Assembly: GCF_003864335.1 (NCBI RefSeq)
Contig: NZ_BEXA01000003.1
Coordinates: forward strand, 124,001-188,000
Direction of reading: 5' to 3'
Source: Lentilactobacillus kosonis
Lineage (GTDB): Bacteria > Bacillota > Bacilli > Lactobacillales > Lactobacillaceae
Length of the DNA stretch: 64,000 nt
Shown in pieces: positions 1 through 64,000 of the stretch (positions are counted from its first letter, which is position 1; each line of letters begins with the position of its first letter). The position numbers were made by a program, and so were the translations under genes. The notes under the pieces are model-generated. The model was not told the origin of the DNA. It worked only from the letters and a program-made list of their open reading frames with translations, and ran no database searches.

Positions 1-1
1 A

Positions 2-181
2 CGACTATTAAAAGACCGAACCAGCTTCGTTATCGCCCATCGATTATCAACAATCTATGATGCCGACCAAATTTTGGTTATGGATCACGGAGACATTGTT
101 GAAACTGGGACGCATACTGAATTGCTATCGCATGATGGCCCATACCATCAGTTATACGATAGTCAATATGCAACTAACTAG
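2..181 (+). CDS. ABC exporter ATPase, C-terminal fragment cut by window edge
   Basis: The reading frame is open from base 2 to a TAG at 179-181 and gives the last 59 residues of an ABC-type exporter half. It contains the H-loop region ([10 protein letters not shown]), then the standard tail '[19 protein letters not shown]', so it is the end of a nucleotide-binding domain of the MsbA/LmrA/BmrA type. The membrane domain, Walker A and signature motif lie outside the window. A strong terminator follows directly, so this is the last gene of its unit. Substrate cannot be inferred. Confidence 0.9.
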
Positions 182-189
182 TTGCCACA

Positions 190-233
190 AAATAACCCAC
201 ATTAGATAAATTATCTGATGTGGGTTATTTTTG
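190..233 (+). terminator. Rho-independent terminator
   Basis: Long inverted repeat (AAATAACCCACAT paired with ATGTGGGTTATTT, with AGATA/TATCT continuing the stem) followed by a T-rich tail. It ends the ABC exporter transcript; it could also act on the convergent gene. Confidence 0.85.
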
Positions 234-254
234 TAGCTATTTAATTATTGAACT

Positions 255-836
255 CTATTTAATCCATTCTTCTGCTTTATCGTAGACTGGCTTAACTGTT
301 TCAGGCTTATCAGAACCAATGCCGTCATTACCAATCTTGCCACCTGCTTTAATCCGAGTGTAAGCTAACCAGCGGTATGATACCCGCAGTCCCTTCAACA
401 AATCTTGATCGATGTGCAAATCAGTTCCTGGAACCACTGGAGTTAATGTATCAGCGTTATCAATACTGGTGAGGTCACTAATCTTCCAAACATCGCCACG
501 CTTTTCAACTCGGTAAACTAAGGTCATGAATGATTCAACGATTGCATCATCACCATCTAAATCGACCCAATGACGAGTTGTTGACGACAATTCAACGTAT
601 GCCCGATTGCCATTTTGATAAACCAACGGGGTGCCAAAAGTCCCCACCATTGGCTTACTGTAATCAAAATCAACTGGATGACGACCAACAAAGGTGTCGT
701 GAGCTAATCCGCTTTGCCAACTGGTGGTGACTGTTGCGTCATCCCAATAAGAATTCGCCAAAGCATCATCCAAATGCTTGCCCCGTGCTGATCGTTCCTT
801 TAAAACTAACTGACTAATTTCTTCAAAATCTGTCAT
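255..836 (-). CDS. NTF2-like (SnoaL-type) domain protein
   Basis: A soluble 193-residue protein with the layout of the NTF2/SnoaL fold: an N-terminal helical part (EEISQLVLKERSARGKHLDD), then 'SYWDDATVTTSW' and repeated beta strands ending in 'VYRVEKRGDVWKISDLTSI'. The family includes small isomerases, dehydratases and ligand-binding proteins; nothing here fixes a substrate. The ATG start has a GGAGG site 7 nt upstream and a consensus promoter (865-893). It is monocistronic. Function is unknown. Confidence 0.75.
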   Translation of the reverse strand: MTDFEEISQLVLKERSARGKHLDDALANSYWDDATVTTSWQSGLAHDTFVGRHPVDFDYSKPMVGTFGTPLVYQNGNRAYVELSSTTRHWVDLDGDDAIVESFMTLVYRVEKRGDVWKISDLTSIDNADTLTPVVPGTDLHIDQDLLKGLRVSYRWLAYTRIKAGGKIGNDGIGSDKPETVKPVYDKAEEWIK

Positions 837-864
837 GGTTATGCCTCCGAATTATTATGGTCAA

Positions 865-893
865 ATTATAGGTTTACGTTTATTAAGTGTCAA
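865..893 (-). promoter_or_regulatory. Consensus sigma-70-type promoter of the NTF2-like gene
   Basis: On the minus strand, TTGACA (893-888), a 17-nt spacer and TATAAT (870-865). Both hexamers match consensus exactly, predicting strong constitutive expression of the downstream gene. Confidence 0.85.
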
Positions 894-920
894 TTAATAC
901 TTAATCACATTAATCACCCA

Positions 921-955
921 AAAAGACCTCATCCCAAATTGGGTTGAGGTCTTTA
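921..955 (-). terminator. Terminator of the C69 dipeptidase gene
   Basis: AAAGACCTCA...CCCA paired with GGG TTGAGGTCTTT. On the minus strand it is followed by a run of T, so it terminates the dipeptidase gene. Confidence 0.85.
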
Positions 956-979
956 TTGTTACGATATAATCAATAATCT

Positions 980-2386
980 TTAGTCATTCAATGTGAATTG
1001 AAGTTTCATCTTAGGTTCGCCTAATGCTAGCATTTGACCTAATAATGTGTTGGCATTTTTGACATACAGGTCTGCCATCTTTTGGTTAACACTTTCAAGA
1101 TAACTCTGAACATCACTTTCTGAATCATGGTTAGCATCAGCGTCAATTTGGATATGGCGACATTCAGCAACTGTATTTTCTTCAAAAAGGTTCTCTTGAT
1201 CTTCATACAAACCAAAGTTATCATCACCCATGAGGGCCATAACATTGGTTAACCAGTATACCTTAGTAGGATCGGTTTCTGGTTTGGTATCACGATATGA
1301 TGCCGGCGTGTCTTTAACGTTAGCATAGAATGGCACCACCGCATTAAAGGTGTTAGGACCAAAGGCTAACCAATGGATACCAGCAATTTCTGCTGGCACA
1401 TCATTACGAATTTGTAAGATATGCAATTCTTGGTTACGGTTAATTCCAATTGGGCGGAATTGCTTCTTTTCAACCTCAGTCCCAGTCCCATAAGGGTCAA
1501 ATGGCGTATTTTGGTAATGGGAACTCAAAACAAACTTAAGATCCTCAACGCTGATTTTTTTATCAGTTCGGCAAATAAATGGCAAATCTTGGTCGATTGG
1601 TTCATTGTCGATTTCAGGATTAAAGTACATTTGACCATACCAAGCTCGAGGGTTGTTATAACGAGTATCCTTGATAGTCGAACTACCAAAGATATGGCGC
1701 AAGTTAACCCCTTCTGAATCAGGGTTTAAGTGATATTTGTTAATTAATTCAGGTAAATCATCAGCGAAAATTGTATCAGCTGAATCAAAATCATAATCGT
1801 CAATGTTAAAGCGATTAGGAGCAATCACATAGGCATCATCAGGAATCTTAATGGCAGCCCAATGGTGACCGGCGATTGATTCGAAGTACCAAACTTCATC
1901 CTTATCAGAGAAAGCCATCGCGTTAGTTTCATAAGTTCCGTATTGTTCGAGCAATGCACCTAGGCGTTTGACTCCTTCACGTGCGGAGTGGATGTAAGGC
2001 AAAACTAAGGTTGTAAAATCTTCTTCACCTAAACCACTATCAACTAATGGATCAATCCCTAAAATTCGAGCGTTAGTAGTAATAGTTTCAGTCGCGGTCA
2101 TCGCAACATTTTCACTATTAATTCCGGCCCCTGCCCATACCCCATCTTTTGTGATGACATCAGGCGTGCTGGTATAGCGCATTGGATCATTTGGTAAGTC
2201 CATCTCTGCAGTACTTAATTTAGACTTGTAGTGAGTTGGCTGATCTTCCGGATTAATCACAACGAAACGTTGCGGATTTAATGGCCCCGCCCCATCTTCA
2301 TTTCTAGCAATCATAGTTGAACCATCGATTGAAGCATCTTTACCAACTAAAATCGTGGTACATGAACCTTTTTTACGTTTTGTCAT
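980..2386 (-). CDS. pepD: C69-family dipeptidase
   Basis: Cytoplasmic dipeptidase of the N-terminal-nucleophile family C69 (PepD/PepDA of lactobacilli), which splits dipeptides from the oligopeptide pathway. The catalytic cysteine is in '[19 protein letters not shown]', at residue 9 from the chosen start, followed by the family's 'ARNEDGAG'. An ATG 13 codons upstream (2425) has no ribosome site; the ATG at 2386 has AGGAG 13 nt upstream and puts the nucleophile close to the N-terminus, so I prefer it (468 residues, family-typical). It is monocistronic with its own terminator. Confidence 0.9.
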
Positions 2387-2483
2387 TTTAATTTCACTTC
2401 TCCTATATTCAGAGTACGGGTACATTGTAGTCCCTGAGGGGTAAAAAGGCGATAGGGTTTAGAAAATAAAAAAGTAATATGAG

Positions 2484-3446
2484 TCACAATCTCGTTTCGC
2501 CATTCACTACTTTAGCAACCTCTCGAATGTCACTTGGAGTAGTTCTGCAGCATCCGCCAATCAATGACGCTCCAGCAGCTAACCATTTTGGTACTAAATC
2601 CTCAAAGGAATTACTATTTGGATTGGAAATCCAAGTTTTAGTGCGCGGATCATAAATATCACCATTATTTGGATACACAATTACTGGCTTACTAGTATTC
2701 GGAATAATTACCTTAATCGTGTCTTCGATATTATCCATCGACGTACAATTCACACCAATGGCACTAATTTGGGGATTACTTTCAAAATATCTAATCGCTT
2801 CAACTAGAGGTGTTCCATCACATAAATGTTCAGTGTCTTTGATACTAAACGTAATCCATGCGGTTAATTCTGGGAATTCATCCTTAAGTATTTTTGCTAG
2901 AGCTTTAGTCTCCTCGAAATTTGGCTGAGTTTCAAATGCAAACATATCAACTCCAGATTGAGCTATTAGTTGCAATCTTTTGATATGAAAATTTCGATAC
3001 TCCTTTTCGGATAGTTTATATGCCCCAGTATACTCACTTCCATCCGCTAAAAAAGCTCCATATGGTCCAATACTACCAGCAACGATAGGACTAAAATTTC
3101 GCCGTTGTTTAATTCTACTATCCAAGTTTGCGTAAAATTTATCTCTAGATTCAACTGCTAATCTAACTGCATCAGTAATTAACTTTTCACTTTGCTGCTC
3201 AGTGAAACCAGCATCCATAAAACCTTCGACATTGGCTTGATACGTATCCGTAATTGCAATATCTGCCCCAACATTAAAGTAACTAGTATGAACAGATATT
3301 ACTGCTTCAGAATTATTAATTAATGCCGTAGCCGACCACAATTTATTACTGGTATCGACCCCATGCTTTTCCAATTCAGTTGCCATCGCTCCATCGACTA
3401 CAATTGCTTGTCGATTTTTTAATCTGGTTCTAATAGGATTATCCAT
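2484..3446 (-). CDS. mmuM: Homocysteine S-methyltransferase
   Basis: A 320-residue protein that transfers a methyl group from S-methylmethionine to homocysteine, giving methionine. The zinc ligands are visible: 'GVNCTS' in the middle and 'GGCCRTTP' near the C-terminus. The N-terminus 'VVDGAMATELEKHGVD' is the usual opening of the family. It is transcribed divergently from an APC-type permease at 3567, the arrangement of mmuM with the S-methylmethionine transporter mmuP. No S-box or T-box is visible in the short gap between them. Confidence 0.92.
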   Translation of the reverse strand: MDNPIRTRLKNRQAIVVDGAMATELEKHGVDTSNKLWSATALINNSEAVISVHTSYFNVGADIAITDTYQANVEGFMDAGFTEQQSEKLITDAVRLAVESRDKFYANLDSRIKQRRNFSPIVAGSIGPYGAFLADGSEYTGAYKLSEKEYRNFHIKRLQLIAQSGVDMFAFETQPNFEETKALAKILKDEFPELTAWITFSIKDTEHLCDGTPLVEAIRYFESNPQISAIGVNCTSMDNIEDTIKVIIPNTSKPVIVYPNNGDIYDPRTKTWISNPNSNSFEDLVPKWLAAGASLIGGCCRTTPSDIREVAKVVNGETRL

Positions 3447-3566
3447 TATTCACCTCCGCAGAATTTTAGGTTGTAACTTTTCGAATTTTAGTGCATTCTT
3501 TAATATATCAGACTCTAATCATTTTATATTAAAATGAGAAAAAATCAATTACAAGGAGGAAATATT

Positions 3567-4947
3567 TTGGAAGAAAAGCCACATGTAGCGCTTAAGCGTA
3601 AGATGGAATCTCGCCATCTTCTAATGATTTCCTTAGGAGGAGTTATTGGAACTGGGTTGTTTTTAAGCTCTGGATATACAATTCATGAGGCAGGACCAAT
3701 TGGAACAATTCTTGCATACGCAGTTGGCGCACTCGTTGTCTATCTAGTGATGCTATGCTTAGGCGAATTATCTGTCGCAATGCCACAGACCGGTTCTTTT
3801 CACGTATATGCATCTAAATACATTGGTCCTGGGACTGGTTTTACTGTCGCAATTTTATACTGGTTAACCTGGACAGTTGCATTAGGATCAGAATTCACGG
3901 CAGCCGGTCTTATTATGCACACATGGTTTCCTAATTCGCCGACTTGGATTTGGAGCTTACTATTTATGATCGTAATTTTCATCTCGAATGCATTATCCGT
4001 CAGATTCTTCGCTGAAACCGAATTTTGGTTTTCTAGTATTAAAGTTATCGCCATTATTTTATTCATCATTCTTGGAGGATTAGCAATTTTTGGTATTCTA
4101 CCAATCAAGGGATATTCACATGCACCCATGTTTCACAATTTAGTGAAGGATGGAATTTTTCCTAATGGTATCAAAGGGGTTTTTACTACCATGCTAACCG
4201 TTAATTTTGCGTTTTCTGGAACCGAATTAATTGGTATTACAGCTGGTGAAACCAAAAATCCTGAAAAAAACATTCCCAAAGCAATCCACACCACTTTATT
4301 ACGTTTAATTATTTTCTTCATTGGCAGTATTACCGTCATGGCAGCTTTGATTCCTTGGCAAAAAGCTGGAGTTAATCAGAGTCCATTTGTACTAGTTTTT
4401 AAAAGCATTGGCTTACCATTTGCAGGGGACTTAATGAATTTTGTAGTCTTAACTGCCATATTATCAGCTGCAAATTCCGGCCTCTATGCATCAACTAGAA
4501 TGCTATGGTCACTCGCAAATGAAGGCATGATTCCAATCAAATATGCCAAAACTAATTCTAAAAGGAGTTCCCATGATTGCATTAGTTCTTAGCATGACTG
4601 GCGGCGTCTTAGCTCTTATCTCCAGCGTAGTAGCTGCATCAACAGTATACCTAGTGCTAGTTTCAATATCTGGACTGGCAGTAGTAATTGTTTGGATGGC
4701 AATCGCATATTCTGAAATTAATTTCAGAAAATCATGGCTCCAATCTGGCCACAAAGTTGATGATTTAAAATTTAAAACACCCTGGTATCCATTAATTCCT
4801 TGGGCAGCATTCATCATGAGTTTTCTATCTTGCATTTTAATTATATTCGACCCAACACAAAGACCAGCATTATTCTACATGATCCCGTTCATTATTGGAT
4901 GCTATGCCGTCTATTATGGTAAAAATAAATTTACGCGAAGAAAATAG
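3567..4947 (+). CDS. mmuP: APC amino-acid permease, probable S-methylmethionine transporter (one frameshift)
   Basis: A 12-TM amino-acid permease of about 459 residues in the LysP/MmuP group, with the signature '[21 protein letters not shown]' region near the N-terminus and '[23 protein letters not shown]' mid-protein. Pairing with mmuM suggests S-methylmethionine uptake. Start: TTG at 3567 with AGGAGG 5 nt upstream; an ATG at 3534 has no ribosome site. The frame breaks at an A run (4560-4563): removing one A joins 'YAKTNSK' to '[11 protein letters not shown]' and restores full length. The last part is read in the second frame to 4947. Confidence 0.85.
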
Positions 4948-4948
4948 C

Positions 4949-4991
4949 CATACAAAAAGAGCTCTCCCCACGGAGAACTCCTTTTTGTATG
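4949..4991. terminator. Bidirectional terminator between mmuP and guaA
   Basis: CATACAAAAAG...CTTTTTGTATG inverted repeat with an inner GCTCTCC/GGAGAAC stem; A and T tracts on both sides suit both convergent genes. Confidence 0.85.
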
Positions 4992-4995
4992 GGAT

Positions 4996-6547
4996 TTATT
5001 CCCATTCAATTGTCGAAGGTGGCTTGCTCGTAATGTCATACACTACGCGGTTAATCCCATCTACTTCGTTTACCATTCTAACGGAAATCTTTTGCAAGAC
5101 ATCCCATGGAATTCTAGCAAAGTCAGCGGTCATCCCGTCAACTGAGTTAACTCCACGAATAGCGATTGTATAGTCATAAGTTCGACCATCACCCATTACC
5201 CCAACTGATTTGAATCCAGGGAGCACAGTAAAGTATTGCCAGATATCACGATCCAAACCGGCCTTAGCAATTTCATCTCTTAGAACAAAATCACTATCAC
5301 GAACGATCTTTAGTTTATCTTCAGTAACTTCACCGATTACTCGGATTCCCAAACCAGGTCCTGGGAATGGTTGCCGCCAAACAAGTTCTTCAGGCATGCC
5401 TAACTCTTCACCGATTGCCCGAGCCTCATCCTTGAACAATGATTTCAAAGGTTCGATTAATTGGAAGTGCATGTCTTCTGGAAGGCCACCAACATTATGG
5501 TGAGACTTGATAGTTTGGGCAGTATCAGTCCCTGATTCAATCACATCAGTGTACAAAGTACCCTGAGCTAGGAAATCAATGCCATCTAATTTTGGGCTTC
5601 ATCGTTAAATACTTGAATAAATTCATTACCAATAATTTTACGTTTCTTTTCAGGATCAGAAACCCCGGCAAGTTTTGATAAGAATCGTTCTTGAGCATCA
5701 ACTTTAATGATATTCAAACCGAATTTACCGGCTAGACTATCCATTACTTGGTCAGCTTCATACTTTCTGAGCAAACCATGGTCAACGAAAATACTAGTTA
5801 ATTGGTCACCAATTGCCTTGTGCAAAGCACACCAACAACTGATGAATCAACTCCACCAGAAAGGCCTAATAAGACCTTCTTGTCGCCAACAACTTCACGA
5901 ATATGGTTAATTTGTAAATCGATGAAGTCATTCATTGACCAATTAGCTTCAGCATTACAAACATCAAACGCAAAATGCTTGAGGATGTCATTACCGTATT
6001 TAGTATTACGAACTTCCGCATGGAATTGAATCCCATAGAATTTACGATCTAAATCTTGCATAGCTGAGATTGGACAATCTTTACTAGTAGCAACTGATTC
6101 AAATCCTTCAGGGACTTTAGTAACCAAGTCACCATGACTCATCCAAACTGGTTGCTTTTCAGGAAGGCCTTTAAATAAGGTAGCATCATCTGCAGTAATT
6201 TCAATATCTGCATGCCCATATTCACTATTTTCAGCTTTCTCAACGCCACCATTAAGGGTATAAGCCATAATTTGCATTCCGTAACAAATTCCAAGAATTG
6301 GAATTCCCAGCTTGAAAATATCTGGGTCGACTTTGAATGCACCATCTGCATAAACACTGTTTGGACCTCCAGAGAAAATAATTCCCTTAGGGTTCATTTC
6401 TTTGATCTCTTTTGCGGACAATTTATGAGATTTTAGTTCAGAATATACGCCTAAATCTCTAATCCGTCGAGTGATCAATTGGTTATACTGGCTACCAAAA
6501 TCTAGCACCAGAATCTTATCAAAAGTTGATAAATCAATGTTTGCCAA
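4996..6547 (-). CDS. guaA: GMP synthase, glutamine-hydrolysing (two frameshifts)
   Basis: Converts XMP to GMP using glutamine and ATP. Domains in order: class I glutamine amidotransferase with nucleophile Cys in 'GICYGMQ' and His in 'FHAEV', the ATP pyrophosphatase P-loop '[10 protein letters not shown]', and a C-terminal dimerisation domain ending 'KPPSTIEWE'. The start is TTG at 6547, with AAAGGGTGG just upstream. Two one-base deletions break the frame: a T run near 5823-5825 ('GVL' to 'HKAIGDQL') and an A run near 5590 ('DEAQ' to '[10 protein letters not shown]'). Restoring both gives 517 residues, exactly family size. It follows coaA by about 80 nt on the same strand. Confidence 0.95.
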
Positions 6548-6629
6548 GTTTTCCACCCTTTCAAAATTAATATATCTATCATAAATGATTAAACGCTTCC
6601 AGGTCAACCATCAATTAAAACACAAACAA

Positions 6630-7553
6630 TCAGTACTTTCTCAAGTATAATCGATCAATACTATGACCAATTGATTTGTGCATAATCATATCAGCTCTGG
6701 AACGGGTTGGCAAAATATTTTCCTCAAGATTAGGCATATCAATAGTTTGCCAAACCCGCTTAGCCATGTCAAAAGCCTTACTGCGTTCACCAATCGCATA
6801 CTGATGATAATAATTATCAGGATCTCGAAAAGCTGTATCAATTAGTTTGCCAAATCGTTCAAGATACCACTTTTCAATCAAATCAGGATCGGCATCCATA
6901 TAAATTGAGAAGTCGGTAAAGTCGGAAATATAAATTTGCTGATTCTGCGGTAACTGCAGGGTATTGATTCCCTCAACAATTAAAACATCTGGTCGATTAA
7001 TTACCTCAAACTGATCTGGAATAATGTCATACACTTGATGTGAATACACGGGAGTCTTGATTACTGGAACCCCTGATTTAACGCTATTTAAAAACCCAAT
7101 CAAGGCCTCCATATCGTAACTTTCAGGAAATCCTTTCCGATCTAAAATGCCACGTTTTTTTAACTCGTCTGTTGAATATAAGAATCCATCAGTAGTGATC
7201 AATTGCACGTGTTCCCCAGTAAAATAGTGGGTCAATAATTCTTCTAACACCCTAGCCGTCGTTGATTTACCAACCGCAACACTTCCAGAAATTCCTATAA
7301 TAAATGGCACATTTCTAACCGGTTTATGTAGAAAATGGGCTTTCGTAGTCTGCCACTCAGAAAAATTTTCCTTTTGCAATCGAATCATATGAATCAATGG
7401 CGTATAGATGTCAGATACATCCTGCAATGAAATCTGATCGTTAAAAGCTTTAATGTGTTTTAATTCGTTTTCAGTTAATGGTAATTCAGTATCAGGATAA
7501 AAGTTTTTCCACTCATCCTTACTAAATGAATAATAATTAATCAATTCAGCCAT
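6630..7553 (-). CDS. coaA: Pantothenate kinase, type I
   Basis: Catalyses the first step of coenzyme A synthesis, ATP-dependent phosphorylation of pantothenate. The 307 residues carry the P-loop 'GISGSVAVGKST', the 'TTDGFL' substrate loop and 'FPESYDMEALIGFL', all typical of bacterial CoaA. A ribosome site (CGGAGATAAACT before ATG) supports the start. It probably shares a transcript with guaA downstream, an arrangement common in lactobacilli. The frame is intact. Confidence 0.95.
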   Translation of the reverse strand: MAELINYYSFSKDEWKNFYPDTELPLTENELKHIKAFNDQISLQDVSDIYTPLIHMIRLQKENFSEWQTTKAHFLHKPVRNVPFIIGISGSVAVGKSTTARVLEELLTHYFTGEHVQLITTDGFLYSTDELKKRGILDRKGFPESYDMEALIGFLNSVKSGVPVIKTPVYSHQVYDIIPDQFEVINRPDVLIVEGINTLQLPQNQQIYISDFTDFSIYMDADPDLIEKWYLERFGKLIDTAFRDPDNYYHQYAIGERSKAFDMAKRVWQTIDMPNLEENILPTRSRADMIMHKSIGHSIDRLYLRKY

Positions 7554-7637
7554 AGTTTATCTCCGAAGTTTTAGTCCCATAAATTATAACATTATTATTA
7601 GTTGGGATTCGTAGTTGAACTGTACTTTATTTTGAAA

Positions 7638-7688
7638 TAAAAATGTGACTACTAGCTTCAATTAAGAAGTCAGTAGTCACATTTTAAA
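7638..7688 (-). terminator. Terminator of the helD-corA unit
   Basis: AAAATGTGACTACT...AGTAGTCACATTTT hairpin with a T-rich minus-strand tail, starting directly after the restored stop of the CorA-like gene. Confidence 0.85.
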
Positions 7689-8590
7689 TTAATTTCGTTG
7701 ATGAATATTTAACACAATTGCTCCGATTACAATTAATAAAAGTGACCAGCCAATCGTAATTAACCATCCGCTTGAAACAAGCGGTAGCTTAACGTTTGCC
7801 CATAGAAGCCAAATACCAATTGTGGTAAAGCCAACAAAATTGAGTAAATCGTCAATAATTTCATCGTATTGTTCAAGTCCGTATCCAAAACACTCTTATA
7901 CGCATCAGCAACATGGGAAATCACGTCGCTAGCCATATTTGCCATTTCTAGCCCCTGTTGAAGCTCAATGACATCATCTTCAATCATCTCTAGTTGATCA
8001 TCAGATGCGCGCATTTCTTTTGAATGCTGCAAGTCTGTTAGTAAACTGGTATTTGATCTCAACGACGTCAAATAATAAACTAACTGGGTCTGTAAACCTG
8101 TCAATTGTGTAATTGAAGATTTATTAACCCGCTTTTTCAAACTTTTCTGGAGTCGTTGCCTCGAAGTATCAATTTTATGAATCACATTGAAATAACTTCC
8201 CGACAGCATATACATTGCCCTTAAAACGACATCTAATGGTTCATCTTCAGGTTGAATTTTTTTGATAGTCTTAATGCGATCAGTAATAAAGTGGGTATTA
8301 CTACTTGTGAACACAATTAATTTGGATCGGTTAAACAAAAACATCACTGGTGCTGTTGGATCTAACTCTGGGTTGCGATCACTTGAATCCATAACTGTGT
8401 CATAAATGATAGTCATCAAGTTAGCATCTTCATCATATTCCATCCGAGCTCGTTCATCATAATCGTATGCGTAACCCAAATGCTCATCCGTCACACCATA
8501 TGAATTTTTTAGGTGTTGCTTTTCCTCATCATCCGGATCCACAACATCAATCAATTCACAATTTTCAGATAAATTATCAAATCTAATCAC
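7689..8590 (-). CDS. CorA-like divalent-cation transporter (one frameshift)
   Basis: Membrane protein of the CorA/MIT superfamily: a large acidic cytosolic N-terminal domain, a long helix (residues about 150-240), then two C-terminal TM segments. The frame breaks near 7798 at an A run; adding one A continues 'FGFYG' into 'QNVKLPLVSSGW' and a second TM 'ITIGWSLLLIVIGAIVL', ending 'NIHQRN' at 7689 (300 residues). The loop that is normally GMN, the ion-selectivity motif, reads GQN here. Start is GTG with GAGGCGAG upstream, 10 nt after helD, so the two form an operon. Confidence 0.85.
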
Positions 8591-8600
8591 GACGCTCGCC

Positions 8601-10898
8601 TCAATCTTTCAGCTGGTAAAGTGCTGGGTTAACTTTGTCGAACAATGGCGATAACTCACCAACTGAGATAATTGTTAATCGATGCATCGCTCTAGTGCAA
8701 ATTGTATAAACTAATTGGCGATCATCTTCAGCGGCATAATTGTCCTTCGATGCATTCCACATAATAATACTATCAAATTCCAATCCCTTAGCGAGGAATG
8801 ATGGCACAATAATAATTCCGTTAACTAGTCGTTGGTTTTCAGTCCGCACAAAGGTTGCTCGCACTCCAGCGGCTTTAAGCTTCTTGGATAGTTGTTCACA
8901 CTCCTCGAGCGTCTTACCAATAATTGCAGTGGTCTCATGTTCAGCCACATTCGTAGCAGCTTGTTGCTTCAAGGTTTCAATGGCGGCGGTTTCATTAGGC
9001 GCAATTGAAATCACCGGCACCTCGCCTTCCCGGTTAAATGACTCGATTGCGGCACCATCATCCAAGATTTCCTTAGTAAAGTCCGTAATTTGAGCAGTTG
9101 ACCGATATGACTTAGTTAATTGGACAACACTAGTTTTATCACGATCAAACATCGCACTTAACTCATCTAATAATTTGTGACTATTCTCATGAGTGAAGAT
9201 TGCTTGGTTCAAATCACCTAAAACAGTGAATCTAGCTCGTGGGAAATTGAACTTCAAGAATGCTAACTGGAACGCTGAATAATCTTGAACTTCATCAATA
9301 AACAAGTAACGAATATCTCGTTCGCCACGTTTTCCAGTCATTAAATCATATAGGTAAAGGTATGTTGTCGCATCATCAATCGAAAGCTTACCATTTTTAA
9401 GTCGGTCAATCGTGTTCTCAACTACTTGTTTCCAATCATCCTCAGTAAGACCATATTCACCTAAGTTAATAATTTGAGATAAGCTTCTCATCATATGAAC
9501 AAATTGGTTATTCATACTCAAGAAATGGTTACGGTTAATTTGTCGTTGCACTTTTCTGAATGACTTAATGACAATTTGTCTCGCTAAGAAATTGAATTCT
9601 TTATCCGCATTTTCAATTTCTTCTTCCGCGTCAGCATGCATCCGTTGAATATCTTCTTTAGTTAAGTTTTGCACGGCTTCTTCGACCCAGTCCTTTTTCA
9701 TTTCAGCCCGGACCTTGCGATTTAAAATCTTAAGAAGTGATTCCTTAGTTGCTGACAATCGATTACGAAGGTTATAGTTTTCGTTAAAACCATAGTAAAT
9801 TTCTTCAATTTTTTCCTTAGGAATCAACACTTTACCTTGAAATACCAAGTTTTTAAAGCGCATATCTTCCTTGTTTAAATGATTAGCGTAGGCACTAACC
9901 GCCTTGAAGTAATCAAGACTCCCTTTAATCTCATTAACCTGACGGGCATTACCAGTAAACTGTTCATCAAAGCGTTGAGATAATGTTTCGACTTCAATAC
10001 TTGGTAGTCGATGTGAACTATATTGATAGAACGTCATCTGCACCATGTTTTGTTCACCAAGTTCTGGTAACACCTGGTTAATATAATCATTGAATAATTG
10101 GTTAGGGGAAAATAAAATGATTTGTCCCGAATGGAGTTTCCCTGAATATTGATATAACAGATAAGCTACCCGTTGTAGCACGGCAGCCGTCTTTCCTGAA
10201 CCAGCAGCCCCTTGAACAAATAACAGTTCTGAACTAGTATCACGGATAATCTTATTTTGCTCTTTTTGAATTGTGGTAACGATACTCTTCATCTTAGTGT
10301 CAGAATGGCCACCAAGCGCATCAAGAAGCATTTGATCGCCAACGACCTCTTCAGTATCGAACACCGTTTTAATATTACCGTCCTCAATCTGGAACTGACG
10401 TTTTAGCTGAACGTCAACCGTTTGGACGCCATCTGGAGTGTCATATGACACATCCCCAATACCACCGTTATAGTAAATACTAGAAATTGGTGCCCGCCAA
10501 TCATAAATCAAATAATGATCAGGACGGTCAGTAAATGAAGCCATCCCAATATAAATGGTTTCCGGTTTAGCTTCGCCCGTTTCTTGAAAATCGATTCTAG
10601 CGAAGTATGGATTTTTCTCTAACTTGGTTAATGTTGCTAATTGCTTAGCAGCATATTCTTGACGATTTTCACGTTCAGCAAGCATTTGTTGTTGCTGTCT
10701 AATCGACATTGCCGTTTCCATCATACCGCTGTAAGTATCAGTTTTTAATCTAACATCGTTGCTGAAATTTTCATTAATCCCCTTAATATCTTTCTTAGTA
10801 GATTTCACCTTACTAGAAAAGTTATTTTCGGCAACTTTGATTTGATCAGTAACATGATTAAGATGTTGCTGTTCTTGGTCTTTAATACTATCTGCCAT
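8601..10898 (-). CDS. helD: HelD-like superfamily 1 ATPase (RNA polymerase recycling factor)
   Basis: A 765-residue UvrD/Rep-like helicase-family ATPase. The N-terminal 120 residues are coiled coil, as in HelD, followed by 'YIGMASFTDRPDHYLIYDWRAPISS', then Walker A 'GAAGSGKTAAVLQR', Walker B 'FIDEVQDYS' and C-terminal UvrD motifs ('QLTKSYRSTAQI', 'AKGLEFDSIIMW'). HelD proteins bind RNA polymerase and release stalled transcription complexes. Start ATG at 10898 has AGGGGGAAAGAAT directly upstream; an ATG 13 codons earlier has none. The gene for a CorA-like transporter follows closely. Confidence 0.88.
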   Translation of the reverse strand: MADSIKDQEQQHLNHVTDQIKVAENNFSSKVKSTKKDIKGINENFSNDVRLKTDTYSGMMETAMSIRQQQQMLAERENRQEYAAKQLATLTKLEKNPYFARIDFQETGEAKPETIYIGMASFTDRPDHYLIYDWRAPISSIYYNGGIGDVSYDTPDGVQTVDVQLKRQFQIEDGNIKTVFDTEEVVGDQMLLDALGGHSDTKMKSIVTTIQKEQNKIIRDTSSELLFVQGAAGSGKTAAVLQRVAYLLYQYSGKLHSGQIILFSPNQLFNDYINQVLPELGEQNMVQMTFYQYSSHRLPSIEVETLSQRFDEQFTGNARQVNEIKGSLDYFKAVSAYANHLNKEDMRFKNLVFQGKVLIPKEKIEEIYYGFNENYNLRNRLSATKESLLKILNRKVRAEMKKDWVEEAVQNLTKEDIQRMHADAEEEIENADKEFNFLARQIVIKSFRKVQRQINRNHFLSMNNQFVHMMRSLSQIINLGEYGLTEDDWKQVVENTIDRLKNGKLSIDDATTYLYLYDLMTGKRGERDIRYLFIDEVQDYSAFQLAFLKFNFPRARFTVLGDLNQAIFTHENSHKLLDELSAMFDRDKTSVVQLTKSYRSTAQITDFTKEILDDGAAIESFNREGEVPVISIAPNETAAIETLKQQAATNVAEHETTAIIGKTLEECEQLSKKLKAAGVRATFVRTENQRLVNGIIIVPSFLAKGLEFDSIIMWNASKDNYAAEDDRQLVYTICTRAMHRLTIISVGELSPLFDKVNPALYQLKD

Positions 10899-11088
10899 AT
10901 TCTTTCCCCCTAATAACTTGACTAAATAGTTTATCATAGTTAGCCGTATAATTCAAAAAAATGCGATAATGTCGCGGTTTTTTACCGATTTAATTTCACA
11001 ATTTCAAATTGGTATACGCCACATAACCACGGCACATATGGTAAAATGATAGTGCTTTCAACCAAATGTATACATTGGAGGAATTTTA

Positions 11089-11742
11089 ATGACAATTTCA
11101 CTATACTTTGTTCGCCATGGCCAAACATTTTTAAATAAGTATCACCGAATTCAAGGCTATGCTGACTCGCCCTTAACTGACAAGGGAATCAATGATGCTG
11201 TTGATGCTGGTCGTCGCTTAAGTAAAGTACCTTTTGCTGCTGCTTATGCTAGCGACGCTCGCCGTGCAGTTCAAACTGGTAAGCTAATTTTAGCGGAAAA
11301 CCCTGTCGCAATTGACACCCCCACAGAGCTCAGTGAACTAAGAGAGTTGAACTTCGGTTACTTTGAAGGAGAAGACGACGTCAAGACTTGGCATACAATC
11401 GGAGGTCCCATTGGAGATAATTCATTCCACGAGATGATTAGTCGGTATGGCATTGAAGCTGCTGAAGATAAAATTGCCGCAGCTGATCCTTACGGTGATG
11501 CTGAATCAGGTAGTGAATTCTGGCAACGGTTTGTTCCCGGAGTTGAAAAAATTATCGCCAATGCCAAAGATGGCGATCATATTTTAGTTGCGACTCATGG
11601 AACTTTGATTCGAAACCTAGTTAGTCACTGGAGTGATATTCCAGTCGATGTCTCAACTAAAAATGGTAGTGTTACTAAAGTTATCTGGGATGGCAATAAC
11701 TATGCTGTTGAGTACTTTAATAACGTTTCTGATGAAATCTAA
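11089..11742 (+). CDS. Histidine phosphatase family protein (phosphoglycerate-mutase-like)
   Basis: A 217-residue branch-1 histidine phosphatase. The catalytic 'FVRHGQT' (RHG motif) is at residues 6-12 and the second histidine is in 'VATHGTLI' near residue 167, with 'LRELNFGYFEGE' between. Such proteins include cofactor-dependent phosphoglycerate mutases and broad phosphatases; length and lack of mutase-specific insertions favour a phosphatase. ATG preceded by GGAGGAATTTTA. Monocistronic, ending at a shared terminator. Confidence 0.85.
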   Translation: MTISLYFVRHGQTFLNKYHRIQGYADSPLTDKGINDAVDAGRRLSKVPFAAAYASDARRAVQTGKLILAENPVAIDTPTELSELRELNFGYFEGEDDVKTWHTIGGPIGDNSFHEMISRYGIEAAEDKIAAADPYGDAESGSEFWQRFVPGVEKIIANAKDGDHILVATHGTLIRNLVSHWSDIPVDVSTKNGSVTKVIWDGNNYAVEYFNNVSDEI

Positions 11743-11752
11743 TCAGAACAGC

Positions 11753-11790
11753 AAAAAGCGTTACGATATTTAATTCGTAACGCTTTTTTG
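11753..11790. terminator. Bidirectional terminator between phosphatase gene and oppF
   Basis: AAAAAGCGTTACGA...TCGTAACGCTTTTTT, with A and T tracts on both sides, serving both converging genes. Confidence 0.88.
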
Positions 11791-11794
11791 CTAT

Positions 11795-12753
11795 TTATTG
11801 ATCAGTTTTTGGAGCGGCCATGGCCCGCTCTTTATACATTGGAATTTCGTCTTCACTTGCTCGAACCCAATGGTGGGGAACAATTTCTACAAGTTTTCTT
11901 TCCTTACCATCAAATTCTTGACTAGCATCATAGGCTTTTTGCACCCGTGTTCGTTCATAATCTGGATCAGGCACTGGCACAGCAGATAGTAAACTAGCTG
12001 TGTAGTCATGCAAGGATGTGCGTAAATTTCATCTGAAGATGCAATTTCTAGCATTCGACCATAATGCATAACCCCAATTCGGTCACTGATATATTTAACC
12101 ATTGATAGATCATGGGCGATAAACAAATAAGTGAGGTTCTTTTCCCTTTGTAATTTCTTCAACAAGTTAACTACTTGAGCTTGAATGGACACATCCAAGG
12201 CAGAAATAGGTTCGTCCGCAATAATAAATTGAGGTTGTACCGCTAAAGCTCTGGCAATCCCAATCCGTTGACGTTGACCACCTGAGAACTCATGAGGATA
12301 ACGACTTGAATGATCCTTATTCAAACCAACTGTTTCTAATAAATCTTCAACCTGTTTAGCCCGATCTTCCTTACTAGTTGCTAAATGATTAATATCGATT
12401 CCTTCAGCCACGATATCCTTAACCTTCATTCGCGGATTTAGTGAGGCATAAGGATCTTGGAAAATCATTTGCATCTCCCTGCGAAAGTGCTGCTGTTTTT
12501 CCTTAGTATTTAGCTTAGAAACATCCTGACCATCAAAGGTGATTTCACCATCCGTAGGTTCATATAGATGAATAATTGCTCTTCCAGTAGTTGTCTTCCC
12601 AGAGCCTGACTCACCAACTAGCCCAAAGGTCTCCCCTTCATACACGTCAAAACTAATGTCATCAACCGCATGAACTTCATTGGGCTTGCCAACGTTGAAG
12701 TATTGCTTTAAATGGCTAACTTCCAGTATTTTTCTGGCTTTTGAATAATCCAT
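11795..12753 (-). CDS. oppF: Oligopeptide ABC transporter ATPase OppF (one frameshift)
   Basis: Second ATPase of the Opp importer. It has Walker A 'GESGSGKTT', signature 'FSGGQRQRIGIARAL' and Walker B 'FIIADEPIS', plus the OppF feature 'EIYAHPLHDYT(A/K)SLL'. The frame breaks near 12015: restoring one T turns 'AHPCMTT' into 'AHPLHDYTASLLSAVPVPDP' and the protein continues to 11795 (319 residues). Its ATG overlaps the oppD stop (TAATG), so translation is coupled. Last gene of oppABCDF. Confidence 0.93.
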
Positions 12754-13850
12754 TAAAGTTGTTCCTCCTGTTCATTAACATGAGTTGTTATGTTTCGATC
12801 TCGTTCCTTAGCAACTAACTCAGCAAAATGTTTTTGACGTTCAATAATTGGTGCCGGTGGTGTCACTTTAGGCGCCCGCTCATCTAGTAACCAAGTAGCG
12901 GCGTAATGCGTATCAGAAACTTTAAAGAATGGTGGTTCCTGTTCAGTGTCGACTTTTAAAGCATAAGGATTTCTTGGCGCAAATGCGTCACCAACTGGTG
13001 GATCCAATAAATCTGGTGGTGTTCCTGGAATTGATGGTAATTCTGAGCCCTCGGTGTCCAAAGTTGGCATTGAGTTAAGCAACCCCCATGTGTATGGATG
13101 CTTAGGATTATAGAAAATTTCATCAACTGTTCCATACTCCACAATTTTACCAGCATACATAACGGCAACTCGATCTGCCATCCCCGCGACGACTCCCAAA
13201 TCATGCGTAATGAAGATAATCGATGTATTGATTTTTTCTTGTAACTCTTTCATTAAATCTAAAATTTGGGCTTGAATCGTTACGTCTAAAGCCGTCGTTG
13301 GTTCATCGGCAATCAACACTTCTGGATAGTTGACCAAAGCAATCGCAATCACGATTCGTTGACGCATCCCCCCAGAGAATTGATGAGGATAGTTGTTGAT
13401 TCGCTTTTCGGCGTCAGTAATTCCAACGAGTTTCATCATTTCTAACGCTTGAGCATAAGCTTTGTCTTTCTTCATTCCTTTATGAATCATTAATGGTTCC
13501 GCAATCTGCTTACCAATTTTCATTGTTGGGTCTAAAGAAGTCATTGGATCTTGGAAAATTTCGGCGATATCGCGTCCCCGAATCCCATCCATTTCCTTAG
13601 CAGATTTTTTAAGCAAATCCTGATCCTTATACATAATGGTTCCGCCAGCCACTTCAGCATTATTAGCTAATAATCCCATAATTGAACGGGTAGTAACTGA
13701 CTTACCTGAGCCAGACTCGCCAACGATAGCTAACGTCTCGCCTTTACGCAGATCAAAACTTACATTTCGGATGGCGTTAACTTCACCTGCATAAGTCTTA
13801 AAGTTGATTTCGAGATTTCTAACCTCTAATATATCTCTTTCATTTTCCAT
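12753..13850 (-). CDS. oppD: Oligopeptide ABC transporter ATPase OppD
   Basis: First ATPase of the Opp importer, 365 residues, intact. It has Walker A 'GESGSGKSVTT', signature 'FSGGMRQRIVIAIAL' and Walker B 'VLIADEPTTALD'. The C-terminal extension with 'GTPPDLLDPP' is the OppD/DppD C-terminal region. It sits 11 nt after oppC and overlaps oppF by one base. Confidence 0.95.
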   Translation of the reverse strand: MENERDILEVRNLEINFKTYAGEVNAIRNVSFDLRKGETLAIVGESGSGKSVTTRSIMGLLANNAEVAGGTIMYKDQDLLKKSAKEMDGIRGRDIAEIFQDPMTSLDPTMKIGKQIAEPLMIHKGMKKDKAYAQALEMMKLVGITDAEKRINNYPHQFSGGMRQRIVIAIALVNYPEVLIADEPTTALDVTIQAQILDLMKELQEKINTSIIFITHDLGVVAGMADRVAVMYAGKIVEYGTVDEIFYNPKHPYTWGLLNSMPTLDTEGSELPSIPGTPPDLLDPPVGDAFAPRNPYALKVDTEQEPPFFKVSDTHYAATWLLDERAPKVTPPAPIIERQKHFAELVAKERDRNITTHVNEQEEQL

Positions 13851-13861
13851 CTCAAAATCAC

Positions 13862-14893
13862 CTACTCTCTACTCTTGGGATCGAATGCATCACGCAAACC
13901 ATCGCCAAGAATGTTAAATGCAATCATTAAAATCGAAAGTACAATTGCTGGATACCACATCTGATAAGGTAAGAATTGGAAATTCTTCTGACCATCACTA
14001 ATCAAAGTACCTAGTGAGGCTTGAGGAGCACTAATTCCAATACCAATATATGAAAGGAATGCTTCATTAAAAATTGCTGTTGGAATAGTAAACATCATGT
14101 TAATAATGATGACGCTACTCAAGTTGGGCAACAAATGCTTAAATGCAATTTTTAATGGACTTTCACCTAGTGTGCGAGCAGCCAAGATAAATTCCTGATT
14201 TTTAAGCTCAAGTGTCTGAGCCCGCACCAACCGTGCCATGTTAATCCAACTGGTAATCGCAATGGCCAAGATAATTGCAGTCATTCCTGGCTTCAATACC
14301 AAGATTAAGAGCACCATAATGACGATATACGGAATTGACAGCATGATTTCAATAAACCGTTGCATGAAGTTATCAATACGGCCACCCTTCCAACCAGAAA
14401 CAATTCCGTAGATAACTCCGATTGTTAAATCGAAGAAGCTAGCTGCCAATGCAATCCACAATGAGATTCTTGTCCCATAAAGAACTCGTGAGAATAAGTC
14501 CCGGCCTAAGTAGTCAGTTCCCATCAAGTAGTGAACGCTCTTACCTGCACCAGCTTGCGCGTACGCATCTACACGCGTTCCTGATTGATTTAAAGTTCCG
14601 TTGAAACCATTAATATCAACTCCCAAGATCTTAGGTGGTAAGTTTGCAAAATTAGGGTTGGTAGCATTCGGATTATGAGGTTGCCACAAACTCGAAGTAA
14701 ATGCCAACAAAATGATAATGATCAACACAATTAATGCCGTCATTGCCGCTTTGTTCTTTCTCAAACGTCGCCACGAATCTTGTAAGAAGGTTAATGATGG
14801 TGCTGAAATTTTTTCGCGATCTAAGAAATCCTGACCAGTGTCAGAAATCAATTTAAAATCATCTGGGGATAATTTCTTAGCATTATCTGCCAT
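13862..14893 (-). CDS. oppC: Oligopeptide ABC transporter permease OppC
   Basis: Inner-membrane permease, 343 residues, with an N-terminal TM after a cytosolic extension, a large extracytoplasmic loop ('YLMGTDYLGRDLFSRVLYG') and the EAA-type cytoplasmic loop 'EFILAARTLGESPLKIAFKHLLPN'. Together with OppB it forms the channel. Ribosome site GGAGGAAAAAATA precedes the ATG. The frame is intact. Confidence 0.95.
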   Translation of the reverse strand: MADNAKKLSPDDFKLISDTGQDFLDREKISAPSLTFLQDSWRRLRKNKAAMTALIVLIIIILLAFTSSLWQPHNPNATNPNFANLPPKILGVDINGFNGTLNQSGTRVDAYAQAGAGKSVHYLMGTDYLGRDLFSRVLYGTRISLWIALAASFFDLTIGVIYGIVSGWKGGRIDNFMQRFIEIMLSIPYIVIMVLLILVLKPGMTAIILAIAITSWINMARLVRAQTLELKNQEFILAARTLGESPLKIAFKHLLPNLSSVIIINMMFTIPTAIFNEAFLSYIGIGISAPQASLGTLISDGQKNFQFLPYQMWYPAIVLSILMIAFNILGDGLRDAFDPKSRE

Positions 14894-14905
14894 TATTTTT
14901 TCCTC

Positions 14906-15823
14906 CTACTTATTAAGTCTAATTCGTGGATCAATGACCCCGTATAAGATGTCAGTAATCAACAATACAACACACAACAAGAAACTATACATAATGGTCA
15001 ATCCCATGATGGTTGGATAGTCATTAGTCAATACTGACTTAACAAATTGCTCACCAATTCCGGGAATTGAGAAATATTTCAACAACCATTGAACCAGTCA
15101 TGATGTTAACAGCTAATGGTCCAACAATAGTAATTAGGGGAATCAAACTGTTTCGTAAGGCATGATGATAGATAATACCAAACTTACTAAGTCCTTTGGA
15201 CTTAGCCAGTTCAATATAATCAGAATTAAGGACATCCACCATTTCCGTTCGCATAAACCTAGCCGATTCTGCCAACGGGGCTGCCGCCAAAGCTAAGGTT
15301 GGCAAGATTGTATATGAGAAGCCTTGCCAATCAGCAATTGGGAAAAGTTGTAATTTAAGCCCCAAATAGTATTGAAGCAAGATTGCTAACACGAATGAAG
15401 GAATTGAGATTCCTAAAATGGCAATAATCGTAGAGGTAGTGTCAGCCCAAGTGTCCTTTTGACCGCACTGAATGCTCCCAGAACAATTCCGGCAATTACT
15501 CCAACGATCATTGCTTGCGCACCTAGTTGCAATGAGGGCCCAATTCTTGTACCAATTAAATATGAAACGGGTTGATCACTGAACTGGAATGAAGTTCCAA
15601 AGTTACCATGGACCACGCCGCCTAGATAAGCTAAATATTGATACCATAATGGTTTAGTTAGCCCATATTGCTCTTTAACTTGTTGAATCTGCTCGGGAGA
15701 CATCTTCGCTTGGTTCGTAAATGGTGTTCCTGGCATAAATTTCATCAAGAAAAAGGTAATCGTTGTTACTAAGAATAACGTAACAAGGATATAAAAAATT
15801 CTCTTTCCGAGATACTTTACCAT
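14906..15823 (-). CDS. oppB: Oligopeptide ABC transporter permease OppB (two frameshifts)
   Basis: Permease partner of OppC. The N-terminus 'MVKYLGKRIFYILVTLFLVTTITFFLMKFMPGTPF' is classical OppB. Two indels break it. One A is missing near 15463, after which 'AVKKDTWADTTSTIIAIL' continues. One T is extra in the run at 15072-15074, after which 'EIFSIPGIGEQFVKSVLTNDYP' follows. The last 60 residues, including two TM helices and 'DPRIRLNK', are read to 14906. The corrected length is 305 residues, normal for OppB. Confidence 0.93.
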
Positions 15824-15860
15824 AAGAAATTCCTCTCATTTCTTTGGGTTCTAATACCGT

Positions 15861-15890
15861 AAAAGAGACTGGAAAGATAGCCAGTCTCAA
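15861..15890 (-). terminator. Intercistronic hairpin between oppA and oppB
   Basis: GAGACTGG paired with CCAGTCTC around an 8-nt loop, followed on the minus strand by TTTTA. A weak terminator here would let oppA be made in excess over the membrane and ATPase subunits, a familiar arrangement for binding-protein operons. Confidence 0.7.
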
Positions 15891-15910
15891 TTAGATAAAC
15901 CTATGTTAAA

Positions 15911-17531
15911 TTACTTAACTGATGCAAATTCAAATCCATATTCTGGTGCTGTTGGGAAGAATTCAAGGCCACTAACTCTTGACTTAGTTAATGTTGAAAC
16001 CCCAGTTTGATACAACGGAATGATTGCGTTTTGGTCCATTAATAATTTTTCAGCCTTAACCATATCATTCCAACGAGCGTTTTCGTTGTTAGCATCTTTA
16101 CCAGAGTAATCCTTAACCAATTGGTCATATTCAGCACTCTTGAACTTCCCGTTATTTTGTGAATTGGTTGAAGTCATCAAATCAAGGAAGTTACTTGGAT
16201 CTGGGTAATCAGCAATCCAAGCAGTGATTACTAAATCAAAGTTACCTTGTTGAGAACGTTGTAAACGTGTTTTGAATGGTAAGTTTTGGTTAGTAATATT
16301 TAAACCAGGAAGTTTTTCAAGTTGACTTTGAACAAACTCAGTTGCTTTTTTTAGCTTTATCTGTATCATCTGATAACAAATTGAAGCTAGCAGATTTTTT
16401 ACCAGTTTCCTTTAATCCTTTAGCCCAGTATTTCTTAGCTTGAGCAAGATTGTAAGAAACTCCAGTCTTAGTGTAGGCAGTATCTGCAAAGTCCTTACCG
16501 TCATGTTTAGACATGTTAGCTGGAACATAACCCTTAGGAGCAACTGAACCATCAGCCATTACCTTGTCAGCCATTTGGGTACGATCGATTGCTAACGATA
16601 AAGCTTTACGAATGTTAGCATTTTTGAAAATGGGGTCCTTTTGGCGGTTCATTTCAAGATAGAAAGTTGAAGCTTCCTTGTTAACTCGATATTCCTTACT
16701 CTTCTTAAATTGGTTAACTTGGGTTCCATTTAATGTTGTGAAATCAAGCTTGCCACTTTGGTAACTGTTTAAGGCAGTTGCTGGATCTTTAATTACCTGA
16801 ACATTAACGTCATTAAGCTTAACCTTGCTCTTGTTCCAGTATTGATTGTTCTTTACTAATTTCCATGAATCATTAGTACCGTTCCAACCAGTCATCTTGA
16901 AGGGTCCGTTATATACAAGTGAACTACTTGTTGTTCCGTACTTTGAGCCGTATTTTTCAACAGCCGCTTTAGATTCTGGGAAATAGTAACTTTGAGCAAC
17001 CATGTACTTAAAGAAACTTTGTGGTTTGATCAAGTGTACAACGAGTTTGTAATCGCCTTTAGCTTCTACGCCTAATTTAGAAAGTGGGAGCTTGCCAGTA
17101 TTAACTTTGTTAGCATTCACAATGTTGCCAAAGATGTATGCATATTGTGATGCCGTCTTTGGATTAACAGTTCGTTGCCAAGAATACACAAAGTCTTTAG
17201 CAGTCACTGGCTTACCGTTGCTCCAGTTTGACTTACGCAAATTAAAGGTCCATGTCTTACCATCTTTAGAAATTTCATAATTCTTAGCAACTCCAGGAAT
17301 TACTTTATTATCGGCAGCAAGTCGAAGTAACCCTTCGCCAGTAGAATTAGTCATTCTACCTGACACGACATCAGTCGCCTTTGATAGATCCATCGTTGGT
17401 AAATTAGCACTTTCTGTCCAATTCAAAGTCTTTGAATTACTACTTTGAGAAGAGTTACTACCACAACCTGCTAAGATTAAAGCAGCAAATGCGGCCGCCC
17501 CACCAAGTTTTGCAACCGAGCTTAATTTCAT
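15911..17531 (-). CDS. oppA: Oligopeptide-binding lipoprotein OppA (one frameshift)
   Basis: Extracytoplasmic peptide-binding protein, first gene of oppABCDF. The signal peptide ends in the lipobox 'LILAGCGSN', so it is lipid-anchored. SBP family 5 motifs include 'GEGLLRLAADNKVIPGVAKNYEIS' and 'FNLRKSNWSNGKPVTAKDFVYSWQR'. The frame breaks in a run of seven A near 16350: removing one joins 'DKAKK' to 'ATEFVQSQLEKL', giving 539 residues. Start is ATG 17531 (AAAAGGGGTG upstream); a TTG two codons earlier is less likely. Confidence 0.94.
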
Positions 17532-17573
17532 AAACAAGCACCCCTTTTGTTTTTCTGTATTCAGAATAGATTC

Positions 17574-17602
17574 ATTTTAGATTAAAATTAAATTAAAATC
17601 AA
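17574..17602 (-). promoter_or_regulatory. Promoter of the opp operon
   Basis: Minus strand: TTGATT (17602-17597), 17-nt spacer, TAAAAT (17579-17574), about 43 nt before the oppA start. Confidence 0.65.
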
Positions 17603-17922
17603 TGGCAAAATACTATTTTAACTCACATTTTTTGCACATGATAAAACACCATACCCTCATAAATCCCGCTATTACGTGAATTATAATTTGCTAATTCCTT
17701 TTACTAAAAACTTGGTAAACCGGGTATTTTTTTGAATATTAATACTAAATTTAGCATATTTTATTTCCTAATCTTGATAACGGTTTTAATTTAATGAAGT
17801 AAGTGCTTAACTCATAATCTCAAATTAGCTTTTCTACGAAATCGCTATAAATCAAGCTGTTTATCTATAAGTATTTAACACTTATGTGCTATACTATGAC
17901 GACGTATATTAGGAGGCAATTA
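17603..17922. other. Non-coding region between oppA and hflX
   Basis: AT-rich, no ORF with a ribosome site. It holds a small stem (17710-17725, ACTTGGT/ACCGGGT) followed by seven T, of unknown meaning on the plus strand, and an imperfect promoter-like TATACT at 17890-17895 for hflX. Just upstream lies the palindrome ATAAGT-N7-ACTTAT at 17868-17886, which could be an operator. Confidence 0.4.
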
Positions 17923-19213
17923 ATGACAGATATTAATATTAATGAACAAACTCCCGTGATTACAATAGGTTTAAATCGCGGCTCAAAAAACTTTTCCTAT
18001 TCAATGGAAGAATTAAATAATCTGGTTACTGCAAATAACATGGTGGTGACCGAAACTTTGATCCAGAAACTTGATCGGCCAGATGCTTCAACCTACTTTG
18101 GTAAAGGTAAGGTTGAGGAACTAGCTGTCGTTGTCCAAGACACTGGCGCTGACACCGTAATTGCAAATGACGAATTATCACCAAGTCAAATTCGAAACAT
18201 CGAAAAGCAAACTAATGCTAAAATTATTGATCGAACTGGCTTAATTTTAGAAATATTTGCCAATCGAGCTCAATCTCGTGAAGCAAAATTACAAGTTGAA
18301 TTAGCTAAGTTACAGTATCAAATGCCTAGATTACACACATCCGCAAGTCAACGTCTTGATCAACAAACTGGTACCGGCGGTGGCGGTGGCTTTACCAACC
18401 GTGGTTCTGGTGAATCGCAGCTTGAATTAAACCGCCGAACCTTACAAGATCGCATTACGCACGTTCGCCATGAACTCAAGGAGCTTGCCAAAGCATCTGA
18501 CGTCAAGCGAAAACAACGTGATCGTAGCGAGCTGCCTACAGTTGCTTTAGTTGGTTATACTAACGCAGGTAAGTCCACTGTGATGAATGGCTTAATCAAT
18601 CTGTTTGGTGAAGTCTTGATAAACAAGTTATGGTTAAAAATATGCTGTTCGCGACCCTAGACACTTCGGTTCGAAAGCTAACATTACCTGATTCAAAACG
18701 TTCCTTCTTAGTGATACTGTTGGTTTTGTTAGTCAACTCCCTCACCAATTAGTTGAAGCCTTTAAATCAACTTTGGCTGAGGCTGCTAACGCGGATTTGC
18801 TAATCCAAGTAGTCGATTATTCAGATGATAATCGGGATTTAATGATGAAAACTACCGAGGACACTCTGACTGATATCGGCGTTTCTGGTATTCCAACGGT
18901 CATTGCATTCAATAAGGCTGATAAGTTAGAATTAGCCATCCCTAGTCGAGAAGGCGATAACTTAATTATGTCAGCCTTAGAGGATTCATCTCTTGAGGCA
19001 TTAGTCGACATCATTCGAGAAAAGATTTTTGACAATTATCACACTGTGACGTTAGCCATTCCATTTGATAAAGGTGACATTGTTTCCTATTTAAATGATA
19101 ATACGCACGTCATTTCCACCGATTATGATGCTAACGGTACCATCATGAAAGTTGAACTGAATGACGTTGATTTCCAACGCTACACCGGCTACATTCTCCC
19201 CGATGTAGATTAA
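17923..19213 (+). CDS. hflX: GTPase HflX (two frameshifts)
   Basis: Ribosome-associated GTPase that splits stalled or stressed ribosomes. The N-terminal HflX domain has 'DRPDASTYFGKGKVEEL' and a glycine-rich 'GTGGGGGFTNRGSGESQLELNRR'-type linker, then the G domain: G1 'GYTNAGKST', G3 'DTVGF', G4 'NKAD'. Two missing bases (near 18620 and 18706) break the G domain; between them the sequence 'DKQVMVKNMLFATLDTSV' is recovered in a second frame. The corrected length is 430 residues. Start ATG 17923 is preceded by TTAGGAGGCAATTA; an upstream in-frame ATG at 17884 has no ribosome site. Confidence 0.93.
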
Positions 19214-19243
19214 CACTGGATATTTTAAGGAGGAGTTATCCTT

Positions 19244-20614
19244 ATGCAACAAAATAATCAAGCGGACGTCAAGCTTGACCGAAACATTGGACTTTGGTCA
19301 GCTTTATCTTTAGTAATTGGAACCATCATCGGTGCCGGCGTTTTCGTTAGACAATCAGCTGTTCTTGACGAAGCTGGTTCCACTACCATGGGGCTACTTT
19401 CCTGGTTAGCAGGCGGGATTCTTACTTTAACTGCCGGACTAACTATTGCTGAAATTGCCTCCCAGTTGCCACAAACTGGCGGATTATATGTATATATGGA
19501 AAAGATTTATGGTGAAATTTGGGGCTTCCTCTCTGGGTGGATGCAAATTATCATTTATGGGCCCGCCATGATTGCTTCGCTGGGATTATACCTAGCCATT
19601 CTTCTTTCCGATTTCTTTGGATTTCCCTCTAGCTGGAATGTCCCAATTGCAATTACCGCTGTCTTAGCAGTTGGCCTATTGAACCTACTCTCGAATCGCT
19701 ATGGCTCAATTTTTGCAATTATTACTACCATCTGTAAGTTGATTCCAATCGCCGCACTGATTATTTTTGGACTATTTTTCGGTAATCATAACGCATTAGG
19801 ACAAAGTATTTCAGATGTCCATGCATCAACTGGTAATTTTGGAGTTGCCATCTTAGCAACCCTTTTCGCTTTTGATGGCTGGATTTTGGTCGCAAATCTA
19901 GGTGGCGAAATTAAAAACCCCCGGAAACTATTACCGCAAGCTATCACTTATGGCATTTTAGCCGTGCTGGCAATTTATGTTTTAGTTTCATTCGGTGTTT
20001 ACCGCGCTATCCCCGCCAATCAAATTCATGAGCTGGGCACTAATGCCATTCCATACATTGCAACCCATGCTTTTGGCGAGTTAGGTGGTAAAGTGCTTAG
20101 TATCGGTATCATTATTTCAATCGTTGGTTGTATGAATGGTAAAATCATGACCTTTCCTCGAATCATGTATGCGATGGCTCGGAAACATCAATTACCATTT
20201 TCAAAAGCCCTGGGTTACCTTCATCCAAAGAGCCATGCCCCAATTGTTTCAATTGTGGTTGAAATGGTAATCGTTTCCGTTTTAATTCTCTTTGCTAACC
20301 CTGACCGGTTATCAGAATTATGTATCTTTACCGTTTACTGTTTCTACCTAATGGCCTTCTTCGGTGTTTTTATCTTACGAAAACGTAATACTGGTCAATC
20401 ACGTGTTTTCTCAACCCCATTGTTTCCACTAACGCCAATTATAGCTATCTTAGGATCACTATTTGTCATCGTTAGTGAAATCCAATCAGATTTAATCGGG
20501 GTCCTAACTTCATTTATCTTCGTTATCCTTGGCATTCCAGTCTTCTATTACGCTCGTAAAAAGCGTGCTGGCTTATCTACTAATGAACTTGATATTGATG
20601 AAGAGATAGATTAA
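19244..20614 (+). CDS. APC-family amino-acid permease (LAT/SteT-like)
   Basis: An intact 456-residue, 12-TM permease. The N-terminal 'LVIGTIIGAGVFVRQSAVLDEAGS' is the substrate-binding unwound helix motif of the L-type/SteT exchangers, and 'FAFDGWILVANLGGEIKNPRK' is the matching TM6 region. Relatives exchange serine, threonine or other neutral amino acids; specificity here is not determined. Ribosome site AAGGAGGAG 8 nt before ATG, 30 nt after hflX, so it may be co-transcribed. Confidence 0.85.
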   Translation: MQQNNQADVKLDRNIGLWSALSLVIGTIIGAGVFVRQSAVLDEAGSTTMGLLSWLAGGILTLTAGLTIAEIASQLPQTGGLYVYMEKIYGEIWGFLSGWMQIIIYGPAMIASLGLYLAILLSDFFGFPSSWNVPIAITAVLAVGLLNLLSNRYGSIFAIITTICKLIPIAALIIFGLFFGNHNALGQSISDVHASTGNFGVAILATLFAFDGWILVANLGGEIKNPRKLLPQAITYGILAVLAIYVLVSFGVYRAIPANQIHELGTNAIPYIATHAFGELGGKVLSIGIIISIVGCMNGKIMTFPRIMYAMARKHQLPFSKALGYLHPKSHAPIVSIVVEMVIVSVLILFANPDRLSELCIFTVYCFYLMAFFGVFILRKRNTGQSRVFSTPLFPLTPIIAILGSLFVIVSEIQSDLIGVLTSFIFVILGIPVFYYARKKRAGLSTNELDIDEEID

Positions 20615-20624
20615 TTTAAACTAT

Positions 20625-20663
20625 AAAAAAGGATTCAAGCCTAAATAGCTTGAATCCTTTTTT
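20625..20663. terminator. Bidirectional terminator
   Basis: AAAAAAGGATTCAAGC...GCTTGAATCCTTTTTT between the permease gene and the converging glutamine-type ABC operon. Confidence 0.9.
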
Positions 20664-20682
20664 ATTATTTATATTTAAATGA

Positions 20683-21399
20683 TTATAATGGCATATCACC
20701 GTTAGAAATTTCTTCTGCCTCTGGATCCTTCGCAATCGTCTTTGATTTACTTTGACGACGTTCAAGGTATGAAGCCAATAGTGATAGTGCGTAACAAACA
20801 ATAAAGTACATTACCGCAAGAGCCAAGAACATTGGAATTGTGTAATTAGTATTTTGACCGTAGATAATTTGAGCGTGATTCATCAAATCTGGCAACACGA
20901 TAATTGTAGCTAAAGAAGTATCCTTAACCAACGAAATAAATTGACTAACAATCGCTGGAATCATATTCTTAATAGCTTGCGGTAACACAATGTACCGTAA
21001 CGCTTGCCAGTAAGTTAAACCATTTGCTCGGGCCCCTTCCATTTGACCGGTTGGGATAGAAACAATTCCGGCCCGAACAATTTCAGCAACCATGGCAGCT
21101 TCAAAGATTGATAATGCAATAATTGAAGCCCAGACAGGTGCCGGCTTGAACCCTAAATTAGGTAACCCAAAGTACGTAAAGAAGATGATCAAAATTAATG
21201 GTAGGTTACGGATAATATCAATCACAAACCCTACAATCGCTGACAACCATTTGATATTTACGTATCTGATAATTCCTAAAACAATTCCTAAGATGTAACT
21301 AAAAAAGATTGAAACAATTGAGACAAAGATTGTAACCCAAGCTCCTTCTAAAAGGAACCTGATGTTAACCCATGAATATGCACCTAACACATTTAACAT
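20683..21399 (-). CDS. Amino-acid ABC transporter permease (second permease, glutamine type)
   Basis: HisM/GlnP-type permease of 238 residues, last gene of a four-gene polar amino-acid importer. It contains 'GARANGLTYWQALRYIVLPQAIKNMIPAI', the EAA loop that contacts the ATPase. The C-terminus is charged ('RRQSKSKTIAKDPEAEE'). It is intact and follows the first permease by 13 nt. Confidence 0.9.
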   Translation of the reverse strand: MLNVLGAYSWVNIRFLLEGAWVTIFVSIVSIFFSYILGIVLGIIRYVNIKWLSAIVGFVIDIIRNLPLILIIFFTYFGLPNLGFKPAPVWASIIALSIFEAAMVAEIVRAGIVSIPTGQMEGARANGLTYWQALRYIVLPQAIKNMIPAIVSQFISLVKDTSLATIIVLPDLMNHAQIIYGQNTNYTIPMFLALAVMYFIVCYALSLLASYLERRQSKSKTIAKDPEAEEISNGDMPL

Positions 21400-21412
21400 T
21401 TAGATTCCTCCC

Positions 21413-22053
21413 TTAAGCAGCCAATTTCTTTTCCAAGTGACGCATGTAATAGCTCAATGGCAAAGTAATTATCAAGTACAACAATCCAACACACATATAA
21501 GCATTCATACTTTGAAGTGAGTCGGAAGCAATTACATTTCCTTGATACATCAAATCAAAACCAGCCACGAAAGCTAATACTGATGAATTCTTGATCAAGT
21601 TAATAAATTGGTTTCCCAATGGGGGAATAACAACCTTAAATGCTTGTGGCAACACTATGTAACGCATTGCTTGCCAGAAAGTTAAACCATTTGATCTTGC
21701 CCCTTCCATTTGGCCAGGATCACTGATTGAATCCCCGATCGTACAGTTTCAGCAATAAATGCTGAAGAATATAGTGTCAAACCAATTGTCCCAGCAGCGA
21801 AACCACTAATTTTAACAATATACATCGGAATAACCACGTAAAAGAACATGGTAATAACCAATAATGGAATATTTCTAAACAACTCGATGTACGCCTTAGC
21901 AATAACATGAACCGTTTTGTTAGGAACCACTTCTAAGATGGCAAAACCGGAACCAATAATTACCGCAAAGAATAGGGCGATGATACTACATAAGATAGTT
22001 TGCCAAAATCCTTGAAAGAGCAGTCCACCATAATTTTGAAAGATACTTATCAT
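21413..22053 (-). CDS. Amino-acid ABC transporter permease (first permease, one frameshift)
   Basis: Permease of the same HisM/GlnP family. N-terminus 'FQNYGGLLFQGFWQTILCSIIALFF' and EAA loop 'GARSNGLTFWQAMRYIVLPQAFKVVIPPL' lie in two frames. One base is missing near 21720 (between 'SGIQSV' and 'PGQMEGARSNG'). The corrected length is 213 residues. Its ATG overlaps the binding-protein stop (ATGA). Confidence 0.9.
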
Positions 22054-22879
22054 TGTCTGTATGCCCCCTTCAAGTCGAATCCTTTAACATTCCCAAACCA
22101 CTTATTAATCAAACGATTATACTCGCCTGATTTTTCAACTTTGGTTAAGGCAGCATTAATAGCATTTTTGAACTTAGCTTGGCCCTTATCAACAGCAACC
22201 CCATAAGGTTCATTAGTGAATGTGCCACCAACTACTGAATAACCAGGGTTTCAACAGACATCCCGTAAAGAATACCATTATCAGTCGTCAATGCTTGACC
22301 CTGACCAGATTTCAATGCTGTTAATGCCTGTGAATAATCAGTTAATTGTAGAACCTTTGCTTTTGGAGCATATTTGCCAATGTTTTGAACAGAGTTAGAA
22401 CCAACAACCCCAAGAACCACGTCGCCACGCTTATTAAGATCACTCACATTTTTAATGGGGCTACCATCTTTTACTAAGATGGCTTGACCTGCATCAAAAT
22501 ATGAACGGCTAAAATCAACTTGCTTAGCCCGCTCTGGGGTAATGGTCATCGTGGCCATAATGGCGTCAATATTGCCATTTCTCAACAAAGGCATCCGAGT
22601 TTGACTAGTAACTTGCAAGAACCTTGCCTTACCATTCTTACCCAAAATTTGTTTAGTCATTGCTTTGGCAAGGTCAATTTCAAACCCTTTAATTTGGTTA
22701 TCCTTAACATCCATCAAACCAAATAATTTAGTATCGGCTTTAACACCCCAAGTAATGGTATTAGAAGCCTTGTCCTCAGTGAGGACATCTTTTTTAGCGC
22801 TCGAACCACATGCACTTAAACTAATGATGGTTATTAAAAGTGCAAATAAAAGTCCAAGCTTCCTGTAGACTTTCTTCAT
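22050..22879 (-). CDS. Amino-acid-binding lipoprotein of the glutamine-type ABC importer (one frameshift)
   Basis: Extracytoplasmic binding protein of SBP family 3 (glutamine/polar amino acids). The lipobox is 'ISLSACGSS'. 'LMDVKDNQIKGFEIDLAKAM' and 'NIDAIMATMTITPERAKQVDFSRSYF' are family hallmarks. One A is missing near 22247: restored, 'SVEN' continues as 'PGYSVVGGTFTNEPYGVAV' to a TGA overlapping the next ATG. The corrected length is 276 residues. The neighbours glnQ and two permeases complete the importer. Confidence 0.92.
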
Positions 22880-22908
22880 AGTGCATCATCCCTCCAACGA
22901 ACACAATT

Positions 22909-23648
22909 TTAGTGCGTAATGATTTTACCTAAGAATTGACGAGCTCGTTCATTTGAAGGTTCGCCATTAAAGAATGTATCACTACTATCGTCTTCAAGAA
23001 TTTGACCGTCAGCCATGAAGATAACTCGGTCAGCTACTTCACGAGCAAAGCCCATTTCATGAGTAACTACTAACATTGTCATCTTTGAATCTCTAGCGAT
23101 ATCTTTCATAACATTCAAAACATCGTCAATCATTTCAGGATCAAGTGCTGAAGTTGGTTCATCAAACAATAAACACTTTGGCTTCATTGCTAGTGAACGA
23201 GCAATTGCAATTCGTTGTTGTTGACCACCTGAAAGCTGGGCTGGATATTTTTCAGCTTGATCAGCTAATCCAACTCGGTCAAGTAGTTCCATTGCAAACT
23301 TCTTGTTTTCCGCTTCGTCCCGCTTTAACACGATTCGAGGAGCCAACATAATATTTTCCAAAATTGTCTTGTTAGCATACAAATTAAAGTGTTGGAATAC
23401 CATTCCAACATTTTTTCTAATCCGGTTAATATCGGTTTTGTTGTTTGCAAGTCTTGGCCATTTACGATCAATCGGCCATCTTGAACCGGTTCCAAACCAT
23501 TAACTGTCCGAATCAATGTAGATTTACCTGAACCTGAAGGTCCAATCAAAACTACTGTTTCGCCATCTTCAATCTTAAGATTGATATCTTTCAATGCATG
23601 AAAATCACCATAGTATTTTTGTACATCGTCAAACTCGATCATTGCCAT
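22909..23648 (-). CDS. glnQ: Amino-acid ABC transporter ATPase, GlnQ type (one frameshift)
   Basis: ATPase and first gene of the importer. Walker A '[18 protein letters not shown]', signature '[16 protein letters not shown]' and Walker B '[15 protein letters not shown]' are present. One A is missing near 23443; restored, '[24 protein letters not shown]' reads through. The corrected length is 246 residues. Of three in-frame ATGs, the one at 23648 has GGAGG at the best spacing (7 nt); the first lies too close to it. Confidence 0.92.
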
Positions 23649-23958
23649 ACCCATTCCTCCAAGTAAAAAGATAACTCTTAGAATTATCTCAGAATTATTA
23701 CTAAATCAATCATAGGTTAAAAATGTTTCTATGTAAAATAACCTAACTTTAAAAATAAAGATTGCTAATCATCAGCCCTAGATAAGCTCTGAAACAATGC
23801 CGAATAATTATCCGATTAATTATAGTAGTAATTAACATTTTACCCGATAATCAATGGAATTGTACAATTTTTTTATAATTTCGATGGCAAAATAAAAAGA
23901 TTAGTTCTTTAAAAGCCAAGAACTAACCTTATTTTAAACCGGTTTCAGTCGGATTTAA
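23649..23958. other. Non-coding region upstream of glnQ
   Basis: About 310 AT-rich bases without a credible ORF. A minus-strand TTGATT (around 23713) spaced 17 nt from TAATTC could drive glnQ, but the -10 match is poor. The terminator of the next gene lies at its right end. No riboswitch motif recognised. Confidence 0.4.
23892..23928 (-). terminator. Terminator of the surface-protein unit
   Basis: TTAGTTCTT paired with AAGAACTAA; minus-strand tail TCTTTTTATT. Confidence 0.75.
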
Positions 23959-24762
23959 TTATTGCTTACTATACGCAACTTTAATGGCAATCTCATAATC
24001 TTTTTGATGTTCCATCAAAGCTGAACGGCCAAATTCCTTGTATGGACCACCCACAATGGTTACGGATGCTAAGAAAAACTTAACCTGTTCCTTATCAATT
24101 GATTTTATCGATTGAAGACCAATTCGAGAAACTTCACCAACTGGTAATCGTTCAGCCTTATTCAAACCTGCATAGACAACATAACGATTATCGATTCGTT
24201 CCATATCGAAGTAAGGTAGTAAGACACCCTTACCAATTGCAAATACTGGCTTGTCATTAGTAGATTTGAGGATTTCTGCTAGTTGGCGATCAGAATTACC
24301 ACCGTAGTCTTCTCGAAGTAATCCTTGGGCTTTCAAAATACCAACGACCTGCTTTATATTTTCTTCTTGCATTGGGGTACAAGTTACCTTAGCTGGGATC
24401 ACATGCCGATCATCAAACATCCCATTAGCTGGAATGTTATTAGTAACTACCGAGCCACCCATTCCTGAATTAGCTTGAGTTATCTTTGGCTTATTAGAAA
24501 TATGCAACGCCTTAGCAATTTTTGGCGTTAAATCAAATTTAGGTTGGCGCTTGGTAAAGTAATAAAACAAATTACAAATCGCAAAATACAACAAGACGAT
24601 TGCTACCAACATAAACAAGATTCCCCGGGAAAGATATCCATTAGCTAAGAATCTTGAGGCAATATAAAACAGATAAAAGTCACCTAATATACCCAAGACC
24701 GTATAAATACGGCTCTTTAAGGTAGGACTAATATTAAAATACCCCAGATAGTGATTAACCAT
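23959..24762 (-). CDS. Two-TM membrane protein with large soluble C-terminal domain, function unknown
   Basis: About 268 residues. Two TM helices lie at roughly residues 20-40 and 50-70 ('IYTVLGILGDFYLFYIASRFL', 'GILFMLVAIVLLYFAICNLFYYF'), followed by about 190 cytosolic-looking residues with no motif I recognise. Lactobacillus-type uncharacterised family. The upstream gene for a Ser/Thr-rich exported protein ends only about 10 nt away, so the two are coupled. Start is uncertain: ATG 24762 or TTG 24768, neither with a clear ribosome site. Confidence 0.7.
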   Translation of the reverse strand: MVNHYLGYFNISPTLKSRIYTVLGILGDFYLFYIASRFLANGYLSRGILFMLVAIVLLYFAICNLFYYFTKRQPKFDLTPKIAKALHISNKPKITQANSGMGGSVVTNNIPANGMFDDRHVIPAKVTCTPMQEENIKQVVGILKAQGLLREDYGGNSDRQLAEILKSTNDKPVFAIGKGVLLPYFDMERIDNRYVVYAGLNKAERLPVGEVSRIGLQSIKSIDKEQVKFFLASVTIVGGPYKEFGRSALMEHQKDYEIAIKVAYSKQ

Positions 24763-24771
24763 ATCCAAAAA

Positions 24772-25421
24772 CTAAACATTAGTCTTCACCCCTTGAGTTG
24801 TTACTTTATCATTTGTCGTTTGGGAGTTGTTATCATTAGTTGTAGTTCCTTGTTGGGTACTAGGATTAGCTGAACGTTCAGTCCCTGTCGTTCCAGTAGT
24901 CCCCGTGGTCCCATCAGTTTGGTCATCGCCTTCTGTAGGCGTAGTAGTGGTGGTTCCAGTAGTGGATTTTTACCACTATTAGTCGTCGTCCCAGACTTGT
25001 TAGTACTATTGCTGCTCTTAGACTTCGTTGTGTTATTAGTATTCGTTTTCTTTTTACTAGTACTGGTAGTAGGTTCGCTACTATCTTCAGTAGTTTGGGA
25101 TTCAGAATTTTTATTTGTTGCAGTGCTATCATCACTACTGCTATCTTTATCCTGACTAGACTCATCCTTCTTATCGCTGGATGAATCCTTGTCAGTCGAT
25201 GACTTATCAGCATCGTCGTCACTAGAACTATCCTTGTTAGTCTTAGTCGTTGATCCGTAAATCTTATTAGACAAACTTGATTGGCTCGCGGTTTGAGTTT
25301 GGGATGGCGTCCCTTCGTTTGTAGCAGTCACCTTGTTCACCACTACATTGGTCGCACCAAGCGCTAGCGAGATCGACAAAATTGCAAATGGCGTCAGTAA
25401 TGGTGGAATTCGATTGTCCAT
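24772..25421 (-). CDS. Ser/Thr/Asp-rich exported or membrane-anchored protein (one frameshift)
   Basis: N-terminal hydrophobic segment 'LLTPFAILSISLALGATNVVV' (anchor or signal), then a long low-complexity region rich in S, T, D, K, N with repeats such as 'DKDSSSD'. One A is missing near 24977. Past it, the frame used by the nominal stop at 24801 becomes Pro/Leu/Arg-rich, but the +1 frame keeps the composition ('TTGTTTTTPTEGDDQTDG') to a TAG at 24772-24774. I take that as the true end (216 residues). Such regions act as wall-spanning, often glycosylated stalks. Function unknown. Confidence 0.7.
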
Positions 25422-25493
25422 GGATACACTTCCTTACTCAAATTATTAAACCAGATTATGACATAAATATATGTTATTCAGATAAAGTTTTCA

Positions 25494-25934
25494 TTAATTA
25501 TTCTTTAAATTAGCACATTCATTACATAATCCATAAATTTGGAAGTAGTGTCCAGTAATCTCAACTCCGGGCAATTGTTCTAATACTTCTGCGCTTAATG
25601 GGCATTCTTTTAGTTCAGTTACTTTACCACATTCATTACAAATAAAGTGATGGTGGTGCTCATTCTTGAAATCACACTGAAATTTGACACATTGACACTG
25701 TCCTTGAACTTGTCGTTCAACAATTCCAATTTCCTCAAATTCAGAGATATTACGATAAATTGTATTATGGCTCATCTTAGGAAATGAGCGCCGCATAAAT
25801 TCATCAACTGCCGTTACTTCAACGTATTTGTGATTGGCGATGTCTGCCAAATATTCAATCATGGCCATTCGTTGTTTTGTGATTTTATAGTTATTACTCT
25901 TTAATGCTTTAGTGGCTTCTTCGACTGCAATCAT
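25494..25934 (-). CDS. Fur-family metal- or peroxide-responsive repressor
   Basis: A 146-residue Fur/PerR/Zur-type regulator. An N-terminal winged helix ('YKITKQRMAMIEYLADIANHKYVEVTAVDEFM', 'NTIYRNISEFEEIGIVER') is followed by a metal-binding domain: histidine run 'EHHHHFICNECGKV' and a second CxxC 'GLCNEC', the structural zinc site. The regulatory-site residues do not let me choose between Fur, PerR and Zur. Monocistronic. Two copies of AATGTAAC lie upstream (25953-25960 and 25976-25983). Confidence 0.88.
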   Translation of the reverse strand: MIAVEEATKALKSNNYKITKQRMAMIEYLADIANHKYVEVTAVDEFMRRSFPKMSHNTIYRNISEFEEIGIVERQVQGQCQCVKFQCDFKNEHHHHFICNECGKVTELKECPLSAEVLEQLPGVEITGHYFQIYGLCNECANLKNN

Positions 25935-25952
25935 TTGTAATTACCTCCGTTA

Positions 25953-25983
25953 AATGTAACGATTACTATTTCACTAATGTAAC
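25953..25983. repeat. Paired AATGTAAC direct repeats upstream of the fur-family gene
   Basis: The 8-mer AATGTAAC occurs twice, 23 bp apart start to start, about two helical turns, overlapping the expected promoter zone. It could be an autoregulatory site. It does not match the Per-box or Zur-box well. Confidence 0.35.
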
Positions 25984-26041
25984 ACAAAAAACTAACCTTA
26001 CAAACCAATGTAGCCTTCAGTTAACAAATCTAGCCAAACAA

Positions 26042-26071
26042 AAAGTTTAGCAAATAATTTGCTAAACTTTC
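26042..26071 (-). terminator. Terminator of the antiporter-Nudix-kinase operon
   Basis: AAAGTTTAGCAAAT...ATTTGCTAAACTTT, with T-rich minus-strand tail after the last gene. Confidence 0.8.
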
Positions 26072-26080
26072 AAATTACTA

Positions 26081-26637
26081 CTATCTATATTCTTCAACAA
26101 TCTCGTCAACTAAGTGCTTAGTCCGTTCCCAATTATTGTTATTAATAACATGGGCTTTTCCTTTTAATTCATCAGGCAAACTCAAATCTCGTAAGTATTC
26201 ATCACTTTTAATTCGATTAGCTAAGATGCTAGTATCGTCACCACGAGCTTTCATACGTTGTAATAGTGTCCCTGAATCATCGACCTTTAAGAAAATAATC
26301 ACTGCCTTGTCACCTAATTCCCGCTGATACGTAATTGCCCCAGCAGTATCAAGCACAATAGTGATTAAATCTGATTTTTGCCATGCTTGCTCCAAGCCTT
26401 CAAAGGATGATCCATACCGATTACCCGCATAAGATACTGACTCCAAGTAATGGTTATTACCGAAGGAAGCCTCTGTTTCAAAATAGTAATCAACCCCATT
26501 TTCTTCATGGATCCGAGGCTGACGAGTTGTATGTGTAATTACTTGGGTCATATTAAATTGCTTTGTTAAGTAATTTCTAACAGTTGTCTTACCGCTTCCC
26601 GCGCGCCAGTGATCACAAATACGCGTTGTTTACTCAT
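26081..26637 (-). CDS. Guanylate-kinase-like P-loop kinase (one frameshift)
   Basis: The N-terminus lies in another frame: ATG at 26637, 'KQRVFVITGARGSGKTTVRNYL', a P-loop recovered by adding one G to the GGG run near 26602. It continues into 'HTTRQPRIHEENGVDYYFE' (the TTR.PR.E..G.DY.F motif of guanylate kinases) and 'VLDTAGAITYQRELGDKAVIIFLKV'. Length 185 residues, close to guanylate kinase. A divergent paralogue of Gmk is more likely than the housekeeping enzyme. The start overlaps the Nudix stop by 8 nt. Confidence 0.8.
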
Positions 26638-27067
26638 TTTGTTGGCCAACTTTTTCTTTGGATTTAATATACTTATCTGCATCCGCTAATAACTCTCGCA
26701 AGTTATCGTACGTGAGTGTGTCATATGCTCGATCGAAAGTAAACCAACCAAATGAGTTGATTTCCTCTTCTTGACGGGTCACCTGCACGTTAGCTGGTAC
26801 CCGACTAACGTAAAAATTAACGATTTTATGGTTACCATTCTTCATATCATACTCAATCGATTGCTTAAAATTAGTATCAATTGTCGTCGTTAAATCTGTC
26901 TCTTCAAAGATTTCACGAACCGCCGTTTGCATTAAATCTTCGCCGGCCTCAACGTGACCCTTAGGAAAGCCCCAAAAATCGTCAACTGCACTTTGTAGCA
27001 ATAAATAGCAAACCATATTGTTTCGAATTTGATAAACAATAGCCCCACTATCGTTCTCAATAGCCAT
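26630..27067 (-). CDS. Nudix hydrolase, probable Ap4A-type
   Basis: 145 residues with a complete Nudix box 'GHVEAGEDLMQTAVREIFEETDL' (G-x5-E-x7-REU-x-EE). The surrounding sequence 'DFWGFPKGHVEAGE' resembles bis(5'-nucleosyl)-tetraphosphatases. It likely hydrolyses a nucleoside diphosphate-linked compound. Middle gene of a three-gene operon, 2 nt after the antiporter gene and overlapping the P-loop kinase gene. Confidence 0.85.
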   Translation of the reverse strand: MAIENDSGAIVYQIRNNMVCYLLLQSAVDDFWGFPKGHVEAGEDLMQTAVREIFEETDLTTTIDTNFKQSIEYDMKNGNHKIVNFYVSRVPANVQVTRQEEEINSFGWFTFDRAYDTLTYDNLRELLADADKYIKSKEKVGQQNE

Positions 27068-27069
27068 AA

Positions 27070-28236
27070 TTAATTACTCCCCTCATTTGAGTTATCTAAT
27101 TTAGCAATTGTCCGCTTCAAAAATAGCGGTGCAATAATCGTTGAGATAATAATAACAATAATAATTTCTGAGTACAATTCAGGCGCAATCAATTTTGCTG
27201 AAATTCCAATTTGCGCAATAATTAATGCCATTTCTCCCCGAGAAATCATCCCCGAGCCAACGACCATCGCACTCTGTGAACTCATTCCGGCAACTTTGGC
27301 TCCCAATGCACCGCCATACAGTTTGGTGATAATTGCCAATAATGTCATGACAATCAGAAAACCTAAATTCTCAATAACACCATCAAACTTCATATCCAGC
27401 CCAATGCTGACAAAGAAAATGGGAATAAAGAACGTGTAACCAACTGAACTTACTGAATTAGAAATTACTTCTTCATATTTGGTTTGTGAAACAGCAACTC
27501 CAGCAAAGAACGCTCCCACTACTGCACTTAAGCCAATGGCATCAGCGGTATAAGCCATCAAAAAACAAATCGATAGCGATACAATCGCAACTGATCGATA
27601 AATCGGCAGTCGTTCAGCTAGCCGTAAAATAAATGGTACTACCCACTTAACTAAAAAGACTACCGCCACAAAGAAGCAAATTTGCAATATTGTCGCTGTT
27701 GCTAGGTTAAGATCAGAATCTCCACCTACGCCAAAGACACTAACAAACACACTTAATAGGACAACCGCAATAATGTCATCAACCACTGCCGCCCCCAAAA
27801 TCGTTGCTCCTTCGGGAGTATCCAGTTTTTTTAATTCTCTAAGCACTTCAACACTAATAGAAACTGATGTAGCAGCAAAAATAACTCCCCAGAAAATGGA
27901 TCGTTCAAATCCTTGTCCCATAAATTGTCCATATATGTAAAATAGGACCATTGGCGCAATCACACCACACAGTGCCACTAAGATGGCGGGGCGGAAGTAT
28001 TTCTTCAGCAATTCCAAATCACTTTCAATTCCAGCAATAAACATCAAGATGATGACCCCTAGTTCCGAGCCAACATGCATCAAATGGTTATTAGTTAGGA
28101 TGCCTAAAATACCTGGGCCTAACAAGACACCGACTAGTAATTGACCGATCACAGCGGGCAATCCTACTCGTTGACTTAAGGCTGAAGCGAGTAAGGTCGC
28201 AATTAAAATTAACGCAATTTGTCCAACGTATTCCAT
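27070..28236 (-). CDS. Cation/H+ antiporter, CPA2 family
   Basis: A 388-residue, 11-13 TM protein of the NapA/KefB family. Key features are 'LPAVIGQLLVGVLLGPGILG', 'GAAVVDDIIAVVLLS' (the paired Asp-Asp of electrogenic antiporters) and 'VGSGMISRGEMALIIAQIG'. There is no C-terminal RCK domain. It likely exchanges Na+ or K+ for protons, relevant to acid or salt tolerance. First gene of the operon with Nudix and P-loop kinase genes. Confidence 0.88.
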   Translation of the reverse strand: MEYVGQIALILIATLLASALSQRVGLPAVIGQLLVGVLLGPGILGILTNNHLMHVGSELGVIILMFIAGIESDLELLKKYFRPAILVALCGVIAPMVLFYIYGQFMGQGFERSIFWGVIFAATSVSISVEVLRELKKLDTPEGATILGAAVVDDIIAVVLLSVFVSVFGVGGDSDLNLATATILQICFFVAVVFLVKWVVPFILRLAERLPIYRSVAIVSLSICFLMAYTADAIGLSAVVGAFFAGVAVSQTKYEEVISNSVSSVGYTFFIPIFFVSIGLDMKFDGVIENLGFLIVMTLLAIITKLYGGALGAKVAGMSSQSAMVVGSGMISRGEMALIIAQIGISAKLIAPELYSEIIIVIIISTIIAPLFLKRTIAKLDNSNEGSN

Positions 28237-28362
28237 AACTTCTCCGATCTAATTTCAATACTTAAATAAATAATATCATTTACAAAAAGTATCTGCCATC
28301 CCAACAGTATTCACTAGATAATGTATAATGACGGTAATTAATCTGTTACGGAGCTAATTATT

Positions 28363-30776
28363 TTGAAAATCAATCAATTCGCATATGTTCCTACCACTCA
28401 CGATCAAATTGTTAAAGAACTTGCCGATATTCGTTTTTTAACTCCTAAAACCAAAAAAGTCTTTGACCCGGTAATGCTATACCGGCAGTTCTTAATGAAA
28501 TTTATGCTTGAAAAGCAAGGTCATGCAACTCGTGAACGATTGTTAACAACGATTATGGCAACCCCTGAACAAAGTGTTGACGAATACACTAAAACCAATG
28601 CTACGATTACTCATCAGGCGTTCTATAACGTCGCTTTACAATTACTTCAATTCGAACTTGGAGTCGATTTCTCCGATTTAACTAACCCAATTCAAGTCAT
28701 GCGTGATTTCGGCTTACCTGTTAGTAAAGCAGCTGATCCCTTTAACCGTGAAGCTTTAGTTGATGCTTGGTATCTAATGCTAAATACCAGAACAAAATAT
28801 GGTCAAACCTTAATTGACTATTTAGCTGGCCAAGGATACTATGCTCAATTTGGAAGAGATTCCGGACTTAAAAAGCCCCTGTTCTTTAACGGAAAGGCCC
28901 AAGCGGTCTTCAATACTTCTAAACTCATTCGGGAAGTCGTTTACGTTGAAGCACCGATTGATTCAGATCATGATGGCAACCGCGATTTGGTTAAACTAGA
29001 AGTCATTCGACCAAACGAAACCAATAAAGGAATTAAAGTGCCCGTAGTATTCACTGCCAGCCCTTATGACCAAGGCACTAACGATGAGACTGCAGATAAG
29101 CTTACCCACAATGTTAGTAACGATCAGTTAACACATAAGGAACCAAATACGTTAACTAAAGATGATGTAACGGCTGCTGATCCTAACACTTCGTTGCCCC
29201 CAGAAACTAAACCTGAACAAATAACCGATACTGCTGAAGAGTCATTCACCAAGACGTGGACCTACACGCTAAATGACTATTTATTGGCCCGTGGTTTTGC
29301 TGTAGTATATTCTGCTGGCATCGGAACTAAAGACTCTGATGGTTATCGCACCACTGGAAGCATTGATGAAACGATTTCAACCACCGCTGTTATTGAGTGG
29401 TTAAGTCATCAACGAATTGCCTTCACCAATCGCACTGATAGCGTTGGCATCAAAGCTTGGTGGAGCAATGGTAACGTGGGTATGACTGGTAGATCATACC
29501 TTGGAACTTTAGCTAATGCAGCCATACTTTCAGGCGTTCCAGGTCTAAAACCGCGGTAGTCGAAGCTGGTATCTCTAACTGGTACGATTACTACCGCGAA
29601 AACGGTCTAGTAGTTGCTCCCGGTGGTTTTCAAGGCGAAGATGCTGATATTTTAGCAGAACTAACTTACTCTCGAAAGCAACGCGCTAGTGAATATCTTA
29701 AGACCAATGAATCTTGGGGACATCAACTAGCTGCTATTGAAAAAGCGGAAGACCGCAAAACCGGTGACTACAATCAGTTCTGGGATGCTAGAAACTACTT
29801 AAACTCAGATAAAGCAACCGCTGATGTTTTGTTAGTTCATGGTTTAAATGACTGGAATGTTAAGCCTTCTCATGCATATCACTTAAGAAACCTACTTAAA
29901 AATGATCACTTAACCCTTAAGACCATTCTTCACCAAGGACAACATGAATACCTAAATAATTTCCGATCAGTTGACTATTCCGATATGGTAAACCTGTGGC
30001 TAACTAACAAGTTATTCGAAATTAATAACGATGTAGACAATGTCTTACCAGATGTCTTAGTTCAAGATAACGTTAAAGAGCAAACTTGGCACCCCGTTTC
30101 TGATTGGGGATCATCTGAAACCAAGCAGTTCATCCTCAACGATGACTGGTTTACCAACATTAATAACAATAATGAATTTCATAATCAAATGGCTACTAAT
30201 CAATTCAAAGAATACAGTGCCGATACCGCAAAGTGGCGCTCACAACTTTATAAGCTAACAACTTCCACAGTTGATCAAAATACTATTAAATTAGTTAGCC
30301 AGCCTTTAAATGAAGACCTCACAATCAACGGTTCAATCCATCTATCAATTAACATGACTAGTGATCAAAATATTGGCATGTTAAGCGCAAAAATTGTTGA
30401 TTTTGGCGAAGCTAAACGACTAACTGCTACTCCAAACATCCTAGAGCCATTACAAATTAATCTAGGTTATAACTGGCGCAAAGATAATCTCCGTGAATTC
30501 GAATACGAAAAGAAAGCTTCACAGTACAAAAAGATTACTGATGGCCACATCAACATGCAAAATCGTCACAACAATTATCAAGTTGATGACGTTCAACCCG
30601 GAATCGCTTATCAAGTTGATTTCGATCTTGAACCAGAAATTTTCAAAGTTGCTAAAGGCCATCAAGTTGGTATCATCTTATTCTCTGCTGATCTTGATTT
30701 CACCATCCGCACCAATCAGGAAATCAACTACCAAGTCGATCTAAGTAAATCAACGATTACTATTCCAATTCAATAG
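28363..30776 (+). CDS. pepX: X-prolyl dipeptidyl aminopeptidase PepX (one frameshift)
   Basis: Cytoplasmic serine peptidase that releases X-Pro dipeptides from casein-derived peptides. The catalytic serine is in 'GMTGRSYLGT', Asp in 'VHGLNDWNV' and His in 'QGQHEYLNNF'. N-terminal helical domain, alpha/beta-hydrolase core, C-terminal jelly roll. One A is missing near 29552: 'GVPGLK' then continues as 'TAVVEAGISNWYDYYRENG'. The corrected length is 804 residues, family-typical. The start is TTG with GGAG upstream. The adjacent proline iminopeptidase is a functional companion. Confidence 0.95.
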
Positions 30777-30840
30777 AGGCTAAATTTTATGCCCGAAAAG
30801 TGGTATCATTTAACTTAAATTACAAAGGATAGGTGATAAC

Positions 30841-31752
30841 ATGCGTCAAGGAACAAAAATCATCACATTAGATAATGGCTACCATCTTTGGACTAATACT
30901 CAAGGTGAAGGCGACATTCATTTGCTTGCCCTTCATGGTGGCCCCGGTGGTAATCACGAATACTGGGAAGATGCCGCTAAACAACTTAAAAAGCAAGGGC
31001 TTAACGTTCAAGTTCACATGTATGATCAATTAGGTTCATGGTACTCTGATAGTCCTGACTTTTCAGATCCTAAAGTTAGTGAAGCAATTCTTAATTACGA
31101 CTACTTCTTAGACGAGGTTGAAGAAGTTCGCCAAAAGCTTGGCATTGATAAGTTCTACTTGATTGGCCAATCATGGGGTGGCGCTTTAGTGCAAATGTAC
31201 GCTGAAAAATACGGCGATCATTTGAAAGGTGCAATCGTTTCTTCAATGGTTGACAACATCACTGATTACACTGAACACTTAGCAGAAATTCGGGAAAAGA
31301 CATTTACTCCTGAACAACTTGCATTCATGAAGGAATGTGAAGCTAAAAATGATTACGATAATGAAGAATACCAAGCATTAGTTGATATTCTCAACAAGAA
31401 CTTCATTGACCGGAAACAACCTTCAACCCTTGATCACTTAATTAGTACCATGAATACCGATATTTACGGGGCCTTCCAAGGTGATAATGAATTTGTTATC
31501 ACTGGTAAATTAGGCGAATGGAACTTCACTGATAAACTCAAAAACATCAAGGTACCAACCCTAGTTACCTTTGGTGAACATGAATCAATGCCAGTTGCTA
31601 CTGGTAAACGTATGGCTGAAATGATTCCTCATGCCCAATTCGTTTCTACTCCAGAAGGTGGACACCACCACATGGTTGATAATCCGAATGTTTACTACGA
31701 TCACTTGGCAACATTCATTCGCGAAGTTGAAGCTGGAACATTTAAAGGTTAA
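30841..31752 (+). CDS. pepI: Proline iminopeptidase, alpha/beta hydrolase
   Basis: 303 residues with oxyanion motif 'HGGPGGNHEYW', nucleophile elbow 'GQSWGGAL', Asp region 'VTFGEHESMP' and catalytic His in 'GGHHHMVDNP'. It removes N-terminal proline from small peptides, complementing PepX immediately upstream. Ribosome site AAAGGATAGGTGATAAC. The frame is intact. Confidence 0.92.
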   Translation: MRQGTKIITLDNGYHLWTNTQGEGDIHLLALHGGPGGNHEYWEDAAKQLKKQGLNVQVHMYDQLGSWYSDSPDFSDPKVSEAILNYDYFLDEVEEVRQKLGIDKFYLIGQSWGGALVQMYAEKYGDHLKGAIVSSMVDNITDYTEHLAEIREKTFTPEQLAFMKECEAKNDYDNEEYQALVDILNKNFIDRKQPSTLDHLISTMNTDIYGAFQGDNEFVITGKLGEWNFTDKLKNIKVPTLVTFGEHESMPVATGKRMAEMIPHAQFVSTPEGGHHHMVDNPNVYYDHLATFIREVEAGTFKG

Positions 31753-31762
31753 TAATTTATAC

Positions 31763-31798
31763 AAAAAGCGATGGCTGAAAAATCAGTCATCGCTTTTA
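31763..31798. terminator. Bidirectional terminator after pepI
   Basis: AAAAGCGATGGCTGA...TCAGTCATCGCTTTT with A/T tracts on both sides; also ends the converging MFS gene. Confidence 0.88.
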
Positions 31799-31799
31799 T

Positions 31800-32983
31800 T
31801 TAGGCTTCTTTATCTAAACCACTACTAACAATTAATCTATTCAGTATTATTAAGATGACAAACGCCACCATAATAAAACCAATACTACCATAATTAATGT
31901 CCTTCAATCCTGAGTTGCTAATAATGACACTTCCACTAGCCGAGCCCAATGAAATTCCTAAATTAAAGAATACTGGATTCAATGATGATGCAAACACCAC
32001 TGATTGGGGATAAAATTTTTCCGCCACATCTAAAAAATGAATAGTGATTGACGATCCCAAGAAGTTGAACATCGATTCCATCAAGAAAATCAAGGTTAAT
32101 GCTAACAACACATTATTATATGCAAAACCAACTGCTAGGAACAAGCAAATTTCTATAATAAAGATTGCCGGCATTTTTCGTAATCCATGATGATTAGCTA
32201 AGATTCCCGATATCTGACTACTAACGATTGAAATAACCCCAATAATGGCTAGAATCGTACTTAACATCACCGGCCCAAAGTGCAGAACATCAGTGATAAT
32301 TGGGGCAATATAAGTGTGGAAAGTGTTGATTCCGGCCGACCAGAATAGCGGCACCAATACGCCCAACCAAATTAACGGATCTTTTAATAGTACTAGTGGA
32401 CTTCCTTGAGCATCATCGTAATCAGCTTGTAAGTCACTAGGAAGAGATAATAGACTCAAGCCAAACGTGATGATCGATAAGATTGCCACAACCCAAAAAG
32501 CACTATGCCAACCTGCAATATGGGCAACGTAGGTTCCAACTGGTAACCCCACCACACTAGCAATACTAAAGCCAGAAAAAATCCACGCAATTGTGAAGCC
32601 GCGTTTTTCTGCTGGAGCAATCGCATTACCAAATGTCAACGCAACTGACAGTAAGGCCCCTGAAACTGCAGCCGTAACAATCCGCGCAATGACCATCATT
32701 AAATAACTGGTTGCCAGTGCACTCATCACTAGTCCAGCAATGTAAACTACCATCAATATCTTGAAGGTTTGATAATACCGAAATCGCCCCACAAACAGCG
32801 TAATTAATGGCGTACAAATTGCATAGACTAGCGCGAAAATCGTTACCAGTAAGCCCACACTCGCTAAAGAATGATTGAAAGAGTTTGCTAAATCATTTAA
32901 GATTCCCGATACTAAAAACTCACCGCACCCCAGCGTGAATGAAATCAACACCAGGATGAAGAAGCGAAGTTAAAAGATTTCAT
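31800..32983 (-). CDS. MFS transporter, DHA1-type exporter (one frameshift)
   Basis: 12-TM major facilitator of the AraJ/YdhP type, with 'GVVGLPVGTYVAHIAGWHSAFWVV'-like TM5 motif region. The real N-terminus is 'MKSFNFRFFILVLISFTLG', read from ATG 32983 (AGAGGATAAT upstream); one T is missing near 32968. The corrected length is 394 residues. Relatives export sugars, drugs or nucleosides; the substrate is not predictable. Monocistronic. Confidence 0.85.
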
Positions 32984-33094
32984 ATTATCCTCTTATTCCA
33001 TAAATTCGTAATTTGCCCAAGCTACAGGCATTTAACCAACTAAATTATCTTACCAGTAACCATTCAGAGAATCAATGCAACCCCGTACAAATAA

Positions 33095-33125
33095 AAAAGC
33101 GTGTCCTTAATCGGATACGCTTTTC
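33095..33125 (-). terminator. Terminator of the cyclophilin gene
   Basis: AAAAGCGTGTCC...GGATACGCTTTT; minus-strand T tail TTTTTTATTT. Confidence 0.85.
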
Positions 33126-33127
33126 TA

Positions 33128-33706
33128 CTATTCAACAGTAATGTCTTTAATTACAACATCTTCAAGTGGCTTATCAGACGCATCACGTTCAACGCTGCTA
33201 ATTTCTTTTACCACATCCATACCACTAATTACTTGGCCAAAGACTGTGTGTCTGTGATCTAACCAAGGAGTTCCACCATTCTTGTATTTTTCAACAACTT
33301 CGGCAGGATAACCAGCCCTTTCCATTTCAGAAATCATGTTCGCAGGCATGTTTTCACTTGAAACGATGAAGAATTGGCTACCATTAGTGTTAGGACCAGC
33401 ATTAGCCATTGAAAGGGCTCCATTGAAGTTAAATAATTCGTTTGAGAATTCATCTTCAAATTTCGCACCGTAAATACTTTCGCCACCCATACCAGTTCCA
33501 GTAGGATCGCCACCTTGAATCATAAAATCAGGAATTACTCGATGAAAAATCACATCTTGGTAATAACCGGTTTTAGCTAATTCAACAAAGTTTTTAACCG
33601 TCTTAGGGGTTAAATCATCAAATAATTGAATTTGAATGTCCCCATGGTTAGTTGCCATAGTGACCTTAGTTCCCTTGGCATTTGCTAAATCTAATTGTGG
33701 ATACAT
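33128..33706 (-). CDS. Cyclophilin-type peptidyl-prolyl cis-trans isomerase
   Basis: 192-residue cytosolic cyclophilin. The catalytic and binding motif '[24 protein letters not shown]' and '[19 protein letters not shown]' are complete. No signal peptide. It catalyses proline isomerisation during folding. It lies 15 nt after an ABC-F gene and probably shares its transcript. Confidence 0.93.
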
Positions 33707-33721
33707 AATTTCACGCTCCTA

Positions 33722-35283
33722 TTAAATTTCATCTTCTTCGCGATTACGAAGGCTAAGTTTTTCAACATTGAGAACCTTATCGACTAACCCGTCATAAAAA
33801 CTATTCTCATGACTAACAATAATAACATTTCCTGGGAATCGGTCAATTGAACGCTTCAAAGCTTCCTTAGTTTCCTCATCCAAATGGTTAGTGGGCTCAT
33901 CCATTATCAAGAAATTGCTATCTTTGAATTCCATCAAGGCTAGCTTAACCTTAGTCTGTTCCCCACCAGAAAGTTGACCAATAGGTTTGATTGCATTTTG
34001 AGCATCCAATCCACATTTAGCCAACTTAGTTCTGATTGATCTTTGATTCATCTTAGGATACTCGTCAGAAATAATTTGCATTGGAGTCATTTGATTATTA
34101 TCCCAAATCAATTCCTGACTAAAATAATTAATTTTAGCTGAAGGTGAGAAACTAACATCCCCGCCCTTAGCAGGGATTTGTTGAAGAATGGTCTTAATTA
34201 ACGTTGATTTACCAACCCCATTAAATCCACTAAAGCCAACTTTTTCGCCCATAGTCACTGAGAACGTTACAGGTTCCAACAATGGTTTGTTATATCCAAC
34301 GGATAATTTATCAACCACCAAGGCCTCATGAGAACCAGTATCAGCATATGGGAAGTTGAAGCTAGCTTGGATATTAGTCGAAGGTGGATCAACCTTTTCC
34401 ATTCGCGCTAATTTCTTCTCACGAGATTTAGCCATTGTTGACTTAGAACCAGCTTTATTCTTCCGGATAAACCGTTCAGCTTTTTCAATTTCAACTTGTT
34501 GCTTATCAAATTGTTTTTGTTGGAACTCTTCGCGCTCTTCACGTTGACGCATTGCTTTTTTGAAGCTACCACGATACTTAGTGATTTACCGAAGGCAACA
34601 TTAATAATACAATTGGTGATTTGTTCTAGAAAATCATAATCATGAGAGACAACTAGTACAGCACCCTTAAAGCTATTAATGTATTCAACTAACCAATCAA
34701 TTTGAGCAGTATCTAAGTAGTTAGTAGGTTCATCAAGCAAGATCACATCAGGATTAGCAAGTAGCATCTTAGCTAAAATCGCTTTTGAACGTTGACCACC
34801 TGACATCTTACCAACTAAGTGATCACGGCCAATACTATCCAAGCCTAGACCAACAATGGTTTGTTCGATTTCAGTATCAAGTTCATAAAAGTTACCGGCA
34901 TCCAAGTCATCCTGAAGTTGACCAGCTCGTTCCATTAATTTATCATCGCCAGTTTCGGCATAATCTTCATAAATCTTGGTTAATTGCCGATTCTTTTCAT
35001 ACATATCAGCAAATGCAGTTCTCAAAAAATCAGTTAACGTCAGATCTTCTTCAACATCGGCATACTGATCTAAGTAGCCAATTTTAATATTTTTTTGCCA
35101 TTTAACGTTTCCAGATAAAGGGAGGATACTTCCGGTGATGATCTTAATTAAAGTTGATTTACCAACCCCATTTTGACCAACAATTCCCATGTGATCGCCC
35201 TTTTCTAGTTGAAACTCGGCATCTTGGTACAGATCTTTTTCCGCAAAACTCATTGAAAGATCTGATACTTCTAACAGTGGCAT
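33722..35283 (-). CDS. ABC-F ATPase (one frameshift)
   Basis: Soluble ABC protein with two nucleotide-binding domains and no membrane domain: Walker A 'GQNGVGKSTLIK' and 'GFNGVGKSTLIK', signatures 'MSGGQRSKAILAKML' and 'LSGGEQTKVKLALME', linked by a charged region. One A is missing near 34586 ('AFGK' to 'ITKYRGSFKKAMRQR'). The corrected length is 520 residues. ABC-F proteins act on the ribosome as translation factors or protect it from antibiotics. This one looks like a housekeeping member (YkpA/YbiT type), but resistance is not excluded. Confidence 0.88.
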
Positions 35284-35360
35284 TTAATGCAACTCCTTAA
35301 TAAATTCGAAATAATCATACAAACCCATACGCTACTCCCATTTCAATTTCTAGTCAACCT

Positions 35361-35387
35361 TTGCAAACCGATAAAATGGTATATAAT
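35361..35387 (+). promoter_or_regulatory. Probable promoter of the VOC-CPBP unit
   Basis: TTGCAA (35361-35366) and TATAAT (35382-35387) with a 15-nt spacer, about 30 nt before the VOC start. The spacer is short, so activity may be moderate. Confidence 0.45.
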
Positions 35388-35418
35388 TGAAGTACTTTTT
35401 AAAAAAGGATGTTTAATT

Positions 35419-35771
35419 ATGAACGTAAGAGAAGTCGAGTATATTACTATCCCCGTTACCAATCTTGATGCCAGTCTCAGATTTTACCATGAAGTATTTG
35501 ATCTTCCCATCATTGAGTTAAATGATGCTCTCAAGGCGCCCAACTAAATAAGCACTTTATCAAGTTCAAACCAGTTGAACGAGTTGACTACCCAGTCGAA
35601 TTTGGCTTCATCGATAAAGACACCATGGACAACATTCATGCTCATCTAATCAATTACTTTGTTGATATTGTTGAAGACCCTCATGAAACTAATGAACTAA
35701 GGAGAAAGGCAACTTCAATCACGATTCTGGACCCTGATAAAAATCGCATTGAAATTACCGTATTTGATTAA
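35419..35771 (+). CDS. VOC (glyoxalase/dioxygenase superfamily) protein (one frameshift)
   Basis: Small cytosolic protein of 117 residues after correction. It opens 'VEYITIPVTNLDASLRFYHEVFDLP', the classic VOC start, and ends 'ATSITILDPDKNRIEIT', the second betaalphabetabetabeta module with the metal-binding Glu. One A is missing near 35536 ('ALK' to 'GAQLNKHFIKFKP'). Function could be glyoxalase-like or antibiotic binding; not decided. The stop is directly followed by the ATG of the CPBP protease gene. Confidence 0.8.
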
Positions 35772-36455
35772 ATGAAAACCACCTCACGCTATCTGCTAAC
35801 TAAAATATTACAAATTTTAAAGTGGCTTGGGTTTGTGGCAATTTATCTAATTTCATCATCGATCTTTCAGTTAACAACTTTCTACTTAAATGATCCGGTG
35901 AAGTCTCAATATGTCTTAGGAATTGGATTAATTGCTACGGCCATCGCTTTAAGCATCGTCGGTTGGCGTTACTATCGTCAACTAGACACTGCCAATCCCC
36001 GAGGATTTAGTCATAAGTCAATGACCGCTAACAAATTGTGGTTCATGCTGGCCCTATTCATTGGTATGATGATTTTTCAATATGGTTGGGCTTGGCTAAT
36101 CTCCAGTGGTATCATCAATATGCCTGAAAATCAGACAGCTGTAGCCGAGCAATCATTAAAAATGCCAATTTGGAATGGCATTTACTCCATCTTATTGGCA
36201 CCAATCTTTGAAGAACTAATTTTTCGTGGCATCTACATGAACTATTTCTTTAACAAAGATAATCGATTGAATAATATTTTAGCCATGGTGACCAGTGCCT
36301 TGATCTTTGGATTTGCTCATGAAATGCAATTTGATCTTAATTGGATAATGTATTCTATCCTAGGACTGTTCCTATCTTATTCATACATTCACTATCGCGA
36401 TATTCGATTTAACATCGGATTACACATGCTTAATAACCTGGCTTCATTTCTATAA
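35772..36455 (+). CDS. CPBP-family intramembrane metalloprotease
   Basis: 227 residues, about six TM segments, with the CPBP (Abi) motifs 'FEELIFRGIYMNYF' (EExxxR) and 'FGFAHEMQFD' (second His). In lactobacilli such proteins often give self-immunity to bacteriocins or process membrane proteins. No bacteriocin gene is nearby. It starts one codon after the VOC stop, so the two are translationally coupled. Confidence 0.87.
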   Translation: MKTTSRYLLTKILQILKWLGFVAIYLISSSIFQLTTFYLNDPVKSQYVLGIGLIATAIALSIVGWRYYRQLDTANPRGFSHKSMTANKLWFMLALFIGMMIFQYGWAWLISSGIINMPENQTAVAEQSLKMPIWNGIYSILLAPIFEELIFRGIYMNYFFNKDNRLNNILAMVTSALIFGFAHEMQFDLNWIMYSILGLFLSYSYIHYRDIRFNIGLHMLNNLASFL

Positions 36456-36457
36456 TT

Positions 36458-36498
36458 AAAAAGCAGCTGATAAGTAATTTACTTATCAGCTGCTTTTT
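36458..36498. terminator. Bidirectional terminator
   Basis: AAAAAGCAGCTGATAAGT paired with ACTTATCAGCTGCTTTTT, an 18-bp perfect stem between converging genes. Confidence 0.92.
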
Positions 36499-36502
36499 GG
36501 TT

Positions 36503-36862
36503 TTACTTATGTTGATCAATTTTCTTTAACGCTTCAGCTGGAATTTGGCTACGATTAACTCGTTTGTAGTCAATCACACCTTTATGTTGTGACCAGCCAA
36601 TTTTTAGATAACGGCCCTTGGTAAATTTATGTCCTTGATATGAACCAACGTGTAACTCCCGGAAATTACCATGGCGATCGTATCCTTTGATGTTATACCA
36701 ATAAACATCTGGGTTATGATGACCCTTATGGGTATCAACATTAGCCAATTCACCTACCTGGCCATAATAATAATCCCGAGCCATGTTTTGATAATACAAC
36801 ATCCCAAAGCCAAGCGTAGCAATGATAATAATGCCAATTATCCAAGCGGAATATTTACTCAT
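36503..36862 (-). CDS. YxeA-family small exported protein
   Basis: About 119 residues with one N-terminal TM/signal segment ('AWIIGIIIIATLGFGMLYYQ') and a small extracytoplasmic domain with 'YYYGQVGE', 'YWYNIKGYDRHGN' and 'GRYLKIGWSQHKGV', matching the YxeA (DUF1093) pattern. Start ATG 36862 has AGGGGGAAACGGT upstream; an earlier ATG at 36922 would extend it into the neighbouring gene without a ribosome site. Function unknown. Confidence 0.8.
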   Translation of the reverse strand: MSKYSAWIIGIIIIATLGFGMLYYQNMARDYYYGQVGELANVDTHKGHHNPDVYWYNIKGYDRHGNFRELHVGSYQGHKFTKGRYLKIGWSQHKGVIDYKRVNRSQIPAEALKKIDQHK

Positions 36863-36899
36863 ACCGTTTCCCCCTAACGTCTGCTCACAGTAAATTCTC

Positions 36900-38072
36900 C
36901 TATATTGTCGTAACCTTTTCAAGGAATGACTCTAGCTTTTCATCATGAGCATGCAGATACATCCCTTTAATTCCTCGTCTCAATAAGACGTTAAGCGCAT
37001 TTCTCAGCAATAATTGCTTACTTTCATTAATTTCTTCATCAGTCATATCCGGCCGCCGCTTAAACACTTCCAAATCTGTCGCCTTGCTTGGATCAACTCC
37101 CAGCGCATGATCATCAGTTAAATAAAATGGCGGACCAACGATTATTCCAATATAGTTCAGATCAAACCCCTGCACCGTGTAAATGCTGCCAACTTCGTTA
37201 ATTGTTTGGACTTGTTCAGCCCACGGAGTCGACGAAAAATTATACTGGTCCCATGGCAAATGAAAGTTTCCTTCATTAACTAAATGTTTACCACCATCCA
37301 AAGTTGATGGATAACCACTAGTGGCCGTCATCCGGGATAAACCAACTCGCCGATTCTGTTTGATAATTTCTTGATACATTTTCTGGGCATCGGCAAATAC
37401 TCGTAAATCGTAGTCTCCAGATTCAGGCAGCTTAGTAATCGGTTGACCAGCAACCAAATTATCTAACCACGCCATTAGCTCTGAGTTAGCTTGCATCCGA
37501 AACTGTTTCTTTAAGTGAACCACCTCATGCGGATAAGGAGCCAGCAGTTCCATTAGACGCTGACTATTCCAAAAACTTTTGGTTTTTAACACCTGAGCTG
37601 GATCAAATACTACTACTGTAACCCGACTTAGCTTAATGATATCTTCTAATTGGTTATCGCCATAATAGTTATTGTAATGATCTGGTTTACTTAACAATAA
37701 GTGTGCTTCATCAATAACTGTTAAATCCACCTGCTGATTTTGCTTATGCATTTGATTGATAAACGAAGTCGGCCGTTGATAATACTTTTTTAACATTCCG
37801 GGTGTCTTACCGGCCAGCTCACGGTAGACCTTCAATAACTCTGGATGGTTGACCAAAAAATAACTATTAGGTAACTCCTGCGCTAATTTAGTAAACAATT
37901 GGTTTAAGATTACACTCTTACCCGTACCAGCATCACCCATCAACACGAAAACGGCGTGTTCATCAGTACCTTGGTAGCGATATGTGAACTTAGTGATTTG
38001 CGTTAACACTTCCGCTTGGCGGCCAGTCAACTCAATATTGGCGGAAAATGCATTTAAAGTATGGGAATCCAA
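36900..38072 (-). CDS. DUF2075-type P-loop ATPase/helicase-like protein
   Basis: Cytosolic ATPase of about 390 residues. Walker A 'LMGDAGTGKSVILNQLF', Walker B 'TVIDEAHLLL', a helicase-like 'HLKKQFRMQANSE' and 'YTVQGFDLNYIGIIVGPPF' identify the DUF2075 family, related to SF1 helicases. Role unknown; some relatives accompany defence or toxin loci, but no partner is visible here. The likely start is TTG 38072 with GGAGG 9 nt upstream; an earlier TTG at 38111 overlaps the esterase gene and lacks a site. Confidence 0.8.
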   Translation of the reverse strand: MDSHTLNAFSANIELTGRQAEVLTQITKFTYRYQGTDEHAVFVLMGDAGTGKSVILNQLFTKLAQELPNSYFLVNHPELLKVYRELAGKTPGMLKKYYQRPTSFINQMHKQNQQVDLTVIDEAHLLLSKPDHYNNYYGDNQLEDIIKLSRVTVVVFDPAQVLKTKSFWNSQRLMELLAPYPHEVVHLKKQFRMQANSELMAWLDNLVAGQPITKLPESGDYDLRVFADAQKMYQEIIKQNRRVGLSRMTATSGYPSTLDGGKHLVNEGNFHLPWDQYNFSSTPWAEQVQTINEVGSIYTVQGFDLNYIGIIVGPPFYLTDDHALGVDPSKATDLEVFKRRPDMTDEEINESKQLLLRNALNVLLRRGIKGMYLHAHDEKLESFLEKVTTI

Positions 38073-38089
38073 ATTAAAACGCCTCCAGC

Positions 38090-38803
38090 TTAAATAATCT
38101 GTTTTAGCCAATCAATTGCTAATTCAAACCACTTTGAGAAATGTTCATCCACGCGGTCGCCATTGACAACACCAGTATACTTGTTGCCTAATCCCATGCC
38201 ATGATTACCGGATGCAAATTCATGAAGTTCAAATGGCACGTGGTGATCGGCCAGCGCGTTGGTGTATGGCAAAATGTGCTCGGTAAACGGTGTCAACTCA
38301 TCTTGAACAGCGCCAAAAATAAAAGTTGGTGGTGTGGTTGACGATACTAATGTAACAATATCTTCAGTCTTAACGCCCATTCGTTCATCTAGCGTTGGTT
38401 TAATTACTGGATAACCGAGGATTGCGTAATTTGCCAAGGTTTCATGATCATTAGCGTAAGCAGCAGCCAACTGACCACCGGCAGAAAACCCAATAATGCC
38501 AAGTTTATCGACATCAACTTGGAGTTCGTCGGCATGAGCAGTTACATAATTGAACGCTGCAGCGATTGCTTGCTTCGCCCCTTCATAACTGCGATTTTCT
38601 CCTACCGGATACTTAACGACAAACGTCTGAAAAGCTTGCGTCGCAAAAGTGACAGCTACCCGCTCAGAATCACGCTCGCGAATTGGGTTATAACTACCGC
38701 CACCGATAATCACCAAACCAGGTAATTTTTCATCAGTATTGCTTTGATATATATCTAATAAACTAATTTTTTGATCATCTAGGGCAACCGTTTCAATTTT
38801 CAT
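38090..38803 (-). CDS. Alpha/beta hydrolase, esterase-like
   Basis: 237 residues. Nucleophile elbow 'GFSAGGQLAAAYA', oxyanion motif 'VIIGGGSYNPIRERDSE', acid residue region 'GAVQDELTPF' and catalytic His 'GNHGMGLG'. It resembles BD-FAE-type acylated-sugar or feruloyl esterases. ATG preceded by AAGGAGTGACATT. It forms a unit with the DUF2075 gene 17 nt downstream. Confidence 0.83.
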   Translation of the reverse strand: MKIETVALDDQKISLLDIYQSNTDEKLPGLVIIGGGSYNPIRERDSERVAVTFATQAFQTFVVKYPVGENRSYEGAKQAIAAAFNYVTAHADELQVDVDKLGIIGFSAGGQLAAAYANDHETLANYAILGYPVIKPTLDERMGVKTEDIVTLVSSTTPPTFIFGAVQDELTPFTEHILPYTNALADHHVPFELHEFASGNHGMGLGNKYTGVVNGDRVDEHFSKWFELAIDWLKQII

Positions 38804-38823
38804 AATGTCACTCCTTAATAAAG

Positions 38824-39021
38824 TTAATCATGGTTGTTAGCCAATTGAATTTCTTGATATGCAAAGAACGCAAAAGCACCTATTCCAATCACTAATTTTA
38901 ACAATCTATAATTCAGTGTAGAAAAATTCAACAAGCTATCTGAATATGTAAATATTAATTTTAAACATGCAATTTGAAAAATAATCATAATCGCTAATTT
39001 GGGTGAGTTGTTTGTGAGCAT
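38824..39021 (-). CDS. Small hydrophobic protein, function unknown
   Basis: 65 residues with two hydrophobic stretches ('LAIMIIFQIACLKLIF' and 'LLKLVIGIGAFAFFAY'). The ATG at 39021 has GGGAG 8 nt upstream, which supports real translation. No recognised motif. It precedes the esterase gene by about 20 nt on the same strand. Confidence 0.5.
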   Translation of the reverse strand: MLTNNSPKLAIMIIFQIACLKLIFTYSDSLLNFSTLNYRLLKLVIGIGAFAFFAYQEIQLANNHD

Positions 39022-39095
39022 TCATGTATCTCCCAACATTCTATATTAATTTAAGACTAGCATAAATCTGGTATTATCAACAATTATTTTCCATA

Positions 39096-39126
39096 CAAAA
39101 AAGTTCCACACCTTCGTGCGGAACCC
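39096..39126 (-). terminator. Terminator of the cytochrome b5-like gene
   Basis: GTTCCACAC paired with GTGCGGAAC around CTTC; minus-strand tail of six T. Confidence 0.8.
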
Positions 39127-39135
39127 TTCTATAAA

Positions 39136-39379
39136 TTAATCAACTAATTTACCAACAACTTTTAATTTACCTAAAATTGATTTTCCATGCGGGGTGCCCT
39201 CAATTTCTTTTGAAAGATCCTTACCAGCAGTTACCCCCATAATGCTTACCGTACTGCCATGATTCTTCATGCGTCACATCATAAACTAAACCATCAACTG
39301 CCACATATGCTCGGCGACCGTTGCCATCAAATTGAGCAAGTTCCTCACGAGTAAATGTTTTCAAATCATCATCAGCCAT
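39136..39379 (-). CDS. Small cytochrome b5-like heme/steroid-binding domain protein (one frameshift)
   Basis: An 80-residue protein easily missed because the frame is broken. From ATG 39379 it reads 'LKTFTREELAQFDG', then 'AYVAVDGLVYDVTHEESWQYGKHYG'. Removing one G from the five-G run near 39228 continues it as 'VTAGKDLSKEIEGTPHGKSIL' to TAA at 39136. This is the stand-alone bacterial cytochrome b5 domain; the two possible heme histidines are in 'KHYG' and 'PHGKS'. Monocistronic with its own terminator. The probable heme exporter operon at 44 kb suits a heme-handling cell. Confidence 0.8.
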
Positions 39380-39474
39380 CGGTTAACATCCCCATTCATT
39401 ATTTACCTTCATTCTAGCTAAGTTCCAATTGATAGTCCAAGGAACCAGCTTGGAAATAATTCAGAGGTCAATGA

Positions 39475-40847
39475 TTACTTAACTTCAACAGTTTTAGTGC
39501 TAGTTGATTCATTGGTAGTAACCTCTGAGCTTTGCTTATCGCCCATTACTAAGTTCAAAATAATAGCACTGATTGCGCCAACCGTGATGGGTGATCCTAG
39601 CAAGTATTGAACCATTTGAGGTAATGAATTCATTACTGAAGTTGGTAATAAGATAACCCCCATTGTTAATACAATAGGAATACCAAGAATGTAAGTTGTA
39701 CTTTCGGTCATTTTTAAGTTTCGAATGACATTAAGTCCATTTAACATAATGATGACACAGATAATTGCAAAAATCCCACCGATGACTGGAGCAGGAACAA
39801 CTGATAAGAATGCTGATAGCTTACCAAAGAATCCTAAGCCAATAAACCAAACACTTGCTGCCATGAAGACCCGTTTGCTGGCAACTCCCGTAATCGAAAC
39901 AATTCCGGCATTGGTTGAGTAACCTGTCATTGGCGTAGTTCCCAAGAATGCAGCGACCAAACAACTAATTCCTTCACCAATAATGCCCATATTCCATTGC
40001 TTTTTAGAAAGGGGTTCTCCAATAATCGCACTCATCGCAAACCAAGTTCCGGTGGTTTCCGTTGTTAATACCATATAGATGACCACAAACGTTAAGATAG
40101 CAGGTAATGAAAAATGAAAACCGTAGTGGAGCGCTGTGAATTTAGGTAAGCTAACCCAGCTAGCCTGGCCAACTACTGACCAATCAACCATTCCTTTTGA
40201 TGAAGCAAATACCGTGCCAATAATCAATGCAATGACAATTGAACTGATTCTAAATAACTTCTGAAATTGTGGCATTCTCAAACCAATGGTAATAGCTAAC
40301 AGCATTGCACCACCGGTGACAGCCGCAACCTGAATGTTTTGATCAACGTTACCAGCAGCTTTGAAAATATTATCATTCAAGGCTGACGGCAATAATGACA
40401 AGCCAACACAGGTAATGATTGTACCGCCGACTAAGGCAGGCACTAATTTGTTAATCACTTTTTGGTAGATTCCTGAGACTCCTAAAGCAATTAAGATTAA
40501 CGCCCCAATCGCAATTGATCCTAGTACGGTTCCCATCCCACCATTAGCGGCGCCATAGGCAGCATAAATTCCAACTACCGCCCCAATGGGAACAAATGAA
40601 GGCCCCTGAGATATCGGGACTTTTAAAAAGAACTTGGTTTGTATGATAGTTCCAATTCCACAAGCCAAAAATGCCGCTTGGAGAAAGCCTGTTTTTGATC
40701 CAGTGTCATTGATAATAGTCCTGCCATAATCAATGGTGGCACATAGACGTCCATCGCTAAAACGTGTTGTAGACCTAATAAACCAGATTGAAAGTAAGAA
40801 ACCTTATCCTCTGGACCATATAGCAAACCATTTTCTTTATTTGTCAT
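39475..40847 (-). CDS. NCS2-family purine (xanthine) permease (one frameshift)
   Basis: Nucleobase/H+ symporter with about 14 TM. N-terminus 'YGPEDKVSYFQSGLLGLQHVLAM', core 'GPSFVPIGAVVGIY', 'TTPMTGYSTNAGIVSITGVASKR' and 'PAPVIGGIFAIICVIIMLNGL' are typical of xanthine permeases. One A is missing in the T/A run at 40692-40696 ('LDQK' to 'TGFLQAAFLACG'). The corrected length is 457 residues. Upstream PurBox-like elements support a purine substrate. No xpt partner is adjacent. Confidence 0.88.
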
Positions 40848-40871
40848 CGATATCCATCTCTCCTTTTAGGT

Positions 40872-40917
40872 AAAACGCGAACATTATTTTATAATAAAAA
40901 TATAGCATTCGTTATTT
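40872..40917. promoter_or_regulatory. PurBox pair (PurR operator) upstream of the purine permease
   Basis: Box 1, AAAACGCGAACATTA (40872-40886, plus strand) and box 2, AAATAACGAATGCTA (reverse complement of 40903-40917) face each other across 16 nt. Two inverted PurBoxes 16-17 nt apart is the known geometry of Bacillus-type PurR operators (consensus AWWWCCGAACWWT). They lie just downstream of the promoter at 40928-40956, which suits repression. Confidence 0.7.
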
Positions 40918-40927
40918 GTTGTTCACA

Positions 40928-40956
40928 AGTATAGTTTATTAAATTCAGTTTTTCAA
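40928..40956 (-). promoter_or_regulatory. Promoter of the purine permease gene
   Basis: Minus strand TTGAAA (40956-40951), 17-nt spacer, TATACT (40933-40928); about 80 nt before the start codon, flanked on both sides by PurBox sequences. Confidence 0.75.
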
Positions 40957-40980
40957 GCTATTTTTCAATTTAATTCATTT

Positions 40981-40995
40981 AAATGTTCGTGTTTT
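40981..40995 (-). promoter_or_regulatory. Third PurBox upstream of the purine permease promoter
   Basis: Reverse complement reads AAAACACGAACATTT, differing from box 1 at only two of 15 positions. Located upstream of the -35 element. No inverted partner at 16 nt is visible, so it may act alone or by looping. Confidence 0.6.
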
Positions 40996-41094
40996 GCCAT
41001 TTATCGTTGGCACAAGCGGTAGATTAAGACCGAAAGTATTCGGAATCTTGCTATTATTTTTCATTACCAAGTCCTTCAACATGCAAATATTCGC

Positions 41095-41123
41095 TTGACT
41101 GTTTTTAAACCTTACATTATGAT
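41095..41123 (+). promoter_or_regulatory. Promoter of the Trp-type importer operon
   Basis: TTGACT (41095-41100), 17-nt spacer, TATGAT (41118-41123). Transcription would start near 41130, giving a leader of about 270 nt before the first transporter gene. Confidence 0.8.
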
Positions 41124-41159
41124 TAGAAATATCAAAAAACGAAAGGAAAGACTGTCCTT

Positions 41160-41198
41160 ATGAATAAGATTACTCTCCGTCTTTGGCAACTCCGGTAA
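41160..41198 (+). CDS. 12-codon leader peptide with one tryptophan codon
   Basis: ATG at 41160 preceded by GAAAGGAAAG, then MNKITLRLWQLR and TAA at 41196-41198. The Trp codon TGG is the ninth (41184-41186). The peptide lies about 30 nt into the predicted transcript, just before mutually exclusive hairpins and a terminator, and upstream of a TrpXYZ-type transporter. That position fits a translation-coupled attenuator. Only one Trp codon is present, fewer than in classical trp leaders, so the sensed amino acid is not certain. Confidence 0.6.
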   Translation: MNKITLRLWQLR

Positions 41199-41315
41199 TC
41201 AAGCCTCATCTCACACAGATGGCGCTTGATCTCTTTGCGATGATTAAAGCGCATCTGTGCCGGCAGTGTTTCTAACAACGCAACGGTCTGTACAGGTGTT
41301 AACCTTGGCAGACCG
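41199..41315 (+). ncRNA. Structured leader RNA with alternative hairpins
   Basis: Hairpin 1 (41199-41229): TCAAGC/GCTTGA outside and CATCT/AGATG inside, starting right after the leader stop codon. Hairpin 2 (41214-41259): CACAGATG/CATCTGTG plus CGCTT/AAGCG, 13 bp with one bulged G. They share 41214-41229 and cannot coexist. Hairpin 3 (41284-41315): CGGTCTG/CAGACCG with inner AGGT/ACCT. It sits between the leader ORF and the terminator. No T-box, S-box or other named riboswitch signature was seen. Confidence 0.65.
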
Positions 41316-41316
41316 G

Positions 41317-41357
41317 AAAAAAGCAACTCGGTTTTCCATGCCGAGTTGCTTTTTTTA
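41317..41357 (+). terminator. Leader terminator (attenuator) before the importer genes
   Basis: GCAACTCGG paired with CCGAGTTGC, extended by A6 and T7 tracts, lying 44 nt before the first start codon and downstream of the promoter. It must be read through for the operon to be expressed. Confidence 0.9.
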
Positions 41358-41400
41358 TCTCTAAATTAAATTTAAAAATTTATATTAAAGGAGAACCATC

Positions 41401-42411
41401 ATGACAAAACGAAGTTATCCACTGCTCACCGCTATTATTATTTTATTAGCTTTTCTAGGCTATGCGTTCTTTGCTGAAAAGAGTGACTTGAATGCTAATA
41501 AGGAAAAAACGCCTACTGTTGGCATCTTACAATTAATGTCTCATCCAGCCCTAGATTCAATTCATCGAGGAATTGTGGCCGGTTTGAAAGAAGAAGGATA
41601 TGTACCTGGCAAAAACATCCACATTGATTTTCAAAATGCTCAAAATGATCAAAGTAATTTAAAGACCATGAGTACCAAGTTTGCTAATGAAAATGCAGAC
41701 CTTTCAATCGGAATTGCAACTCCCTCTGCTCAAGCTTTAGCTAACAGTATTTCTGATAGACCCGTCATTTTAGGTGCGATTACTGATCCTAAAGGTGCTG
41801 GACTAGTTAAAAACAACCAGCGCCCTGGCGGTAATATTACGGGAGTTTCCGATCAAGCTCCATTAAAGAGACAGTTAGGATTAATCAAACGCTTAATGCC
41901 TAATCTAAAAACATTGGGAATCATCTACACTTCAAGTGATGATTCTGCAGTCGCTCAATACAAAATGTTTAAAGCCCTTTGTGAGCAGGAAAACGTTAAA
42001 TTAAAGGCCTACTCAATCGCTAACACTAACGATTTGAATCAGGTTGCCCAACAGGCTGTTAACTCGGTGGATGCCATCTATGTACCAACGGACAACACCA
42101 TCGCTGGTGCCATTTCTACCTTAGTTGGAGCTGCAGGTCAAGCTGGTGTTCCTGTCTTCCCTGCTGTTGATACGATGGTCAAAGCTGGTGGAGTTGCTAC
42201 TTACGCAGTTGACCAATATCAACTCGGAGTTGCCACCGGTAAAATGAGTGGTGAAATTCTCAAAGGCAAGAAGAAACCATCAACCACCCCAATCAAGTAC
42301 TTCAAAAAGGGTAAATTAATTATCAATGAACGAGCTGCTAAACGGTTCAATATCCATATTCCCGCCTCATTAATGAAAGAGGCGCAAACGAAAGGAGAGA
42401 TCGTCAAATGA
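41401..42411 (+). CDS. TrpX-type ABC transporter substrate-binding protein
   Basis: 336 residues of the COG2984 family, with 'VGILQLMSHPALDSIHRGIVAGLKEEGY', 'DFQNAQNDQSNLKTM' and 'DPKGAGLVKNNQRPGGNITGVSD'. The family was predicted to bind tryptophan in streptococci from its regulation. The N-terminus 'LLTAIIILLAFLGYAFFAEKS' is a TM/signal segment without a lipobox cysteine, so it is probably anchored by the uncleaved helix. Ribosome site AAAGGAGAACCATC. Its stop overlaps the permease start (ATGA). Confidence 0.85.
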   Translation: MTKRSYPLLTAIIILLAFLGYAFFAEKSDLNANKEKTPTVGILQLMSHPALDSIHRGIVAGLKEEGYVPGKNIHIDFQNAQNDQSNLKTMSTKFANENADLSIGIATPSAQALANSISDRPVILGAITDPKGAGLVKNNQRPGGNITGVSDQAPLKRQLGLIKRLMPNLKTLGIIYTSSDDSAVAQYKMFKALCEQENVKLKAYSIANTNDLNQVAQQAVNSVDAIYVPTDNTIAGAISTLVGAAGQAGVPVFPAVDTMVKAGGVATYAVDQYQLGVATGKMSGEILKGKKKPSTTPIKYFKKGKLIINERAAKRFNIHIPASLMKEAQTKGEIVK

Positions 42412-43301
42412 GTATTCTAGTATCCGCAATCGGTCAAGGCCTCACATGGGGGATCGTTGGAATAGGATTATTCCTAACCTTCAGAATTTTAGACTTCCCT
42501 GATATGACAGTTGAAGGAACATTTCCAATGGGGGCTGCTACCGCAGTCGCTGCCATCTACCACGGTTTTTCTCCATTAGTTGCAACGTTATTGGCCTTCT
42601 GTGTCGGAATGTTGGCTGGGTTAGTAACTGGCTTGCTTTACACCAAGGGTAAAATTCCTGTGTTATTAGCCGGAATCCTAACTATGACCGCTGCTTACTC
42701 AATCAACCTGAGAATAATGGGCCGAGCTAACCTTTCGCTATATGGAAAGAACAGCCTGCTAGACTTATTTAAGGGACTCCCCCCTTACTTTAACAGTGTG
42801 TTTCTTGGCATGATCGTGATTGTCATTGTTACTGCCTTAATCATTTATTTCTTACAAACTAATCTAGGCCAGGCATTTATTGCTACTGGTGATAATTCAA
42901 CCATGGCTCGCTCATTAGGAATCAGCACCGACGCCATGCAAATTATGGGCTTAAGTGTTTCCAATGGTTTGATTGCCTTAGGTGGCGCTTTAGTTGCCCA
43001 AGAAAACGGCTTTGCTGACGTTAACATGGGCATCGGCATCATCGTGGTGGCACTTGCCTCAATCATCATTGGTGAAGTTGTTTTTGGTGAACTAACTATG
43101 AACGAACGCTTAATCGCCGTAACTATCGGTAGTATTTTGTACCGATTCGTAATTCTAATTGTGTTGCAACTTGGTTTCAACGCCAACGACTTAAATTTAA
43201 TTTCAGCAATCGTACTGGCAATCTGCATGATGTTCCCAGCTTTCGAAAAGCGCTTTAACCTAAAACGATCATTATCAAGGGGGATTAGTAAACATGAGTG
43301 A
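42408..43301 (+). CDS. TrpY-type ABC transporter permease
   Basis: 297-residue permease (COG4120) with about eight or nine TM segments and 'GLFLTFRILDFPDMTVEGTFPMG' near the N-terminus, a hallmark of this branched-chain-like permease family. The mid-region 'NLGQAFIATGDNSTMARSLGIS' is the ATPase-contact loop. Overlaps the binding protein upstream and the ATPase downstream (start 43294), so all three are coupled. Confidence 0.87.
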   Translation: MSILVSAIGQGLTWGIVGIGLFLTFRILDFPDMTVEGTFPMGAATAVAAIYHGFSPLVATLLAFCVGMLAGLVTGLLYTKGKIPVLLAGILTMTAAYSINLRIMGRANLSLYGKNSLLDLFKGLPPYFNSVFLGMIVIVIVTALIIYFLQTNLGQAFIATGDNSTMARSLGISTDAMQIMGLSVSNGLIALGGALVAQENGFADVNMGIGIIVVALASIIIGEVVFGELTMNERLIAVTIGSILYRFVILIVLQLGFNANDLNLISAIVLAICMMFPAFEKRFNLKRSLSRGISKHE

Positions 43302-44067
43302 ACCTATTTTTGAATTAAAAGATGTAGTGGTAACCGTAAACCAGGGAACCCCCGAAGAAATCAATATTATGGACCACGTGAACCTTAAAATTTATGCTGG
43401 TGATTTTATTACCGTCCTTGGTTCAAACGGAGCAGGTAAATCAACCTTATTCAACATCATTGGTGGTGACTTAAAAGTTACCAGTGGTGAGATTCTCCTT
43501 CACGGTAAAGACATTACCTCGATGTCAGTTGAACACCGGACAAAGTTCTTAAGTCGGGTCTTCCAAGATCCAAAGATGGGAACTGCTCCTAGAATGACCG
43601 TTGCAGAAAATTTACTACTATCCAAAAAGCGTGGTCAATCACGCGGCTTAGGTGCTCGAAAACTTAAACAAAGCATGGCCGAATTTGAAGAAATTACTAA
43701 AACTATGCCAAACGGACTTGACCAACGACTTAACACCCCTACCGGTGATTTGTCAGGTGGCCAACGTCAAGCTCTTAGTTTCCTAATGGCAACTATCAAG
43801 CGGCCTGAAATTCTGCTGCTAGATGAGCATACCGCTGCCCTTGATCCTCAAACTTCTGCTGAGTTAATGCACGCCACAAATATGCGGATTACTGAAGATA
43901 AACTGACCTGTCTGATGATCACACATCATCTAGAAGATGCCCTGACCTATGGCAATCGGTTAATTGTATTGGACCACGGTAAAATTTCATATGATGTTAA
44001 CGACGGTGACAAGGCAGCGCTAACTAAAGAAAAATTACTATCTTTTTTTAATGATATTGATGGCTAA
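43294..44067 (+). CDS. TrpZ-type ABC transporter ATPase
   Basis: 257 residues. Walker A 'GSNGAGKSTLFNIIGG', signature 'LSGGQRQALSFLMA', Walker B 'ILLLDEHTAALDP', where His follows the catalytic Glu as in other members of COG1101. It completes the three-gene importer and is followed by a terminator. The substrate is inferred from family and leader peptide only. Confidence 0.88.
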   Translation: MSEPIFELKDVVVTVNQGTPEEINIMDHVNLKIYAGDFITVLGSNGAGKSTLFNIIGGDLKVTSGEILLHGKDITSMSVEHRTKFLSRVFQDPKMGTAPRMTVAENLLLSKKRGQSRGLGARKLKQSMAEFEEITKTMPNGLDQRLNTPTGDLSGGQRQALSFLMATIKRPEILLLDEHTAALDPQTSAELMHATNMRITEDKLTCLMITHHLEDALTYGNRLIVLDHGKISYDVNDGDKAALTKEKLLSFFNDIDG

Positions 44068-44078
44068 ACATTGATTAG

Positions 44079-44111
44079 CAAAGGAGTCCTATAAATCGGG
44101 CTCCTTTTTTA
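44079..44111 (+). terminator. Terminator of the Trp-type importer operon
   Basis: AAAGGAGTCC...GGGCTCCTTTTTT, 12 nt after the ATPase stop. Confidence 0.85.
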
Positions 44112-44134
44112 TTATGCAAAAACGGCTCAGATAT

Positions 44135-44163
44135 TTGACTTATATTATTAATCTTGATATTGT
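44135..44163 (+). promoter_or_regulatory. Promoter of the TetR-ABC (HrtRBA-like) operon
   Basis: TTGACT (44135-44140), 17-nt spacer, TATTGT (44158-44163). The palindromic operator starts 11 nt after the -10 element. Confidence 0.65.
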
Positions 44164-44173
44164 TATATTCGAA

Positions 44174-44192
44174 AAGTGACACGATGTCACTT
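44174..44192. promoter_or_regulatory. Palindromic TetR-family operator
   Basis: AAGTGACACGATGTCACTT, two 8-nt perfect half-sites around CGA, between promoter and ribosome site. It closely resembles the operator I recall for Lactococcus lactis HrtR (ATGACACAGTGTCAT; 11 of 15 aligned positions agree, including TGACAC and TGTCA). It would let the regulator repress its own operon. Confidence 0.75.
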
Positions 44193-44217
44193 ACGTAATT
44201 ATGAAAGGAGTGCAGCA

Positions 44218-44739
44218 ATGCCCACGACAACTTTTGAAAATCTCAAGGATCAAAAAAGGGCCGTAATTACCAATGCCCTTATTACTGAGTTTAGTGAATA
44301 TTCTCTAAAAGATGCCCAAGTAGCTCGAATTATTAAAACTGCCGGCATTGCACGAGGGACATTTTATAAATACTTTTCTGATATCACGGATGCTTATAAC
44401 TATGTCTTTCACTTAGCACTTGCTGATTTTCACATGGGTTTTAATCATATCTCAGAAGAAAACTTCAATCTCGATGCCTTCATTGCTTCCATCTCAACAT
44501 TTATCGATCAAGTAGTTGATAGCCGCTTCTATCAGTTGTTAAAACAGCATTATTTGTACAACGAAAGTAGTTATCAGCAACATACCCTGTCCGGTATGGA
44601 CCGGATAACTAACTTGTCACCATTAATATGGACGGTTGCCACCCTTAGCCACGAAGCTATTAAGGAACTACTTGTCTTCCCCGGCCAAAAGAACCAAATT
44701 ATCCAAAAACTTACTATTAGTCTTAAAAATCTCACTTAG
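44218..44739 (+). CDS. hrtR: TetR-family repressor, probable heme sensor HrtR
   Basis: 173 residues. N-terminal helix-turn-helix 'YSLKDAQVARIIKTAGIARGTFYKYFSDITDAYNYVF' and an all-helical ligand domain. Position 72 is His, as in lactococcal HrtR (whose heme ligands I recall as His72 and His149); His145 is a possible second ligand. The order repressor-permease-ATPase is that of hrtRBA. Start ATG 44218 is preceded by GAAAGGAGTGCAGCA; an ATG at 44176 lies inside the operator and is rejected. Heme sensing is inference. Confidence 0.75.
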   Translation: MPTTTFENLKDQKRAVITNALITEFSEYSLKDAQVARIIKTAGIARGTFYKYFSDITDAYNYVFHLALADFHMGFNHISEENFNLDAFIASISTFIDQVVDSRFYQLLKQHYLYNESSYQQHTLSGMDRITNLSPLIWTVATLSHEAIKELLVFPGQKNQIIQKLTISLKNLT

Positions 44740-44750
44740 GAGGATTTGCT

Positions 44751-45806
44751 ATGTTTTTAGCTTTAAAAGAAATGAAACGCGAAAAGTTGCGTTATGGTTT
44801 AATCATCTCAATGGTTGTCTTAATTGGTTACTTAATCTTTATCCTGACTAGCCTTGCAATTGGTTTAGCTCGTCAAAACACGCTCACAATTGATTCATGG
44901 GATGCTAAAACTGTGATTATGAATAAAGATTCCAATATCAGTCTTGATCAATCAATGATCACTAAAGACCAAGTTGGTAAACTAAATCGTAATCAAGCTT
45001 TGATTGGTCAAACCCCAGTGGTTACTAAAGCGACTAATCGCAAAAATGAATCTGCTCGCTTTTTAGGAACTAAATCTAACCAATTCATTTATCAACAGCT
45101 TAAATTAATCGATGGCCATCGTCCTCAAAATACTAACCAAGTTGTGGTTGATGATCAATTCAAAACTGACGGTTATAAGCTTGGGGATAAAATTGTTATG
45201 AATTCAAATTCTGAAAAATATGAAATCGTCGGCTTTATGCATGATCAAAAATATAGTATTGCTCCTGTTATCTATGGCAGTATCAGTACTTGGCAAAAAT
45301 TAAAGGGCGTCAATCCCAATATTATCGGTAGCGGCCTGATTATTAAGGGCAACAATCCTAAGTTTGATCAAAAATACCTTAAAAGTTATTCAATGAACAC
45401 CTTCATTAATAAACTCCCTGGATACTCTGCTCAAAACACCACGTTTGGCTTTATGATTGGCTTTTTGATGGTCATTTCATTAGTGGTAATTGCAGTCTTT
45501 CTCTATATTCTAACCATGCAAAAATTAGCCAACTATGCCGTGCTTAGGGCGCAAGGAATTCCGTCTAAAGTCCTCGTTAGGGCAACCATCGCCCAATCAC
45601 TCATTATCGTAATTAGCGGGTTAGTAATTAGTGGCGTGCTTACCCTGCTAACTGCTCAATCCATCCCAATTGGAGTTCCAATGTACTTTGATGTTCCTAT
45701 TCTTTCTGGCGTCACCATCGCGATGATTTTAATTTCCATCATCGCAGCCCTGATTCCAATCAGAACTATTGTTAAAGTTGATCCCGTTACCGTAATTGGA
45801 GGATAA
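44751..45806 (+). CDS. hrtB: ABC permease, probable heme exporter HrtB
   Basis: 351-residue MacB/FtsX-type permease: one N-terminal TM ('YGLIISMVVLIGYLIFILTSLAIGL'), a large extracytoplasmic domain, then three C-terminal TMs with 'AQGIPSKVLVRATIAQSLIIVISG'. This is the layout of HrtB/DevC. Length and order match the lactococcal heme efflux permease. Ribosome site TAGGAGGATTTGCT, 11 nt after hrtR. Confidence 0.78.
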   Translation: MFLALKEMKREKLRYGLIISMVVLIGYLIFILTSLAIGLARQNTLTIDSWDAKTVIMNKDSNISLDQSMITKDQVGKLNRNQALIGQTPVVTKATNRKNESARFLGTKSNQFIYQQLKLIDGHRPQNTNQVVVDDQFKTDGYKLGDKIVMNSNSEKYEIVGFMHDQKYSIAPVIYGSISTWQKLKGVNPNIIGSGLIIKGNNPKFDQKYLKSYSMNTFINKLPGYSAQNTTFGFMIGFLMVISLVVIAVFLYILTMQKLANYAVLRAQGIPSKVLVRATIAQSLIIVISGLVISGVLTLLTAQSIPIGVPMYFDVPILSGVTIAMILISIIAALIPIRTIVKVDPVTVIGG

Positions 45807-45809
45807 AAA

Positions 45810-46481
45810 ATGACATCTCTTAGTTTACAAAACGTCAATAAAGAATTCGGCTCCGGTACGAATCATGTTCAAGTGTTAAATAATATTAACTTCACAGCGA
45901 ATCCTGGTGAATTAAGCCTAATCATTGGCCCTTCTGGTTCAGGAAAAAGTACCTTTTTAACCATCGCAGGCGGCCTACAGACCCCTACTAGCGGCGAAGT
46001 CATTATTGATGACCAAGCAATTAATCAGCAAAGTACCAAGCAACGGGAACAAACCCGCTTAACTAAGATTGGGTTTGTTCTACAGGCCTATAATTTAGTT
46101 CCTTACTTAACGGTTAAAGAACAATTCACCCTAGTTGACCGCGTTAATAAAAATGGTAATTTATCATCTTCAGAATTAGACAAATTATTGGTTTCACTTG
46201 GAATTGACAACCTAATAAATAAGTATCCCAATGAACTATCTGGTGGTCAAAGTCAACGAGTTGCTATTGCTCGCGCACTGTATCCAGATCCCGAGATTTT
46301 ACTTGCTGATGAACCGACGGCTGCCCTTGATAGCGCCCGAGTTATCGAGGTCGGTAAGCTTCTGCAGACATTAGCTCACCAGAATGGTAAAACTATCATT
46401 GTCGTTACCCACGACCAACGACTTGAACAATTTGCGGATAACATTTATCAAATTATGGATGGTACTATTAACAAACAATAA
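45810..46481 (+). CDS. hrtA: ABC ATPase, probable heme exporter HrtA
   Basis: 223-residue ATPase of the LolD/MacB class. Walker A '[17 protein letters not shown]', Q-loop 'FVLQAYNLVPYLTV', signature 'LSGGQSQRVAIARALY', Walker B 'ILLADEPTAALD'. It pairs with the FtsX-like permease 3 nt upstream. Together they would expel heme or another toxic amphipathic compound. Confidence 0.8.
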   Translation: MTSLSLQNVNKEFGSGTNHVQVLNNINFTANPGELSLIIGPSGSGKSTFLTIAGGLQTPTSGEVIIDDQAINQQSTKQREQTRLTKIGFVLQAYNLVPYLTVKEQFTLVDRVNKNGNLSSSELDKLLVSLGIDNLINKYPNELSGGQSQRVAIARALYPDPEILLADEPTAALDSARVIEVGKLLQTLAHQNGKTIIVVTHDQRLEQFADNIYQIMDGTINKQ

Positions 46482-46526
46482 AATAAGACGTCATGAAAAT
46501 GATTATTTTCATGACGTCTTATTTTT
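46480..46526. terminator. Terminator after hrtA
   Basis: Perfect inverted repeat of about 21 bp, AATAAGACGTCATGAAAAT and its complement, around GATT, with T-rich tails on both strands. Confidence 0.92.
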
Positions 46527-46575
46527 ATACACACTAGATTATTTGTTTTCGCTTTCTTATAAACAATCACGTATA

Positions 46576-46604
46576 TTGAACTCTGGTTTTGTTTAACTTA
46601 CAAT
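46576..46604 (+). promoter_or_regulatory. Promoter of the yfcC-pepV unit
   Basis: TTGAAC (46576-46581), 17-nt spacer, TACAAT (46599-46604). Confidence 0.65.
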
Positions 46605-46635
46605 GAGCTTAGAAAAAGAAAAGGAAGTGATTCAC

Positions 46636-48155
46636 ATGCAAAATAACAAAGCTAAGCCTAAACGAAGATTTAAAATGCCTTCGGCGTACACCATATTATT
46701 CTTGATTATCATTTTAGTTGCTATTCTTACTTGGATAATTCCTGCCGGACAGTATTCTACTGACAAGGCTGGTAATATTATTGCGCATACTTATAGATCA
46801 GTTGCCTCAAACCCTCAAGGAATTTGGGATATTTTTGCGGCACCGATTTATGGAATGATTGGTAACGATAAAACTGAAGGTGCCATTTCAGTTTCCTTAT
46901 TTATTTTAGTAATTGGTGGATTTTTAGGAGTAGTTAACCAAACCAAAGCTCTTGATGATGGAATTGCATCTGTCGTTAAGAAAAACAAGGGTAAAGAAAA
47001 ATTATTAATTCCAATTCTAATGATTCTATTTGCTCTTGGGGGTTCAACTTACGGAATGGCTGAAGAAACCATTGCCTTTTATCCGCTTCTAATTCCTGTA
47101 ATGATTGGGGTTGGCTTTGATTCATTAGTTGCTGTAGCAATTGTATTAATTGGATCACAAGTTGGTTGTTTAGCTTCAACCGTTAACCCATTCGCAACTG
47201 GAGTTGCTTCACAAGCCCTAAACATTTCTCCAGGTGACGGAATTTTCTCGCGAATCATTCTCTTAGTGATCGTTCTAGTAATTAGTATCTTCTTTGTATA
47301 CCGGTATGCTTCAAAGTTGAAAAGAACCCTAAGGAATCATTAATTTTTGATCAACGTGAAGCTGACCTTAAGCGATTTGCTATTAATGACCAAAATACTG
47401 ATGCCAACAATGAAATGACCGGCAGACAAAAAGCTGTTTTATGGTTATTTGGTTTAACTTTCTTAATTATGATCATGGGCTTGATTCCATGGGACTCAAT
47501 TAATTCAAGCTGGACATTCTTCAATGATTTCACTAAGTGGTTGACTGGAATTCCAGTTCTTGGAAACTTAATTGGTAGTAACTTAACTCCATTTGGTTCA
47601 TGGTACTTCACTGAAATTACAACCCTCTTCTTCTTGATGGCTGTGATTATTATGTTCATTTTCAAAATGAAAGAATCAACATTCATTACAGCATTCATGA
47701 ACGGAATGAATGACTTCATGGGTGTTGCCATTGTGGTTGCTGTTGCCAGAGGTATTCAAGTTATCATGAACGACGGTAACATTACCGCAACGGTTCTTCA
47801 TTGGGGTGAAAGTGGTCTTTCAGGATTAAGTTCCGTTGTCTTTATTATCCTGACATACATTTTCTATATTCCAATGTCATTCTTAATTCCATCAACATCT
47901 GGACTAGCTGCAGCTACCATGGGAATTATTGGCCCAATGGGTAAATTCGCTGGGGTTGATCCAAGTCTAGTAGTGACTGCTTATCAAAGTGCATCTGGTT
48001 GGGTAAACTTAATTACCCCAACTTCTGGTGTAGTTATGGGTGCCTTAGCCATTGCTCATGTTGACATTACTGTTTGGTGGAAATTCACCTTTAAATTAAT
48101 GGCCTTGCTACTAATTGCAACTGCTATCTTCTTAGGAGTCATGGCTGTTATTTAA
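46636..48155 (+). CDS. YfcC-family amino-acid/peptide transporter (one frameshift)
   Basis: Polytopic membrane protein of 506 residues after correction, with 'ILTWIIPAGQYS' near the N-terminus and 'GMAEETIAFYPLLIPVMIGVGFD', hallmarks of the YfcC/DcuC-related (IT superfamily) transporters. One A is missing near 47324 ('SKLKK' to 'NPKESLIFDQREADL'). Relatives include arginine/ornithine antiporters and dipeptide carriers. Start ATG 46636 has AAAGGAAGTG; an ATG at 46603 overlaps the -10 element. pepV follows 21 nt downstream. Confidence 0.83.
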
Positions 48156-48176
48156 TTAATTAGGAGGAAACAGAAT

Positions 48177-49520
48177 ATGGAACAAATTGTAACTGAAGCA
48201 CATCACGTTGCCGCTGTTGAGGCTTTGAAACGCTTGATTAGTCAAAAATCAGTTTATGATGAATCAACTGTATCTGACACAACCCCATTTGGTGTAGGAA
48301 TTGATGATGCCTTAACCGAAGTTCTTAAGATTGCTTCTGAATTAGGATTTAAGACTTTTAAGGCCCCTACTGGTCACTATGGCTACGCTGAAATTGGTGA
48401 GGGTGACGAAACATTTGGAATTATCGGTCACGTCGATGTGGTTCCTGCTGGTGACGTCAACGATTGGGATCATGATCCCTTTGATGGCTATGTAGAAGAC
48501 GACAAGGTGTTCGGTCGTGGCTCTCAAGATGATAAGGGCCCATCAATTGCTACCATGTTTGCTGTCAAAGCATTGATGGATGCTGGTTATCATTTCAACA
48601 AGAAGATTCGCTTCATTTTCGGAACTGACGAAGAAACCCTTTGGCGGGGGATCGCAGTTTATAACGAAAAGGAAGCCCCTATCGACATGGGAATTGCACC
48701 AGATGCCGAATTTCCATTAATCTACGCTGAAAAAGGCTTGGATCAAGCATATCTAGTTGGTCCTGGGATGGATAATTTCAAGATTGATTTGCAAGGTGCC
48801 TTCAACGCCGTACCTGCTAAGGCAGCATACAATGGTCCCAAACTTGATGAGGTTAAAGAAGCCCTTAATAATCATGGCTTCTCATTTGAAGACCATGATG
48901 ATCAAGGGATTGTGGTTACTGGTAAATCAGTGCATGCCATGCTTGCACCAACAGGAACTAACGCGGTCTTAAGACTAGCAATTGCCTTGGATGATGTATT
49001 TCCAAGTCCTACGCTTGATTTCATTGGTAAGTTATTTAAGGAAGATGCAACAGGAACTAATGTCTTGGGTGATATTTCTGATGATCAATCAGGACATCTC
49101 ACCTTCAACATCTCTAGTCTAACCATCAATGAACAAGAAACCCGTATGCAAATTGATATGCGAATTCCGGTTACTATCGAACGCGATGATTTAATCAGTA
49201 AATTAAACGACCGCGTTAAGGAATTTGGTTTACACTATGAGGCCTTTGACTACCTTGCTCCCCTATACGTACCAACTGATTCAAAACTAGTAAAAACATT
49301 GATGCAAGTTTACAAAGATATAACTGGAGATGACACCCAACCTCAAGTGTCTGGTGGGGCAACCTTTGCTCGGACCATGAATAATTGTGTCGCCTTTGGC
49401 GCAATGCTTCCTGATGTCCCAGATTTCATGCATCAAGTTAATGAAAACTGGCCTTTAAAGAGTATGTATAAAGCTATGGATATCTATGCAGAAGCCATTA
49501 AAGAACTATGTACTGACTGA
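48177..49520 (+). CDS. pepV: Dipeptidase PepV, M20 metallopeptidase
   Basis: 447 residues. Zinc ligands and catalytic residues lie in 'GHVDVVPAG', 'GRGSQDDKGP' and 'FGTDEETLWRGI'; the C-terminal 'SGGATFARTM' and lid domain are typical of PepV. It hydrolyses dipeptides with broad specificity in the cytosol. Ribosome site AGGAGGAAACAGAAT. Co-transcription with the YfcC transporter suggests that the carrier imports dipeptides or exports the resulting amino acids. Confidence 0.94.
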   Translation: MEQIVTEAHHVAAVEALKRLISQKSVYDESTVSDTTPFGVGIDDALTEVLKIASELGFKTFKAPTGHYGYAEIGEGDETFGIIGHVDVVPAGDVNDWDHDPFDGYVEDDKVFGRGSQDDKGPSIATMFAVKALMDAGYHFNKKIRFIFGTDEETLWRGIAVYNEKEAPIDMGIAPDAEFPLIYAEKGLDQAYLVGPGMDNFKIDLQGAFNAVPAKAAYNGPKLDEVKEALNNHGFSFEDHDDQGIVVTGKSVHAMLAPTGTNAVLRLAIALDDVFPSPTLDFIGKLFKEDATGTNVLGDISDDQSGHLTFNISSLTINEQETRMQIDMRIPVTIERDDLISKLNDRVKEFGLHYEAFDYLAPLYVPTDSKLVKTLMQVYKDITGDDTQPQVSGGATFARTMNNCVAFGAMLPDVPDFMHQVNENWPLKSMYKAMDIYAEAIKELCTD

Positions 49521-49588
49521 AATTGAACCACATTTTTAAGCTAAATATTAAGAAAGTATTAAGTTTAAAATGTTTACTTTCTGCAACT

Positions 49589-49634
49589 AGCGTCTCAAAT
49601 GCCGTAATTACAGCGTTTGAAGGCGCTTTTTTTA
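49589..49634 (+). terminator. Terminator of the yfcC-pepV unit
   Basis: AGCGTCTCAAATGC paired with GCGTTTGAAGGCGCT (one bulge) and a run of seven T. Confidence 0.8.
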
Positions 49635-49760
49635 TTTATTTTACTATTAGCAAGAAAATTTATATTATCATTAAAAAATCGTTTACATCCTCCGCGGTAA
49701 CGGTTTCATTAACTATTTGAAAAAACTAATTAATCCGTTTTCACAACTAATTTAAAAGGG

Positions 49761-49789
49761 TTGACCTTCTATGTTTCACCTCATATAAT
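49761..49789 (+). promoter_or_regulatory. Promoter of gntP
   Basis: TTGACC (49761-49766), 17-nt spacer, TATAAT (49784-49789), 50 nt before the TTG start. Confidence 0.8.
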
Positions 49790-49839
49790 TGTATCTTGTT
49801 TCGCAATGGATTTTTATTAGATAGAAATGAGGAAGAGTC

Positions 49840-51194
49840 TTGCAATTTTTAGTACTGCTATTAGGTATTGCTTTACTTTTACTATTAATTATTAAAGTAA
49901 AAATGAATACCTTCGTAGCATTAATCCTAACCGCATTTATTGTTGCACTTGGTTTAGGTATGAACCCTGCTGACGTTCCCGGCACCATCACTAAAGGTAT
50001 CGGTAGCGCCATGGGCGAACTTGCCGTGGTCTTCAGTTTTGGAGCCATGATTGGTCGTTTAGTATCTGATGCAGGTGGATCATACAGAATTTCGGAAACT
50101 CTAATCAACTTTTCGGTAAGAAGAGATTGCAGCTTGCTGTAGTTGTTGCTTCGTTTATTATCGGGATTTCGATGTTCTTTGAAGTTGGTTTAGTTCTATT
50201 AACTCCAATCATCTTTGCCGTTGCTCTTGAAGCTGAAATCCCTTTGCTTTACTTAGGAATTCCTATGTTAGCTGCCTTGTCAACTACTCAAGCCTTCTTG
50301 CCACCACAACCAGCACCTACTGCGGTTGCTATGGCAATGGGCGCAAGTACTGGTAAGGTATTGCTGTTTGGGTTGATTGCCGCTATTCCAACAGTTATCA
50401 TTGCTGGTCCGGTATTCACGAAACTTGCCCAACGTTATGCTCCGAATGCATTCAAGGTCAAGCATGAATTACCTGCCCTTGGTGAAATGAAGAAATTTGA
50501 TTTAAATGAAACTCCAGGATTTGGAATTTCGATTTTAACATCACTATTCCCAGTTATCTTTATGGGTCTTTCTACTATCTACTCAATGGTATTTAATGGT
50601 GGCGATACCGCAGCTGAGCGTCATGGCTTTGCCGCCATCATGAACATGATTGGTACGCCAACCACAGCAATGTTGCTTTCGTTATTATTTGCAATGTGGT
50701 CAATGGGAGTTCACCAAAAGAAAACTGCTAAGCAAATTGGTGACACTCTTAATGAAGCCATCAAATCAGTTGCTGTATTATTGATGATTATTGCTGGTGG
50801 TGCCGCATTCAAACAGGTTCTACTTGATGGTGGAGTCGGTACTGCCATTCAACACGCCATGGCTAATGTTTCATTATCACCAATTATCTTGGCTTGGTTA
50901 ATTGCTGCAATCTTACGAGTATCCCTTGGATCAGCTGCCGTTTCTTCATTAACAGCTGCCGGTTTAGTTATGCCACTAGTTGCTGCTACCCACGCTGATC
51001 CAGTAATGATCACCTTAGCCATTGGGGCTGGTTCAATTGCCGCATCTCATGTTAATGATGCTGGTTTCTGGATGGTTAAAGAATACTTTGAATTAGACGT
51101 TAAGCAAACACTCCAAATTTGGACGGTGCTTGAAACTGTTATCTCAGTGGTTGGTTTGATTATGGTACTAATTATTAATGCAGTTGTTAATTAG
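49840..51194 (+). CDS. gntP: Gluconate:H+ symporter, GntP family (one frameshift)
   Basis: Membrane transporter of 451 residues after correction. It has 'IVALGLGMNPADVPGTITKGIGSAMG' and 'GLVLLTPIIFAVALEAEIPLLYLGIP', with 'FLPPQPAPTAVAMAMGAS' and 'ASHVNDAGFWMVKEYF', all typical of GntP. One T is missing near 50117 ('LINFF' to 'GKKRLQLAVVV'). Start TTG with GAGGAAGAG upstream. No gluconate kinase gene is adjacent, so the substrate could be another sugar acid. Confidence 0.9.
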
Positions 51195-51234
51195 TATCCA
51201 TTAACCATTGAATTAAAATTATTAATTATCATTT

Positions 51235-51281
51235 TAAAGCGGTAAGCCAGAGATCGATATTCTCTGGCTTACCGCTTTAAT
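51235..51281 (+). terminator. Terminator of gntP
   Basis: AAAGCGGTAAGCCAGAGA paired with TCTCTGGCTTACCGCTTT, about 18 bp, followed by AATTT. Confidence 0.88.
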
Positions 51282-51316
51282 TTATCCAAATTCCTAGTGA
51301 AGATATAAGATAGTAA

Positions 51317-51325
51317 TGATATACT
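51317..51325 (+). promoter_or_regulatory. Extended -10 promoter of the acyltransferase/GT8 cluster
   Basis: TGA followed directly by TATACT; no good -35. About 40 nt before the first gene. Confidence 0.5.
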
Positions 51326-51367
51326 TTTAATCGTAATTTATAACGATTATTGAAATGGGGGGATTGA

Positions 51368-52129
51368 TTGGCACATAAAGAACAGCGCACGATTTTTTAC
51401 CGTAATTTTACCGATGATGTGGTAACCCTAGCTCACCAGGAATATCAAACTCCGGCAAACTTTCGTTACCACCATTCAAAGCTATTCGCTTTAGCTAGCT
51501 ACCTATTGCAAACCATTGTCAGAATTATCGCCGCCCCACTTGGCTTATGGATCATGCACACTAGGATTAAAAATAAAGTCATTTTAAAGCCATATCGCAA
51601 TCAAGCAGTTTATATATATGGAAATCATACTGCCCCACTTGGTGATGTGTTCAAGCCCTTTCGGATAGCTCATAGGTTAAATATTATCGTGGCCCCAGCC
51701 AACCTTAAGTTACCAATTCTTGGACCTTTGCTGCCAATGGGGGGAGCAATTCCGATTCCCAATAGCCTCCATCAGTATCGAGGATTTTTAAACGAAATCG
51801 CTAATTCAATTGACCACCAAAAAACATTATTTATATATCCTGAAGCCCATGTTTGGCCTTATTCAACCATTATTCGGCCATTTGATGATGCGTCATTTCG
51901 TTATCCGATACAAAATCCGGCACCAGTTTTTTGTATGACCACCACTTATCAAAAATCACGATGGCATAAGAAGCCTGAGGCTATCGTGTATTTGGATGGT
52001 CCATTTTACCCAGATGAAAATCTCAGTCTTAAGCAACAACAGCGTCAATTAAGAGACGCCGTTTTTAATCAGATGACTAAACGTAGCAAACTGAACAATT
52101 ATGAATACATCAAATACATGAAACGTTAA
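51368..52129 (+). CDS. PlsC-like acyltransferase (first of two)
   Basis: 253 residues with a hydrophobic segment near residues 40-60 and the lysophospholipid-acyltransferase pattern: 'YIYGNHTAPLGDVF' (catalytic His, but spaced H-X5-D instead of the usual H-X4-D), 'GAIPIPNSLHQYRGF' and 'LFIYPEAHVWPY' replacing the EGTR block. It probably acylates a lipid or glycolipid at the membrane. Start TTG after GGGGGG. First gene of a cluster with GT8 enzymes and an ABC exporter. Confidence 0.72.
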   Translation: MAHKEQRTIFYRNFTDDVVTLAHQEYQTPANFRYHHSKLFALASYLLQTIVRIIAAPLGLWIMHTRIKNKVILKPYRNQAVYIYGNHTAPLGDVFKPFRIAHRLNIIVAPANLKLPILGPLLPMGGAIPIPNSLHQYRGFLNEIANSIDHQKTLFIYPEAHVWPYSTIIRPFDDASFRYPIQNPAPVFCMTTTYQKSRWHKKPEAIVYLDGPFYPDENLSLKQQQRQLRDAVFNQMTKRSKLNNYEYIKYMKR

Positions 52130-52162
52130 TCCAATAATATATAAGTTAAGAGGAATTTATTT

Positions 52163-53115
52163 ATGACTTCTAGAACCATTCCGATATTCTTTTCAGTTAA
52201 TGATCGTTACGCAGCTCCACTAGCAGTAGCCATTGCATCATTAATCAAGCATGCTAACTCTAAAGATACCCACTATGACTTAATTGTCTTATACCAAGAA
52301 TTATCACAAGCAAACCAGACCAAACTCGCGTCATTGGCCACTAATAATATTACCATTCGCTTTATTGCGCTTGATGACAAATTTGGCAGCCGGTTCGATA
52401 ATGATCAAAACACCTTGCGAGCTGATTACAAAACCTTAACCATCTATTACCGGTTATTTATCGCTGATATGTTCCCAGAATTTGATAAAGCAATTTATGT
52501 GGATGCTGATATCATTCTGCGCGACGACATTGCTAAATTATATGCTATCGATTTAATGGATAGCATCGTTGGAGCAACTAATGACCGCTTCATCGCAACC
52601 GATCCAGTAGTGGCAGCATATGCAAATGATGCTGTTGGCATTAGCAGTCAACTATACGTTAACTCTGGGGTTTTATTAATGAACCTCAAGAAATTCCGCG
52701 ATACCAAGTTTACTGACCAGTTCTTGGAATTACTAACCACTTACCACTTCACACTTATTGCACCTGACCAAGATTACTTAAACGCAATTGCTAAACATGA
52801 TATTTATCAATTACCTATGGACTGGAATTTAGAAACTGCTGCCATGCCAGAAGAATTCAAACCCGCCCGCTTAGTGCACTACAATTTATTTGAAAAACCT
52901 TGGCAATACAAAATGTTCCCTTTGCTGATGAATTCTGGTCAGCGGCTAAACAAACTCCTTATTATGAGGAATTAACTAACGAACTAGCCTCAACCACTGA
53001 TGAAGTCCGGGCTTCAAATGATCAAAAAGCTGGTAAAATTATGCGTCTCGCTAAGGAACTGGTTAATGACCAAATTACCCTCAAAAGCGTATTAGCTAAC
53101 AATGAAAGTAAGTAG
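52163..53115 (+). CDS. GT8-family glycosyltransferase (one frameshift)
   Basis: Glycosyltransferase family 8 (GspA/LgtC type), 317 residues after correction. 'IPIFFSVNDRYAAPLAVAIASL' opens the nucleotide-sugar fold, 'AIYVDADIILRDDI' holds the metal-binding DxD, and 'YVNSGVLLMNLKKFR' and 'PDQDYLN' follow. One A is missing near 52912 ('PWQYK' to 'NVPFADEFWSAAK'). It likely adds hexose to a lipid or wall polymer. Its TAG overlaps the next GTG. Confidence 0.87.
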
Positions 53116-53981
53116 TGACCTCTATGGCTAATTCAAAAGAAGCAGTTATTCAAAATATTCAAAAAGCCGTCGCAGCCGAAAAATTCCATAGTAAAGTCGA
53201 AGTTAACGACCCGATCGTTTCGCTTTCGGATATTCGAGATGTCTTAAACTCATATGTAAGTGAGCAATCAACTCTTTCGTATAAGTTCAAACGATTTCTA
53301 GCAATGATCACCATTAACAACGTTACCAGAGCGGTTAATCGAAAGACCGAAATTATCGGTGTTGAGAAAATCAGCCACCTTAACCAAGCTGGAATTGTGA
53401 CAAGCAATCATTTCAATCCATTGGAAAATACTGCTGTTAGAAAGGCCGTTTACAAAGCTGGCTATCATAATAATATGGCAATTGTTAGCCAAGCCAGCAA
53501 TAATAAAATGAATGGCATGTTAGGATTCTTTATGAACTACGCAAATATTATTCCGATTGCTAATATTCATAATTATTTAGGACATGACTTTCTCGACCTA
53601 GTAAAACAGCAATTAAATGATGGTAATCCTGTTTTAATCTATCCTGAACAAGAGATGTGGTTCAATTACCGAAAACCCCGGCCACCGCAGCGAGGTGCCT
53701 ATTTCTACGCAGCCACTTTTAACGTCCCCATCATTTCTTGTTTCACCGAAATCATTGATTTAGGTATTCCCGATTCATCAACAACGAATTTTAACAAAGT
53801 TCAATATCGCGTCCATGTACTTGATCCCATTTTTCCAGATCCTGACTTAGACGTTAAGCAAAATAGCTATGCAATGATGCAAAAAGATTATGACCAAAAA
53901 AGACAAGCCTACGAGTTAGCCTATAATAAACCACTAACTTATGACTTTGAGCCTGACGATATTGCAGGTTGGCACGGCTAA
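53115..53981 (+). CDS. PlsC-like acyltransferase (second of two)
   Basis: 288 residues. 'GIVTSNHFNPLENTAVRKA' contains the putative catalytic His, but the usual Asp four residues later is absent (N-H-F-N-P-L-E-N). 'LIYPEQEMWFNYRKPRPPQRGAYFYA' parallels the second motif of the first acyltransferase. Start GTG overlaps the preceding stop; an ATG at 53124 is an alternative. Either a divergent acyltransferase or a non-catalytic relative. Confidence 0.65.
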   Translation: MTSMANSKEAVIQNIQKAVAAEKFHSKVEVNDPIVSLSDIRDVLNSYVSEQSTLSYKFKRFLAMITINNVTRAVNRKTEIIGVEKISHLNQAGIVTSNHFNPLENTAVRKAVYKAGYHNNMAIVSQASNNKMNGMLGFFMNYANIIPIANIHNYLGHDFLDLVKQQLNDGNPVLIYPEQEMWFNYRKPRPPQRGAYFYAATFNVPIISCFTEIIDLGIPDSSTTNFNKVQYRVHVLDPIFPDPDLDVKQNSYAMMQKDYDQKRQAYELAYNKPLTYDFEPDDIAGWHG

Positions 53982-54002
53982 ACACATTTAGGAGATTCCA
54001 CT

Positions 54003-55910
54003 ATGTCTAACGCACATTCAAAATTGAATGTATCAGATTTTTTCGCTCTTATAAAATTAATTAAACCTCGGTATCTGTACCTAGTCCTAGGAACTGTGTT
54101 AGGGGCAATTGCTGTCGGATTGCAACTATTAGTTCCTATGCTGGCTAAGGACTTGTTAAACCATATTCCCCAAGGGGTAAATTTTCATCTATTATTAATG
54201 GTTGGAATTCTATTTGTATTTAGCATCGTGTTGGGAGCTCTTTCCGGGAGCTTTCTAGGCTTTTTTGGTGAAGATGTTGTTTATCGATTACGGGAACGTT
54301 TATGGAGCAAAGCACTATCCCTATCGATTCCATACCTGGATAATCACCAGTCTGGTCAAATTGCTTCCCGAATCACTAATGATTCAATGCAAGTCAAAAA
54401 CTTGCTGGCTGACTCACTGCCCCGCATGGCGACTTCGTTGCTTCAACTGGTAGGGGCCTTAATCTTAATGCTTCTAATGGACTGGAAAATGACTGCAATT
54501 ATGTTCATAACCATCCCTTTAATTTTGCTAATTCTCTTACCAATTTTTCGATTATCATCAGCCGTTGCACGTAAGCGCCAAGATGCCCTTGCTACCCTCA
54601 ATGGTAATATCAGTGAAGTTCTTAATAATGTGCGCTTAGTTAAATCATCCACTGCTGCTAAAGTGGAACAAACCAATGGTTCTAAGCATATGCGCAAGTT
54701 GTATCAATTAGGAATTAAAGAAGCCATTTACGATTCCGTTATTGGCCCCACCACTGGAGTCATGATGCTGGCACTAATTGTGGCCGTTTTAGCATATGGA
54801 ATCTACCGTATAAGTCTGGGTTCAATGACCACCGGAACTTTGATGGCCTTTTTAATGTACATGGTTCAATTAATTGTACCGTTTACTACCTTAGGACAAT
54901 TCGTAACTGAGGTGGCAAAGGCCAGTGGCGCTACAACTAAAATTCAAGAATTGCTAAATGTAACTGAAGAAGATACTAATTCCGGTTTGAACGTGAATGT
55001 TGCTAATAAATCACTAACTATGGATGACGTATCATTTTCGTATGATACGGGCCCAGAAGTTCTTCATAATGTTTCATTCACCGCTAATGCTAACGAAGTG
55101 GTCGCATTTGTCGGTCCTTCAGGGAGTGGTAAGACCACAATTTTCAGCCTAATCGAACGTTTTTATCAGCCAACCAGTGGCGGAATTTCATTAGGCGATA
55201 ACAACCTTAATGATGTCAATCTAACCCATTGGCGCAATCAACTAGGGTTGGTCGGTCAAAGTGCAAATATTATGTCTGGTAGCATTCGTTATAATTTAAC
55301 CTATGGTCTTAATAAACCCGCGACTGATGAAGATCTTTGGCAGGCACTAGAATTGGCCTCAGCTAAGGAATTTGTCGCGGCCATGCCTGATCAGCTTGAT
55401 ACTTACATTGGCGAAAACGGCACTAATATTTCTGGAGGTCAGCGACAACGACTGACCATTGCTAGAGCATTTGTTCGTGATCCAAAGATTTTAATGCTTG
55501 ATGAAGCAACAGCTAGTTTAGATCCAGAATCAGAACAAATGGTGCAAACCGCCCTTAATAAGTTAATGCACAAACGGACGACTTTGGTAATCGCTCATCG
55601 CATCAATACCATCATTGACGCTGATAAAATTTACTTTATTGAAAATGGCCGTATTAGTGGTTCTGGTAATCACAGTTATTTGTTAAAACATCATCCGCTA
55701 TATCGACAATATTTTGAAAATCAAATCAAAAAAGCGATTCGCCTATTCAGGTTCCTGAATAATGCGATTCGCTTCATCATAAATATCATCATAATCATGA
55801 AGGCCCAACTCAGTTTGGACCTTTTTTTGTTCCCAAGGTTTTACCGCTACTGTATGTGGAACCGGCCAGGCAACCCAATTAGCACTAAAATGGTGGAATA
55901 CCGTTTCTGA
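54003..55910 (+). CDS. ABC exporter (fused TMD-NBD); true C-terminus probably near 55760
   Basis: Half-transporter of the MsbA/LmrA/BmrA family: six TM helices (to about residue 310), then Walker A 'GPSGSGKTTIFSLIERF', signature 'ISGGQRQRLTIARAF', Walker B 'ILMLDEATASLD', H-loop 'VIAHRINT'. After 'HPLYRQYFENQ' (about residue 575, the normal end) the frame runs about 60 more residues antisense to the next gene. A one-base change in the A6 run at 55728-55733 would end it at 55758 or 55762. It closes the cluster and may flip the glycolipid product, which is inference. Confidence 0.83.
   Translation: MSNAHSKLNVSDFFALIKLIKPRYLYLVLGTVLGAIAVGLQLLVPMLAKDLLNHIPQGVNFHLLLMVGILFVFSIVLGALSGSFLGFFGEDVVYRLRERLWSKALSLSIPYLDNHQSGQIASRITNDSMQVKNLLADSLPRMATSLLQLVGALILMLLMDWKMTAIMFITIPLILLILLPIFRLSSAVARKRQDALATLNGNISEVLNNVRLVKSSTAAKVEQTNGSKHMRKLYQLGIKEAIYDSVIGPTTGVMMLALIVAVLAYGIYRISLGSMTTGTLMAFLMYMVQLIVPFTTLGQFVTEVAKASGATTKIQELLNVTEEDTNSGLNVNVANKSLTMDDVSFSYDTGPEVLHNVSFTANANEVVAFVGPSGSGKTTIFSLIERFYQPTSGGISLGDNNLNDVNLTHWRNQLGLVGQSANIMSGSIRYNLTYGLNKPATDEDLWQALELASAKEFVAAMPDQLDTYIGENGTNISGGQRQRLTIARAFVRDPKILMLDEATASLDPESEQMVQTALNKLMHKRTTLVIAHRINTIIDADKIYFIENGRISGSGNHSYLLKHHPLYRQYFENQIKKAIRLFRFLNNAIRFIINIIIIMKAQLSLDLFLFPRFYRYCMWNRPGNPISTKMVEYRF
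55728..55774 (-). terminator. Terminator overlapping the 3' end of the GT8 gene
   Basis: Outer arms AAGCGATTCGC and GCGATTCGCTT pair (10 of 11), inner TATTCAGG/CCTGAATA; six T on the minus strand. The stop of the minus-strand GT8 gene (55743-55745) lies inside the stem. Confidence 0.8.
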
Positions 55911-56570
55911 TTGAACCCCATGCTGTTCATTAAACCGGCTAGCGACTAATCGTTTCTTATGTGAATATCGATTTAATGCCGACTGATCTGGCATCAACAT
56001 GGGACGAATTTTACATAAATGGCGACACTTCTCCAATAAATGTGTCTCTTTAATCAAATCTAAATTCATTAATAATACGCCTGAATTTACATAATCAAAC
56101 TTTTTCATTTGATGATGAAAGAACCACTTACCATAGTAATCAAGCACGCCGACAAGTTCAGTATCACTTAAATCTTGATGGTAAAAATCTGCAAATGATT
56201 TTCGACACAACACATCCGCATCCAAGTATAGAATTCGCCCATTAAGTTCAGGGACCAAATCTGCATATAATCTAAGCATACTGTATGGTGTGAAAAACGT
56301 GTTGGCATTAGCCGTTAGCTGATTATTAGCCACTAATTCACTAATATCAAGCTTCGTGACGGTACTTTGAGGATCATGCTGATTAAGTAACCACCGTAAT
56401 TTATTGACGTGGTAATCAGTAAATCCGGTATATGCTTTTCGCTTGTTAGTAATTTCTGCTGTCATGACATAAATATCAAGTGGCTCTGTTTGGTGCTTAA
56501 GCAACGATAGCGTCGATAAGACAACGCCATTAAACATGCGATCGTCGCCACAATATAAAATTTGAATCGT
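55743..56570 (-). CDS. GT8-family glycosyltransferase with apparent ACG start
   Basis: Convergent GT8 enzyme. The fold start 'IQILYCGDDRMFNGVVLSTLSLL' is complete only if translation begins before the first ATG (56537). In the place expected for Met stands ACG (56568-56570), preceded by AAGGGA at good spacing. 'GRILYLDADVLCR' holds the DxD motif; 'YVNSGVLLMNLDLIK' and 'MPDQSALNRY' follow. 276 residues from ACG. Either a rare start codon, a base error, or a damaged gene. Confidence 0.82.
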   Translation of the reverse strand, partial: TIQILYCGDDRMFNGVVLSTLSLLKHQTEPLDIYVMTAEITNKRKAYTGFTDYHVNKLRWLLNQHDPQSTVTKLDISELVANNQLTANANTFFTPYSMLRLYADLVPELNGRILYLDADVLCRKSFADFYHQDLSDTELVGVLDYYGKWFFHHQMKKFDYVNSGVLLMNLDLIKETHLLEKCRHLCKIRPMLMPDQSALNRYSHKKRLVASRFNEQHGVQSETVFHHFSANWVAWPVPHTVAVKPWEQKKVQTELGLHDYDDIYDEANRIIQEPE

Positions 56571-56679
56571 GAACAGTCCCTTCTAATCCCCAAGTGCTAT
56601 ATTTTTAAGATTAACGTTATCATTATAGCGACTATCCACTATTCCCTCAAATATTATTTGATCAGCCAATTCGATATTA

Positions 56680-57996
56680 TTATTCGTTAGTGTGCATTTT
56701 AACTTCCTGTTCAATTTCACTAGCAGCCTTTGGAGGTAAGATTAAATTAAGCACAATTCCAATAATGGTGGCCAAAGCCAAACCAGTAAACTGAAAGCTT
56801 GGGCCAATTTGTAAGTAAGCATTCCCAACACCGATTACCATAACTGATGAAGCAATCATTAAATTGCGTTTTAATCCTAAATCTACACGATTTTCAACCA
56901 TCACTTGAATTCCAGAAGTCGCAATAGTTCCAAATAATAAGAAACTAATGCCACCAATCACTGGCAATGGCATTTGCATAATTAGCACATTTAACTTGTG
57001 AACAAATGAGAAGAGAATTGCAAACATGGCTGCCCCCATTAATACATAAACACTATGAATCTTAGTAATCGCCATTACACCAATGTTTTCACCATAACTA
57101 GTAACTGCTGGTCCGCCCACTAACCCGGCAAATAACGATGCCGTTCCGTCCCCAGCCAACGTTCGATTTAATCCTGGATCCTTGAAGAAATTTCGACCAG
57201 TAATTTCATTAAGCACCATAATATGTCCCATATGTTCGGTCATCGTCACAAATGCAATTGGCGTAATTGAAATAATGGCTTGCCAGTTTATCTTGAAATG
57301 ATACGAAATTCCCGGAATTTCAAATGCTGGCATCTGAAACCATGCTGCATTATTAATGGCATTGATATCAACCATTCCTAAAAATACCGATAGAGTATAT
57401 CCACAAACAATCGCTAATAAAATGGGAATTAGACCAATGAACCCCTTAAATACCATATTAAAGAATATCGCTAAGAATAACGTAAATAAAGCCACCATAA
57501 AATATTCGAGATCATATCTACCATTCTTCATCATTGCATCTGTTGCCGCACTGCCGGCTAATGAGAGCCCAATTACCATCACAATCGGCCCCACCACAAT
57601 TGGTGGTAAAATTTTATCAACCCAATCCGAGCCAACCAGCCAGATAATCAAGGCAACTAATAAGTAAACTAGTCCGACCCCAATAACTCCTTGAGCAATT
57701 CCTGGATAACCAGTCGTCTTCATTAGTGCCGTCATTGGTAAAATAAATGCAAAGCTCGATCCCATGTAAGCCGGAATTTTGCGTTTAGTAATCATTATAT
57801 GTAATAACGTTCCAACACCAGATGAAAATAACGCAATACTGGGACTTAAACCCACTAATAGCGGAACGATTACTGTCGAACCAAACATTGAAAACATATG
57901 TTGTAATGACAAACCAACCCATGGCCAGAATTTTGGCATATCATGGATATCTAAAATTGCTCGATCATCATGAAAATCATCTTGGTTTTGTTGCAT
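56680..57996 (-). CDS. pyrP: Uracil permease, NCS2 family
   Basis: 438-residue nucleobase/H+ symporter. 'PWVGLSLQHMFSMFGSTVIVPLLVGL', 'MGSSFAFILPMTALMKTTGYP', 'AFVTMTEHMGHIMVLNEITGRNF' and 'GGPAVTSYGENIGVMAITK' are uracil-permease signatures. Start ATG 57996 follows GGGGTGCAACTA; an in-frame ATG at 58110 lies within the PyrR leader and is rejected. The PyrR attenuator upstream shows control by pyrimidine nucleotides. Confidence 0.92.
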   Translation of the reverse strand: MQQNQDDFHDDRAILDIHDMPKFWPWVGLSLQHMFSMFGSTVIVPLLVGLSPSIALFSSGVGTLLHIMITKRKIPAYMGSSFAFILPMTALMKTTGYPGIAQGVIGVGLVYLLVALIIWLVGSDWVDKILPPIVVGPIVMVIGLSLAGSAATDAMMKNGRYDLEYFMVALFTLFLAIFFNMVFKGFIGLIPILLAIVCGYTLSVFLGMVDINAINNAAWFQMPAFEIPGISYHFKINWQAIISITPIAFVTMTEHMGHIMVLNEITGRNFFKDPGLNRTLAGDGTASLFAGLVGGPAVTSYGENIGVMAITKIHSVYVLMGAAMFAILFSFVHKLNVLIMQMPLPVIGGISFLLFGTIATSGIQVMVENRVDLGLKRNLMIASSVMVIGVGNAYLQIGPSFQFTGLALATIIGIVLNLILPPKAASEIEQEVKMHTNE

Positions 57997-58027
57997 TAGT
58001 TGCACCCCATATCTTTTATTTAAACCT

Positions 58028-58070
58028 AAAACAAAACGCCCACTGCTAGCAAGCAGTGAGCGTTTTGTTT
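58028..58070 (-). terminator. Attenuator terminator of the uracil permease leader
   Basis: ACAAAACGCCCACTGCT paired with AGCAGTGAGCGTTTTGT; T-rich minus-strand tail; lies between the PyrR-binding element and the start codon. Confidence 0.9.
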
Positions 58071-58145
58071 CAGGCAGATAAGGCCAACTTATCCACTCCA
58101 CCTGTTTCATTAATCGCTGTCTTGCTAGTCTCTCTGGACTAGAGT
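58071..58145 (-). promoter_or_regulatory. PyrR-binding leader with antiterminator
   Basis: The transcript contains AGTCCAGAGAGACTAG (within 58121-58144), matching the PyrR binding-loop consensus ARUCCNGNGAGGYU closely, in a small stem. Downstream lies an alternative pairing region (CAGG...CCTG, 58072-58108) suited to an antiterminator. PyrR with UMP would favour termination. Confidence 0.85.
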
Positions 58146-58187
58146 TAAAGATTCGTTTCTTTAGTGCACAATTATACCTGTTGTCAT

Positions 58188-58676
58188 TTACTTGTCAATT
58201 ACTTTTGAGACTGGTAATTCCATATCAATGTGGGGAATATCGTCTTCCAAGTACACATCACTAACATCTTTAAATCCAAATGAATGGTAAAAGTTCTTAA
58301 TGTACTCTTGCCCAGATAAAATATACTTTTCTAAGTTAGGCATTTTTTCCTTTGAAAGATCTAGCGCTTCTTGCATCAAATTTCTGCCTAATCCAAATTT
58401 TCTCTGATCTTTTCTAACGATTACCCTGCCAATATGGGCAACTGTGTTGTTGTTTTCAGGGATTACCCGACAATAAGCAACTAATTCTCCCGCATCATTG
58501 CGCATGCTAAGATGCCAAGCTGTTAAATCGTCTTCATCAACTTCTTGATATGGACATTCCTGTTCTACAACAAACACCGCTACCCGTAATTGATAAATCT
58601 CGAATAGTTGTTTCGGTGTTAAATCTGCTAACTTATCAAATGTTGTTTTGATAGGCCCATCCCTCCCTAAATCCAT
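58188..58676 (-). CDS. GNAT acetyltransferase, ElaA-like
   Basis: 162 residues. 'LTPKQLFEIYQLRVAVFVVEQECPYQEVDEDDL' is the ElaA opening and 'HIGRVIVRKDQRKFGLGRNLMQEAL' is the acetyl-CoA-binding motif (V-x-x-x-x-R-x-x-G-x-G). The substrate is unknown. The ATG at 58676 has AAAGG 8 nt upstream. Monocistronic. Confidence 0.87.
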   Translation of the reverse strand: MDLGRDGPIKTTFDKLADLTPKQLFEIYQLRVAVFVVEQECPYQEVDEDDLTAWHLSMRNDAGELVAYCRVIPENNNTVAHIGRVIVRKDQRKFGLGRNLMQEALDLSKEKMPNLEKYILSGQEYIKNFYHSFGFKDVSDVYLEDDIPHIDMELPVSKVIDK

Positions 58677-58690
58677 AAATTTAACCTTTC

Positions 58691-58699
58691 TGTTATAAT
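58691..58699 (+). promoter_or_regulatory. Extended -10 promoter
   Basis: TGT followed by TATAAT, about 35-45 nt before the membrane-protein gene. Confidence 0.5.
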
Positions 58700-58745
58700 A
58701 TAGTCATTAGTACTTACTGGCAAGCAAAATTAAATGAGGGATTTT

Positions 58746-59363
58746 TTGAATAACAAAAAAGAATCATCAAATTACACACGTTATGATTTTAATATTGACA
58801 GTCCTAGTCAAAGGCAGCCTCGCTCTAAATTTAGTGGTTGGTGGTTTGCCATTATTGTTTTATTGATTGCATTACTAATCGGAGTTAGTGTGAGCAGATT
58901 ACAGAATCCAAAAAAGAGTGCCCGTGATTCTATTAACAATGATCCAATCACTAAAAGTGTTAACGGAAAATTAGCGACTGAGGTTCAAAATCAACAGGTT
59001 GCTAAATTCCAAAATCGTCTCAATCAAGAAGACAATAACGGAATTACTGTATCGCAACGAAAAAAAATGCAATCGCTAATTGATCAAACTACCAACAAAT
59101 CTGTTAAACGGCGTGAGCAAAGCATTTTAAATAACACTCAAACGAAAGCAGCTGTATTCCAACCAAAGAAAAAGACTGTTCCAAATAAGCCTAAACCAAC
59201 ACCTAAGGACACTCCTTTTTCAACTGATCATACCTTTACTACCATAGAAGATGCCAAAAATTGGGCTAATACTACCAAGAGCCAATGGCTCGCTGCTGGC
59301 TATACTAATTATACGATTACCACTAATGGGCAAGGCTACTACAACTTAACGTTTGTTAAATAA
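58746..59363 (+). CDS. Single-TM membrane protein, function unknown
   Basis: About 205 residues. A basic, Ser/Asn-rich N-terminal cytosolic part, one TM helix ('WWFAIIVLLIALLIGVSVSRL'), then an extracytoplasmic Lys/Asn/Gln-rich region with probable coiled coil, a Pro/Lys linker ('PKKKTVPNKPKPTPKD') and a small terminal domain. The likely start is TTG 58746 with GAGGG 5-6 nt upstream; ATG 58734 is in frame but lacks a site. No family recognised; an envelope protein. It may share a transcript with the PEBP gene 20 nt downstream. Confidence 0.65.
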   Translation: MNNKKESSNYTRYDFNIDSPSQRQPRSKFSGWWFAIIVLLIALLIGVSVSRLQNPKKSARDSINNDPITKSVNGKLATEVQNQQVAKFQNRLNQEDNNGITVSQRKKMQSLIDQTTNKSVKRREQSILNNTQTKAAVFQPKKKTVPNKPKPTPKDTPFSTDHTFTTIEDAKNWANTTKSQWLAAGYTNYTITTNGQGYYNLTFVK

Positions 59364-59383
59364 TTTTATTGAGGTGAATAATT

Positions 59384-59887
59384 ATGAAAATTTCAGTGCC
59401 TTTAGAAAACGGATTATTACCTGACAAATACGGAAAATACGCAACTGAACAGCTAGATGATACACCAATTATTTCGTTTCCCATTTCAATTCAAGACGCT
59501 CCAATTAGTGCCAAAACATTTGCTTTACTCCTAATTGATTGGGATGCCGTGCCGGTTAGTGGATTCGCTTGGATTCATTGGGTAGCGGCAAATATTGACG
59601 GAAACGTTACACAAATCCCAGAAAACAATAGCCAATCGTTAGTGGTACCAATGATTCAAGGAAGAAATAGTACCGCTGGTAGTATCGTTGGCAATCAAAA
59701 TCCCGATACAGCCTGGCGCTATAACGGGCCACAGCCTCCTGATGCCATTCACAATTATCAATTACACGTTTATGCGCTAGACTCCGTTCTGGATTTATCA
59801 GATGGATTCTGGTTAAATGAATTACAAAGTAAAATGGCTAATCATATAATCGAGGAATCAATGGTTAACGTCCCATCTCGAAATTAG
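59384..59887 (+). CDS. YbhB/YbcL-type PEBP-family protein
   Basis: 167 residues of the phosphatidylethanolamine-binding/Raf-kinase-inhibitor-like family: 'SFPISIQDAPISAKTFALLLIDWDA' and 'GFAWIHWVAANI', then 'YNGPQPPDAIHNYQLHVYALD' with the G-P-x-P-P and H-x-Y elements of the ligand site. Bacterial members have no settled function. Ribosome site GAGGTGAATAATT. Confidence 0.87.
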   Translation: MKISVPLENGLLPDKYGKYATEQLDDTPIISFPISIQDAPISAKTFALLLIDWDAVPVSGFAWIHWVAANIDGNVTQIPENNSQSLVVPMIQGRNSTAGSIVGNQNPDTAWRYNGPQPPDAIHNYQLHVYALDSVLDLSDGFWLNELQSKMANHIIEESMVNVPSRN

Positions 59888-59916
59888 TTATCTCAAACTT
59901 TTATTAGTGATATAAT
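59888..59916 (+). promoter_or_regulatory. Promoter of uspA
   Basis: TATAAT (59911-59916) with TGA directly before it (extended -10) and a weak TTATCT 17 nt upstream. Confidence 0.6.
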
Positions 59917-59955
59917 TAACTTGATTAAAAGATTAGCTTATTGGAGGGAAGAATC

Positions 59956-60433
59956 ATGGAAACTAGCTACAAGAGAGTACTAGTGCCAGTTGATGGATCT
60001 AAACAAGCGGAAGGTGCACTTGCCAAAGGGGGCCGCAATTGCTAAACTTAATGGGGCTCATCTTGATGTACTTCACGTCCTCAGCACTACTCAATACGGA
60101 TATAATTACGGTGGAATGGTCGACGGTGATGTTATCAATAATTTAGTTGAAGATACTACCCAGTATTTAAACAAAATTGTTGCTGACGTCAAACGTGAAT
60201 CTGGATTAGAGGATATTGATATTCATATTCGGTTTGGTAACCCTAAAACTGTCATTTCATTTGAATTTCCAAAGGACCACAACATTGATTTAACCGTAAT
60301 TGGGGCTACTGGTATGAGTCGTTTACAACGAGTATTAGAAGGTTCTGTATCTTCATTCGTAAATCGTAATTCAACTAATGATGTCATGGTGGTTAGAACC
60401 TCAATTGACAATAAGCCAATCGATGTCGATTAA
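59956..60433 (+). CDS. Universal stress protein, UspA family (one frameshift)
   Basis: 158 residues after correction. 'YKRVLVPVDGSKQAEGALAK' opens the fold; 'TVIGATGMSRLQRVLEGSVSSFVNRNSTNDVMVVR' is the ATP-binding G-x2-G-x9-G(S/T) motif. One G is extra in the run at about 60026; removing it joins 'ALAKG' to 'AAIAKLNGAHLDVLHVL'. Start ATG 59956 after GGAGGG. Cytosolic stress protein with its own promoter and terminator. Confidence 0.92.
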
Positions 60434-60465
60434 TTTTTAAGTTACTTACAATTAAAATATGCAAC

Positions 60466-60501
60466 CAAGCACTAATAGTTCAGTTCTATTAGTGCTTTTC
60501 T
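60466..60501 (+). terminator. Terminator of uspA
   Basis: AAGCACTAATAG paired with CTATTAGTGCTT, followed by TTC TT. Confidence 0.85.
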
Positions 60502-60595
60502 TATACTAATTATTAAGTTCACTTTGATTGCTCTACATAAGTATCCTCGGTAAAATTTAAATTATCAAAACACAAGCTCACAGGAGGTATTGGTT

Positions 60596-62208
60596 ATGAA
60601 ATATATCGTTATCGGTGGAATTGCGGGTGGTCCATCATTTGCTACAAGATTATCTAGAATTGACGAACACGCTGAAATTATTTTACTTGAACAAAATTCA
60701 GAAATCTCCGTTGCCAGTTGTGCCATCCCCTATTACTTGAGCAGCATCATTAAGGAGCGCGACGCTTTAGTTGAACGAACTCCGGAAATATTAAAACAAA
60801 AAAATAACATTGAAGTTCGCCTTAATAGCCAAGTCACAAACATTGATTCTAGCGATAAAGAATTAACTGTATTAAATCAGGCAACTGGTGAACAATATTT
60901 TGAATCCTACGATCGCTTAATCCTAGCAACTGGTGCCCGACCTACCCTACCAACCATTCCCGAATCGATTCCGCCGATAATGCTTTTATGCTTCGTAGCC
61001 TAACCCAAGCAGACAAGATTAAAGATTATCTTGATACGAATCATCCTAAATCAGTAATCATTGTCGGTGCCGGTACAATCGGATTAGAGCTTGCCGAAAC
61101 TTTCAAAAAGATTGGCATGGATGTGACCATCGTTGAGCAGAGCAATCATATTGCAGCTCCATTTGATTCCGAAATCACTGATGTTATTAAGCAACACCTT
61201 ACTGAACAAGGAGTTCACTTACTATTAAACCAAACCATTACAAGTATTACGAATCATGGCCATACTGTTAAGTATGCCGATGGTTCGTCCCACAATCCTG
61301 ATATGATTTTCTTAGGGACCGGGGTCCAACCTAATTCTGAGCTTGCTAAACAAGCGGGCATTCAGGTTACTGATGATGGCCATATTACCGTTAATGACCG
61401 GTTTGCAACCAGCATGCCTGATATCTATGCCATCGGTGATGTTATCCAAACTACTAGTCTAATTGATCACGAACCCATTAACAGCCTTTTGTCTAGTGCT
61501 GCTAATCGTCAAGGCCACTTATTAGCTGATATTCTTAATGGCGAACCTTTCTGTTACAACGGTTTCATAGGCGTAGGTGCAACCAAGATTTTTGATTTAA
61601 CTGCTAGTTTTGTTGGCTATACTGAACAGGCGCTGGTTCAAAAAGGCGTTACCAATTACAAAACAGTCTTTATCACTCCATATGATCATGCCTATTTCTA
61701 TCCCAATGCTGAACGAGTTAATTTTAAACTCATCTTTGAAGATGGTACGGGTAAAATCTTAGGCGGGCAAGCCGTCGGTCGCCGAGGGATTGATAAACGA
61801 ATTTCGCAACTATCCGTTGCCGTTACGGGAAACCTCTCTGTATATGACTTGCCTGCTCTTGAGATCCCCTATTCTCCACCATACTCGTCAACTAGAGACG
61901 TTCTTAACATTGCTGGTTACGTTGCCATCAATCAATTAACTAACAAATTACACACCATTAAAATCTCAGATATTCCTATGGAAGATTACCGAAACGCGAT
62001 TTTTCTAGACATTCGGGAAAAAGATAAAAAGCTAACTGGGACTATTAATCCCACCATTCATATCCCACTGTCCGAATTACGAGACCGGCTTAAGGAAATT
62101 CCAACTAATAAGAAAGTCTATATTACCTTTAGAAAGGGATTAGGCCCATACAATGCCAGCCGAATCTTAGCCGGCAATGGAATTAATGCTACAGTTATTG
62201 AAGAATAA
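60596..62208 (+). CDS. CoA-disulfide reductase-like flavoenzyme with rhodanese domain (one frameshift)
   Basis: 537 residues after correction. FAD-binding 'VIGGIAGGPSFATRL', the single redox cysteine in 'VASCAIPYYLS', NAD(P)H-binding 'IIVGAGTIGLELAETF' and a second FAD motif 'DIYAIGDV'. A C-terminal rhodanese-like domain (about residues 455-537) lacks the catalytic Cys: the loop reads 'YITFRKGLGPYNASRIL'. It probably reduces CoA disulfide or a related oxidant. One base is missing near 60975. Start ATG 60596, AGGAGGT 7 nt upstream. Confidence 0.87.
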
Positions 62209-62263
62209 GATATTTTAAAAAATAAATTTTAAAAAAATAAAATTCGCGTTAATGTGCTTCATT

Positions 62264-62311
62264 GCAACGATTGAAAGTATATGGAAAACCCATATTTGAC
62301 GGTGCTTTTTT
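62264..62311 (+). terminator. Probable terminator after the flavoenzyme gene
   Basis: GCAACG/CGGTGC outer and ATATGG/CCATAT inner pairing, followed by six T. The last T residues overlap the next promoter. Confidence 0.6.
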
Positions 62312-62337
62312 GACATCATCCTTAAATTTGTTACACT
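62310..62337 (+). promoter_or_regulatory. Promoter of the APC permease gene
   Basis: TTGACA (62310-62315), 16-nt spacer, TACACT (62332-62337). Confidence 0.7.
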
Positions 62338-62365
62338 AGGAAGTACTTTATTTTGGGAGGTATGT

Positions 62366-63965
62366 ATGGATTCGTCAAATACAACGAAAATTGGTTTATT
62401 TCAACTTGTAATGTTAACCTTAGGATCATTAATTGGTTCAGGATGGTTATTTGGTTCGTGGGAAGCTTCGAAGGTGGCTGGTCCCGCAGCTATTATTTCC
62501 TGGATTGTTGGTGGTCTCGTGATTGCGACGATCGCGTACAATTATATCGAATTAGGAACCATGTTTCCGGAAGCCGGTGGAATGAGTAAATACGCTCAGT
62601 ATTCTCATGGACCAATGCTTGGATTTATCGCTTCATGGGCCAACTGGATATCATTAATTACCTTAATTCCTATTGAAGCCGTTGCTGCGGTTCAATATAT
62701 GAGCTCTTGGCCTTGGTCTTTTGCTAAATGGACCCATGGGTTCTTGGCAAACGGTAAAATTACCACTCCGGGATTACTAATGGTTTTCGTATTTATCATT
62801 ATTTTTACCTTTATTAAATTACTGGTCAGTGAGTTTACTCGCTAGGTTCACCAGTTTTATTTCCATTTTTAAAATTGGAATTCCCATTCTGACAATTATT
62901 ATGCTAACTGTGTCAGGATTTCACCCTGAAAACTATGGCCATTCACTACATGAATTTATGCCATATGGTTCTGCACCAATTTTCTCAGCAACCGCAACCG
63001 CTGGGATTATCTTCTCTTTTAATGCTTTTCAAACCGTAATTAATATGGGGAGCGAAATCAAAGATTCCAAACACAATGTTATGCGCGGTATCATGATTGC
63101 TCTGTTGATTAGTGGTGCAATTTATATCGTACTTCAAAGTGTGTTCATCACTTCAATGGAACCTGGATTTCTTCATCATTATGGTTGGAATGGTATTAGC
63201 TTTAACTCACCATTTGCTGACTTAGCGATTCTGTTAGGGATCCACTGGTTATCGGTTTTGCTATATATGGACGCCTTTGTCTCACCATTTGGAACCGGAG
63301 TTTCTTTCGCGGCATCTACTGCTCGCGCCTTATACGCTATGGAATCTAATCAACACATTCCAAGTTTTATCGGGAAAATCAATCATAAGTACGGTATTCC
63401 TCGGGTTGCTCTAGTAGTAAATGCTCTTTTGAGCATGTTGATGGTTTCTATCTTTAGATCATGGGCCACCTTGGCAACAGTTATCTGTACCTCAACGTTA
63501 ATTGCTTATCTAACTGGTCCGGTCACCGCCATTTCATTTAGAAAAATGGCTCCTAACTTCAAACGGCCAATTAGGTTAAAACACCTTAATTTTATGGCGC
63601 CACTATCATTTGTATTGGCCTCATTAGCTATTTACTGGGCAATGTGGCCAACCACTGTTGAAGTTATTTTGGTAATCGCCATTGGACTACCGCTTTACTT
63701 CTACTACGAATATCGAGCTGGCTTTGTAAACACCAGAAAAGCCTTCTGGTCATCTCTGTGGCTGATTGTTTACCTAGCTTTTCTATCAATTGCATCATAC
63801 GGTGGGAGTAAGGAATTCAATGGAATGAACTGGGTTCATTATCCATATGATTTCATAGTGATCATCGTCGCCTCCCTCATTTTCTATACTTGGGGGATTC
63901 GAAGTCATCATGTATTTGCTGACTTTTATCAAGCTGAAAAACTAAATGATTCGGTTACAGAATAA
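62366..63965 (+). CDS. APC-family amino-acid permease (one frameshift)
   Basis: 532 residues after correction, about 12-14 TM. 'VMLTLGSLIGSGWLFGSWEASKVAGP' is the TM1 binding motif; 'FSFNAFQTVINMGSEIKDSKHNVMRG' the TM6 region. One base is extra near 62835 ('FIKLL' to 'SVSLLARFTSFISIFK'). It is a long APC member of the aspartate/glutamate-transporter-like type; the substrate is unproven. Ribosome site GGGAGG, ATG at 62366. Confidence 0.85.
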
Positions 63966-63974
63966 TTAAAAATA

Positions 63975-64000
63975 AGCAGACTTTCTTAGGAAAGCCTGCT
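63975..64000 (+). terminator. Terminator cut by window end
   Basis: AGCAGACTTTC paired with GAAAGCCTGCT; the T tail would lie beyond the window. Confidence 0.6.

What the first reader, a model, noticed from the sequence alone, without database searches (positions are those of the whole stretch)
41095..41400. Unclassified attenuator-type leader with a Trp-containing 12-codon ORF before a TrpXYZ-like importer
Seen: a good promoter, a 12-codon ORF with ribosome site and one Trp codon, two mutually exclusive hairpins (41199-41229 and 41214-41259), a third hairpin, and a strong terminator 44 nt before the first transporter gene. Known: homologous trpXYZ transporters in streptococci are thought to be controlled by T-boxes; I see no T-box here. 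Inference: ribosome movement over the leader peptide selects hairpin 1 or 2 and decides termination. A single Trp codon makes the sensed amino acid open (three Leu and two Arg codons are also present), and I could not identify a clear antiterminator.
Basis: partly seen in the sequence, partly recalled or inferred. Interest (0 to 1): 0.75.

Follow-up and report, generated by a model that had tools for sequence, protein, structure and literature searches.

The report
Tryptophan-sensing leader-peptide attenuator before trpXYZ
In front of a tryptophan importer in a lactic acid bacterium lies a short RNA switch that seems to watch how easily ribosomes read a tryptophan codon, and the same kind of switch may explain a widespread RNA family that had been listed as a possible riboswitch of unknown ligand.

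Summary
In detail: a 12-codon uORF (MNKITLRLWQLR*), two mutually exclusive hairpins, a third hairpin and a terminator lie where stated, before an operon whose first gene passes NCBI's TrpX cut-off. In its genus (Lentilactobacillus) 22 of 24 genomes carry the leader; the other two show neither leader nor trpX. The Trp codon is kept; Leu and inner Arg codons are not. The alternative helices are mostly kept in 19 species, with compensatory changes. A model built without this genus recovers the window leader at E 2.5e-8. The family overlaps Rfam RF04312, the 'trpB motif', published as a riboswitch candidate. All 70 Lactobacillales RF04312 hits examined have a Trp uORF just upstream (controls 32 of 960); in an unnamed family of another class, 28 uORFs carry His, Phe, Leu or Tyr, none Trp. 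In folding, a ribosome at the Trp codon holds the terminator arm more than one at the stop (0.77 against 0.43). Best reading: ribosome-mediated attenuation sensing charged tRNA-Trp. In the window genus the last step is not borne out by folding. No experiment was run.

The parts
41095..41123 (+). sigma-70 type promoter TTGACT-17-TATGAT
   Evidence: The match alone is at chance level; similar TTGAC...TAAAAT words are visible upstream of several genus leaders (by eye).
41142..41150 (+). ribosome binding site of the uORF (AAAGGAAAG)
   Evidence: largely conserved in the 19-species alignment
41146..41272 (+). helix P0: 5' arm about 41146-41156 (uORF ribosome site region), 3' arm about 41262-41272; encloses the uORF and hairpin B:C
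   Evidence: genus alignment: 96.8% of cells paired, 4 of 10 pairs with changes on both sides; slid controls 40-58%
41160..41198 (+). uORF / leader peptide MNKITLRLWQLR*; Trp codon 41184-41186, stop 41196-41198
41199..41211 (+). segment A, directly after the stop codon; pairs with B (hairpin A:B, 41199-41229)
   Evidence: A:B 97.9% of cells paired, 2 pairs with double changes; swap test in relatives
41214..41229 (+). segment B; pairs with A or with C
41249..41259 (+). segment C (GCGCATCTGTG); pairs with B (hairpin B:C, 41214-41259) or with D
   Evidence: B:C 94.2%; C:D 91.7%
41284..41298 (+). segment D, 5' arm of the third hairpin P3; partner of C
   Evidence: D sequestered 0.78 with ribosome at Trp codon, 0.29 at stop, 0.39 without ribosome (L086 = window)
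41307..41316 (+). segment E, 3' arm of P3; can pair with the terminator 5' arm (E:F)
   Evidence: E:F five-pair core 94.7% of cells paired, 1 double change; its three outer pairs only 55.3%; weak in the window by folding
41319..41353 (+). intrinsic terminator (F:G), followed by a run of T to 41356
   Evidence: -20.5 kcal/mol; 96.6% paired, 6 pairs with double changes in the genus
41401..42411 (+). trpX, tryptophan ABC importer substrate-binding protein
   Evidence: NCBIfam NF041285 483 bits, cut-off 390; closest solved chain 3lft, E 3.1e-81
42408..43301 (+). trpY, permease (PF02653)
43294..44067 (+). trpZ, ATPase (PF00005)

Best explanation
The leader is a ribosome-mediated transcription attenuator for the trpXYZ importer that reads the supply of charged tRNA-Trp. 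When Trp is short, the ribosome waits at the Trp codon (41184), four codons before the stop. Segment A just after the stop is then free and pairs with B, so C is free and pairs with D; P3 does not form, E is free to pair with the terminator 5' arm, and transcription runs on. When Trp is ample, the ribosome reaches the stop codon and covers A, so B pairs with C, D with E, and the terminator forms. Shown here: a conserved uORF with invariant Trp, conserved alternative helices, and a ribosome-position effect on D in folding. Inferred: translation, stalling, read-through, and in this genus the E:F to terminator coupling. The leader is a divergent relative of the RNAs behind Rfam RF04312, whose examined members fit the same logic with C pairing directly to the terminator arm.
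For: Leader and trpX go together in the 24 genus genomes (22 both, 2 neither). uORF with Trp near its end in 85 of 90 Lactobacillaceae trpX loci, 82 of them with a ribosome-site word of 4 or more bases. 70 of 70 examined Lactobacillales RF04312 hits have a Trp uORF ending 5-30 nt before the motif, against 32 of 960 control stretches of the same loci. In a family of another class 0 of 28 detected uORFs have Trp; they have His runs before his-type genes (4 of 4) and Phe, Tyr or Leu codons before transporters. Covariation in 19 species. Own-versus-swapped duplex energies favour A:B, B:C, C:T5, T5:T3 (p 5e-7 to 4e-13, 70 leaders) and not the control pairings. Terminator arm sequestered 0.77 at Trp codon, 0.43 at stop, 0.38 without ribosome (70 leaders); shuffles 0.48 and 0.50. 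A scan over codon positions peaks about 3 to 6 codons before the stop, where most Trp codons lie, and is lowest from the stop to two codons beyond.
Against: In the window genus the terminator arm itself is not more sequestered with the ribosome at Trp (0.39 and 0.39, 19 leaders). A stepwise heuristic is mixed (11 for and 4 against at one setting, 4 and 4 at another), and there the window leader goes the other way (0.00 at Trp, 0.29 at stop) with its terminator formed in both. One Trp codon only in most Lactobacillaceae. The uORF end is conserved at nucleotide level too (TGGCAANNCC[GA]G), which translation alone does not explain. 2 of 44 and 1 of 70 relatives go the opposite way by more than 0.2. 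By score the window leader fails the Rfam threshold, and an unrelated family (BSnc120) has a better E-value there. No transcript or reporter data.
Confidence: 0.85

Rival explanations
1. A ligand-binding riboswitch (as RF04312 was proposed to be): the RNA binds Trp or a related compound directly, and the uORF is incidental.
For: Published classification as strong riboswitch candidate (PMC11109978, passages read); conserved sequence in B, C and the uORF end.
Against: A uORF with Trp is present in 70 of 70 examined Lactobacillales hits, and in the other family its codons are His, Phe, Tyr or Leu instead while the motif is still recognised, though below the Rfam cut-off. The uORF body drifts in amino acids.
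Confidence: 0.06
2. A nascent-peptide arrest system (TnaC-like, recalled): the peptide ...WQSR senses free Trp in the ribosome tunnel and stalls at the stop codon.
For: W-Q is nearly fixed in Lactobacillaceae and a single Trp is usual.
Against: Residues after W-Q vary (SR, FR, LR, NR, GQ, SQ, SW), the nucleotide pattern outlasts amino-acid changes, and relatives have other amino acids there. In folding, a ribosome held at the stop favours the terminator in relatives.
Confidence: 0.05
3. The uORF responds to something other than Trp-tRNA, for example a general slow-down of translation or an antibiotic at the RLW codons.
For: RLW resembles macrolide-sensitive +XW motifs (recalled, not tested).
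Against: RLW is seen in the window and two near relatives (L003, L004); others have NRSW, LQTW, LNSSW and so on. The main downstream genes are trpX or trpB.
Confidence: 0.03
4. A T-box or T-box derivative.
For: S. suis trpXYZ is T-box controlled (PMC9382623, passages read), and a table lists a Trp T-box ABC transporter in L. plantarum WCFS1 and S. pneumoniae (PMC2494555, section read).
Against: No T-box hit in the window at gathering score nor among weak matches to the leader; a crude T-box word search found none in 90 trpX upstream regions.
Confidence: 0.01

Closest known systems
Rfam RF04312 'trpB motif' (SRC-39-1, strong riboswitch candidate, PMC11109978)
   Same: Window segments B, C with the following GGC, and the terminator align to it; same downstream gene kinds; its examined members carry a Trp uORF just upstream of the modelled region.
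   Different: Window scores 28.9 bits, gathering 59. In the window the second hairpin has no U run and a further step to a second terminator follows. The passages on the trpB motif that I read mention no uORF.
E. coli trp and Salmonella his attenuators (recalled) and Listeria Rli60
   Same: Leader ORF with regulatory codons, mutually exclusive helices, terminator; Rli60 is an experimentally tested Gram-positive case (PMC5864092, passages read).
   Different: Here stalling exposes the first segment instead of covering it, because segment A lies after the stop codon; single Trp codon in this genus. Sequence relation to those leaders was not searched beyond Rfam.
His leader-peptide attenuators of Peptostreptococcaceae, B. 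cereus group and Erysipelotrichales (PMC9413887, PMC2965389; passages read)
   Same: His-run leader peptides before his genes, as in L057, L063, L070, L071.
   Different: The passages I read do not connect them to the trpB motif or to Trp, Phe, Tyr or Leu versions.
Trp T-box of S. suis trpXYZ (PMC9382623, passages read)
   Same: Same operon, same amino acid, same predicted output.
   Different: There a tRNA binds the RNA directly; no T-box match here.

Membership tests
Ribosome-mediated (leader-peptide) transcription attenuator | Short ORF with ribosome site and a regulatory codon for the pathway amino acid | tested here: met
   translation itself not measured, inferred from conservation of start, stop and frame
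Ribosome-mediated (leader-peptide) transcription attenuator | Mutually exclusive terminator and antiterminator helices | tested here: met
   conserved in 19 species; for the window the E:F arm is short and weak
Ribosome-mediated (leader-peptide) transcription attenuator | Ribosome position switches the helices so that starvation prevents termination | tested here: inconclusive
   met in folding for relatives and for segment D in the window; not met for the terminator arm in the window genus
Ribosome-mediated (leader-peptide) transcription attenuator | Read-through depends on amino-acid supply and leader translation | not testable with these tools
   needs reporter assays
Rfam RF04312 trpB motif | Score at or above the gathering threshold of 59 bits | tested here: not met
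   28.9 bits for the window; of 19 genus leaders only L017 (33.8 bits) appears at E up to 1
Rfam RF04312 trpB motif | Homology through intermediates | tested here: met
   model R1 from 35 Lactobacillaceae leaders outside the genus, some of them RF04312 hits (L028 86.6 bits), finds 19 of 19 genus leaders, window 40 bits E 2.5e-8, and the RF04312 place of G421 outside the family; it misses other RF04312 carriers such as G267 and G434
T-box (RF00230) | Match to the covariance model | tested here: not met
Ligand-binding riboswitch | Direct ligand binding by the RNA | not testable with these tools
   codon differences among relatives speak against it

The most novel reading that the evidence does not exclude
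RF04312, listed as an orphan riboswitch candidate with more than 900 members, is not a riboswitch but one homologous family of leader-peptide attenuators in Bacillota whose specificity was switched among Trp, His, Phe, Tyr and Leu by replacing the last codons of the uORF on an otherwise retained RNA scaffold; in Lentilactobacillus it grew an extra pair of segments, giving a seven-segment relay.
Probability: 0.7. Interest if true: 0.7.

Novelty: new variant of a known kind. Interest (0 to 1): 0.62.

Why it matters
If true, it gives a concrete, testable identity to a large orphan RNA family and takes it off the list of sought riboswitch ligands. It predicts that Lactobacillaceae commonly govern tryptophan import by ribosome-mediated attenuation, where S. 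suis uses a T-box for the related operon. The codons of the uORF could also help to predict substrates of poorly known amino-acid transporters (NSS and TrpXYZ-like).

Tried and rejected
Rfam at gathering score over the whole window: nothing. Of 18 weak matches to the leader, BSnc120 has the best E-value (0.0015, 24.7 bits, cut-off 114), better than RF04312 (0.032, 28.9 bits, cut-off 59); I took BSnc120 and the 16 others as chance, and RF04312 as a lead because of the downstream genes its paper names. RF04312 run on the genus gave 3 of 24 genomes, none over the cut-off and none at the trpX leader; these loci (L025-L027) have no Trp uORF, so the plain Rfam model misses this genus. The phylum sample gave 4 of 398: L021 and L022 fit, L023 and L024 look like chance.

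My first terminator picker chose the wrong hairpin in leaders with two terminators and was replaced. For the window genus, folding of the terminator arm shows no ribosome effect, and a stepwise heuristic gave mixed results, so the E:F step stays inferred. I looked for a partner of the conserved uORF nucleotides without ribosome; pairing was spread over self, upstream and downstream sites (68 leaders). Two weak extra hits of R1 in the window's genome (21.2 and 20.2 bits) were printed and not pursued. In a class sample R1 hit 7 of 299 genomes: three of the family, G421, and three weak ones outside the order that I printed but did not analyse. The macrolide reading of RLW was dropped because the motif is not conserved.

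Rows dropped or partial: 5 of 90 trpX loci without a picked uORF (L103, L123, L133, L148, L156; L103 keeps a WQSR-like stretch without a recognised start); no Rfam hit, T-box included, in those five at E up to 0.01 (four of them are only about 700 bases). The 90 are 30 loci given plus 60 rows at odd positions of a capped list, one replaced because it lay at a contig end. In these loci the uORF was picked by its Trp codon (TGG followed by CAA, CAG or CAC, or one special case), so the 85 is not a blind count; the picks for RF04312 hits did not require Trp. Of 210 matching genomes I examined 70 hits: 30 given as loci (best scores) and 40 fetched from further rows of the capped list, favouring genomes with two copies and spread. 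Family f137: 30 of 33 listed hits were held; L084 has no uORF, L076 has a Leu-run uORF seen by eye only; 4 leaders had no picked terminator. 10 of 41 leaders had no picked third hairpin. The residue count labels L060 and L078 as Leu because codons after the FFNNHF run fall in its window; I read them as Phe.

Full report
WHAT IS THERE. The leader folds far better than shuffles (z -6.5). The promoter match is not above chance by itself. The first gene passes NCBI's equivalog model for the tryptophan-binding protein TrpX, 483 bits against a cut-off of 390, and its nearest solved chain is 3lft, which the S. suis TrpX paper describes as holding tryptophan (PMC9382623, passages).

THE GENUS. A DNA search finds the leader in 19 of 24 genomes; model R1 finds 22 of 24, and the other two, G007 and G011, show no TrpX homolog at E 1e-30, while G006, G016 and G020, missed by the DNA search, have both side by side. 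In the 19 aligned species the uORF always ends W-Q-x-R-stop while its body varies; it is 12 or 13 codons long. Base-pair counts on that alignment, percent of cells paired: P0 96.8, A:B 97.9, B:C 94.2, C:D 91.7, P3 87.4, E:F core 94.7 (its outer three pairs 55.3), terminator 96.6. Sliding partners by one to three columns drops this to 26-37% for the two relay structures and 40-58% for P0. At least one pair with changes on both sides occurs in each helix except the inner GATC hairpin and the outer E:F pairs. C can pair with B or with D, which share a word; where B changes (ACAGATG to TCGGATG in L015, L017, L019) D changes with it.

WIDER RELATIVES BY GENE. A TrpX search in the family found homologs in 276 of 301 genomes. 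Of 90 loci examined (30 given, 60 fetched; 15 from the window's genus), 85 carry a uORF with Trp three to eight codons from its stop, 59 of 85 exactly four codons before. These uORFs were picked by their Trp codon; 82 of 85 also have a ribosome-site word of at least four bases. Among 84 W-Q rows tallied (two, L148 and L155, are false picks) the Gln codon is CAA in 81 and the next codon ends in C in 82, through changes of amino acid (AGC 65, TTC 7, AAC 3, GGC 3, CTC 2, TCC 1, GTC 1), which points to an added RNA-level constraint that I cannot explain.

LINK TO RF04312. Among 18 weak Rfam matches to the leader, RF04312 (trpB motif) has the highest bit score, 28.9 against gathering 59, E 0.032; BSnc120 has the better E-value, 0.0015, at 24.7 bits against a cut-off of 114. 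RF04312 aligns over B, C and the terminator. Its discovery paper calls it a strong riboswitch candidate with over 900 members in Firmicutes and Fusobacteria, most often before an uncharacterised ABC transporter, and says a classic attenuator cannot be ruled out (PMC11109978, passages). A search of the held library for RF04312 or trpB motif returns only that paper; five further searches on leader peptides and attenuation in these bacteria list nothing that by title, abstract start or the passages I read links them. A model built from 35 Lactobacillaceae leaders outside the genus, RF04312 hits such as L028 (86.6 bits) among them, recovers 19 of 19 genus leaders, the window at 40 bits and E 2.5e-8. 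The model includes the conserved uORF end, which adds to the score. In the window's genome the next best place is at E 0.03 against 7.5e-7.

RF04312 MEMBERS HAVE UORFS. In the order, 210 of 395 genomes have a hit at E 0.001, 59 over the cut-off. I examined 70 hits: 70 of 70 have a uORF with a ribosome site and Trp within the last nine codons, ending 5 to 30 nt before the motif; the same test on shifted and reverse-strand stretches of these loci gives 32 of 960. Downstream proteins by BLAST grouping: 56 TrpX, 6 TrpB (L034 checked, 612 bits), 8 other or unassigned. In family f137, of the same phylum but another class (unnamed; Peptostreptococcaceae-like by comparison with PMC9413887, an inference), 20 of 96 genomes have hits, none over the cut-off. 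Of 30 loci, 28 have a detected uORF and L076 one seen by eye. None has Trp. His runs precede his-type genes in 4 of 4 (L070 passes hisS; L057 is hisZ-like below its cut-off; L063 and L071 by similarity). Leu, Tyr or Phe codons precede NSS symporters (19 loci): Leu-type proteins group together (78-96% identity among best matches), Tyr-type too (68-91%), Phe-type fall in several groups with some members about equally near to Tyr-type. Phe codons precede a PF02653 permease in 5 of 5 (L059 checked; others by similarity). The amino acid carried by these transporters is not known from my calls. The five chance-looking hits L023-L027 have no Trp uORF.

MECHANISM TESTS. Duplex energies of own segments beat segments swapped from other species for A:B, B:C, C:T5 and T5:T3 (70 leaders, p between 5e-7 and 4e-13; 24 of f137, p 0.02 to 1e-7); A:C, B:T5 and B:T3 do not, and A:T5 is weaker than swaps in the 70. 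With the ribosome modelled at the Trp codon the terminator 5' arm is held by upstream RNA to 0.77, at the stop 0.43, without ribosome 0.38; 51 of 70 differ by more than 0.2 in the expected direction, 1 in the other; shuffled spacers give 0.48 and 0.50, with 9% and 14% beyond 0.2 either way. The f137 set, with the stall put five codons before the stop in all, gives 0.70, 0.45, 0.50 (13 of 24, none against; shuffles 0.50 and 0.53). Lactobacillaceae with a first terminator give 0.70, 0.53, 0.39 (18 of 44, 2 against; shuffles 0.55 and 0.52, 14% and 7%). In 31 leaders whose third hairpin was taken without a U run, D gives 0.74 and 0.55 (13 for, none against; shuffles 0.60 and 0.57, 11% beyond 0.2), and the window 0.78, 0.29, 0.39. 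Moving the ribosome codon by codon, sequestration peaks about 3 to 6 codons before the stop and is lowest from the stop to two codons beyond; it rises again for positions past the stop that no ribosome would occupy. Trp lies at -4 to -6 in 72 of 85 and 53 of 70 leaders. These leaders are related by descent, so the p-values overstate independence.

WHAT REMAINS OPEN. In most of the genus P3 has no U run and the terminator is one step further; L015, L017 and L019 do have a T run after P3. Folding does not show the terminator arm responding to ribosome position (0.39 against 0.39, 19 leaders). A stepwise heuristic gave 11 for and 4 against, or 4 and 4, depending on one setting; the terminator itself formed less with the ribosome at Trp (0.37 against 0.84, or 0.57 against 0.79), but the window leader went the other way on its arm and formed its terminator in both states. 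Conservation of the E:F core supports the step but does not prove it. P0, which ties the uORF ribosome site to the stretch after C, may shut off further initiation once B:C has formed (inference).

VERDICT. It works like a ribosome-mediated attenuator in the features I could test, except that the last step is unsettled in this genus and read-through was not measurable. By Rfam's own threshold it is not an RF04312 member, but it is related to that family, and the RF04312 members I examined look like leader-peptide attenuators themselves. Leader-peptide attenuators in Gram-positives are known (Rli60, PMC5864092, passages; His cases, PMC9413887 and PMC2965389, passages), and T-boxes are listed for some Trp ABC transporters, L. 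plantarum's included (PMC2494555, section 10). So this is a new variant of a known kind whose main value is to explain an orphan family.

Noticed in passing
L028 1501-2004 (G481 C1): An RF04312 leader with Trp uORF is followed directly by a group II intron (RF02001, 144.6 bits) and a reverse-transcriptase-like ORF (named by eye).
   Followed up: no
L181 (G764): A Trp uORF leader (...LNTRWQSH*) precedes a family 5 solute-binding protein (PF00496) instead of trpX.
   Followed up: partly
L062: A Tyr/Phe-rich uORF (...YYFSYFS*) precedes a branched-chain amino-acid transporter (PF05525), an apparent mismatch.
   Followed up: no
window 41184-41195 and relatives: TGGCAANNCC[GA]G inside the uORF is kept at nucleotide level across Lactobacillaceae even when amino acids change; partner or factor unknown.
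   Followed up: partly
L057-L085, L086-L175: The residues LNN or LN stand just before the regulatory codons in many Lactobacillaceae uORFs (QLNNRWQSR) and in several f137 uORFs (ISKLNNNFFFSFFR, ISKLNNLLLLANLR), hinting at a common origin of the peptides.
   Followed up: no
window 40870-41000: Upstream of the divergent xanthine/uracil permease gene two inverted CGAACATT words resemble PurR boxes (motif recalled, not tested).
   Followed up: no
window 44218-46481: TetR-type regulator followed by an FtsX-type permease and ABC ATPase downstream of trpXYZ.
   Followed up: no
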